In this document: piece by piece, positions 1-32,534 of the stretch
Position numbering within the stretch: position 1 is the stretch's first letter
How the letters are laid out: each line of letters starts with the position of its first letter
Virus record (IMG/VR): IMGVR_UViG_3300025151_000165
Span: 1 to 32,534 of that record
Strand: one strand, 5' to 3'
Length of the DNA: 32,534 nucleotides
DNA from: a virus
The notes under the pieces: model-generated
The model's database searches: none
Told to the model about the DNA's origin: nothing
The model's input: only the letters and a program-made list of their open reading frames with translations
Program-made: the position numbers and the translations under genes

Positions 1-99
1 AAAATGGCTAATACAATAGACCAAGCCTTTATAAAGCAGTTTGAAACTGAAGTTCACATGGCGTATCAGCGTATGGGTTCCAAGCTACGGAACACTATT
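1..99. repeat. Terminal overlap, left copy (identical to 32436-32534)
   Basis: The first 99 bases are identical to the last 99 bases, covering the capsid gene start and its first 32 codons. An exact overlap of this size, with no other feature at its edges, is what a k-mer assembler leaves when it closes a circular or circularly permuted genome. It is most likely a contig-end artefact, not a biological terminal repeat. True packaging ends cannot be placed from it. Confidence 0.95.
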
Positions 100-813
100 C
101 GCTCTACAAATGTATCAGGTTCAACTGCACGATTCCAGAAAATAGGCACTGGATCAGCGTCAACAAAATCACGCAATGGTAATGTATCTCCTATGGAGCT
201 AGTACACACCAATGTCGAAGTATCAATGAGCGATTACTATGCTGCTGAATACATCGATAAGCTTGATGAGTTGAAAACAAATATCAACGAGCGACAAGCT
301 GTAACTCAATCTGCTGCTGCTGCTCTTGGTAGAAAAACAGATGAGCTTATCATTACTGCTATGGATGCAGGTGCTAACTCAACTCAAATTGCAGATACAG
401 GTGGTGCACTTGTAAAAGCAGACTTGCTTACATTGTTTGAAACAATGGGTACGGCAGACATTCCAGAAGACGGTCAACGTTATCTTGCAATGTCTCCTGC
501 AGGATATGCTGATTTGTTTGCAATTAACGAGTTTGCTTCATCAGACTTTGTTGGTCCGCAAAACCTACCATTTGCAGGTGGTATGACAATGAAAGAGTTC
601 TTGGGCTTCAAGATCTTCTCAACGTCTGCTGTATCAGGTGGTAAAAACTTTGCTTACCACACAACTGCTGTAGGTATCGGTGTGAACTCTGATGTTCAAA
701 CTGAAGTAAACTATGTTGCTGAGAAAGTATCTCACCTAGCAACATCAATGATGTCAATGGGCGCAGTAGCTATCGATGATAACGGTATCTACGAAGTCCT
801 AGACAATAACTAA
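4..813 (+). CDS. Major capsid protein
   Basis: Predicted main shell subunit of the head (269 aa). The call rests on context: it directly follows the scaffolding protein gene across the contig junction and precedes a small decoration-like gene and the gp11-like tail adaptor, the usual podovirus order. The chain has an acidic/helical N-terminus, a Gly/Ala-rich centre and a C-terminal beta-rich part, compatible with an HK97-fold shell protein, although shorter than T7 gp10A (about 345 aa). The ribosome-binding site lies before the junction (AGGA, 8 bases from ATG, near 32427). Its codon use is visibly richer in C-ending codons than the tail genes, as expected for a highly expressed gene. It has its own late promoter element at 32294. 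Confidence 0.85.
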   Translation: MANTIDQAFIKQFETEVHMAYQRMGSKLRNTIRSTNVSGSTARFQKIGTGSASTKSRNGNVSPMELVHTNVEVSMSDYYAAEYIDKLDELKTNINERQAVTQSAAAALGRKTDELIITAMDAGANSTQIADTGGALVKADLLTLFETMGTADIPEDGQRYLAMSPAGYADLFAINEFASSDFVGPQNLPFAGGMTMKEFLGFKIFSTSAVSGGKNFAYHTTAVGIGVNSDVQTEVNYVAEKVSHLATSMMSMGAVAIDDNGIYEVLDNN

Positions 814-827
814 GAGGAGGATTTATA

Positions 828-1091
828 ATGGCTTATTCTGCATCAGGTCTTTCTCGCATGGCAGGTGGTGGTGGTCATAGCCTTTGGTTTTATGACTCAA
901 CTGACGCTATGACAGCGGTTCGCGCTTCTGGTTATTTTAATGACGCTGCTAGCATGTTGAATGTTGGTGACGCTATTTTTGTACTAGATAGTGATGCACC
1001 TGCTATGAGTGTAGCAGTGGTATTGTCGAACACTGGTTCTGTAGTCGATATATCAGACGGCACAGCAATTAGTGTAACCGATAGTGACTAA
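828..1091 (+). CDS. Small head-decoration-like protein
   Basis: An 87 aa protein starting 14 bases after the capsid stop, with a strong ribosome-binding site (AGGAGG, 8 bases before ATG). The sequence begins with a Gly-rich patch (AGGGGHSLWFYDS), then alternates small residues and beta-strand-forming stretches, and ends acidic. There is no signal peptide or membrane span. Position, size and likely high translation suggest a capsid decoration or stabilising protein produced with the shell protein. I recognise no named family. It is followed by a strong terminator-like hairpin, so capsid and this gene form a short high-output unit. Confidence 0.6.
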   Translation: MAYSASGLSRMAGGGGHSLWFYDSTDAMTAVRASGYFNDAASMLNVGDAIFVLDSDAPAMSVAVVLSNTGSVVDISDGTAISVTDSD

Positions 1092-1093
1092 TT

Positions 1094-1123
1094 GAGTGGG
1101 GGCATTAGCCCCCTCTCTTTATA
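1094..1123 (+). terminator. Intrinsic terminator after the capsid unit
   Basis: GGGGGC (1098-1103), loop ATTA, GCCCCC (1108-1113). The stem extends beyond a T-T mismatch by GAG (1094-1096) and CTC (1115-1117), and is followed by TTTATATA. This is a textbook rho-independent hairpin. No late promoter element follows before the next gene at 1136, so it probably acts as a leaky attenuator lowering tail-gene expression relative to capsid. Confidence 0.85.
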
Positions 1124-1135
1124 TAGGGGTTTGTA

Positions 1136-1726
1136 ATGGCTTTAAGTACACCTGCTAATAGTGCAATTGATATATGTAGTCGTGCTCTCATCTTAATTGG
1201 TGCAGAGCCTATTACTTCTTTTGAAGACGATACGTCTGAAGCTTTGATTGCAGGTAATATGTATGAAGATATTGCAAGATCAAACTTAGTTTCTACTCGT
1301 TGGAGGTTTGCTTCAAATCAAGCTGTATTAAATAGGCTTACTGATGAGCCAACAGGTAGGTTTGATGCTGCATATCAATTACCTTCTGGATTGCTTTTTG
1401 TTCATGCGGTCACAGTAAGAGACCTTCAAATACAATACAATATTTATGGAAATAAAATATTTTGCGATGCTACAGCGCAAGATGAATTAGTTATAGATTA
1501 CACATACAGAGCAGAAGAAGTTGATTGGCCTTCTTATTTTTCTGTTTGTGTTGAATATGCAATGGCTATTGTTTTTGCTACTGCTTTGGCTAGAGATCAA
1601 TCGCTTTCTACAATGATGGATAATCAATATAATAGAGTTTTAGCAAAAGCTAGATCGATTGATTCTCAACAACAATCAACTAAAAAGCTTATTACTTCTA
1701 GGTTTATAACAAATAGGCGTACTTAA
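1136..1726 (+). CDS. Tail tubular protein A-like head-tail adaptor (gp11-like)
   Basis: A 196 aa protein typical in length and composition of the T7 gp11 family, the ring that joins portal to nozzle. The N-terminus (SAIDICSRALILIGAEPITSF) carries the family signature, a helix with SRAL.LIGA followed by an acidic turn, then a W-R-F segment near residue 57. It is helical in its C-terminal half. It follows the terminator at 1094-1123 and shares one base with the nozzle gene (TAATG). Family call from memory of the fold signature; no search was run. Confidence 0.87.
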   Translation: MALSTPANSAIDICSRALILIGAEPITSFEDDTSEALIAGNMYEDIARSNLVSTRWRFASNQAVLNRLTDEPTGRFDAAYQLPSGLLFVHAVTVRDLQIQYNIYGNKIFCDATAQDELVIDYTYRAEEVDWPSYFSVCVEYAMAIVFATALARDQSLSTMMDNQYNRVLAKARSIDSQQQSTKKLITSRFITNRRT

Positions 1727-3993
1727 TGCAAAAGGCTAGAGTTCCGTTAACAAACTTTCAATATGGCGAAATTAGCCCTTCTCTAGTAGCAAGAACAGAT
1801 TCCGCTATATACAATTCTTCAGCACAAAGTGTTAAAAACTTTTTTATTATGTCTGAGGGCGGTGTTAAAAAACGTGGTGGGTTTAAAGCACTACATGACT
1901 TTTCTTCTATTTCTGAAGATACAACTAAAACTCAACAAGTAAGAATTATTCCATTTGTGTTTTCGGATGACGAACAATACATTATTGCTTTATCAAATCA
2001 AAAAGCAGAAATATTTTTTATTAACCCAACTACAGGCGCAGTGTCATTAGCAACAACTGTTACAACAGATGTAAATAGTGCCACTGTTCCTTGGACAGCC
2101 CAATATTTGCATGAAATAACATATGCCCAAGCAGGTGATATATTATTTTTAAGCCATGCTACTTTTAAAACTCAGCAATTAGTTAGAACAGGTTTAAATA
2201 CTTTTCAGGTAGAGCCTTTTTCTTTTCAGGTTCAAGCAGGTTTGGCAAGAACATATCAGCCTTATTATTCTTTTCAATCTACTGGCGTTACTCTTGATCC
2301 TTCCGCAACAACTGGCTCTGTAACTTTGACTACAAGTGCAAGTTATTTTGATACAACAGGTTCTCAATCTGGAGGTAACTATCCTGATTCTAAGCATATA
2401 GGAGTCAGGTTGAGATACCATGAGGCTGAATTATTAATTACATCTGTTCAGTCTGCTACTTCTGCTACAGCTAATGTTGTTGAAGAGCTTTTTGTTGAGT
2501 TAGATGCTAATGCTATTAGAACTATTGATGGCTCATCTACTATAGAAATTACTCATTTCAATCATGGAATGGCGCAAAATGATTCTATTACTCTTAGGAA
2601 TGCTAGTGCTGTTGGTGGTATTAATGCAAATCATATAAATGGAACAAGAACTATAACAGCAGTTGTTGATGAAAATAGATACACAGTTACCGCAGGTGCG
2701 GCTGCTAATACATCAGAAGATGGTGGCGGCAATATGGATGTTATTACTCATGCCCCAACAGAACAATGGTTTGAGCAATCTTATTCTGATTTAAGGGGCT
2801 ACCCTGCGGCTGTTGGTTTTCATGAAAATAGATTATGGTTTGGTGGAACTATATCACAACCTGATACTGTATGGGCAAGTAAGTCTGGTTTATATTATAA
2901 TTTTGATATTGGAACAGCTCTTGATGATGAGTCTATAGAACTTGTTATGAGTATTGGAGAAGTGTCAACAATACGTCATTTTGTTTCTAACAGAGATATA
3001 CATATTTTTACCGCAGGTTCAGAATTTTTTATTCCATCATTTCAGAACCAACCTCTTACGCCAACCAATGCTAGGGTAAAAAGACAAACTTCTTTTGGGA
3101 GTACGTTTGCTAGGCCGCAACCCTTTTATGGCTCAACATTATTTACACAGTTAAGTGGTACGGCAGTTAGGTCGTTTGTATTTAGTGATGCTGAAGCTGC
3201 ATATAAATCTGATCCTATATCTTTGCTTTCTACTCATTTAATAAACAATCCTATACAGTCATGTGTTACTATTAGCGATGTTGGTGCTTCTGATGCTGCT
3301 GTTTTCTTTTTAAATTCTGACGGTACTTTGGTTGTTTATAATTTAAATAGAGTTGAAAATATTGCAGGTTGGACAAAGTTTGAAACATCAGGCAAGTTTC
3401 ATTCAATTACTTCTGTATCAGATAAAATGTTTGCTGTTTTAAATGTTGATATGGGTTCTGGCACAAATAGTTTTGTATTATGTCAGCTTGATAAAGATCT
3501 TAATTTAGACTGCGCTAATACTTATTCTGGTTCGTCAGGAGTTTTTACTGTATCAAATTTTTTTGAAAATGGCGCTGTAGTCGATGTAATAAGCTCTACG
3601 GACTACTTGGGAACATTTACTGTGGCAAGTGGTGAGATAGATGTTTCGGCTGTAGACAGCTCTCTGAGTAGCTGTGAGATAGGTTTTGGTGTTGATATAG
3701 AATTAAAAACAAATCCAATAGATATTAATACTGGCATTGGACCCGAAACAGGAAGGCGCAGAACTTTATCAAGTGTAATTTTAGATTTATTTGATACTCT
3801 TTCTGTATCCGTAAATAATAAAAAGTTAATCATTAGAAAAGTTAATAATGATTTTAGTCAGCCAAGACAGCCAGTAACAGGTAAAAAAGAGTTCTATCTT
3901 TTGGGTTATAACAGAGATCCACAAATAACAATTACACAAACAGCGCCATTAAAAATGCAGCTTAATGGAATTACTGCGGAGGTTTCTTTCTAA
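1726..3993 (+). CDS. Tail tubular protein B-like nozzle / stabilisation protein (gp12-like)
   Basis: 755 aa, predicted to form the tail nozzle below the adaptor ring. The N-terminus (NFQYGEISPSLVARTDSAIY...SVKNFF) followed by GGVKKRGGF near residue 45 is the standard opening of this family in marine podoviruses. The rest is beta-rich with many aromatic residues, as expected of a beta-propeller nozzle; ARPQPFYGS and the LW-FGG segment near residue 370 match family-like positions. The start overlaps the upstream stop and its own stop overlaps the next start (TAATG), so tail genes are translationally coupled. Confidence 0.87.
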   Translation: MQKARVPLTNFQYGEISPSLVARTDSAIYNSSAQSVKNFFIMSEGGVKKRGGFKALHDFSSISEDTTKTQQVRIIPFVFSDDEQYIIALSNQKAEIFFINPTTGAVSLATTVTTDVNSATVPWTAQYLHEITYAQAGDILFLSHATFKTQQLVRTGLNTFQVEPFSFQVQAGLARTYQPYYSFQSTGVTLDPSATTGSVTLTTSASYFDTTGSQSGGNYPDSKHIGVRLRYHEAELLITSVQSATSATANVVEELFVELDANAIRTIDGSSTIEITHFNHGMAQNDSITLRNASAVGGINANHINGTRTITAVVDENRYTVTAGAAANTSEDGGGNMDVITHAPTEQWFEQSYSDLRGYPAAVGFHENRLWFGGTISQPDTVWASKSGLYYNFDIGTALDDESIELVMSIGEVSTIRHFVSNRDIHIFTAGSEFFIPSFQNQPLTPTNARVKRQTSFGSTFARPQPFYGSTLFTQLSGTAVRSFVFSDAEAAYKSDPISLLSTHLINNPIQSCVTISDVGASDAAVFFLNSDGTLVVYNLNRVENIAGWTKFETSGKFHSITSVSDKMFAVLNVDMGSGTNSFVLCQLDKDLNLDCANTYSGSSGVFTVSNFFENGAVVDVISSTDYLGTFTVASGEIDVSAVDSSLSSCEIGFGVDIELKTNPIDINTGIGPETGRRRTLSSVILDLFDTLSVSVNNKKLIIRKVNNDFSQPRQPVTGKKEFYLLGYNRDPQITITQTAPLKMQLNGITAEVSF

Positions 3994-4514
3994 TGAGTAT
4001 TATACCACTTATTTTAGGAGGTATTTCTACGGTTGCCTCTATTGCAGGTGCAAAGAAAACATATGATGCTCAAAAAGAAGCTGCTAGAAAAGCAGCAGAA
4101 GTTGGCAAACTACAAGCAAGACAATATGTTGCAGAACTTTTTGCTACTGAAGCATCAGCTAATTTACAAGCAGTTAATAGAATGGAAGAACACAGAATAG
4201 CTGAGTCACAAAATATAGCTCATTTTAGTGCAATGGGGCGATCAGATAGATCTGTTGAGGCATTTATGAAAAGAAATGAGCAAATAGCTAAAAAGGATAT
4301 TCAAACAATTGAAAGGCAAGTTGAGCTTCAAAGAGCTAACTTAACTACAGCTGCATCCGTTGCTTCTAAATATGGGCAAAGTGAAGCAGCAGGAATTAGA
4401 TCAACTGCTACTGCAAATCTTTTAACAAACATGTCAAACATTGCACAAAATGTTAGCCCTCTTTTTGCAAAACAAACTTCTAATTTTGTAAATAGAACTG
4501 ACCCACACCAATAG
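3993..4514 (+). CDS. Internal virion protein, gp14-like
   Basis: 173 aa. A hydrophobic, glycine-rich N-terminus (IIPLILGGISTVASIAG) is followed by a long Ala/Gln/Glu-rich helix to the C-terminus. That pattern, the size and the place directly before two very large proteins fit T7 gp14, the ejected protein that forms the outer-membrane pore of the DNA translocation channel. No enzyme motif is present. The next gene starts 10 bases after the stop. Confidence 0.72.
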   Translation: MSIIPLILGGISTVASIAGAKKTYDAQKEAARKAAEVGKLQARQYVAELFATEASANLQAVNRMEEHRIAESQNIAHFSAMGRSDRSVEAFMKRNEQIAKKDIQTIERQVELQRANLTTAASVASKYGQSEAAGIRSTATANLLTNMSNIAQNVSPLFAKQTSNFVNRTDPHQ

Positions 4515-4523
4515 GAAATTAAC

Positions 4524-7500
4524 ATGGCAATAATAGCAGCTAAAAGACAATATAAAACTGTAGGCCCTGTAGGTGTTGTTAGAATAAATACAGGAGAAGT
4601 TGATGCTAAACTAAAAATGGCTAATGCGGTTCAGGAAATGACCAATATGGCTATTACTGAAATGGGTCGTCAGTCTGTTCGCCAAGGCGAAGAAATGGCT
4701 GAAGAAGTTATAGCTAATAGAATTACTACAATTAATCCTAAAACTGGAAAGCCAGAAGCTTTAGATTGGGTTGGTGACAATAGATTCCTAGGAAGAAAAG
4801 GCGCAGAAGCATATACAAGAGTTGTTACTGAAAGATTTCAACATTTAATTGAAAATGATATTAAGCTTGAAGCATCTAGAATTGCTACTGAAGTTGAAAA
4901 CAAACCTCATTCCGTTGAAGAATTTAAAGATAAAATGCTTGCATATGGTAAGGGTATGCTTAAAGGGACTGAGGATAATGGAAAGCCTACAGTTTATAGT
5001 CGCTTTGCTGAAAACACTTTAACTCATTACATTACTGCATCTACAATAAATTTAGACAAACAAAGACAACAAAGAGAAAGAGAACAAAATAAAATTGTTC
5101 TTTCTGAACTTAATTCTAATAGGAGAGATTTACTTTATCAAAATGTTTATGGCGGTCCAGATGATCTTTCTACTGCTCAAAATACAATAACACCTCTTAT
5201 CGGTGCTATTATTGATTCTGTTGAAGATGGTGTAGAATCAGGAAATTTAGATTTTGGTGAAGTAGAAAGAGAAAAGAAAAGAATAGCTTTTACATATGGC
5301 AGTGCTGTTATTGCAAAATATATGGATGAGCTTAGTGTAGCTTCTTCTTCAAATATTGCTTTTGCTCTTAAGAATGGCGATGTGAGTGATCTTAATAAAG
5401 AAGAACAAAAAATATTTAATGAAATAGTTAGATACTCATATGGAGTAGCAATAGATGAAGAAGGGAATCAAAGGAAAGCATTAGATAGAAATATATCTCT
5501 TGAGCTTTCTACAATAGCTGAACAAAAAACTTTAGAAATTGCTAATGATTTTGAAAGAAATAAATTTGCTGTTGCTTACGAAAACTATACTGCAACTAAT
5601 GATTTGCTAAATGATGTTGGAATATCCATAGATGATTTATATGAAAGAAAAGATGTTGATATAGATAAGCTAGAAGATTTATTTATAAATAGATTTGACG
5701 ATATAATTCAAGCAGGTTTAAATCTTGATATTGAGAATCTTGATAGGGTTGCTTTCGAAACTGAATTAGCTCAAAAAGCAGCAGAAAAATTAATTATAGA
5801 AGCTTATGAAAATTATAGAGGCTTACCTGAAGATGCAAGAAAAGATATTAATAGGGGTTATATAAGTGCTGAAGGTGCTGAAGAACTTACAGGTAAAACA
5901 AAAGCAGCTATAAAAACATTAAACAAATTAGCAACAAAATATTCAATACCTAGAAATAAATTAGATGCTTTGATGCAGGACTTATCTAGTTCAGATAAAA
6001 GAAGTAGCACTATTGAAAAAAATAAACAAACTGCAAAAACTCTTTTACAAATAGAAGATGCTATTTCTGAAATACAAACATCGGATAATTTTAAACGCGT
6101 ATATGTAGAAGGATTAGGCGCTGTTGACAGTGGAGTGTATTTGTCAGCAGTCCAGAAAACAAACGCTGAATTTCGATTAAAAACAGAATATGGATTAAGA
6201 CTTGTAAACAATGAAACAACAACAGTTACAAGAGATGGCTTAGAGGAATATGTAGATTCTTCAGATTTAGATGATATTCTAGATTATCTAGTAAACAATA
6301 ATGATGAAGGAATAGAACCATCATTAAAACAAATCATTGATGATAACTTATCAAAAGGTCTTGCATCAAAATCTGCAATGATTGCTAATTTTAGCAATAG
6401 AAAATCTGTAAAATCTTCAATTGAAAGTAATGATAAAGCAGCTAATGACGCTACACTTCTTATTAGTCAAATTGAATCAGATGATACAAATAGAATATAC
6501 CCAACAGAAAAAGAAAAAAAGATTATAAGCTCTTATATTTTAGGCGGTCAAGATGCAAATGATTTTTATTTAAGTCGTAATGCTTATAATGCAGAAAATC
6601 CTGCTGCTCAAAGATTATTTAATGTTGTTTCAAAAGGTTATGTTCCTAATGAACTAATTGATTATTTTGATGATTTGATAAAAGGTGTTCCATTTCAATC
6701 AAATGACGCAAATAAAAATTTATTAACTTTATATTCTCAATTTTCTAAACAAGTTTCTGGAAATGCTATAGTTAATTTAATTCGCCCTGCTTTGGGAGAT
6801 GATAAATCTGCAAAACTAGAGGCAATATTAGAGTTAAGCAAATCTTCTAATCTGCCTGTAGGTGAAATTGCAACTTCATTAAAAGAATCAATGCTTACAG
6901 ATAGATCGAAAACTAGGTCTATAAAACTTGGAAGCGTAAAAAAACCAATAAGTGATGATAACTTCATTATGGAAACAATTGAAGATACTGCATTAAATAC
7001 AGATGCTAGAAGGGCGCTCGTTCCTTTAGTTCAGTATTTAGATGGCGCAGGTTTTTCAAAAGGCGAAATACAAGATAAAATAAAAAAATATTATAATTCT
7101 CTTTATGCTGATACTGAAGGTTATATTGTAGATCAATCATCTATTAATGGTCAAAAATCTTCTTTTGCTTTAGATCGTTTATTTTTAGATTCTGAAATAA
7201 AAAGTTTTTTTGTTGATTATGTAAATAATGAAATATCAAATGCAGGATATAACCTTTCTATTAGAAATGATAACATTACCGAAAACAGAGCTTATCTATT
7301 TCCAATAGATAGTAGAGGTGGTGGAGTTACTTTTATGGTTATGCAGCAAGACGAACAAGGTGTATTTGTTCCTGTAATGGCTAATGGATTACCTCTTGGC
7401 GTCTCAACATCAGAAGACCCTATAAAAGATTTTGCACAAAAAAGACAAAAAAATAAAATTTTAAGACAAAGAAATTTTGAAGAAATATTAGAAATAAGAA

Positions 7501-7607
7501 AATCAAACTTACCTTCTCAAAAAATAGACACAGATTTAACAAAAATGCTTAATCAAATGCAAGGTGGGTCTGGAGGCATTCCTGCCTTTAGCTTTTTTGG
7601 TAACTAA
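4524..7607 (+). CDS. Internal virion protein, gp15-like
   Basis: A 1027 aa, highly charged, almost entirely alpha-helical protein lying between a gp14-like and a gp16-like gene. It is predicted to be a core protein ejected ahead of the genome to build the periplasmic tunnel. The chain is rich in Lys, Glu, Asp and Asn with repeated heptad-like helices and no signal peptide or clear membrane span. The C-terminus ends in a short Gly-rich segment (QGGSGGIPAFSFFGN). Primary sequence in this family diverges quickly, so the call depends on gene order and length. The next gene begins two bases after the stop. Confidence 0.72.
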   Translation: MAIIAAKRQYKTVGPVGVVRINTGEVDAKLKMANAVQEMTNMAITEMGRQSVRQGEEMAEEVIANRITTINPKTGKPEALDWVGDNRFLGRKGAEAYTRVVTERFQHLIENDIKLEASRIATEVENKPHSVEEFKDKMLAYGKGMLKGTEDNGKPTVYSRFAENTLTHYITASTINLDKQRQQREREQNKIVLSELNSNRRDLLYQNVYGGPDDLSTAQNTITPLIGAIIDSVEDGVESGNLDFGEVEREKKRIAFTYGSAVIAKYMDELSVASSSNIAFALKNGDVSDLNKEEQKIFNEIVRYSYGVAIDEEGNQRKALDRNISLELSTIAEQKTLEIANDFERNKFAVAYENYTATNDLLNDVGISIDDLYERKDVDIDKLEDLFINRFDDIIQAGLNLDIENLDRVAFETELAQKAAEKLIIEAYENYRGLPEDARKDINRGYISAEGAEELTGKTKAAIKTLNKLATKYSIPRNKLDALMQDLSSSDKRSSTIEKNKQTAKTLLQIEDAISEIQTSDNFKRVYVEGLGAVDSGVYLSAVQKTNAEFRLKTEYGLRLVNNETTTVTRDGLEEYVDSSDLDDILDYLVNNNDEGIEPSLKQIIDDNLSKGLASKSAMIANFSNRKSVKSSIESNDKAANDATLLISQIESDDTNRIYPTEKEKKIISSYILGGQDANDFYLSRNAYNAENPAAQRLFNVVSKGYVPNELIDYFDDLIKGVPFQSNDANKNLLTLYSQFSKQVSGNAIVNLIRPALGDDKSAKLEAILELSKSSNLPVGEIATSLKESMLTDRSKTRSIKLGSVKKPISDDNFIMETIEDTALNTDARRALVPLVQYLDGAGFSKGEIQDKIKKYYNSLYADTEGYIVDQSSINGQKSSFALDRLFLDSEIKSFFVDYVNNEISNAGYNLSIRNDNITENRAYLFPIDSRGGGVTFMVMQQDEQGVFVPVMANGLPLGVSTSEDPIKDFAQKRQKNKILRQRNFEEILEIRKSNLPSQKIDTDLTKMLNQMQGGSGGIPAFSFFGN

Positions 7608-7609
7608 AA

Positions 7610-10600
7610 ATGGCTGTTGATCTTAGATATGCAAACGATCAAATATCAAGTTTAAGTTCTATAGATTTAGATAGAACAAATCCAACTTTTTTACAAACTG
7701 TAGGAAGCCAATTAAGATATAGTTATGCTCCAATAATTGATACTCTTTCTAATGCTATGGAGTTTGGAAATGTTGAAACTGATTTAAACTATGATCCTCG
7801 TCCAGACATGGAAGGTTATGAAGATTACTTTGATACTCTTGTTCATGCTAAAAATGCAGAACACATGAGCATTCTTAAGAACCAAATAACAAGTTATGAA
7901 AAAAATAGAGAAGTATTGGCTGAAGCAGGGTTCTGGAAAAACTTAGGTGCGGGATTTTTAGATCCAGTTAATCTTGTTGCTCTTCCTTTTGGCGGCCCTA
8001 CAGTTGGTGTAGCAAAATCTATGTTGCGTGGTGGTGCAGCCGCAGGTTTAATACAAACAGGTCTAGAAGGTCTAAGAGTTCCTTTTGATCCTGTAGCTAC
8101 AAAAGAAGAAGCTGCTATAAATATTGGCACTACAGCAGTATTTGGCTCTATGCTTAGTGGTGCAATTAGTGTTCCCATAACTAGAAGATCAATTGCTCTT
8201 AAGAAAACTGAGCAATCTCATAAAGAATATATGGAAGCAATAGGTGCTTCTGAAGATGTAGAAAAACTTACACCTGCGGACATATTAGGAAAACGTGCAA
8301 GAGAAGAAAGATCACTAGCCTCTTCTACAGATGAAGATTTAAATATAGCTATAGAAGCTGAAAATAGAAATATATTTGGAATTGAAAAAAGAGTAGAAGA
8401 AATAGAAACTGAGTTAAAAAACTTAGATGATCTTAGTAATGAACAAATTGAAAATTTAGTTGATGAACTAGATTCTCTTGCAAGAAATAAAGCTCAATCT
8501 GAATCTACAATAAAAGTTACAAGACATGAACGTGCATTAAGACAAATAGAAGATGCAGGTATGGACGATGCTTATGATATTGCTCCAAATATTTTTATAA
8601 ATAGCCCTTTGTTTAAATTAGTTACAACCCCTATGAAACGTGTTTTGCAATCAGATGTTGTAAACACAGCTAAAAAATCAATGTTGCAGCTTGCAGGAGA
8701 TAGTGGTCTTGCATTGGTAATGAATAAGTTTGGTTTGTCCATTGGCCCTTCTGTATATCAAACAGCGCGAATTATGGAAGGAGAATGGGTTCAAGTAGAT
8801 AGGCAGCTTAAAAAGCTTTGGTCTGAAACTTTAGGTCAAGGGGAAGGCGCAGGTTTTGGATTAGGAATAAATTCTTTAGATTTGGTAGAAAGATTTCATG
8901 CGAGACCGCAATTTCTTGGTGGTAAAAAAACAGGTAGAACTTATGGCGAATGGCTAGAAAGTGTTAATGAAAAAAGGATTAAGGGTGTAGAGGGTTTAAC
9001 AGATCAAGAACAAAATGCTGTTAATACTTTAAATAACTTTTATTTAAAAAATGAAAAACGTCTAAGAGAAATAGGTTTATTAGGTGACTCTCAAAACATA
9101 AAAAGAAAAATAGAAACTCAAGATTATAATCTAAAAAAAGTAAGAGAAAAACTAGCAGCTTGGGAAGAAAAAAGAAAAGCAGGAAAGCTTAGGAAGTGGG
9201 AAGAAAGTAAAAAGAAAAATGCTTTAGATATAACAAGGATGTATGAGCGTAAAATAATTAGACTTACTGAGGCAAAAGAAGAAAACGAATTAATGCTTCA
9301 GTTTATTAAAGATTATGAAATTATGCCACCTAATGAAACGGTTCATTTCCCTAGATATTGGAATGTGCCTTACATTAAGAAAAACAGAAGTAAGTTAGAA
9401 AGAGTTATATCTGATTGGTTTGAAGAAAATAATACTATTATTGTTAAAGAAAATGGTAAACTTGTTAGAAAAGAATTACCAAAAGATAAAGAGTCTAGAG
9501 ATAAAAGAGCTAAAGAAGCAGTTGATAATATACTAGGTATAAAGGATATATTAGATCCTGACTCTGTTAATTATGGTTTTGGTAAGTCTAAGCATTTACG
9601 CCATAGACAATTAGATATTCCAAACTCTCTTGTTTATGATTTTATTATTAAAGACCCAATAGCTGTAATGAAGGTGTATACCAATAAAACATCTGCTACT
9701 TATCAGTTTCATAAGATGTTTAATAATAGAAGTGTTGTTGAGGTTCTTGATGATATTGAAGAAGAAATGCTTCTTGCAGGTAATTCTGAAATAGAAATAA
9801 ATAAATTTCGTAGAGATTTTAAAGGTATGTATGATCGTATAGTTGGATCTCCAACTAGAAACTTTGATCGCATTGATTTTAAAATGGCTCAAGTTTCAAA
9901 AGACCTTGCTTACGTTAATTATTTAGGTTCGTCAGGATTCTCTGCAATACCAGATTTTGCTAGAATTATTATGGAGCATGAACTTGGCGATGTTGTAAAA
10001 GGTTTAACATCTATTTTAGATCAAGATATTCGAGGTATGAATAGAGCAGAGTTAGACGCTATTGCTGAAGCTGTTGAGATACTTCAAGGCTCTGCACATG
10101 TAAGATTTACTGATAACATGACAAACAATCCATTGCAGTCTTCAACATGGGATTCAATGAGAAGTGTTTATAATGTTGCTAATCTTTTGGGTCCAATGAC
10201 TCAAATAGCCAAAACATTAGATGGCCTTATTCGTGGTCATACATTAGTTAAGCTTTCTAAGAAATGGGCTGCTAATGACCCTAAAGATTTAATTAGCCAA
10301 CAGGATGTTACATATTTAGCAAGGTATAATATTACTGAAGAAATTGCAAAAGAGATTGCAGCGGCGCCAACTCAACTTACTGAAAGAGGTTTATATCTTC
10401 CTAATACTGCCGCGTGGACTAATACTATTAAATTTCCAGAGCATACAGCAAAAATAATTACAGGGCCAACAAACAGAACTGACAAAAATGGTAATTATGT
10501 TGCTGCATTTTATAATAATGAAACAAAAACTATTAGAATAGATGAAGATTATATTCGTGATGTAATGTGGCCTAATCGTTCTTTTGAGAATCCAAGAGTA

Positions 10601-11809
10601 GAAGGTGTAAAGCCTATAGAAAAAGGTGTTATTAATAGCGAAGATGATCTTGTTCAGTTTGTTAAAATGCATGAGATAATGCATAATAAGTATAGACCAA
10701 AACAGTTAGGCACTCTAAAAGAAGTAGAGGTTGAGGGTACTGTTTCTAAACGAATTAGAGTTAAGAAGTTTGATTTAGAAAAAAGTCTTACTGATGATTC
10801 AATTATAGAAAGTATGCCTAAAGCAAAACAATCAATAGCAAAAAAACTATTAGAAGAATATCAAATTATTAGGAATTCTTTTGCGGTTTCTAAAGACTTA
10901 AAAAAAATGGAAAAACGTTTTCAAGAAGGATATGATAAGTTTGTTAAGTCTTTGCCTAAAACAAGAACTACAAAAGTAAAAGGCAAGGTTAAACAAAAAG
11001 TAACTGATCAAGCAGCATATGAAAATGCTATCAACGATTTAGCTGTTAAAGAAATAAAATCTCAACAAAGAGTTAAACCAGAAACAACAGAAACATTTCG
11101 TACTGCATTACAAAGCGGTATATTAAATACAATTATGCAAGGAACACCTGCTGACAAACCTTTAATTACAGATGGTGTTGTCTATGTTCCACATCGTATT
11201 GCTAAAGTTTTTGGTTATGAAGAAGACGAGGTTGTAAAAGGATATGCTAGAATGGAATCTGGTATTTTAGGACTTCCATTTCAATTTTATAGTTATTCAT
11301 TAGCTGCAATGAACAAAGTAACTGGCGCTTATTCTCAAGGTCAAATTAAAAATAGAATGGCAGGTGTTTTATCTGCAATGGGTCTTGGCTATTTATCAAT
11401 TAAGATTAAGAGTAAATTAAGTGATGGTGCTGAAAGACAGTGGGAAGAGATGAGTCAATCAGATAGGTTTATTAGAGCTTTCGATCAAAGTGGTTTGTTA
11501 GCTTTATATTCTGATCTTATGTATACTTCTATAAATACAAGCATGGCCTTGGGTAAAGGTAACTATTTAGATGGTGTTGTTGCTCCAAAGTTTCCGCAAG
11601 AAGAAGATTACTTAGATGCTTTTACTGGCATTGCAGGTGCAGGACCAAGTATTATTTCTGACTTGACAATAGACCCTGCCAGATCATTTTTAAATGGCGA
11701 AGAGGGTGACGCTGTTAAACAATTTTGGCGAAGTTTACCGTTTATGCGTTTATGGTTTTGGAAAAATGAAATGAACGGTATGTCTTTAGGATTAGCTAGA
11801 CAATTGTAA
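7610..11809 (+). CDS. Large internal virion protein (gp16-like) with an HExxH peptidase-like motif
   Basis: A 1399 aa ejection protein, last of the gp14/15/16-like trio; T7 gp16 is about 1318 aa. Residues about 100-185 contain Gly/Ala-rich hydrophobic segments (NLGAGFLDPVNLVALPFGG and following) that could enter the membrane. Residues 220-300 and 485-580 are strongly coiled-coil. Residues 1021-1025 read HEIMH, inside KMHEIMHNKYRPK, matching the HExxH zinc-peptidase motif. I see no obvious lytic transglycosylase domain such as T7 gp16 has at its N-terminus. The HExxH segment may provide the cell-wall or protein-cutting activity during ejection, but a third zinc ligand is not assigned. Confidence 0.75.
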   Translation: MAVDLRYANDQISSLSSIDLDRTNPTFLQTVGSQLRYSYAPIIDTLSNAMEFGNVETDLNYDPRPDMEGYEDYFDTLVHAKNAEHMSILKNQITSYEKNREVLAEAGFWKNLGAGFLDPVNLVALPFGGPTVGVAKSMLRGGAAAGLIQTGLEGLRVPFDPVATKEEAAINIGTTAVFGSMLSGAISVPITRRSIALKKTEQSHKEYMEAIGASEDVEKLTPADILGKRAREERSLASSTDEDLNIAIEAENRNIFGIEKRVEEIETELKNLDDLSNEQIENLVDELDSLARNKAQSESTIKVTRHERALRQIEDAGMDDAYDIAPNIFINSPLFKLVTTPMKRVLQSDVVNTAKKSMLQLAGDSGLALVMNKFGLSIGPSVYQTARIMEGEWVQVDRQLKKLWSETLGQGEGAGFGLGINSLDLVERFHARPQFLGGKKTGRTYGEWLESVNEKRIKGVEGLTDQEQNAVNTLNNFYLKNEKRLREIGLLGDSQNIKRKIETQDYNLKKVREKLAAWEEKRKAGKLRKWEESKKKNALDITRMYERKIIRLTEAKEENELMLQFIKDYEIMPPNETVHFPRYWNVPYIKKNRSKLERVISDWFEENNTIIVKENGKLVRKELPKDKESRDKRAKEAVDNILGIKDILDPDSVNYGFGKSKHLRHRQLDIPNSLVYDFIIKDPIAVMKVYTNKTSATYQFHKMFNNRSVVEVLDDIEEEMLLAGNSEIEINKFRRDFKGMYDRIVGSPTRNFDRIDFKMAQVSKDLAYVNYLGSSGFSAIPDFARIIMEHELGDVVKGLTSILDQDIRGMNRAELDAIAEAVEILQGSAHVRFTDNMTNNPLQSSTWDSMRSVYNVANLLGPMTQIAKTLDGLIRGHTLVKLSKKWAANDPKDLISQQDVTYLARYNITEEIAKEIAAAPTQLTERGLYLPNTAAWTNTIKFPEHTAKIITGPTNRTDKNGNYVAAFYNNETKTIRIDEDYIRDVMWPNRSFENPRVEGVKPIEKGVINSEDDLVQFVKMHEIMHNKYRPKQLGTLKEVEVEGTVSKRIRVKKFDLEKSLTDDSIIESMPKAKQSIAKKLLEEYQIIRNSFAVSKDLKKMEKRFQEGYDKFVKSLPKTRTTKVKGKVKQKVTDQAAYENAINDLAVKEIKSQQRVKPETTETFRTALQSGILNTIMQGTPADKPLITDGVVYVPHRIAKVFGYEEDEVVKGYARMESGILGLPFQFYSYSLAAMNKVTGAYSQGQIKNRMAGVLSAMGLGYLSIKIKSKLSDGAERQWEEMSQSDRFIRAFDQSGLLALYSDLMYTSINTSMALGKGNYLDGVVAPKFPQEEDYLDAFTGIAGAGPSIISDLTIDPARSFLNGEEGDAVKQFWRSLPFMRLWFWKNEMNGMSLGLARQL

Positions 11810-11824
11810 TTTGGGTGGGGATTT

Positions 11825-11863
11825 TTGTGCGTTGATAAATCTTTAAAATTTTGTAATTAAAAT
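11825..11863 (+). promoter_or_regulatory. Late promoter element before the tail fibre
   Basis: TTGTGCGTTGA at 11825-11835, one of four near-identical copies in front of late units. It embeds a -35-like TTGATA; TAAAAT at 11858-11863 is a possible -10 at an unusually long 20-base spacing. The fibre ATG is about 20 bases further on, after GGTGAC. Confidence 0.65.
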
Positions 11864-11883
11864 AACAAAGATATAGGTGACAC

Positions 11884-14800
11884 ATGACAATCAACATTGC
11901 AGACAATTCCCCTCGTATTTCTTACACAGTAGGTCAAGGAGTAACACAATCAAGCTTTGCAGTACCCTTTGAGTTTTTCAACAATACTGATTTAAATGTC
12001 TACGTTGACGGAACGCTTAAGACAATCACGACACACTACACTGTTACAGGTGGCGATGGTTCTACTGGTACTATTTCTATGTCTGTCACAGGCGGCACTG
12101 GTGGGTCTACTGTTGTTGTTACCCGTGATATTGCATTAGAAAGAACAACTGACTTTCCTGTTTCTGGCGCATTTAATATTGTTTCCTTAAATACAGAATT
12201 AGACAGATTAATTGCTATTGCTGCTGATTTAGATGATTTAGCAGGTCGCGGAGTAAAGCTTTCTGATTTTGATACTGCTGCTACACTAACATTACCTCTT
12301 GCTGCTGACAGAGTTAATAAAGTTTTGGCGTTTAATTCTGCAGGAGACACTCTTGTTTCTCAAGAACTTGGTGTGTGGAAAGGTAATTGGGCTGCATCTA
12401 CTGCTTATGTAGAAAGAGATTTGGTAAGAGATAGTAGCGATGGAAGTATATACATAGTTACAAGTGCTCACACTTCTAGCGGAAGTACGCCATTAGATAC
12501 AAATACTAATAGCTCTAAGTATAGTGTTATTTTTGATGTAGGTGCTATGCTTGTTGATACTATTACTATGTCTGGGAATCTTACTGTAAATGGTAATACT
12601 ACACTTGGTAATGCATCATCAGATACAATTACAACAACTGGAACAGTTTCTAATTTACGCATGTCATCTACAAATGTCACAGATATTTTAGATGAAGATA
12701 ATATGTCTAGTAATAGTGCTACATCATTAGCAACTCAACAATCTATAAAAGCATATGTAGATAGTCAGGTTGGCGCGAGTGATACTCTTACTGAAATTCT
12801 AGGCAATGGTAATATTACAAGTGGTGCTAATATACAGCTTACCACAACAGATGAATTACAGTTTAGAGATACAGCATTAAAGATTAGTTCATCTGCTGAT
12901 GGGCAGTTAGATATTGATGCTGATACAGAGCTAGAAATTACAGCGCCTACGGTTGACATAAATGCGAGTACTGAAGTTAACATTAGTGGTGATCTTACAG
13001 TAGATACTGATACGCTACATGTAGATAGCAGTAATAATCGAGTGGGAATTAAAACAACAAGTCCTGATAATGAGCTAACAGTTATCGGAACTGGTTTTTT
13101 TGGTGCAAGTACAGCTGGTGTTGGGCTGTCTAATAGTGGTGCTAATCTTGCTGTTATTTCTGGGCAAACACCATCAGGAACATACAAGCCTCTTAAAATA
13201 TCTTCTACTGATCCATCTAGTAATTATTTGTATTTTGATACTACAAGCGGCATTGGGATAAATAATGATAGCCCTTCTAGTTTTAATAGTAAGCTTGTTA
13301 TAGGTGGAACTTCTGGCTCTAACACTATGACTATTGCTAGTGGAACAACAGGCGTTGGTAATATTCACTTTGCAGATGGAACAAGTGGCGATGCTTTAGA
13401 TGAAGGATACATTAGGTATCACCACCAATATGATAGATTAGTTTTAGGTACTGCTAGCGCTACTGTTGAGCCACTTAGAATAACAAGCAGTGGTTCTGTT
13501 GGCATTAAAGTTGCTGGTGATCCTAGCACAGAATTAGAGGTTAACGGTACTGTCACTGCAACTGGTTTTGCTTCTACTGGCAACATGACCTTTGGTGACA
13601 ACAACAAAGCCATCTTTGGCGCAGGGTCTGACCTACAGATTTACCATGATGGTTCACACTCATATATTTCAGACCAAGGCACTGGCAACCTAAGAATACT
13701 TGCACAAGAATTTAACGTTAAATCTGCAAGCGGTAATACTGATTTAATTTATGCTGTTAATGGTGGTTCAGTTTATTTATATTACAACGGTAATACTCGC
13801 ATCACCACAAATGCGACAGGAACTGACTTTGTTGGCACCATTACGGCTGATGGTCTGACTGTAAATAGTGGCACAGATAATGAAGGTATTAGTGTTGTAA
13901 GCACAGATGCAGGGTCTTACGTTACAGTTGCCGACAATGGCACAACAGGCAACACTAGATTTGGCGCAGTTAGCAATGACTTCAAGATAGACGTAAACAG
14001 TGCGGAGAGACTCCGCATTTCATCGGACGGGGATGTTGGAATAAACAAGTCCACCATACCAAATACTTCATCTTCTAGCTATAAAACGCTTGTCATATCG
14101 AATGAGGAAGCAAGTAAAACATCAAGATTTCTTGCTATGGGCGCTGCATCGGCATACACAAGCTATGCATCACTTACATCAGGTACGCATAGTGGTTCGG
14201 TTTTTTATTCTCCAGCATTAATGTACACTGATACTTTAAGGTTCTTTTCAGCGCCTCTCAACAACGAACCTGATGATACAAATGTAACGGAGCGTATGAG
14301 GCTTACAACAACTGGGTTAGGCATTGGGGTAACAAGCCCAAGCTCTTACAATGCGGCAGCTAATAATTTAGTTATTTCTGATGGCGGCAATGCAGGGATA
14401 ACTATTGTTTCTCCATCTACTGACTCTGGCAGTTTGTTTTTTGCAGATGGCACTTCTGGCACGGCTGCATATGCAGGTTTTGTGCAATATGGTCATGCGG
14501 CTGAGAAGCTTCTTTTGGGAACAGGTGGCACAACTAAAGTTACAATTGATGGCACTGGCAGCGTGGGCATTGGGAACACAAACCCTAGTGATTATAATAG
14601 TAATGGTAATAATCTTGTAGTTGGAACTACGTCTGGAAACAACGGTATTTCTATAGCTTCTGCAACGTCAGGGCTTGGTAGTATTTACTTTACAGATGGA
14701 ACAAGTGGAGTTGCACAATACAGAGGAATAGTTCAATACGATCATGCCTCTGATTATATGCGTTTTTTTACAACATCAGCAGAACGTATGCGTATCGACA

Positions 14801-15486
14801 GCAGCGGTAATGTTGGGATTGGGGGAACGTCATTTAACGCATATCAGGACAGCGCAGATCAATACGAGTTTAATATTTATAATAATGGTCAGTTTGCGGC
14901 TTCTGTAAATAACGCAGTAGTTGGATATTTAAACCGACAAAATGGTGATGGAGAAGTATTAAGTATCCGCAAAGACGGCACTACGGTGGGGAGTATTGGG
15001 TGTAATGGCCCTCAACTTTTTATTATGGGTCGTTCTACTGATAGTGGTATTTTCTTTGGTACTAACAATATTTATCCTTTTAGGACAAGCGGTGTATCCG
15101 ATGACACTATAGATATTGGACATCCTAGCTATCGTTTTGATGACATCTACGCTACCAACGGCACAATCCAAACATCTGACCGCAACGAAAAACAAGACAT
15201 TGCAGAGCTTACAGACGCAGAGCAACGAGTAGCTGTAGCTGCCAAAGGTTTGTTGCGTAAGTTTCGTTGGAAAACGGCTGTAGCTAAAAAAGGCGATGAA
15301 GCTAGAACTCACTTCGGCATCATAGCGCAAGACTTGCAAGCTGCATTTGCGGCTGAAGGATTAGATTCTAGTGACTACGCAATGTTCATTTCTACCACTT
15401 GGACTGATGAAGAAACTGGCGAAGAAAGAACTAGAATGGGCGTAAGATACAGCGAACTCTTAGCCTTTATTATAGCAGCAATATAG
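11884..15486 (+). CDS. Tail fibre protein with S74-type C-terminal chaperone
   Basis: A 1200 aa receptor-binding fibre. Residues 1-130 resemble the T7 gp17 N-terminal domain that docks to the tail (YTVGQGVTQSSFAVPFEFF; ALERTTDF; LNTELDRL). The shaft is Ser/Thr/Gly-rich beta-helical sequence containing three degenerate copies of a module with core FADGTSG...RIxSSGSVGI. The last ~103 residues are an intramolecular chaperone of endosialidase/peptidase S74 type: SDRNEK gives the expected Ser1098 and Lys1103 self-cleavage pair, followed by the FGIIAQDL core and a C-terminal YSELLAFIIAAI helix. In this family the domain trimerises the fibre, then cuts itself off before the serine. It has its own late promoter element upstream. 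Confidence 0.92.
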   Translation: MTINIADNSPRISYTVGQGVTQSSFAVPFEFFNNTDLNVYVDGTLKTITTHYTVTGGDGSTGTISMSVTGGTGGSTVVVTRDIALERTTDFPVSGAFNIVSLNTELDRLIAIAADLDDLAGRGVKLSDFDTAATLTLPLAADRVNKVLAFNSAGDTLVSQELGVWKGNWAASTAYVERDLVRDSSDGSIYIVTSAHTSSGSTPLDTNTNSSKYSVIFDVGAMLVDTITMSGNLTVNGNTTLGNASSDTITTTGTVSNLRMSSTNVTDILDEDNMSSNSATSLATQQSIKAYVDSQVGASDTLTEILGNGNITSGANIQLTTTDELQFRDTALKISSSADGQLDIDADTELEITAPTVDINASTEVNISGDLTVDTDTLHVDSSNNRVGIKTTSPDNELTVIGTGFFGASTAGVGLSNSGANLAVISGQTPSGTYKPLKISSTDPSSNYLYFDTTSGIGINNDSPSSFNSKLVIGGTSGSNTMTIASGTTGVGNIHFADGTSGDALDEGYIRYHHQYDRLVLGTASATVEPLRITSSGSVGIKVAGDPSTELEVNGTVTATGFASTGNMTFGDNNKAIFGAGSDLQIYHDGSHSYISDQGTGNLRILAQEFNVKSASGNTDLIYAVNGGSVYLYYNGNTRITTNATGTDFVGTITADGLTVNSGTDNEGISVVSTDAGSYVTVADNGTTGNTRFGAVSNDFKIDVNSAERLRISSDGDVGINKSTIPNTSSSSYKTLVISNEEASKTSRFLAMGAASAYTSYASLTSGTHSGSVFYSPALMYTDTLRFFSAPLNNEPDDTNVTERMRLTTTGLGIGVTSPSSYNAAANNLVISDGGNAGITIVSPSTDSGSLFFADGTSGTAAYAGFVQYGHAAEKLLLGTGGTTKVTIDGTGSVGIGNTNPSDYNSNGNNLVVGTTSGNNGISIASATSGLGSIYFTDGTSGVAQYRGIVQYDHASDYMRFFTTSAERMRIDSSGNVGIGGTSFNAYQDSADQYEFNIYNNGQFAASVNNAVVGYLNRQNGDGEVLSIRKDGTTVGSIGCNGPQLFIMGRSTDSGIFFGTNNIYPFRTSGVSDDTIDIGHPSYRFDDIYATNGTIQTSDRNEKQDIAELTDAEQRVAVAAKGLLRKFRWKTAVAKKGDEARTHFGIIAQDLQAAFAAEGLDSSDYAMFISTTWTDEETGEERTRMGVRYSELLAFIIAAI
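13315..14826 (+). repeat. Three degenerate ~190-base modules in the fibre shaft
   Basis: Modules at about 13315-13508, 14389-14577 and 14638-14826 encode the same pattern: I-ASxTSG-xGxIxFADGTSG, then a tyrosine-rich strand with H, then RI-SSG-VGI. Copies two and three also share a preceding NPSDYN/SPSSYN linker. They look like duplicated shaft repeats and may be sites of fibre recombination. Confidence 0.7.
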
Positions 15487-15496
15487 GAGATTTATC

Positions 15497-15805
15497 ATGG
15501 CTGTAACATACACTTGGACTATACCTACCGTAGAGCGCAATTTATCTGACGGTGGCATTACCATTATTCACTGGCGTTGTACTGGCGTTGATGGCGATTA
15601 TTCAGCTTCTTCATACGGCACAACAGGCCACACACCAGATGCTAGTGCAGAAGGTTTCATTGCATATGATGATGTGACTGAGGCCAACTGCATTGCATGG
15701 GCGCAAGGCGCTCTAGACAAGGACGCAGTTGAAGCAGCTATTGCTGATGACATTGCTGTTCAGAAAACTCCAACCACTGGCTCAGGACAACCTTGGGCTG
15801 CATAA
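15497..15805 (+). CDS. Small fibre-associated protein of unknown function
   Basis: 102 aa, starting 10 bases after the fibre stop with GGAGA upstream. The sequence opens VTYTWTIPTVERN and contains IIHWRC-TGVDGDYSA and an Ala/Asp-rich C-terminal half. Proteins with this opening are common beside fibre genes of marine phages (I recall DUF7936-like annotations). No catalytic residues stand out. Its position suggests a fibre accessory or assembly role, but this is only context. Confidence 0.6.
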   Translation: MAVTYTWTIPTVERNLSDGGITIIHWRCTGVDGDYSASSYGTTGHTPDASAEGFIAYDDVTEANCIAWAQGALDKDAVEAAIADDIAVQKTPTTGSGQPWAA

Positions 15806-15825
15806 CTTAACGAAAGGAGATCAAT

Positions 15826-16029
15826 ATGACTGAAGAAAAAAAGGTCATTACGATTGACGATATAGAATACACCGAAGATCAATTATCAGATGAAGCAAAG
15901 GGTTGCATAAATCATTTAGGTTCATTGGATCAGAAGATAGCAAGTACTCAGTTTAATCTAACGCAACTGCAAGTTGGGCGTGATGCTTTCATGCAGCGTT
16001 TAAAACAAGAGTTAGGAAAAGATGGATAA
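15826..16029 (+). CDS. Small phage protein (DUF6447-like)
   Basis: 67 aa with a perfect ribosome-binding site (AAAGGAG, 7 bases before ATG). ITIDDIEYTEDQLSDEAK followed by a helical region with LGSLDQKI..TQFNLTQLQVGRDAF is a pattern I recall from small conserved marine phage proteins labelled DUF6447; function unknown. It overlaps the next gene by 8 bases, placing it at the head of the lysis-proximal block. Confidence 0.6.
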   Translation: MTEEKKVITIDDIEYTEDQLSDEAKGCINHLGSLDQKIASTQFNLTQLQVGRDAFMQRLKQELGKDG

Positions 16030-16213
16030 ACGTACAGTGTCATCAGCGCATGAGCGTATAGACGAATTACAGATACAAGTTGCAGAGATTAAGACTGAGA
16101 TGAAGATACAGTTTAAAGATTTGTACAATCGTATCAAACGTCTCGAAGCTATTATGATTGGTATTAGTGGTGCAAGTTTATTGTTGCTTCTTCGCATGAC
16201 ATTTATGAGCTAG
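16022..16213 (+). CDS. XhlA-like coiled-coil protein with C-terminal membrane anchor
   Basis: 63 aa. Residues 5-42 form an amphipathic coiled coil (HERIDELQIQVAEIKTEMKI, then YNRIKRLEAI) and residues about 43-60 are one hydrophobic segment (IMIGISGASLLLLL). This topology is that of XhlA-type lysis accessory proteins. It starts inside the previous gene's end. Neighbouring membrane proteins and an endolysin support a role in lysis, possibly a holin partner, but similarity is by architecture alone. Confidence 0.6.
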   Translation: MDKRTVSSAHERIDELQIQVAEIKTEMKIQFKDLYNRIKRLEAIMIGISGASLLLLLRMTFMS

Positions 16214-16217
16214 TAAG

Positions 16218-16694
16218 ATGGACCCAGTTTCTTGTGTTATGATGGCAACTGGGGCTTTCAAGGCACTAAAGGGTGCTATTGGAGCAGGTAAAGATTTACA
16301 AGAAATGACAGGGCAGCTTTCTCAATGGGGAAAAGCTTTCTCTGATTTTACCAATCTTGAAGAAAGAGAAAAGAACCCACCATTTTGGAAAAAAACATTC
16401 AAAGGGTCTGATGAAGAAACAGCTATAGAAATCTTTGCTAATAAAAAAAAGATGGAGCAAATGCGCTCTGAAATTAAAGAACATATAACTTGGCATTATG
16501 GTAAGTCTGCTTGGGATGAAGTGTTAGCTATTGAAGCGCAAATGCGTAAACGTAGAAAGGATGAACTGTACAGAAAACAAGCGCAGGTAGATGCGGTTAT
16601 TAATTTTACAATTGGTGCAATTATTTTTGTTATTAGTGGCGGCATTTTGTTTTTGATATTTTATATTATTGGTAAATATCAAGGTAGGTGGTGA
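16218..16694 (+). CDS. Unknown protein with C-terminal transmembrane segment
   Basis: 158 aa. An N-terminal Gly/Ala-rich helix (VMMATGAFKALKGAIGAGKD) is followed by a charged central domain with conserved-looking NPPFWKKTFKGSDEETA near residue 53, a helical stretch, and a hydrophobic anchor at about 127-152 (FTIGAIIFVISGGILFLIFY). The FWKK...D.E.. core is familiar from small membrane proteins of marine phages, function unknown. The stop overlaps the next GTG start (GTGA), so translation is coupled with the lysis block. Confidence 0.55.
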   Translation: MDPVSCVMMATGAFKALKGAIGAGKDLQEMTGQLSQWGKAFSDFTNLEEREKNPPFWKKTFKGSDEETAIEIFANKKKMEQMRSEIKEHITWHYGKSAWDEVLAIEAQMRKRRKDELYRKQAQVDAVINFTIGAIIFVISGGILFLIFYIIGKYQGRW

Positions 16695-16819
16695 CATTAT
16701 TAGAACGGAAGGGAAAATACATAATCTATAATAAGCAAGGTTATGTTTTAATTATTACTAGGGACAAACGAGTAGCCTTAACACACGCGAGGAAATATTA
16801 TGGTAGCAATAACAGCTAA
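16691..16819 (+). CDS. Short basic protein (42 aa)
   Basis: A GTG start overlaps the previous stop as GTGA, with AGGTAG just upstream. The product begins MTLLERKGKYIIYNKQGYVL and ends ARKYYGSNNS. It fills what would otherwise be a 105-base gap in a tightly packed operon, and its stop lies 20 bases inside the next gene. The composition (KGKYIIYNKQGYVLIITRD, beta-hairpin-like) is plausible for a folded protein. Function unknown. Confidence 0.5.
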   Translation: MTLLERKGKYIIYNKQGYVLIITRDKRVALTHARKYYGSNNS

Positions 16820-17054
16820 TTATCTAGATGAACTAAAGATCTTACCACGCCTAGCATTTCTATGTCAGATTATTTTGACTTGGAAAGTATGTCTTTGGTT
16901 TATGACACTTGAAGATCCGACTACGCAACAGTCAGCATTTGTATCTTTAGTTACTGCTATGCTTTCTGCATCTTTTGCGTTATGGTTAGGCAAAGAAGCA
17001 AAGACAGACAGAGGAGGATACAGTGCTCCAATCGTTGATAGGCCCAATAACTGA
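16800..17054 (+). CDS. Small two-span membrane protein, putative holin/antiholin
   Basis: 84 aa with two hydrophobic segments at about residues 17-37 (RLAFLCQIILTWKVCLWFM) and 44-63 (SAFVSLVTAMLSASFALWLG), and a polar, charged C-terminus. GAGG lies 8 bases before the ATG. It sits directly before the 3TM-holin-like gene, overlapping it by 32 bases. Two adjacent small membrane proteins before an endolysin commonly act as holin and antiholin. That assignment is inference. Confidence 0.55.
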   Translation: MVAITANYLDELKILPRLAFLCQIILTWKVCLWFMTLEDPTTQQSAFVSLVTAMLSASFALWLGKEAKTDRGGYSAPIVDRPNN

Positions 17055-17409
17055 ACTAGCAGGAGGTTGGTTAAATGCCAAAACCCAAGCCCAACAAGCA
17101 AACGCGAAACTCAAACTCACCGAAGCCGAAGCCAAAGCCAAGATCCTCGTCTCGAAAGAAACCTCAGTCCAAGACTGGGAAAGGATTATGGCACAAGGTT
17201 CTCAGTCTTCTTGGAAGGACGAGTGGTTAGTTTTACTTTTTTCTATTCCATTATGTTTAGTATTTACAGGAGAGTGGGGGCGTACAGTCGTTTCAGAGGG
17301 GTTCACAGCACTGGAACAGATGCCTGAGTGGTATCAATATACTTTAGGCGTTATCGTAGCTAGTAGCTTTGCTGTGCGCTCTGCGACAAAGTTCTTTAAG
17401 AAAGGTTAA
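17023..17409 (+). CDS. Holin, GTA-holin-3TM-like
   Basis: 128 aa starting at GTG with a strong GAGGAGG five bases upstream. An Ala/Lys/Glu-rich helix covers residues 15-50, followed by WKDEW and hydrophobic segments at about 68-87 (EWLVLLFSIPLCLVFTGEW) and 106-120 (YTLGVIVASSFAVRSATKF), joined by an EQMPEWYQY loop. The WKDEW...MPEWYQ..LG...ASS.GVRSATK pattern matches the family named for holins of gene transfer agents. The protein should permeabilise the inner membrane for the endopeptidase encoded two bases downstream. Confidence 0.78.
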   Translation: MLQSLIGPITELAGGWLNAKTQAQQANAKLKLTEAEAKAKILVSKETSVQDWERIMAQGSQSSWKDEWLVLLFSIPLCLVFTGEWGRTVVSEGFTALEQMPEWYQYTLGVIVASSFAVRSATKFFKKG

Positions 17410-17411
17410 TC

Positions 17412-17900
17412 ATGGGATTTAAATTATCAGAACGCTCAATGAGCAAACTAAGAGGTGTGCATCCTGATTTAGTTAAGGTTGTAACTACAGCTATAACTCT
17501 AACTGATGTAGATTTCGGATGCATTTGTGGTTTACGTACCGAAGCAGAACAGAAAGAACTTGTGGCTAAAGGTGCAAGCAAAACTATGAACAGCTTTCAC
17601 AGACAGCAAGTTGATGGGTTCTCTCATGCTGTTGACCTCATGGCTTATGTTGGTTCTCGCGCATCATGGGAAGAAACTCTGTATGATAATATTGCAGATG
17701 CAATGAAAAAGGCGGCTGATCAACATGGGGTTGATGTTACTTGGGGTGGTGCTTGGCAAGCAGATGAAAGTGTTCGTTGGTTAAACATGAGAGAGTGGGG
17801 AGGCACAATGGAAGAAGCATCATTAGCTTACATTGACCTCAGACGTAGACAAGGGAAGCGACCTTTCTATGATGGGCCTCACTTTGAGTTGACTAGATAA
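17412..17900 (+). CDS. Endolysin: M15-family D-Ala/L-Ala endopeptidase
   Basis: 162 aa, cleaving peptides of peptidoglycan. The VanY-like M15 signature is clear: GLRTEAEQ (39-46), SFH (His63), the GFSHAVDL block (Asp75), WGG (111-113) and DGPHFEL (His157). His63, Asp75 and His157 are the expected zinc ligands. There is no signal peptide, consistent with release through the upstream holin. It is the last late gene on the + strand; the early arc converges on it from the other side, and a short - strand reading frame may overlap its last 78 bases. Confidence 0.9.
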   Translation: MGFKLSERSMSKLRGVHPDLVKVVTTAITLTDVDFGCICGLRTEAEQKELVAKGASKTMNSFHRQQVDGFSHAVDLMAYVGSRASWEETLYDNIADAMKKAADQHGVDVTWGGAWQADESVRWLNMREWGGTMEEASLAYIDLRRRQGKRPFYDGPHFELTR

Positions 17901-18002
17901 ATTTTTTTCCCAAGGGGGCTTTGATAAAGTAATTGAGCTCTTGTCTTGCACAGACATCTTGCGTTTGTATCCTTGCCACTCTTTATCTTTTTTAGTCCAC
18001 AT
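17823..18002 (-). CDS. Possible 59 aa protein at the convergent junction
   Basis: The frame starts at ATG 18002, overlapping the end of the upstream - strand gene by 11 bases. It reads MWTKKDKEWQGYKRK, then a Ser/Lys/Pro-rich segment, and ends opposite the endolysin 3' end. The first 35 residues lie in DNA without another gene and look protein-like (charged, two Trp). The last 25 are antisense to the endolysin and may be chance extension. No strong ribosome-binding site (AGGG at 9 bases). It could be the last early gene or spurious. Confidence 0.35.
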   Translation of the reverse strand: MWTKKDKEWQGYKRKMSVQDKSSITLSKPPWEKNLSSQLKVRPIIERSLPLSTSEVNVS

Positions 18003-18243
18003 CTGGTCTTACCCTTGGTTTAACATCTACCTTTTTTACACCAGACATAAACGGTGTCTTACGACAGTACATCATAATCTCTTTGCCGTAGGTATCAGCT
18101 AGTATATCATAAAGTTTATCTAGTGCACCATCACCCATTGCGTCATAACATTCTTGTTGGCTTGGGAAAATAGCTGTAGTTGATACTGGCTGATCTTCAA
18201 CCACATACTCAATAACGAGTAATGTGTAAAATAATTTAAGCAT
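17992..18243 (-). CDS. Small exported-like protein of unknown function
   Basis: 83 aa. A short hydrophobic N-terminus (LKLFYTLLVIEYVV) resembles a signal or anchor sequence and two cysteines (Cys32 and Cys60) could form a disulfide in the periplasm. The C-terminus is basic (KKVDVKPRVRP). It is separated from the rest of the early operon by a 150-base non-coding stretch with a hairpin and short repeats, so it may be expressed separately. I recognise no family; envelope-targeted early proteins sometimes act in superinfection exclusion, which is only a suggestion. Confidence 0.6.
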   Translation of the reverse strand: MLKLFYTLLVIEYVVEDQPVSTTAIFPSQQECYDAMGDGALDKLYDILADTYGKEIMMYCRKTPFMSGVKKVDVKPRVRPDVD

Positions 18244-18277
18244 TGTTTATCTTTCTTGCTTTGATTAAAATAATAAA

Positions 18278-18315
18278 GAGGACGGGTTGTCAGGTTCGCC
18301 CCTTTGCCTGTCCTC
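18278..18315 (-). terminator. Hairpin with T-rich tail on the - strand
   Basis: GAGGAC (18278-18283) and GTCCTC (18310-18315) pair, with GG/CC inside past one mismatch. Read on the - strand the hairpin is followed by CTCTTTATTATTTT. It fits a moderate rho-independent terminator or attenuator between the replication genes and the 83 aa gene. Confidence 0.5.
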
Positions 18316-18412
18316 ACGATTATCAACTTCAACACTATCAACTCTATCAACAATTCAAATAGAAGTTGAGATAGTTGAGACAATTGAGAAGGGTTTTTAT
18401 ATATTATATCCC
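18316..18412. repeat. Short repeat cluster beside an AT-rich tract
   Basis: Three tandem 9-mers on the + strand (AGTTGAGAT, AGTTGAGAC, AATTGAGAA from 18364) face copies of related TATCAACT at 18321, 18336 and 18345, that is AGTTGATA on the - strand. CAACTCTATCAAC (18339-18351) and GTTGAGATAGTTG (18365-18377) can pair at 11 of 13 positions. Directly beside lies a 22-base almost all A/T tract flanked by GGG and CCC (18391-18412). Iteron-like repeats plus an AT tract in a gene-free gap could be an origin or regulator-binding site. Confidence 0.55.
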
Positions 18413-18585
18413 TGTATTCTTAGCTTAGAAACAAAGTTACTTAGATCTTCTTTTGCTCTGTAGTGCTTTGCTTCTGCGTTTGGGTCTCTGTTGTATTTAA
18501 ACCTTTCTTCTGACCACTTGCTTTCTTGTTGCTTTAGATACCTTAACTCAAACTGTTGAGCAGGAGGTAGCTGTTTTTTTGTCAC
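18397..18585 (-). CDS. Small charged protein (62 aa, GTG start)
   Basis: The start is set at GTG 18585 because AAGGAG lies exactly 8 bases upstream, better than the TTG further out at 18603. The sequence TKKQLPPAQQFELRYLKQQE then SKWSEERFKYNRDPNAEAKHYRAK is hydrophilic and helical with no cysteine or membrane span. It overlaps the end of the upstream HTH-like gene by 38 bases. Its position next to recombination and replication genes is the only functional clue. Confidence 0.55.
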   Translation of the reverse strand: MTKKQLPPAQQFELRYLKQQESKWSEERFKYNRDPNAEAKHYRAKEDLSNFVSKLRIQGYNI

Positions 18586-18781
18586 TGTTATATCTCCTTG
18601 CAAACTGAATGTTGTATCGCCAAGCCTCTGTTCTTAGCTGCCCCATGTCAATATTAATCATACGAGAAGCCTCGGTAATTGTAAGGTTAGCTTTGGCACA
18701 AGTTTCTATTAACCTCCGTTTCTCTTCCTTGTGCCGCTTTCTTAACTCAGGCCATGTTTCTTTAGAATGGTATTTTGTCAT
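18548..18781 (-). CDS. Small helix-turn-helix-like protein
   Basis: 77 aa. After a basic helix (LRKRHKEEKRRLIETCAKAN), residues about 32-60 read LTITEASRMINIDMGQLRTEAWRY, which has the spacing of a DNA-binding helix-turn-helix (T-x-x-E-A-S...). GGAG lies about 6 bases before the ATG. It overlaps the 3' end of the SSB-like gene by 20 bases. It may be a small transcriptional or replication accessory factor; family not recognised. Confidence 0.55.
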   Translation of the reverse strand: MTKYHSKETWPELRKRHKEEKRRLIETCAKANLTITEASRMINIDMGQLRTEAWRYNIQFARRYNSDKKTATSCSTV

Positions 18782-19262
18782 TTAAATCTCCACTAGTACT
18801 CGGTGTTACTTGAAAAGAAATCATTTTATTACCGTTGTGTTCTTTACGCCAACCTGCCATTCGCATTTTGTCTTTAGTCTCAGTTATTGTGTAATCATCT
18901 AGTGGCCCAGAGTAATTTGGTTTACCATCAGATGCTTCTTTATCTTCAAACATAATTGAACAACGTTGATACACTTCAATAATATTTTTGCCATTCTTGG
19001 TTGTACCTGCCATCATTACAATCTTGCGCTCATTGCCTTGCAAATTCATTTTGCCAGAGAGGATAAACTTCTGATCTGGATATGGTGCAAACCCTGCGCC
19101 TGTATTTGTATTGTCATATTCTGCCATTTTTTTGGCTCCTGTATTATAATGTTTTTGTGCTGCTACTAATCTTGCGTGGTGACTTCGAGATTTATCTTTT
19201 CTGTGACCACAAGATTCCCCTGCCTTAGCTGCACACTTCGGGCAGGGTATTTGTTGAACCAT
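18762..19262 (-). CDS. Zinc-finger / SSB-like protein with an internal start
   Basis: 166 aa from ATG 19262. Residues 7-30 hold a phage-type zinc knuckle (CPKC...C..H: Cys7, Cys10, Cys18 and His28 or His29). From Met46 a second region begins MAEYDNTNTGAGFAPYPDQK, with a KFILSGKMNLQGNERKIVMM beta pattern reminiscent of an OB fold, and the protein ends LNDKIPF, close to the acidic-plus-IPF tail of bacterial SSB proteins. Met46 has its own strong AGGAG 8 bases upstream (start 19127), so a 121 aa product is likely made alone or in addition. Neighbouring annealing protein and exonuclease support a role in binding single-stranded DNA during recombination. Confidence 0.65.
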   Translation of the reverse strand: MVQQIPCPKCAAKAGESCGHRKDKSRSHHARLVAAQKHYNTGAKKMAEYDNTNTGAGFAPYPDQKFILSGKMNLQGNERKIVMMAGTTKNGKNIIEVYQRCSIMFEDKEASDGKPNYSGPLDDYTITETKDKMRMAGWRKEHNGNKMISFQVTPSTSGDLNDKIPF

Positions 19263-19276
19263 TTCTTTGGTAGTAA

Positions 19277-19705
19277 TTACCAATCAGATTTGTCCTTGTC
19301 GGTGTATTTGTTACCATCGAATTCCCCAAGAAATACATCAGCATTAAAACCTAAGTGTGACAATGCTTTGGTTAGTCCATCAGTCATAGCTTTCTTTGGT
19401 GCATCTTCATCTACTTTGCCGTTACGCATAAGAGCCTTACAGCCAGAGACAGGGCCGAATACATTGCTTGGCGATCCATGCCATACACTTACATTAGCTA
19501 TAACAACTGTATCATCTGGCGATAGGTTGTGAATGATTGTATCTACATGATAGCCCCACCCTTCACCCACTGGGCCAAACTGTTTTGTTGCTGCCTTGAT
19601 TTGATAATGTGCATCAATAGCAGTAAACTTTCTTGCGCCAAAGTTTACTTGCTTAAGATACTTTTTGTCAGACTTTGATACTTTATCCCATAAATCTAAA
19701 CTCAT
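19277..19705 (-). CDS. Rad52/Sak-like single-strand annealing protein
   Basis: 142 aa. The N-terminal part has FGARKFTAIDAHYQIKAATK and GPVGEGWGYHV, and the C-terminal block DEDAPKKAMTDGLTKALSHLG matches the conserved D..KKA.TDAL.KA...LG helix of phage annealing proteins in the Rad52 superfamily. It starts by ATGA overlap with the YqaJ exonuclease gene and has AAGGAG 8 bases upstream. Exonuclease plus annealing protein forms the classic two-part phage recombinase, able to circularise or concatenate genomes. The exact subfamily is uncertain. Confidence 0.78.
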   Translation of the reverse strand: MSLDLWDKVSKSDKKYLKQVNFGARKFTAIDAHYQIKAATKQFGPVGEGWGYHVDTIIHNLSPDDTVVIANVSVWHGSPSNVFGPVSGCKALMRNGKVDEDAPKKAMTDGLTKALSHLGFNADVFLGEFDGNKYTDKDKSDW

Positions 19706-20475
19706 ACTTTGCTCCTTACATTGATGCGAAGTGATCCACGTTTGTCTCTCTTCACAGTTAACTGGTCACAATAAACCTCGCGCTCATCATCACCAACCAT
19801 TTCTTTTAAGTTTTCTTTTGCAGTCTCAAACTGCTTATGATCCCACTGCTTGCTTAGATATGTAACTACATTATCCATAAACATATTGTCTGTACTGGCA
19901 TCACGTTTAACCATTTCATCTACAGGTATTTTATCTATAGATAGATTAGGTTCATCTATACCTACTGGTTCTTCTTCACGTTCAACATATCCCCAGAAGT
20001 CTGCTATGATTGCTCTCATACCTTCAACATACTTTTCATCGTATCTTACTTTAGCGTAATCCCATCTGCCATTGCCAAAGATTACAGACAAGAAACATGC
20101 AGGTGACTCAGCCAACATCATGTATAGCTGTATCTGCGGCATGTATTGTGTAAGCACATCTTCCATCTTGTTATTCTGAAACGTGTGCTTTGCCTCAATG
20201 ATACTGCTACCAACCATTCCATCTATTGTACCTTTGTATGGCACACCAGATATTTTGTTTTCAAATACCATTTGCTTTGAGTCTACAGTTTGCTGAGTGG
20301 TTTCTTCAAACCATCTTAGGTTGAATTTTTCAGTGTGAATACCAAGTTGTACTGCAAGTACGCTGCTCAAATCATCTGGCTCTTTTAGACCCATTTTGAC
20401 TTGCCAAAGCTCGTACCAGTCAGCATTCATTATCTTTACGGCATCGCTGCCGCCAATAAAATTCTTTCTATCCAT
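19702..20475 (-). CDS. YqaJ-like viral recombination exonuclease
   Basis: 257 aa, a PD-(D/E)XK nuclease of lambda-exonuclease type that resects double-stranded ends. Motifs in order: IGGSDA at 7-12, Glu49 in GIHTEKFN, GTIDG with Asp85, SIIEAKH with Glu94 and Lys96, and YMPQIQLYM with Gln114 and Tyr118. These are the expected catalytic residues. The length is a little over the domain norm because of a C-terminal helical extension. AAGGAG lies about 8 bases before ATG. It is coupled by 4-base overlap to the annealing protein gene. Confidence 0.9.
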   Translation of the reverse strand: MDRKNFIGGSDAVKIMNADWYELWQVKMGLKEPDDLSSVLAVQLGIHTEKFNLRWFEETTQQTVDSKQMVFENKISGVPYKGTIDGMVGSSIIEAKHTFQNNKMEDVLTQYMPQIQLYMMLAESPACFLSVIFGNGRWDYAKVRYDEKYVEGMRAIIADFWGYVEREEEPVGIDEPNLSIDKIPVDEMVKRDASTDNMFMDNVVTYLSKQWDHKQFETAKENLKEMVGDDEREVYCDQLTVKRDKRGSLRINVRSKV

Positions 20476-20512
20476 AACATTTGCTCCTTATATATGTATA
20501 CTTTTACTGCAC

Positions 20513-20980
20513 CTATGCAGTAGGGTCAACATATTTATTTATATCATCCATAGTTACAACACCACGCTCAAGCAATTGTTCGCGTGATAGAGTGTCTCGA
20601 ATGTAAAGATCATCTACATCTTCACCTGCTAGAATTCTTTTCTCAGCCATGCGAAATCTATCAAGGCTAAACTCTACACACGAAGTGAGCTCTTTTACAT
20701 CATATGCTTTAACACTTTCTTGAGTTGCAGTTATAAAGGTCTTGATTGTCGGCCATGTCCGCGCTCCATGAATGGCGCGGATCTGTCCGTCAATCTTTGC
20801 CAACACACCTTTGAACATATCATCATTGAACTGAGAAGGTATGTGTTTGTTTACATCCTCAACAATTAAAATCATTTCTTCTTTGAGGGTTTCATTATCC
20901 ATGCCAGTAGGTGGTGTATACCTACGCAGTAGTTGCTGTAGCCATGAACCTATAATACGAGTGCGATCTTCATACTTCAT
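20513..20980 (-). CDS. Unknown early protein following the replication initiator
   Basis: 155 aa, mostly helical, starting by ATGA overlap with the initiator-like gene, so tightly coupled to it. Visible landmarks are RIIGSWLQQLLRRYTPP at the N-terminus and GARTWPTIKTFITA near residue 73. There is no Walker motif, zinc cluster or membrane segment. Genes in this position often encode helicase loaders or partners of the initiator, and a helical 155 aa protein would fit, but no motif proves it. Confidence 0.6.
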   Translation of the reverse strand: MKYEDRTRIIGSWLQQLLRRYTPPTGMDNETLKEEMILIVEDVNKHIPSQFNDDMFKGVLAKIDGQIRAIHGARTWPTIKTFITATQESVKAYDVKELTSCVEFSLDRFRMAEKRILAGEDVDDLYIRDTLSREQLLERGVVTMDDINKYVDPTA

Positions 20981-21630
20981 TTTTTATATATACTCAGCTT
21001 TTCAAATGCATACCTATCAAAGTTAATAATATCATCAAGGCGATCAGTGTTTGATCTACCTGATACGTCATCTATTTCGTCATCCCATCGCTCACCATTG
21101 AGCCATGTGGTTGGGTGTGGGATGTACTGTTTCTCTTTGTGCTCAACAGTCTCAGCAAACTTGGCTGCTGCCGAGAGGATAGTTACTGCATCTGTTTTCT
21201 TCAGTGCTCTTTCAAATGCAAGTCGAGCATGACCTTTGGCTATCTTTCTTGGATAAGTATTCCAGAAGTCATCGAAGGTAGGTGTCTCACTGACACCCCA
21301 AGTAGTATTATTATTTATATTAGTAACATTATTCTTATCTTGGTGTGTCACACTGACACCCTCCTCTTTTAAACAATTGAATTGATAGATAGTTGCAGTG
21401 CCTGTTTTACCTGCAACTTTGGTTAGATAGTTTTGTTCTACGCAATAGTTCACTGCTCTTATAACTGAGCTTCTGCTTAATCCTGATAGCTCACACAGTC
21501 TTGGTATTGTTGGGTAAGCAATACCATATAGATCCGTATGATCTGCAATGATCAACATGATTAGCTTTGCATGAGCATTTTGAACTTGCCATTGTACTAC
21601 TTCTCGTAGTAATATTTCAGCGTACAACAT
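20977..21630 (-). CDS. Replication initiator/organiser-like protein (wHTH + lambda O-like C-terminus)
   Basis: 217 aa. Residues about 20-75 form a winged helix (HAKLIMLIIADHTD, GIAYPTIPRLCELSGLSRSS with the recognition helix SRSSVIRAV). After a linker, residues about 118-180 carry the phage replisome-organiser signature FDDFWNTYPRKIAKG.A..AF..A, ending in YIPHPTTWLNGERWDDE. Such proteins bind the phage origin and bring in the host helicase. With no phage polymerase or helicase in the genome, this is the likely key to replication. ATG 21630 lacks its own close ribosome-binding site; the only strong one serves a 9-codon frame that overlaps the start. Confidence 0.82.
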   Translation of the reverse strand: MLYAEILLREVVQWQVQNAHAKLIMLIIADHTDLYGIAYPTIPRLCELSGLSRSSVIRAVNYCVEQNYLTKVAGKTGTATIYQFNCLKEEGVSVTHQDKNNVTNINNNTTWGVSETPTFDDFWNTYPRKIAKGHARLAFERALKKTDAVTILSAAAKFAETVEHKEKQYIPHPTTWLNGERWDDEIDDVSGRSNTDRLDDIINFDRYAFEKLSIYKK

Positions 21631-21646
21631 GTTTATGCTTTGACAT
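21617..21646 (-). CDS. Possible 9-codon leader peptide overlapping the initiator start
   Basis: AAGGAG lies six bases before ATG 21646, which opens the frame MSKHKHVVR and ends in TGA 14 bases inside the initiator gene in another frame. Ribosomes entering here could terminate and restart at ATG 21630. Alternatively the same Shine-Dalgarno simply serves 21630 at an overly long distance of 22 bases. Confidence 0.35.
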   Translation of the reverse strand: MSKHKHVVR

Positions 21647-21668
21647 GTTTGACTCCTTATGTATGAAG

Positions 21669-21703
21669 CCCTGCCTTATACCCATTTGGCAGGGTTTTAT
21701 TTT
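21669..21703 (+). terminator. Strong hairpin with T-rich tail on the + strand
   Basis: CCCTGCC (21669-21675) and GGCAGGG (21688-21694) enclose a 12-base loop, followed on the + strand by TTTTATTTTATC. It has the form of an intrinsic terminator for rightward transcription, although no rightward gene lies here. It may block antisense readthrough into the early operon. On the - strand it sits between the resolvase stop and the initiator. Confidence 0.6.
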
Positions 21704-22020
21704 ATCTTTTCTATTAACTCCTTGAAAAGATCCTCTGATAATATCACACAAACTTTTTCTTTTCCATCTTTTCTTTTATAAAATGCTAAGTCTCTACCTT
21801 CTAAGACCTTGAAAGCATTAGGAAAACTAGATGTTGTGCGGTATTTAACTTCAGCTACTAGATTTCGTCCCACCAGTGAAGGGAGGTGGATGTCTCCTGA
21901 GTATTCTCCTCCGAGTGAACCTGAGAGTGGGACTTTCTTTGCTTCGATCTTTTGTTCTTCGAGCCACTTGATGAACCATCGTTCATGATAGCTGCCTTTT
22001 CGCTTATTCTTGTTTGCCAT
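21697..22020 (-). CDS. Hjc-like Holliday junction resolvase
   Basis: 107 aa. The sequence shows the archaeal-Hjc/phage resolvase pattern: Glu13 in GSYHERWFIKWL, a Ser/Gly turn PLSGSLGGEYSGDIHL with Asp43, and VAEVKYR with Glu57 and Lys59, giving a PD-(D/E)XK active site. Length is normal for the family. It should resolve branched DNA before packaging and may act with the YqaJ/Rad52-like pair. Its first third overlaps the long 3' tail of the zinc-ribbon gene in another frame. The stop lies just before the 21669 hairpin. Confidence 0.82.
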   Translation of the reverse strand: MANKNKRKGSYHERWFIKWLEEQKIEAKKVPLSGSLGGEYSGDIHLPSLVGRNLVAEVKYRTTSSFPNAFKVLEGRDLAFYKRKDGKEKVCVILSEDLFKELIEKIK

Positions 22021-22184
22021 ATATCTTTCTCATAACAATCCAAACAAACCATATGATAGCTTGCAGGGCTTTCACTATGTAATATTGCAACAAAATATTC
22101 TGTAACAATACCACAACTATCGCACTCGCATGTGCCTAATTTAATCTTCGTACGAACAGACTTTGATCTTCGCGCCAAGTGCAT
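21858..22184 (-). CDS. Small zinc-ribbon protein with long overlap into the resolvase gene
   Basis: 108 aa. Cys21-x2-Cys24 and Cys47-x2-Cys50 form a plausible zinc ribbon within the first 55 residues, which occupy sequence not otherwise used apart from 44 bases shared with the XRE gene. The remaining ~54 residues (NDGSSSGSKNKRSKQRKSHS and onward) are read from the resolvase gene in another frame and look disordered. The core is probably real; the tail may be incidental. No clear ribosome-binding site precedes ATG 22184. Confidence 0.5.
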   Translation of the reverse strand: MHLARRSKSVRTKIKLGTCECDSCGIVTEYFVAILHSESPASYHMVCLDCYEKDIWQTRISEKAAIMNDGSSSGSKNKRSKQRKSHSQVHSEENTQETSTSLHWWDEI

Positions 22185-22389
22185 CTAACCAACACGTTAA
22201 CATGAAACCAGAAGGTACACGTTTGTATTGCTCCCATTTGTGAATTAAAGATATAGTGCAGCCAATCTCCAAAGCTAAACGTTCTTGAGATAACCCAAGG
22301 TCTTTACGTCTAGCAATCAAAGCATCAACCAATTCAATGTATGAGTTAGTTACCTCTGTTGCTTTTGTGTAATTTTGGAACTGCGGCAT
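22141..22389 (-). CDS. XRE/Cro-family regulator
   Basis: 82 aa from ATG 22389 (an in-frame TTG at 22407 is possible). Residues about 23-60 carry the lambda-repressor-like helix-turn-helix: ARRKDLGLSQERLALEIGC followed by TISLIHKWEQYKRVPSG, with Q in helix two and the typical W-E-x-x-x-R-P ending. No dimerisation or peptidase domain is present, so it is Cro-sized. It is the second of two tandem DNA-binding proteins, overlapping the end of the first by 44 bases. Confidence 0.82.
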   Translation of the reverse strand: MPQFQNYTKATEVTNSYIELVDALIARRKDLGLSQERLALEIGCTISLIHKWEQYKRVPSGFMLTCWLDALGAKIKVCSYED

Positions 22390-22609
22390 TAATCTTTTTA
22401 GGTTCAACCAAACCAGTAGGCCACCGCTTAGATAATCTATCTAATGTTTGATACACTTTCTTTGCAGTATCAAAACTAATCTCACTACTACCATTTACTG
22501 TTCGGTAATAAGTTGATGTAGGTATCTTTGCTAGTACAAATACTTTATGCAAAGGCATATCTACATAGCGGTGCTTCTCTAAGATCTGATCCCAATAACT
22601 TTTCAACAT
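22346..22609 (-). CDS. First tandem HTH regulator (probably leaderless)
   Basis: 87 aa from ATG 22609. Residues about 17-55 read VFVLAKIPTSTYYRTVNGSS then EISFDTAKKVYQTLDRL, a helix-turn-helix of repressor type (STYYR in the recognition helix, TAxKV in the following helix). The C-terminus is basic. An in-frame ATG at 22627 exists, but the predicted promoter (TTGACT at 22640-22645, TATGCT at 22615-22620) would start transcription at about 22608, making 22609 a leaderless start as in lambda cI. No ribosome-binding site precedes either ATG. Confidence 0.65.
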   Translation of the reverse strand: MLKSYWDQILEKHRYVDMPLHKVFVLAKIPTSTYYRTVNGSSEISFDTAKKVYQTLDRLSKRWPTGLVEPKKINAAVPKLHKSNRGN

Positions 22610-22614
22610 GCCGC

Positions 22615-22645
22615 AGCATATGCACATATGCAGCTAGATAGTCAA
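22615..22645 (-). promoter_or_regulatory. Promoter overlapped by a palindromic operator
   Basis: On the - strand TTGACT (22645-22640) and TATGCT (22620-22615) are 19 bases apart. GCATATG (22616-22622) and CATATGC (22625-22631) form a perfect 7-base inverted repeat over the -10 region. This is a good site for autorepression by one of the two HTH proteins encoded directly downstream. Confidence 0.55.
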
Positions 22646-22848
22646 GCCTCAGTTAAATCTGTAATCATAGATTCTCGATGAACACATTTATAATTTTCAA
22701 CATGTTTCATAGAATGTATTTCTTCTATGCTACCTGAGTATTCTTGTAAGATTTCATTTGCTAGATAAGATGCTTCATCTTTATCTTTTGCATTTATAGT
22801 AAGGTTCATACCTTCCTCATAATGAAAACCAATATTAAATAATGGCAT
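22642..22848 (-). CDS. Small acidic protein of unknown function
   Basis: 68 aa. The start is placed at ATG 22848, which overlaps the previous stop as TAATG and has GGAGG seven bases upstream. The sequence MPLFNIGFHYEEGMNLTINA followed by KDKDEASYLANEILQEYSGS predicts a beta-hairpin plus helix, then HSMKHVENYKCVHRES. No known motif. Its stop codon overlaps the -35 of the downstream HTH promoter. Confidence 0.55.
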   Translation of the reverse strand: MPLFNIGFHYEEGMNLTINAKDKDEASYLANEILQEYSGSIEEIHSMKHVENYKCVHRESMITDLTEA

Positions 22849-23048
22849 TAGTTTACCTCCCAATATAAAGCGTAGTGTTTGCCATTGTCATTCTCAACCA
22901 TAGCTTTATCAATAATCATGCCGCTATCTTTTAGATCTTTTATTCTTGCAGCTAATCGAAAGCAGCCAAACATTTCCAATGCTTGTATTGCAGTTAATGT
23001 TTTACCTGCTTGAAGATGTGCTTTGATTAGTTTGTTCTGCGACTCCAT
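22848..23048 (-). CDS. Winged-helix DNA-binding protein (HTH_55-like)
   Basis: 66 aa, nearly all one domain: NKLIKAHLQAGKTLTAIQAL, then EMFGCFRLAARIKDLKDSGM and a short beta wing (VENDNGKHYALYWEV). The T-x-x-x-A-L-x-x-F-G-x-x-R-L-A-A-R-I-x-x-L pattern is that of the small phage helix-turn-helix family found beside recombination and early genes. GAGGAG lies seven bases upstream of ATG. It probably regulates early transcription. Confidence 0.75.
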   Translation of the reverse strand: MESQNKLIKAHLQAGKTLTAIQALEMFGCFRLAARIKDLKDSGMIIDKAMVENDNGKHYALYWEVN

Positions 23049-23121
23049 TGTATTTCTCCTCTAAGTATTTCCAGAACGATGCTTTGAATGCTTCATTTAA
23101 AAGTCTATCGATGTCGGGCAT
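23002..23121 (-). CDS. Short helical protein (39 aa)
   Basis: ATG 23121 is preceded by GGAGG at 8 bases, a near-perfect site. The product starts MPDIDRLLNEAFKASFWKYL, then EEKYNGVAEQTN and a Ser-rich end; the first half is an amphipathic helix. It overlaps the upstream zinc protein by 25 bases and the downstream HTH gene by 47 bases. The strong start site and the otherwise empty 48-base gap support it; function unknown. Confidence 0.5.
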   Translation of the reverse strand: MPDIDRLLNEAFKASFWKYLEEKYNGVAEQTNQSTSSSR

Positions 23122-23282
23122 AGCTCAATCCTCCCTTCACCACCGCATTCTTCGCAGGTTTCTATAGTTGAACTTTCACACCCAATGTCACGATCAAAGT
23201 TATGTGGATGCCATACTACTTTTTCTATATCACCATCACCACCACATGCGCTGCACTCAACAGACTCCATGTCTATTAGCAT
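23097..23282 (-). CDS. DnaJ-like zinc-finger protein
   Basis: 61 aa from ATG 23282. Two CxxCxGxG-type knuckles, CSACGGDGD and CEECGGEGR, lie on either side of a His-rich segment (VWHPHNFD), as in half of a DnaJ zinc domain. Alternative starts in the same frame are TTG 23298, which has AGGAG 8 bases upstream, and ATG 23342, which would overlap the upstream gene by 55 bases. Such free-standing fingers are frequent in phage early operons, with unknown targets. Confidence 0.65.
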   Translation of the reverse strand: MLIDMESVECSACGGDGDIEKVVWHPHNFDRDIGCESSTIETCEECGGEGRIELCPTSIDF

Positions 23283-23287
23283 TTGTT

Positions 23288-23509
23288 TTACGCGACCCAA
23301 TCTTCTATCTCCTCTTGCTTTGATTGATAGTATTCTTCCCATGCATCATGAGCCATAGATAGAAACTCTGCATGTGGAAAATCTTCACAGCATTCTGACA
23401 TCTTATCTGCAAACTGATTAATGCCAGTAGGCCAATGTGCATACGGAGCAATCTCTTTTGCAATGAATTCTAATTGCTCCGTAGTAAATTTAATGCTCCT
23501 TTTCTTCAT
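23288..23509 (-). CDS. Small acidic protein of unknown function
   Basis: 73 aa with AAGGAG six bases before ATG. The sequence is MKKRSIKFTTEQLEFIAKEI, then APYAHWPTGINQFADKMSEC and a long acidic helix ending EEIEDWVA. It is soluble, with a cysteine pair (ECCED) and no other motif. It lies in the middle of the early operon between a 48 aa and a zinc-finger gene. Not recognised. Confidence 0.6.
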   Translation of the reverse strand: MKKRSIKFTTEQLEFIAKEIAPYAHWPTGINQFADKMSECCEDFPHAEFLSMAHDAWEEYYQSKQEEIEDWVA

Positions 23510-23636
23510 TATATACTCCTTTTGAATTTGGATCTTTAATGTGTTCTTGAATCCATTCCAAACGTTTTAAAATGCTACCTATTTCTCTAGCAATAAGTAT
23601 TACTTGAGCTTCTATTTGCTCATCCCTAGTCATCAT
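23490..23636 (-). CDS. Short helical protein (48 aa)
   Basis: ATG 23636 overlaps the stop of the DUF932 gene as ATGA, with AGGTGG 8 bases upstream. The product, MMTRDEQIEAQVILIAREIG then SILKRLEWIQEHIKDPNSKG, is one continuous amphipathic helix with a short charged tail. It fills the whole gap to the next gene, overlapping it by 20 bases. Coupling and composition make it credible; it may bind a partner through the helix. Confidence 0.6.
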   Translation of the reverse strand: MMTRDEQIEAQVILIAREIGSILKRLEWIQEHIKDPNSKGVYNEEKEH

Positions 23637-24475
23637 AATGCGTACCACCTGTCTGAGTTCATTGCTTTGGCAATCTCATTCTCACGTAACCGACGGGCAT
23701 TTTCTGGACTACCCAAGTGATTTGTATGTGTAGCCCACTCAGTTAGTGTATTATACAATGCCCACTGATTGTTACCAATGTGCGCGCGGTTTTCATCCCA
23801 CATACGCAAGAGTTCCTCGCGTCTACTCATATTGAAATGTGGTTGCCCTAATTTACTACGTTGTTTTACTTTACAAAGCATATCATTGATAAACATTTCT
23901 GCTGTTTCATAACTAATTCTGTTATCAACATACGATTTGAATAAGGTATCTGACTGCTTGAAAGATTCAAAACCTGTTAAGATTTTAGCTGATGATGCTA
24001 CAACAGATACATTGGTTGTATGCTTTGCCCAAGTCTTAGCTACAGTATTGGGTGTAGTACAGCCGTTCAAACACCACAGTCTAAACGCTTCAGCCGATTG
24101 TTGAAATGCCCAACTAGCATCGTATGAATTGTAAAACTGAATACGAAATGTACATATATCATCTACTACTGGTTCGATCTTCCAATCAGGAAAGTTGATC
24201 TCACCTCGTAGCTTACGACCACCATCAATGATGTGTATTTTTTCTTCGTATGCAGTGCCAAGAGTATTAGCTACATCATCAATAGAATCCATGATGCTGT
24301 TGACAACATCGCTATGCTTTATGACTTTGTATCTATCACCAAGTCCACGACTCATATGTTCGCCAGTGTCAGTGCGAACAACCACACGATTGCCTTTGAT
24401 CTTATTACCATGACGGTCATAAGTTTCTTGTAGTTCTACTGGGAAATCCCAAGTAGGGTTAGTAAAGTCCAACAT
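23633..24475 (-). CDS. DUF932 phage/plasmid-like protein
   Basis: 280 aa. The middle contains the hallmarks I associate with DUF932: a GDRYKVIKH segment near residue 47, IDGGRKLRGEINF near 84, FRIQFYNSYDASWAF near 109, and RLWCLNGCTTPN near 132, followed by a helical C-terminal half ending TEWATHTNHLGSPENARR. Members occur in phages and plasmids as abundant early proteins of unknown activity. AAGGAG seven bases upstream overlaps the stop codon of a 29 aa membrane peptide gene, suggesting coupled translation. Confidence 0.82.
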   Translation of the reverse strand: MLDFTNPTWDFPVELQETYDRHGNKIKGNRVVVRTDTGEHMSRGLGDRYKVIKHSDVVNSIMDSIDDVANTLGTAYEEKIHIIDGGRKLRGEINFPDWKIEPVVDDICTFRIQFYNSYDASWAFQQSAEAFRLWCLNGCTTPNTVAKTWAKHTTNVSVVASSAKILTGFESFKQSDTLFKSYVDNRISYETAEMFINDMLCKVKQRSKLGQPHFNMSRREELLRMWDENRAHIGNNQWALYNTLTEWATHTNHLGSPENARRLRENEIAKAMNSDRWYAL

Positions 24476-24485
24476 TGTTAACTCC

Positions 24486-24575
24486 TTATGTTAATGTTGA
24501 TATAAAAATAAATAGTAAACCAAATATGATAATAGCTTTTAATAGCTCTACCATAATATCAAATGCTTTTTTCAT
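24486..24575 (-). CDS. 29 aa single-span membrane peptide
   Basis: ATG 24575 forms an ATGA overlap with the end of a short frame, and the TAA is fused to the Shine-Dalgarno of the DUF932 gene (TAAGGAG). The peptide starts MKKAFDIMVELLKAIIIFGL and ends LFIFISTLT: a short amphipathic start and a 15-18 residue hydrophobic helix. The upstream frame could begin at ATG 24631 (19 codons, MIPEDIQVSGKTTTEDSSE). Such peptides may be toxins, membrane regulators or translation-coupling devices. Confidence 0.45.
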   Translation of the reverse strand: MKKAFDIMVELLKAIIIFGLLFIFISTLT

Positions 24576-24602
24576 TCGCTACTGTCCTCAGTTGTAGTTT
24601 TG

Positions 24603-24733
24603 CCCGACACTTGAATGTCTTCGGGAATCATCTCCCCCCCTCTTCGCACTTGCAGTGCTTGAGGTGGAAAGGGACAGCTACTGCCTTTAGGCTTGTTGGT
24701 AGCTGCCCCAAAGGGTTGGTGGCCTAAGCCACC
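24603..24733 (-). ncRNA. String of strong hairpins, possible structured RNA or 3' leader
   Basis: This 150-base interval between the coiled-coil gene and the 29 aa peptide holds four hairpins: GGTGGC/GCCACC (24718-24733, containing the upstream stop codon), GGGaCAGCTAC/GTAGCTGCCC (24671-24681 with 24699-24708, with GCC/GGC inside), GCACT/AGTGC (24646-24658) and CCCGA/TCGGG (24603-24625). A run of seven C (seven G on the - strand) sits at 24634-24640. No T-run follows, so they are not simple terminators. The 76-codon frame across it has protein-unlike composition. Confidence 0.5.
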
Positions 24734-25125
24734 TTTGCCTTTAGTTGAGCTAGTCTTTCTGAAGACATAGCTGGTTTCACTCGTCTTGGGGCAGGTTCCC
24801 AAGACTGTCCTGTTACTTGTTCGTAGACACTCAGGTCAGCTTGGTGACGCTCTTCAAGCAGGTTAAGTTCAACCTCGATGTTGTCTATCAGCTTTTGGAT
24901 CGCATCTGCTTTGATTGTTTGTCCATTTTCCAGTGCTATCTCGTAGTCCGCTAACTTGTCAGCCAACATCTTCTTCTTGTAGACCAGTGAATTGTTTGAA
25001 GTGTAACATTCGTCTCTGGCAATGCCCGAAATAAATTGCTCGTTCGGTACAACATCCTGAGTAGAGTGAAAATAATCTAGAACGGCTAGTTTTCTTTCAA
25101 CGAGTGTAAGTTGCTTCTTAGTCAT
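24724..25125 (-). CDS. First early gene: coiled-coil protein of unknown function
   Basis: 133 aa from ATG 25125, chosen because AGGAG lies 8 bases upstream; an upstream in-frame ATG at 25179 would reach into the structured region. Landmarks: TKKQLTLVERKLAVLDYF, a central coiled coil (VYKKKMLADKLADYEIALEN; IDNIEVELNLLEERHQADL), the motif TGQSWEPAPRR and a basic end. As the first gene of the leftward arc it is probably expressed first, perhaps to take over a host process. Its stop codon lies in the loop of a hairpin. Confidence 0.65.
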   Translation of the reverse strand: MTKKQLTLVERKLAVLDYFHSTQDVVPNEQFISGIARDECYTSNNSLVYKKKMLADKLADYEIALENGQTIKADAIQKLIDNIEVELNLLEERHQADLSVYEQVTGQSWEPAPRRVKPAMSSERLAQLKAKVA

Positions 25126-25160
25126 GTGTATTCTCCTTGTTACATTTGCGAGGACCATCC

Positions 25161-25385
25161 TCGACACAGACCTTAACAAGACAACTGGGAAAACCTGTCC
25201 ACTGACAGGTTGTTATTCGCAACCTCTTCCCACACAAGTTGACCTAACCTCAGCAAGACTTGGCAGATTGCTACTAGCTGACCACGTTCAGCTGCAATCT
25301 GACAACGGTTATCACAAGAGCACTCTCGCCAGTGCAAGAGGGAAGTTGTTGCGAATGACTTTTCCCTGTTGTCAAGGTCTTTGAC
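25161..25385 (+). ncRNA. Large multibranched structured RNA candidate
   Basis: Pairings read directly: P1 AGACCTT (25168-25174) with AAGGTCT (25374-25380), extendable outward; P2 25180-25193 with 25360-25373, 13 of 14 pairs; P3 hairpin CCTGTC/GACAGG (25194-25209); P4 25212-25231 with 25340-25359, 18 of 20 pairs; then inside P4, P5 CAAGT/ACTTG (25235-25262), P6 CAGATTGC and AGCTGA with TCAGCT and GCAATCTG (25264-25301, 14 pairs, one 4-base bulge) and P7 GCACT/AGTGC (25320-25335). P2, P3 and P4 meet without unpaired bases on the 3' side. One U-G pair in P4 (25214 with 25357) favours the + strand transcript, but the - strand, as early leader, remains possible. Known RNA class not recognised. Confidence 0.6.
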
Positions 25386-25521
25386 GAGGATGACCGCAGC
25401 TTGGAACAGGGGGAATACGCTATGATCTAAGACGCGACTGGAGTGAGGAAGAAAGAAAACTAGGCGGTCTAGATCCTTTGTAGTATGCTCCTCAGGTAGA
25501 AAGTTGTAGCGAACGTGCAAT

Positions 25522-25559
25522 TTGTGCGTTGACAGAGCTGTTATACTTCATGCTATCAC
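25522..25559 (+). promoter_or_regulatory. Late promoter before terS
   Basis: TTGTGCGTTGA at 25522-25532 contains a perfect -35 TTGACA (25529-25534). An extended -10, TGC then TATCAC (25551-25559), lies at a long 19-base spacing. The predicted start is about 25566, inside the G-rich tract. Confidence 0.7.
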
Positions 25560-25560
25560 T

Positions 25561-25603
25561 GGGGGGAGAGAGGGAGAGGGGGGCTTTAGCGTGACTAAAG
25601 GAG
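25561..25603 (+). promoter_or_regulatory. G-rich leader and hairpin masking the terS ribosome-binding site
   Basis: Bases 25561-25583 consist only of G and A with runs of six, three and six G, able in principle to form a quadruplex. CTTTAG (25584-25589) and CTAAAG (25595-25600) then pair and cover part of the AAGGAG (25598-25603) that serves terS. Confidence 0.5.
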
Positions 25604-25609
25604 CACAAA

Positions 25610-25987
25610 ATGGCAAACATAGCAAAGCGCGATCTAACTGATAGACAGCGTCGATTGGTTGAAGCGTTTGTAGCAAATGGCGGCAACCTCACACAAGCTG
25701 CACATGAGGCAGGCTACGCTCAAGGCAATAGCGGCAGGGTTTCTGCATACAAGGCGATGAAAACTGCACATGTACGACAGTACTTGATGGAAGCAATGAG
25801 TGATGCATTTGGAATGAACGCAGCTAAAGCACTGGGTAGAGTTGTGCAGTTATCATCTGGAGCTAAGTCAGAGTATGTGCAGCTTGAAGCATCGAAGGAT
25901 CTGTTAGATCGTGCTGGGTTTAAGCCTATAGACCGCTCACAAGTGCAGGTAGCAGGGGATATCAAAGTGTCCATTGATCTATCGTGA
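25610..25987 (+). CDS. terS: Terminase small subunit
   Basis: 125 aa DNA-recognition subunit of the packaging motor. The N-terminus carries the family's helix-turn-helix: LTDRQRRLVEAFVANGGNLT, then QAAHEAGYA...GRVSAYKAM. The oligomerisation helices follow (RQYLMEAMSDAFGMNAAKAL) and the C-terminus has SGAKSEYVQLEASKDLLDRAGF, typical of phage small terminases. It is the first gene of the late arc; AAGGAG lies six bases upstream, partly inside a hairpin. A terminator-like hairpin follows the gene, so its level may be uncoupled from terL. Confidence 0.88.
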   Translation: MANIAKRDLTDRQRRLVEAFVANGGNLTQAAHEAGYAQGNSGRVSAYKAMKTAHVRQYLMEAMSDAFGMNAAKALGRVVQLSSGAKSEYVQLEASKDLLDRAGFKPIDRSQVQVAGDIKVSIDLS

Positions 25988-26009
25988 GGGGGTAGGGGTC
26001 AAAACTTAC

Positions 26010-26049
26010 GCGAGTTACATAGGTAATAGTCCATCACTCGCATTTTTTT
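26010..26049 (+). terminator. Terminator-like hairpin after terS
   Basis: GCGAGT (26010-26015) pairs with ACTCGC (26036-26041), enclosing a 20-base loop, and is followed by A and seven T (26043-26049). With no promoter before the next gene it would act as an attenuator between terS and the rest of the packaging genes. Confidence 0.6.
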
Positions 26050-26064
26050 GTAGAAAGGTACGGA

Positions 26065-26337
26065 ATGGTAGCAAAGAAATATCAGAACCCGAAAGGTGGA
26101 TTAAACGCGGCAGGTCGTGCGTATTTCAAGCGCAAGGAGGGTTCTAACTTGAAGAGTCCGCAGAAGTCTGGAACGCATGGTCGAAGGGTTTCGTTTGCTG
26201 CTAGGTTTGGTGGTATGGCAGGTCCGTTGAAAGATAAGAAGGGAAGGCCGACTAGGTTAAAGTTAGCGTTGAAGGCTTGGGGGTTTGGTTCTAAGGAAGC
26301 TGCTAGGGCATTTGCCAGAAGGAATAAAAAGGCATGA
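26065..26337 (+). CDS. Basic DUF6321-like protein
   Basis: 90 aa, very basic. GGLNAAGRAYFKRKEGSNLK followed by RRVSFAARFGGMAGPLKDKK and RPTRLKLALKAWGF is a pattern I recall under DUF6321, found in phages of marine bacteria. It may bind nucleic acid. It opens a cassette of three or four tiny basic genes linked by ATGA, GTGA and 8-base overlaps between the terminase subunits. Function unknown. Confidence 0.65.
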   Translation: MVAKKYQNPKGGLNAAGRAYFKRKEGSNLKSPQKSGTHGRRVSFAARFGGMAGPLKDKKGRPTRLKLALKAWGFGSKEAARAFARRNKKA

Positions 26338-26504
26338 GTACGGTAAACAAGGCAGGTAACTACACAAAGCCTAAGATGAGAAAAAGTTTGTTTTATAGAA
26401 TAAAGGCAGGTAGTAAGGGAGGGGCAGCAGGTCAATGGTCTGCTCGAAAGGCTCAAATGCTTGCTAGGGAATACAAGGCTAAGGGTGGAGGATATACAGC
26501 GTGA
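26334..26504 (+). CDS. 56 aa basic protein of the terminase cassette
   Basis: ATG 26334 overlaps the upstream stop as ATGA; the TGA overlaps the next GTG start as GTGA. The sequence MSTVNKAGNYTKPKMRKSLF, then YRIKAGSKGGAAGQWSARKA and LAREYKAKGGGY, contains the GGxxGQWSARKAQ.LA..Y...GGGY core widespread in small proteins of marine phages and large DNA viruses. Very basic and glycine-rich; probably nucleic-acid binding. It is too short for usual length cut-offs, but the overlaps on both sides leave little doubt it is a gene. Confidence 0.8.
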   Translation: MSTVNKAGNYTKPKMRKSLFYRIKAGSKGGAAGQWSARKAQMLAREYKAKGGGYTA

Positions 26505-26752
26505 AGGCTCCTCAAAGGTCGTTATTAAATTGGGGTAAGCAAAAGTGGAGGACTAAAAGTGGTAAGCCCTCTACGCAAGGCTCAGAGGCTACAGGTGAGC
26601 GTTACCTTCCTGCTAAGGCTATCGCTGCTCTTAGTGATTCTGAGTATCGCGCTACAACCCGAGCCAAACGAAAGGGTAAGGCAAAGGGTAAGCAGTTTGT
26701 GGCTCAACCGAAGAAGATTGCTAAAAAGGTAAGGAGATATAGAAATGCCTAA
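26501..26752 (+). CDS. Basic DUF5872-like protein
   Basis: 83 aa starting at GTG in a GTGA overlap, with GGTGGAGG upstream. SLLNWGKQKWRTKSGKPSTQ, then ERYLPAKAIAALSDSEYRAT and GKQFVAQPKKIAKKVRRYR agree with the DUF5872 pattern as I remember it (W..W-T..G...RYLP..A...L...E...T...K.....QF..QPK.I). Net charge is strongly positive. Together with the two preceding genes it forms a conserved-looking trio; a role in DNA condensation or packaging is only inferred from location. Confidence 0.65.
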   Translation: MKAPQRSLLNWGKQKWRTKSGKPSTQGSEATGERYLPAKAIAALSDSEYRATTRAKRKGKAKGKQFVAQPKKIAKKVRRYRNA

Positions 26753-26879
26753 TGTAAATGGAAAGAAGTTCTCATACACAGCTAAAGGGATTGCTGCGGC
26801 AAAAAAAGAAGCTGAGAGTAAAAAGAAAAAGAAATCTATGAAAAAAGGTAAAAGTCTAATGAGTGGGTACGGAAAGTAA
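26745..26879 (+). CDS. 44 aa lysine-rich protein
   Basis: AAGGAG sits 8 bases before ATG 26745, which overlaps the previous stop by 8 bases; the TAA is shared with the next ATG (TAATG). The product MPNVNGKKFSYTAKGIAAAK continues into a run of lysines and ends MSGYGK. The opening xVNGKKFxYTxKG is one I associate with tiny conserved phage proteins. Likely nucleic-acid binding by charge. Confidence 0.75.
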   Translation: MPNVNGKKFSYTAKGIAAAKKEAESKKKKKSMKKGKSLMSGYGK

Positions 26880-27133
26880 TGGCTTGGTATCTAACTAACG
26901 GAGATTTATATACTGGCGAGACGCATGTTCTTGCAGGAACAACATATAGCGGCAAGACTCGCACCTCCCAATCTTGTCGTTTAGTAGAAGGGCCAGAACC
27001 AGTTCGTGCGCGAGGCTCCAACGGGCAGTTAAAAGGCGATGACCCTTCTACGCCTAACATAAACGAGGCTTATTCTAAGCCCAAAAAGAAGAAAAAGGCC
27101 AGTCCTAAAAGGATAGAATTAGAGGACGAATGA
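26879..27133 (+). CDS. Small conserved-looking protein of the terminase cassette
   Basis: 84 aa, starting in a TAATG overlap. MAWYLTNGDLYTGETHVLAG then TTYSGKTRTSQSCRLV is a compact beta-rich head of about 40 residues; the C-terminal half is a disordered, Pro/Lys-rich tail (SKPKKKKKASPKRIELEDE). The head resembles a short domain seen in several phages as a small unnamed protein. Function unknown; it could be a minor virion or packaging-associated protein. Confidence 0.6.
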   Translation: MAWYLTNGDLYTGETHVLAGTTYSGKTRTSQSCRLVEGPEPVRARGSNGQLKGDDPSTPNINEAYSKPKKKKKASPKRIELEDE

Positions 27134-27324
27134 GTTTTAGCCATTCTATTTCTAAGCATGACCGCGCATTACTACGCACGATTGTAAAGAAAGTGCATCT
27201 TCAGCATCATCCTAAAGATTTCCAAACAGATATGGAGGCAGATAAGGTTATTGATGTTATTGCGCCTGATATGATTGAGCGCATGATTAAGTTTGCTGTG
27301 GATTACAAGGTTGACAGAATTTAA
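27130..27324 (+). CDS. Small helical protein preceding terL
   Basis: 64 aa in ATGA overlap with the upstream gene. The sequence FSHSISKHDRALLRTIVKKV, then HLQHHPKDFQTDMEADKVID and MIERMIKFAVDYKVDRI is helical, with a histidine-rich middle. It ends 14 bases inside the terL reading frame, so terL translation is probably coupled to it. I do not recognise the family; position suggests the packaging module. Confidence 0.6.
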   Translation: MSFSHSISKHDRALLRTIVKKVHLQHHPKDFQTDMEADKVIDVIAPDMIERMIKFAVDYKVDRI

Positions 27325-28840
27325 ATATAAACCCGATGGCGAAGTCCTAAAAAAATTTATGAAGGACAATACATTTTTTCGTGGCATTCGTGGTCCTGTA
27401 GGTTCTGGCAAGTCTGTCGGTTGTTGCGTAGAAGTGTTTAGACGTGCTCTTTCTCAGAAGAAAAACGACAGTGGCATACGCAGAAGCCGATGGGCTATTA
27501 TAAGAAACACAAATCCACAGCTTAGAACAACAACAATTAAGACTTGGCTTGATTGGTTTCCAGAAAACGAGTGGGGTAAATTTATTTGGTCTGTGCCTTA
27601 TACCCATCACATAAAGAAAGGAGACATGGACCTAGAGGTTATCTTCCTTGCTCTTGACCGTCCAGAAGATGTTAAAAAACTATTGTCCCTCGAATTAACA
27701 GGCATCTGGATTAACGAGGCAAGGGAGATACCAAAGAGTATTATTGACGCTTGTACGATGAGGGTTGGGCGGTTTCCTTCTATGCGTGAAGGTGGACCTA
27801 GTTGGACAGGTGTTATTGCTGATACTAACGCACCAGAAGAAGATCACTGGTGGCCTATTATGTCAGGTGAAGTTCCTATACCAGATCACATTCCTAGAGA
27901 TCAGGCCAAGATGTTAGTTAAGCCTGATAACTGGCAGTTCTTCACACAACCATCTGGTATGAAAGAAGTATATAATGAAGATGGTGAAGTAGACAATTAT
28001 AAAGACAATGATGAAGCTGAAAATAAAAAGAACATGCTTCAGAATTATTATACAAACTTAATACAGGGTAAAACTAAATCTTGGATTGATGTTTATGTAA
28101 TGAATAGATTAGGCTCTATACAAGATGGAAAGCCAGTATATCCCATGTTTGCTAGTGAAACACACATTGCTAAAGAAGAAATACCAATAGCAGCAGGGTT
28201 GCCTTTGTACATTGGTATTGATTTTGGGCTTACCCCTGCGGCTGTTATAGGTCAGAAGGTAAGAAATAGATGGCTAATCCAATCAGAGGTTGTTGCTTTT
28301 GATATGGGCATTGTTAGATTTGCAGAGGTGTTAAGGAATGAAATTGCTACTAGGTTTTCTGAAGCTTCCGATGTCTATATATACGGTGATCCAGCAGGTG
28401 ATTTTAGGGCGCAGACGGACGAATCTACCCCTTTTCACATACTTAGAGGTGCTGGTTTACGCGCATTTCCCGCCCCAAGTAATTCTGTGGATCTTCGCTT
28501 GGAGTCAGTGGCGCAGCAACTTAATAAGATGGTTGAAGGTAAACCTGCGTTTTTAATAGATAGACGCTGTTCTCAACTTATAAAGGGGTTTGAAGGCGGC
28601 TATGCTTACAAACGTATAGAAGTAAGTGGTGAGCGATATGCAGATAAACCTGATAAAAATATGTACTCTCATATACATGACGCTTTACAATATTTAATGC
28701 TTGGAGCAGGTGAGGGAAGGGCGCTTATGTCCAATCAAAAACCTGCACAAGTTGTAAATGGGCGTGCAAATTTTGATGTTTTTAGAAGAAAACCTAATAA
28801 TGCTACAAAAAAACCTAGTTTTTGGTCTCTTGTGCGTTGA
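27311..28840 (+). CDS. terL: Terminase large subunit
   Basis: 509 aa from TTG 27311, giving the family-like opening MTEFKYKPDGEVLKKFM; TTG 27293 or ATG 27359 are alternatives. ATPase: Walker A GPVGSGKS at 28-35, Walker B GIWINEARE at about 131-139, coupling Thr/Asn near 172-173. Nuclease of RNase H fold: IGIDFG with Asp304, YGDPAG with Asp360 and HDALQY with Asp457, the expected acidic triad. It translocates DNA into the portal and cuts concatemers. The stop codon TGA is part of a late promoter element (codons Leu-Val-Arg-stop spell CTTGTGCGTTGA). Confidence 0.93.
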   Translation: MTEFKYKPDGEVLKKFMKDNTFFRGIRGPVGSGKSVGCCVEVFRRALSQKKNDSGIRRSRWAIIRNTNPQLRTTTIKTWLDWFPENEWGKFIWSVPYTHHIKKGDMDLEVIFLALDRPEDVKKLLSLELTGIWINEAREIPKSIIDACTMRVGRFPSMREGGPSWTGVIADTNAPEEDHWWPIMSGEVPIPDHIPRDQAKMLVKPDNWQFFTQPSGMKEVYNEDGEVDNYKDNDEAENKKNMLQNYYTNLIQGKTKSWIDVYVMNRLGSIQDGKPVYPMFASETHIAKEEIPIAAGLPLYIGIDFGLTPAAVIGQKVRNRWLIQSEVVAFDMGIVRFAEVLRNEIATRFSEASDVYIYGDPAGDFRAQTDESTPFHILRGAGLRAFPAPSNSVDLRLESVAQQLNKMVEGKPAFLIDRRCSQLIKGFEGGYAYKRIEVSGERYADKPDKNMYSHIHDALQYLMLGAGEGRALMSNQKPAQVVNGRANFDVFRRKPNNATKKPSFWSLVR

Positions 28841-28842
28841 AA
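28830..28842 (+). promoter_or_regulatory. Late promoter element inside the end of terL
   Basis: TTGTGCGTTGA at 28830-28840 followed by AA gives TTGAAA as -35-like sequence. No convincing -10 is seen at 16-20 bases, unlike the terS copy. The downstream gene starts 52 bases later, the same order of distance as at the fibre gene. Confidence 0.6.
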
Positions 28843-28892
28843 TTTATTTTATTCTGTGATTTGCAAGAAAAAGCTAGCGGAGATTAATAAAT

Positions 28893-29741
28893 ATGGGAAA
28901 GAGACCTCACCCTATTACTGCTGATTCAGTAGAAAGAGCAGGAGCAACAAAGCTTTTTGACTATCAAGATGCAGGTTTTACATTGCAAAATGCAGGGGCA
29001 GGTCTTTTTAGAAGATCTGGAGCGCAAGCAATTCTTCCTGACGGAACTAAAACTCCTATATTTAGAAACAAAAGCAATGAAGTAGAAAAGAGGCAGCTCT
29101 TAGCATACCTTGAGGCAAATCATTCTGATTCTTTAGTTCCTACAACAACAAAAGAAGTAGATCCTGAGGGAATACTTGGAACTGGCGTTGGTTATGGCGC
29201 AGAAGATTTTGCTAAAGTTGATAAAGAAAATGCATTAAAAGTAGAAGAATTAGAAGAGGCTATTAAAAAACAGAACGAAGAAATAGAAAAACTAAAAAAA
29301 GCAGGACAAGTAAAAGTAGAAGACCCAACTGATGATGATGATGATGAATTTAAAAGCAGGTCAACATCAGAAGATCAAGATTTAGATTTACAAACTGTAA
29401 AGCCTTCTGCGCCTATAGGAGCAACAAGTGTTACTTATCAAACAATAATTAGAGAACCTTCTGCAGCTGTAAGGCAGCAAGAAAAATATGCTTCTGAACA
29501 ATTGCGTAAGTCTCGTATAGAAAAAGCAAGACAAAAAAGATCATTGTTAAGAAGAAGGCAGGAGGCTTTGCAAGAAGTAGGTATTGGCAGAAAAGTTCTT
29601 AGTGGTGAAGAGCAAGATTTAGACTTGCCACAAGTTGATTCGAGAATATCCCAAGCAACTGGAAGGCGTGGTGGAAGAAGTAGAGGCTCATTAATTACTG
29701 GGTCGCGTGGTGGAATTGGTTTTTATAGCAGGTATACATAA
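28893..29741 (+). CDS. Charged, partly disordered protein between terL and portal
   Basis: 282 aa. The N-terminal 90 residues look folded (FDYQDAGFTLQNAGAGLFRR, then SGAQAILPDGTKTP). A coiled coil follows (EELEEAIKKQNEEIEKLKKA), then an acidic stretch with five Asp in a row, a basic helix (SRIEKARQKRSLLRRRQEAL) and a Gly/Arg-rich end (GRRGGRSRGS). The short motif QDLDL occurs twice (near residues 160 and 240). It has its own promoter element. It could be a minor head or packaging protein; family not recognised. The stop overlaps the portal start (TAATG). Confidence 0.6.
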   Translation: MGKRPHPITADSVERAGATKLFDYQDAGFTLQNAGAGLFRRSGAQAILPDGTKTPIFRNKSNEVEKRQLLAYLEANHSDSLVPTTTKEVDPEGILGTGVGYGAEDFAKVDKENALKVEELEEAIKKQNEEIEKLKKAGQVKVEDPTDDDDDEFKSRSTSEDQDLDLQTVKPSAPIGATSVTYQTIIREPSAAVRQQEKYASEQLRKSRIEKARQKRSLLRRRQEALQEVGIGRKVLSGEEQDLDLPQVDSRISQATGRRGGRSRGSLITGSRGGIGFYSRYT

Positions 29742-31285
29742 TGCACGATCCTAAAAAATATCTTGAAAGATACGAAAAAGCTAAAGCGCATAGGCAAAAC
29801 TTTGTAGATTTATTTGAAGAATGTTATGAATACGCTTTGCCTCAAAGAGAATCTTTTTATTATGAAACGGCAGGGCAGCGCAGGGATGATAAGATATTTG
29901 ATCATACTGCTGTTGTAGGAACTCAAGAATTTGCTTCTAGGTTGCAATCTGGTCTTGTTCCAAACTTTGCAAGATGGGCAGATTTTACTTCTGGATCAGA
30001 AATACCAGAAGAAGAAAGAGATATAGTTGATAATGAACTTGATTCTGTAACAGAGTATGTATTTGAAATACTTCAGAATTCAAATTTTGGACAAGAAGTT
30101 CATGAATCATTTATGGATTTAGCATTAGGAACAGGCATTCTTTGTGTTGAAGAAGGTGATTCCATAAATCCAATAGTATTTTCTGCTGTTCCTTTACCAC
30201 ATGTAGTTTTGGATACTGGTGCTGATGACAAAATAGACCATGTATTTAGAGAGAGAAAGAATATTAGAAACTCTGATCTTTCCAATCTTTATGAAGAAAA
30301 AGATTTTGATCAAAAAGTTCAGCAAAGAATACAAAGAGACCCAGAAGGTAAATGTAAAGTTCTTGAGGTTGTTTGCAGGGATTATTCTCAGAAAAATGAG
30401 GAAGCCTATTTTCATTATGTAATTGATTTGTCTACAAAAACTTATTTGTTTGAAGAAACATTTAAGGGTGTTGGTGCTAATCCATATGTTTGTTTTAGAT
30501 GGGCTAAGTGTGCAGGAGAAGTATATGGTAGAGGGCCATTAGTTAATGCTTTGTCTGCAATTAAAACAGCTAATCTTGTTATTCAGCTAGTATTAGAAAA
30601 TGCACAAATGGCTATTTCTGGTATTTACCAAATGGATGATGATGGGATTATTAACCCAGATACTATTAACCTAGTCCCTGGTACTATAATACCAAAGTCA
30701 CCTCAGTCTGGTGGGTTGCAACCTATAAATGCAGCAGGTCGTTTTGATGTTGCGGATATTGTTTTGAGTGATCAAAGAAATGAAATAAAGAAAACTCTTT
30801 ATAGCGAAATGCTAGGAAATCCTGATAGAACTCCTGCTTCTGCTACGGAAGTAGCTGAACGTATGGCTGATTTATCAAGAAGAATTGGCTCTGCATTTGG
30901 AAGATTGCAAGCTGAGTTAGTACAGCCTGTACTTCAACGAGTAGTTTATATTCTTAAAAAGCAAGGACGTATAGAAATACCAACTATAAATGGTAGAGAA
31001 GTAAAAATACGTTCCGTTTCTCCTCTTGCTCAAGCTCAATCAAACCAAGACATTACTTCTGTTTCACGTTTTTTAGAAACGGTAAGTACATATTTTGGAC
31101 CCGATATGACAAACATGTTAATTAACTCTGAGCAAACTGCTGTTCATCTTGCTAAAAAATATGGTGTACCTGACACCTTGATTCGTGATGAAGAAGAGCG
31201 TAGACAGATAGTTGCGATGATGCAGCAAATGCAACAGATGCAGCAACAGCAACAAGTAACAGGACAACAAATTGCCGCAGAGTAG
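29741..31285 (+). CDS. Portal (head-tail connector) protein
   Basis: 514 aa, the 12-fold ring at the capsid vertex through which DNA passes. The N-terminus (KAHRQNFVDLFEECYEYALP then QRESFYY) and the segment TAVVGTQEFASRLQSGLVPN with WADF are typical of T7 gp8-like connectors, as is the central AGEVYGRGPLVNALSAIKTA. The C-terminus is Gln/Met-rich (MMQQMQQMQQQQQ), a barrel-tail feature also seen in the family. The length is normal (T7 gp8 is 536 aa). It lies between terminase and scaffold as expected. Confidence 0.92.
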   Translation: MHDPKKYLERYEKAKAHRQNFVDLFEECYEYALPQRESFYYETAGQRRDDKIFDHTAVVGTQEFASRLQSGLVPNFARWADFTSGSEIPEEERDIVDNELDSVTEYVFEILQNSNFGQEVHESFMDLALGTGILCVEEGDSINPIVFSAVPLPHVVLDTGADDKIDHVFRERKNIRNSDLSNLYEEKDFDQKVQQRIQRDPEGKCKVLEVVCRDYSQKNEEAYFHYVIDLSTKTYLFEETFKGVGANPYVCFRWAKCAGEVYGRGPLVNALSAIKTANLVIQLVLENAQMAISGIYQMDDDGIINPDTINLVPGTIIPKSPQSGGLQPINAAGRFDVADIVLSDQRNEIKKTLYSEMLGNPDRTPASATEVAERMADLSRRIGSAFGRLQAELVQPVLQRVVYILKKQGRIEIPTINGREVKIRSVSPLAQAQSNQDITSVSRFLETVSTYFGPDMTNMLINSEQTAVHLAKKYGVPDTLIRDEEERRQIVAMMQQMQQMQQQQQVTGQQIAAE

Positions 31286-31535
31286 TTACATTGGTTTAGA
31301 TGGAATAGGGCGAACCAAAATAGAAGAAGATAAAATAAGCCTTAACTTTGGTTCTTTATTTTCTGAACCTACTGGTCAAGAGATTCTTAAATATTTGCGT
31401 AGTATTACTATAGAAATGGTTAGCGGCCCTAATATTTCTACTGATGAGTTGCGTCATTTAGAAGGTCAGCGTTATTTAGTTGGTTTAATAGAACGTCATA
31501 TCCAAAGGTCACACAAGGTAAAAAACAATGAGTGA
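31272..31535 (+). CDS. Small protein between portal and scaffold (TTG start)
   Basis: 87 aa from TTG 31272 with AGGA seven bases upstream, overlapping the portal stop by 14 bases. LDGIGRTKIEEDKISLNFGS, then EILKYLRSITIEMVSGPNIS and ELRHLEGQRYLVGLIERHIQ predict a beta-hairpin followed by two helices. The LEGQRxLV...I..H segment is recurrent in small proteins at this place in podovirus genomes. It overlaps the scaffold gene by 8 bases. Function unknown; possibly a connector or core component. Confidence 0.65.
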   Translation: MPQSSYIGLDGIGRTKIEEDKISLNFGSLFSEPTGQEILKYLRSITIEMVSGPNISTDELRHLEGQRYLVGLIERHIQRSHKVKNNE

Positions 31536-32286
31536 AGAAGAAGTTATAGAAACAACAGAAGAAACATCAGCCGATCTTCCTGCAAAAGAAGATCGTGATT
31601 TTGTTGTAGCAGAAGATTTGGAAGCTAAAACTCAAGATCGTCCCGAATGGCTACCAGAAAAATATAAAACTGGAGAAGATTTAGCTAAAGCATATAAAGA
31701 ATTAGAGTCAAAGCTTGGCACTAAAGAAGAAGATCTTAGAGCTAAATTTATAGAAGAAGTTCAGTCTGAAGCTTTTAAGGATAGACCTGATAAAGTTGGC
31801 GACTATCAATTGCCAGAAGTTGAAGATGGTGATTATGAACTTGATAGTAATATTGTTCAGTGGTGGGCCAATCATTCTTTTGAAAACGGATTTAGTCAAA
31901 AAGAATTTCAAGAAGGTCTTGATAAAATTTCTGAATCGGTTTTATCAAATTTTCCAAACCCAGATGAAGAAGAAAAAAAATTAGGTGATAATTCTGCTGC
32001 AAGAATAGAAGCTGCCGCTTTGTTTAGTCATAAGTTCTTTGAAGAAAAACATATGGAGGCAATCGAACGGCTGACTGAAACGGCAGGTGGTATCGAAGCA
32101 ATTGAATATATTATGGAAAAAATGAAATCTGCTCCTGTTAATATAGATTCATCTCCTTCTGGTCAAATTACAGAACAAAGTTTAAGAGAAATGATGCAAG
32201 ACGAAAGATATTGGCATCCTGCTAGAAGGAATTCTGATTTTATAAATGAAGTAAATGAAGGTTTTCAGAAACTATATAATCAATAA
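31528..32286 (+). CDS. Capsid scaffolding protein
   Basis: 252 aa, acidic and mostly helical, directly before the capsid gene. The N-terminus is a disordered Glu/Thr-rich segment, then RPEWLPEKYKTGEDLAKAYK, a motif common in podovirus scaffolds (PEWLPEKF..-ED.AKAY.ELE), a middle coiled coil, and a C-terminal part with DERYWHPARRNSDFINEVNE, like the capsid-binding helix of gp9-type proteins. It should guide shell assembly around the portal and then leave. Confidence 0.88.
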   Translation: MSEEEVIETTEETSADLPAKEDRDFVVAEDLEAKTQDRPEWLPEKYKTGEDLAKAYKELESKLGTKEEDLRAKFIEEVQSEAFKDRPDKVGDYQLPEVEDGDYELDSNIVQWWANHSFENGFSQKEFQEGLDKISESVLSNFPNPDEEEKKLGDNSAARIEAAALFSHKFFEEKHMEAIERLTETAGGIEAIEYIMEKMKSAPVNIDSSPSGQITEQSLREMMQDERYWHPARRNSDFINEVNEGFQKLYNQ

Positions 32287-32293
32287 TTTTAAA

Positions 32294-32331
32294 TTGTGCG
32301 TTGCATTTTAAATAAAACTATTGTTTAGAAT
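32294..32331 (+). promoter_or_regulatory. Late promoter before the capsid gene
   Basis: TTGTGCGTTG at 32294-32303 (the final A of the motif is C here). TTGCAT serves as -35 and TAGAAT (32326-32331) as -10 at 19 bases, the same spacing as before terS. The capsid ATG is about 108 bases downstream of the -10. Confidence 0.68.
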
Positions 32332-32438
32332 GGGTCATTACGACCCATATCGCATTGATCGGCCCTAATTGGATACCCGAATTGATATGTAAGAGTGGAT
32401 ACTCGTAGCAATCGGAAACTCAATTTAGGACTGTAAAA
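32330..32438 (+). promoter_or_regulatory. Structured 5' leader of the capsid mRNA
   Basis: Hairpin ATGGGTC/GACCCAT with loop ATTAC (32330-32348) lies at the predicted transcript start. Further on CCG-ATTG (32377-32384, one bulged A) pairs with CAATCGG (32409-32415), enclosing a small hairpin GAGT/ACTC (32393-32404). A 5'-terminal hairpin followed by a structured leader may stabilise this mRNA. No T-run follows the first hairpin, so it is not a standard terminator. Confidence 0.5.
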
Positions 32439-32534
32439 ATGGCTAATACAATAGACCAAGCCTTTATAAAGCAGTTTGAAACTGAAGTTCACATGGCGTA
32501 TCAGCGTATGGGTTCCAAGCTACGGAACACTATT
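32436..32534. repeat. Terminal overlap, right copy (identical to 1-99)
   Basis: The capsid gene begins again here (ATG at 32439) and runs off the end of the window. It duplicates bases 1-99 exactly and should be counted once when the genome is closed. Confidence 0.95.

Follow-up and report, generated by a model that had tools for sequence, protein, structure and literature searches.

Closest described systems

IS10 RNA-OUT and CopA/CopT are cis-antisense systems whose stable hairpin RNA covers a ribosome binding site. The element described here also overlaps a ribosome binding site and a start codon on the opposite strand, but it is a predicted transcript of much larger size, has a conserved multi-helix core and closes its stem with an inverted copy of the start of its own target. 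The ColE1 RNA II/RNA I pair, which acts with Rom, combines a structured RNA of several hundred nucleotides with an opposite-strand overlap. Our locus shares with ColE1 this overlap, a nearby G-rich tract and a small protein predicted to be a helical hairpin; it differs in lacking any sequence relation to it, in that the phage encodes an initiator of its own, and in that the likeness of the small protein to Rom is not significant. The pRNA of phage phi29 is a packaging RNA with a three-way junction. The element is likewise predicted to include such a junction and lies close to packaging genes, although it differs from pRNA in size and position and has no match in Rfam, which holds curated phage families.

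GOLLD and ROOL are large structured RNAs of phages and prophages, of unknown function, and GOLLD has marine members (PMC12286853). By prediction, the element is likewise a large, highly structured phage RNA, but it is shorter, it is situated between an early gene and the terminase instead of near tRNA islands, and its outer stem is antisense to the start of a gene. We found no description of it in the literature searched. A search of Rfam 15 at the gathering threshold yielded no family match for the window or for seven relatives, and a permissive search produced only a chance match to snoR66 (E 2.5), with none in seven more loci; the sequence-only reading had also failed to match the element to a known phage RNA. 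A tRNA or tmRNA was discarded, there being no ARAGORN match.

Genome context

The window, i.e., the complete 32,534-base virus record analysed here, has the gene content of a podovirus-like phage. It encodes a major head protein (4–813), the small (TerS, 25610–25987, + strand) and large (27293–28840) terminase subunits, a head-tail adaptor (29741–31285) and tail proteins, as well as a leftward early arc that includes genes for a replication initiator and a RecE/YqaJ-like exonuclease. The initiator gene contains a pair of almost identical 17-nt repeats, GTGTC(T/A)CACTGACACCC (21282–21298 and 21345–21361), which are a possible origin. Protein searches led to Pelagibacter phage EXVC031P Hodr, the closest named phage found (64 % identity in TerL and 48 % in TerS), and to distant phages, and blastn found no nucleotide relatives among named phages. 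The labels of deposited record OQ414635.1 (L160) disagree, its title being EXVC031P Hodr and its locus tags EXVC032PBaldr.

Predicted fold of the element

The sequence-only reading had proposed a ladder of nested helices at 25161–25385, with more pairing than expected by chance, and the predicted fold reproduces this ladder. On the + strand, this interval folds with −92.8 kcal/mol (z −8.35, with 0 of 200 shuffles as good), and the slightly longer interval 25141–25405 with −113.1 kcal/mol (z −10.05, ca. 10 SD below dinucleotide shuffles), the corresponding values for the − strand being −111.0 kcal/mol and z −6.72. Chance folding is ruled out by these shuffles and by those from 129 homologous regions described below. 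The interval first proposed is therefore real but too short, because the structure spans approximately positions 25062–25480. Neither is the region free of genes, as had been claimed: at its left end, the outer stem covers the ribosome binding site, the start codon and the first codons of a divergent leftward gene (133 aa; 24724–25125, − strand), designated early gene 1.

The outer stem is formed, as deduced from folding and complementarity, by a 5′ arm (25062–25140), antisense to the ribosome binding site, start and first codons of early gene 1, and a 3′ arm (25406–25480), which repeats the start of that gene in inverted, degenerate form; the helices predicted between them are 25086–25098/25451–25463, 25109–25125/25422–25439 and 25126–25140/25406–25420. 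Next comes a conserved 5′ element (25146–25163, with CGAGGACCATCCTCG at 25149) that can form a local hairpin or serve as the 5′ strand of the closing helix P1 (25156–25163/25385–25392). The 3′ strand of P1, CGAGGATGACCGCAG (25385–25399), is indicated by the fold and, in other lineages, by three-segment covariation. P2 pairs 25168–25191 with 25362–25380 and shows two-sided changes, and P3 is a side hairpin, AACCTGTC-CACT-GACAGGTT, at 25192–25211, whose position is occupied in L007, L013 and L154 by a hairpin with other letters. The P4 helix (25212–25223/25348–25359) belongs to the P4/P5 strands 25212–25231, with core TTCGCAA, and 25340–25359, with core TTGCGAA, identified by folding and covariation. 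All these features are on the + strand, as is a variable apical domain (25232–25339). The arms of the sequence-only reading fared differently in close relatives: the P1–P4 core is kept, whereas the 14-pair hairpin P6, contained in a 45-nt insertion of the apical domain (25260–25304), is absent from three of them (L002, L005 and L009). In L007 and L008, the outer half of the structure is replaced on both sides and the inner half is almost identical to that of the window, as if the arms had been exchanged together.

Conservation and covariation among relatives

Relatives were gathered with terminase queries and by the presence of the exact 23-mer GGGGGGAGAGAGGGAGAGGGGGG upstream of TerS, resulting in 129 non-redundant upstream regions from 75 sequence clusters; unlike the 23-mer, folding was not a selection criterion. 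In the 400 nt preceding the late promoter, the median folding excess over dinucleotide shuffles was 33.3 kcal/mol on the + strand and 26.0 kcal/mol on the − strand, compared to 1.6 kcal/mol for control regions from the same contigs; values for single loci are rough, since six shuffles were used per strand and three for the controls. The excess was larger on the + than on the − strand in 96 of the 129 regions. The upstream region of Hodr is also strongly folded, with z values of −10.8 on the + and −12.8 on the − strand.

Across the family, the conserved 5′ element reads GCGAGGACCA(C/T)CCTCGC and its 3′ partner GCGAGGTGGCCGCAG, such that the middle segment of the 5′ element could pair with either copy of GCGAGG. 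This three-way pairing is kept with different letters in other lineages (CAAGAGGCCAACCCTCTTG...CAAGAGGTTGG and CGAAGGATCAGCCCTTCG...CGAAGGG).

Compensatory changes, to be expected among relatives from the sequence-only reading, were present in two alignments. A MAFFT alignment of 13 sequences, built from sequence only, contained 43 double-change cells, as opposed to 17.6 in shuffled controls (0 of 500), with a covariation score of 0.253 vs. 0.115 for shuffled and no more than 0.149 for slid versions; in a 15-row alignment, both of the highest-ranked covarying column pairs were P4 pairs. Covariance model R1 matched the window at 25146–25402 on the + strand (105.5 bits, E 8e-30) and identified 62 sources at E ≤ 1e-6, with a single place in each. 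In the alignment of these 62 matches there were two-sided changes in 30 of 35 pairs and 317 double-change cells, against 102.8 after shuffling (0 of 500) and at most 106 in slid versions; this alignment is structure-fitted, the 13-sequence MAFFT test being cleaner, and the shuffle controls include no phylogeny model. Including weaker matches, R1 covers 65 of the 129 regions and 37 of the 75 clusters; the remainder fold and are not matched by the model.

A scan of the viral collection with the P4 pattern identified 37 stretches, and those newly read had the G tract downstream, with few exceptions near contig ends. About nine stretches fitted the P1 hairpin pattern but lacked both P4 and the G tract, and are probably chance matches. 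A second motif, (GATA/GAC)ACTCACC-hairpin-GAGAC...GGCTC-TTCATGAGTAGC, was observed ca. 90–180 nt upstream of the G tract in eight lineages (L014, L033, L040, L042, L109, L112, L122 and L269), mostly unmatched by the core model, and is possibly another small structured RNA domain.

A selected, covarying, + strand structured element thus occupies a fixed position between early gene 1 and the late (terminase) promoter. Its identity as an RNA is strongly supported, and it defines a family found in a large group of phages that are podovirus-like and mostly marine, with a core of ca. 250 nt that extends to ca. 420 nt with the outer stem.

Strand of the element

We examined strand preference using folds in which G-U pairs were forbidden, counting the 1×1 mismatches inside helices. 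The + strand folds contained 180 G.T and 53 A.C mismatches, and folds of the reverse complement, counted in the same sense, gave 184 vs. 48. The asymmetry was maintained when counts were split by cluster (43 vs. 14 and 43 vs. 10), with a near-balanced base composition, and appeared both in the outer stem (ca. 35 to 2) and in the core (ca. 38 to 11), as well as in regions with (45:7) and without (47:23) the R1 core. In the R1 alignment, column pair 86–287 is G-U in 46 sequences and G-C in 15. Nevertheless, the core pairs of this alignment, taken alone, show a weak contrast (96 G-U vs. 74 A-C), so that the case for the + strand rests on the mismatch test; a strand test with tetraloops had few loops. 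The sequence-only reading had taken a single U-G pair as a hint for the + strand, and the mismatch counts over many lineages bear it out. A + strand product, to which the mismatch asymmetry is the only pointer, is probably transcribed.

The asymmetry is not predicted for a double-stranded DNA element, such as a cruciform or a packaging or replication site, but could also arise in single-stranded DNA. The element might then be a structure of the + DNA strand, for instance a single-strand initiation site, and not an RNA, in line with our failure to find a promoter for the latter. We regard this as very unlikely, because the gene content indicates no single-stranded DNA stage and the 17-nt repeats of the initiator gene already offer a possible origin.

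Still less credible is a role of the region in the early mRNA, as a − strand leader that folds back and hides the ribosome binding site of early gene 1. In L157 and L182 a − strand promoter, TTGTCA-18-TATACT, overlaps the late promoter, so the region would there be an early mRNA leader, and the − strand also folds well. However, its fold is weaker over the full ladder (25060–25485; −168.6 vs. −189.3 for the + strand), and the G.T mismatches that dominate on the + strand in the stem concealing the ribosome binding site are A.C on the mRNA. The leader role contemplated by the sequence-only reading is accordingly disfavoured, since wobble pairing favours the + strand and the early mRNA corresponds to the −.

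Overlap with the start of early gene 1

The left arm of the outer stem is, as follows from its position, complementary to the ribosome binding site, start and first codons of early gene 1. The sequence extending from 60 nt inside this gene through its ribosome binding site was complementary to that right of the core, beyond shuffles (≤2 of 200), in 25 of 26 lineages, and the coding sequence alone in 24 of 26. Complementarity to the early gene start occurs likewise in Hodr, and in L009 paired changes occur on both sides of the outer stem, across the ribosome binding site.

The family of early gene 1, with motif IARDACYTSxNSLxYKKKQ, is conserved beside the RNA. Its product is predicted to form a long helical hairpin (pLDDT 91), for which we found no significant fold match and no informative family; the comparison with Rom (E 0.2–0.6) is below significance and only a lead.

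Two explanations compete for the overlap. The RNA could act in cis, as an antisense to the early mRNA, or it could be a trans-acting or structural phage RNA, involved in host take-over, packaging or anti-defence or serving as a decoy. In the latter case the core would be what matters, and the overlap with the early start would have arisen as a side effect of genome compaction, as the right arm adapted to a left arm constrained by coding. The core is indeed conserved in sequence and structure beyond mere complementarity, and the element adjoins the terminase gene; yet a chance overlap does not require complementarity to the early start in 25 of 26 lineages. This trans-acting alternative, in which the overlap is incidental, competes most strongly with the antisense reading, although we consider it somewhat unlikely. 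We prefer the antisense reading because the overlap recurs in lineages that otherwise differ in sequence and because the early mRNA, as a perfect complement, should outcompete the imperfect internal stem.

Promoters, terminators and the downstream block

Before TerS there is a promoter-like block, TTGACA...TGCTATCACT (25529–25560, + strand), which is the putative late promoter. Its TTGAC is present in 74 of the 75 clusters, and TTGACA...TATnAAT, situated directly before the G tract and downstream of the RNA, was the sole enriched + strand promoter; a search for canonical promoters found no enriched signal left of the RNA. The block is immediately followed by the G-rich 23-mer GGGGGGAGAGAGGGAGAGGGGGG (25561–25583, + strand), of which at least 120 viral stretches contain an exact copy, a conservation that is inflated because the 23-mer was the search key. 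Variants of the G tract keep the two G runs and change their spacing, and candidate roles for it are an initial transcribed region, a protein site or a cos-like site. Between the outer stem and the late promoter, the window (25476–25520) and its relatives contain (T)TGTAGTATG repeats, and other lineages a GTGACGNNACGTCAC-like palindrome; both are possible operators.

The only terminator-like site within 24600–25700 is at 24718–24733, outside the element. An intrinsic terminator was rejected as an explanation of the element, with no U tract at it and no terminator found after it, and no clear terminator was found near the convergent junction at 17900–17992. The latter result, the strand preference and the missing + strand promoter beside the RNA would all fit a leader or trailer of the late transcript, which would run antisense through the early arc of a circular or concatemeric genome and carry a processing, stability, or termination/antitermination RNA just before the late promoter. 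This would require, however, ca. 7 kb of antisense transcription, and the element lacks a terminator-like U tract, making such a leader or trailer quite unlikely in our opinion.

A candidate antisense switch between early and late expression

Our preferred reading, to which we assign a probability of roughly 40 %, is a new family of + strand phage RNAs acting as a cis-antisense early/late switch with a conserved core. Once transcribed, the + strand RNA would fold into a stable rod through the core, and its 5′ arm would invade the early mRNA, to which it is perfectly complementary, so that this mRNA would either be blocked in translation or become open to cleavage as a double strand. As late expression increases, the early operon would in this way be turned down. 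The conserved core, comprising P1–P4 and the 5′ hairpin with its two alternative partners, may make the RNA more stable or serve as a protein-binding site. Transcription of the RNA might start within early gene 1, at a promoter that is weak or non-canonical, or might come from late transcription running round the genome. Both the antisense action on the early operon and the binding of a partner by the core are proposed from sequence comparisons.

The switch is favoured by the folding in 129 regions, covariation, strand asymmetry, the overlap in 25 of 26 lineages, the paired changes in L009 and the single match per locus. Against it stand the missing + promoter left of the RNA and terminator after it, a conserved core exceeding the needs of an antisense RNA, the weak contrast of the R1 core pairs (96 vs. 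74), the larger − strand z value of Hodr, and the failure of R1 to match half of the regions.

An elaboration of the antisense switch, unlikely in its full form, is that it operates by strand exchange. One DNA segment would yield both the early mRNA and a structured + strand RNA whose antisense arm opens only on encountering the early mRNA; the inverted copy of the start would be kept by rapid compensatory change, and the switching of the 5′ hairpin between local and long-range pairing would determine when early expression is shut off.

The isolate Hodr, which grows on Pelagibacter HTCC1062, has the same arrangement, making the proposal testable. It is unusual for an RNA helix to incorporate a copy of the start of a neighbouring gene, and such copying would illustrate the co-evolution of an RNA with a coding sequence.
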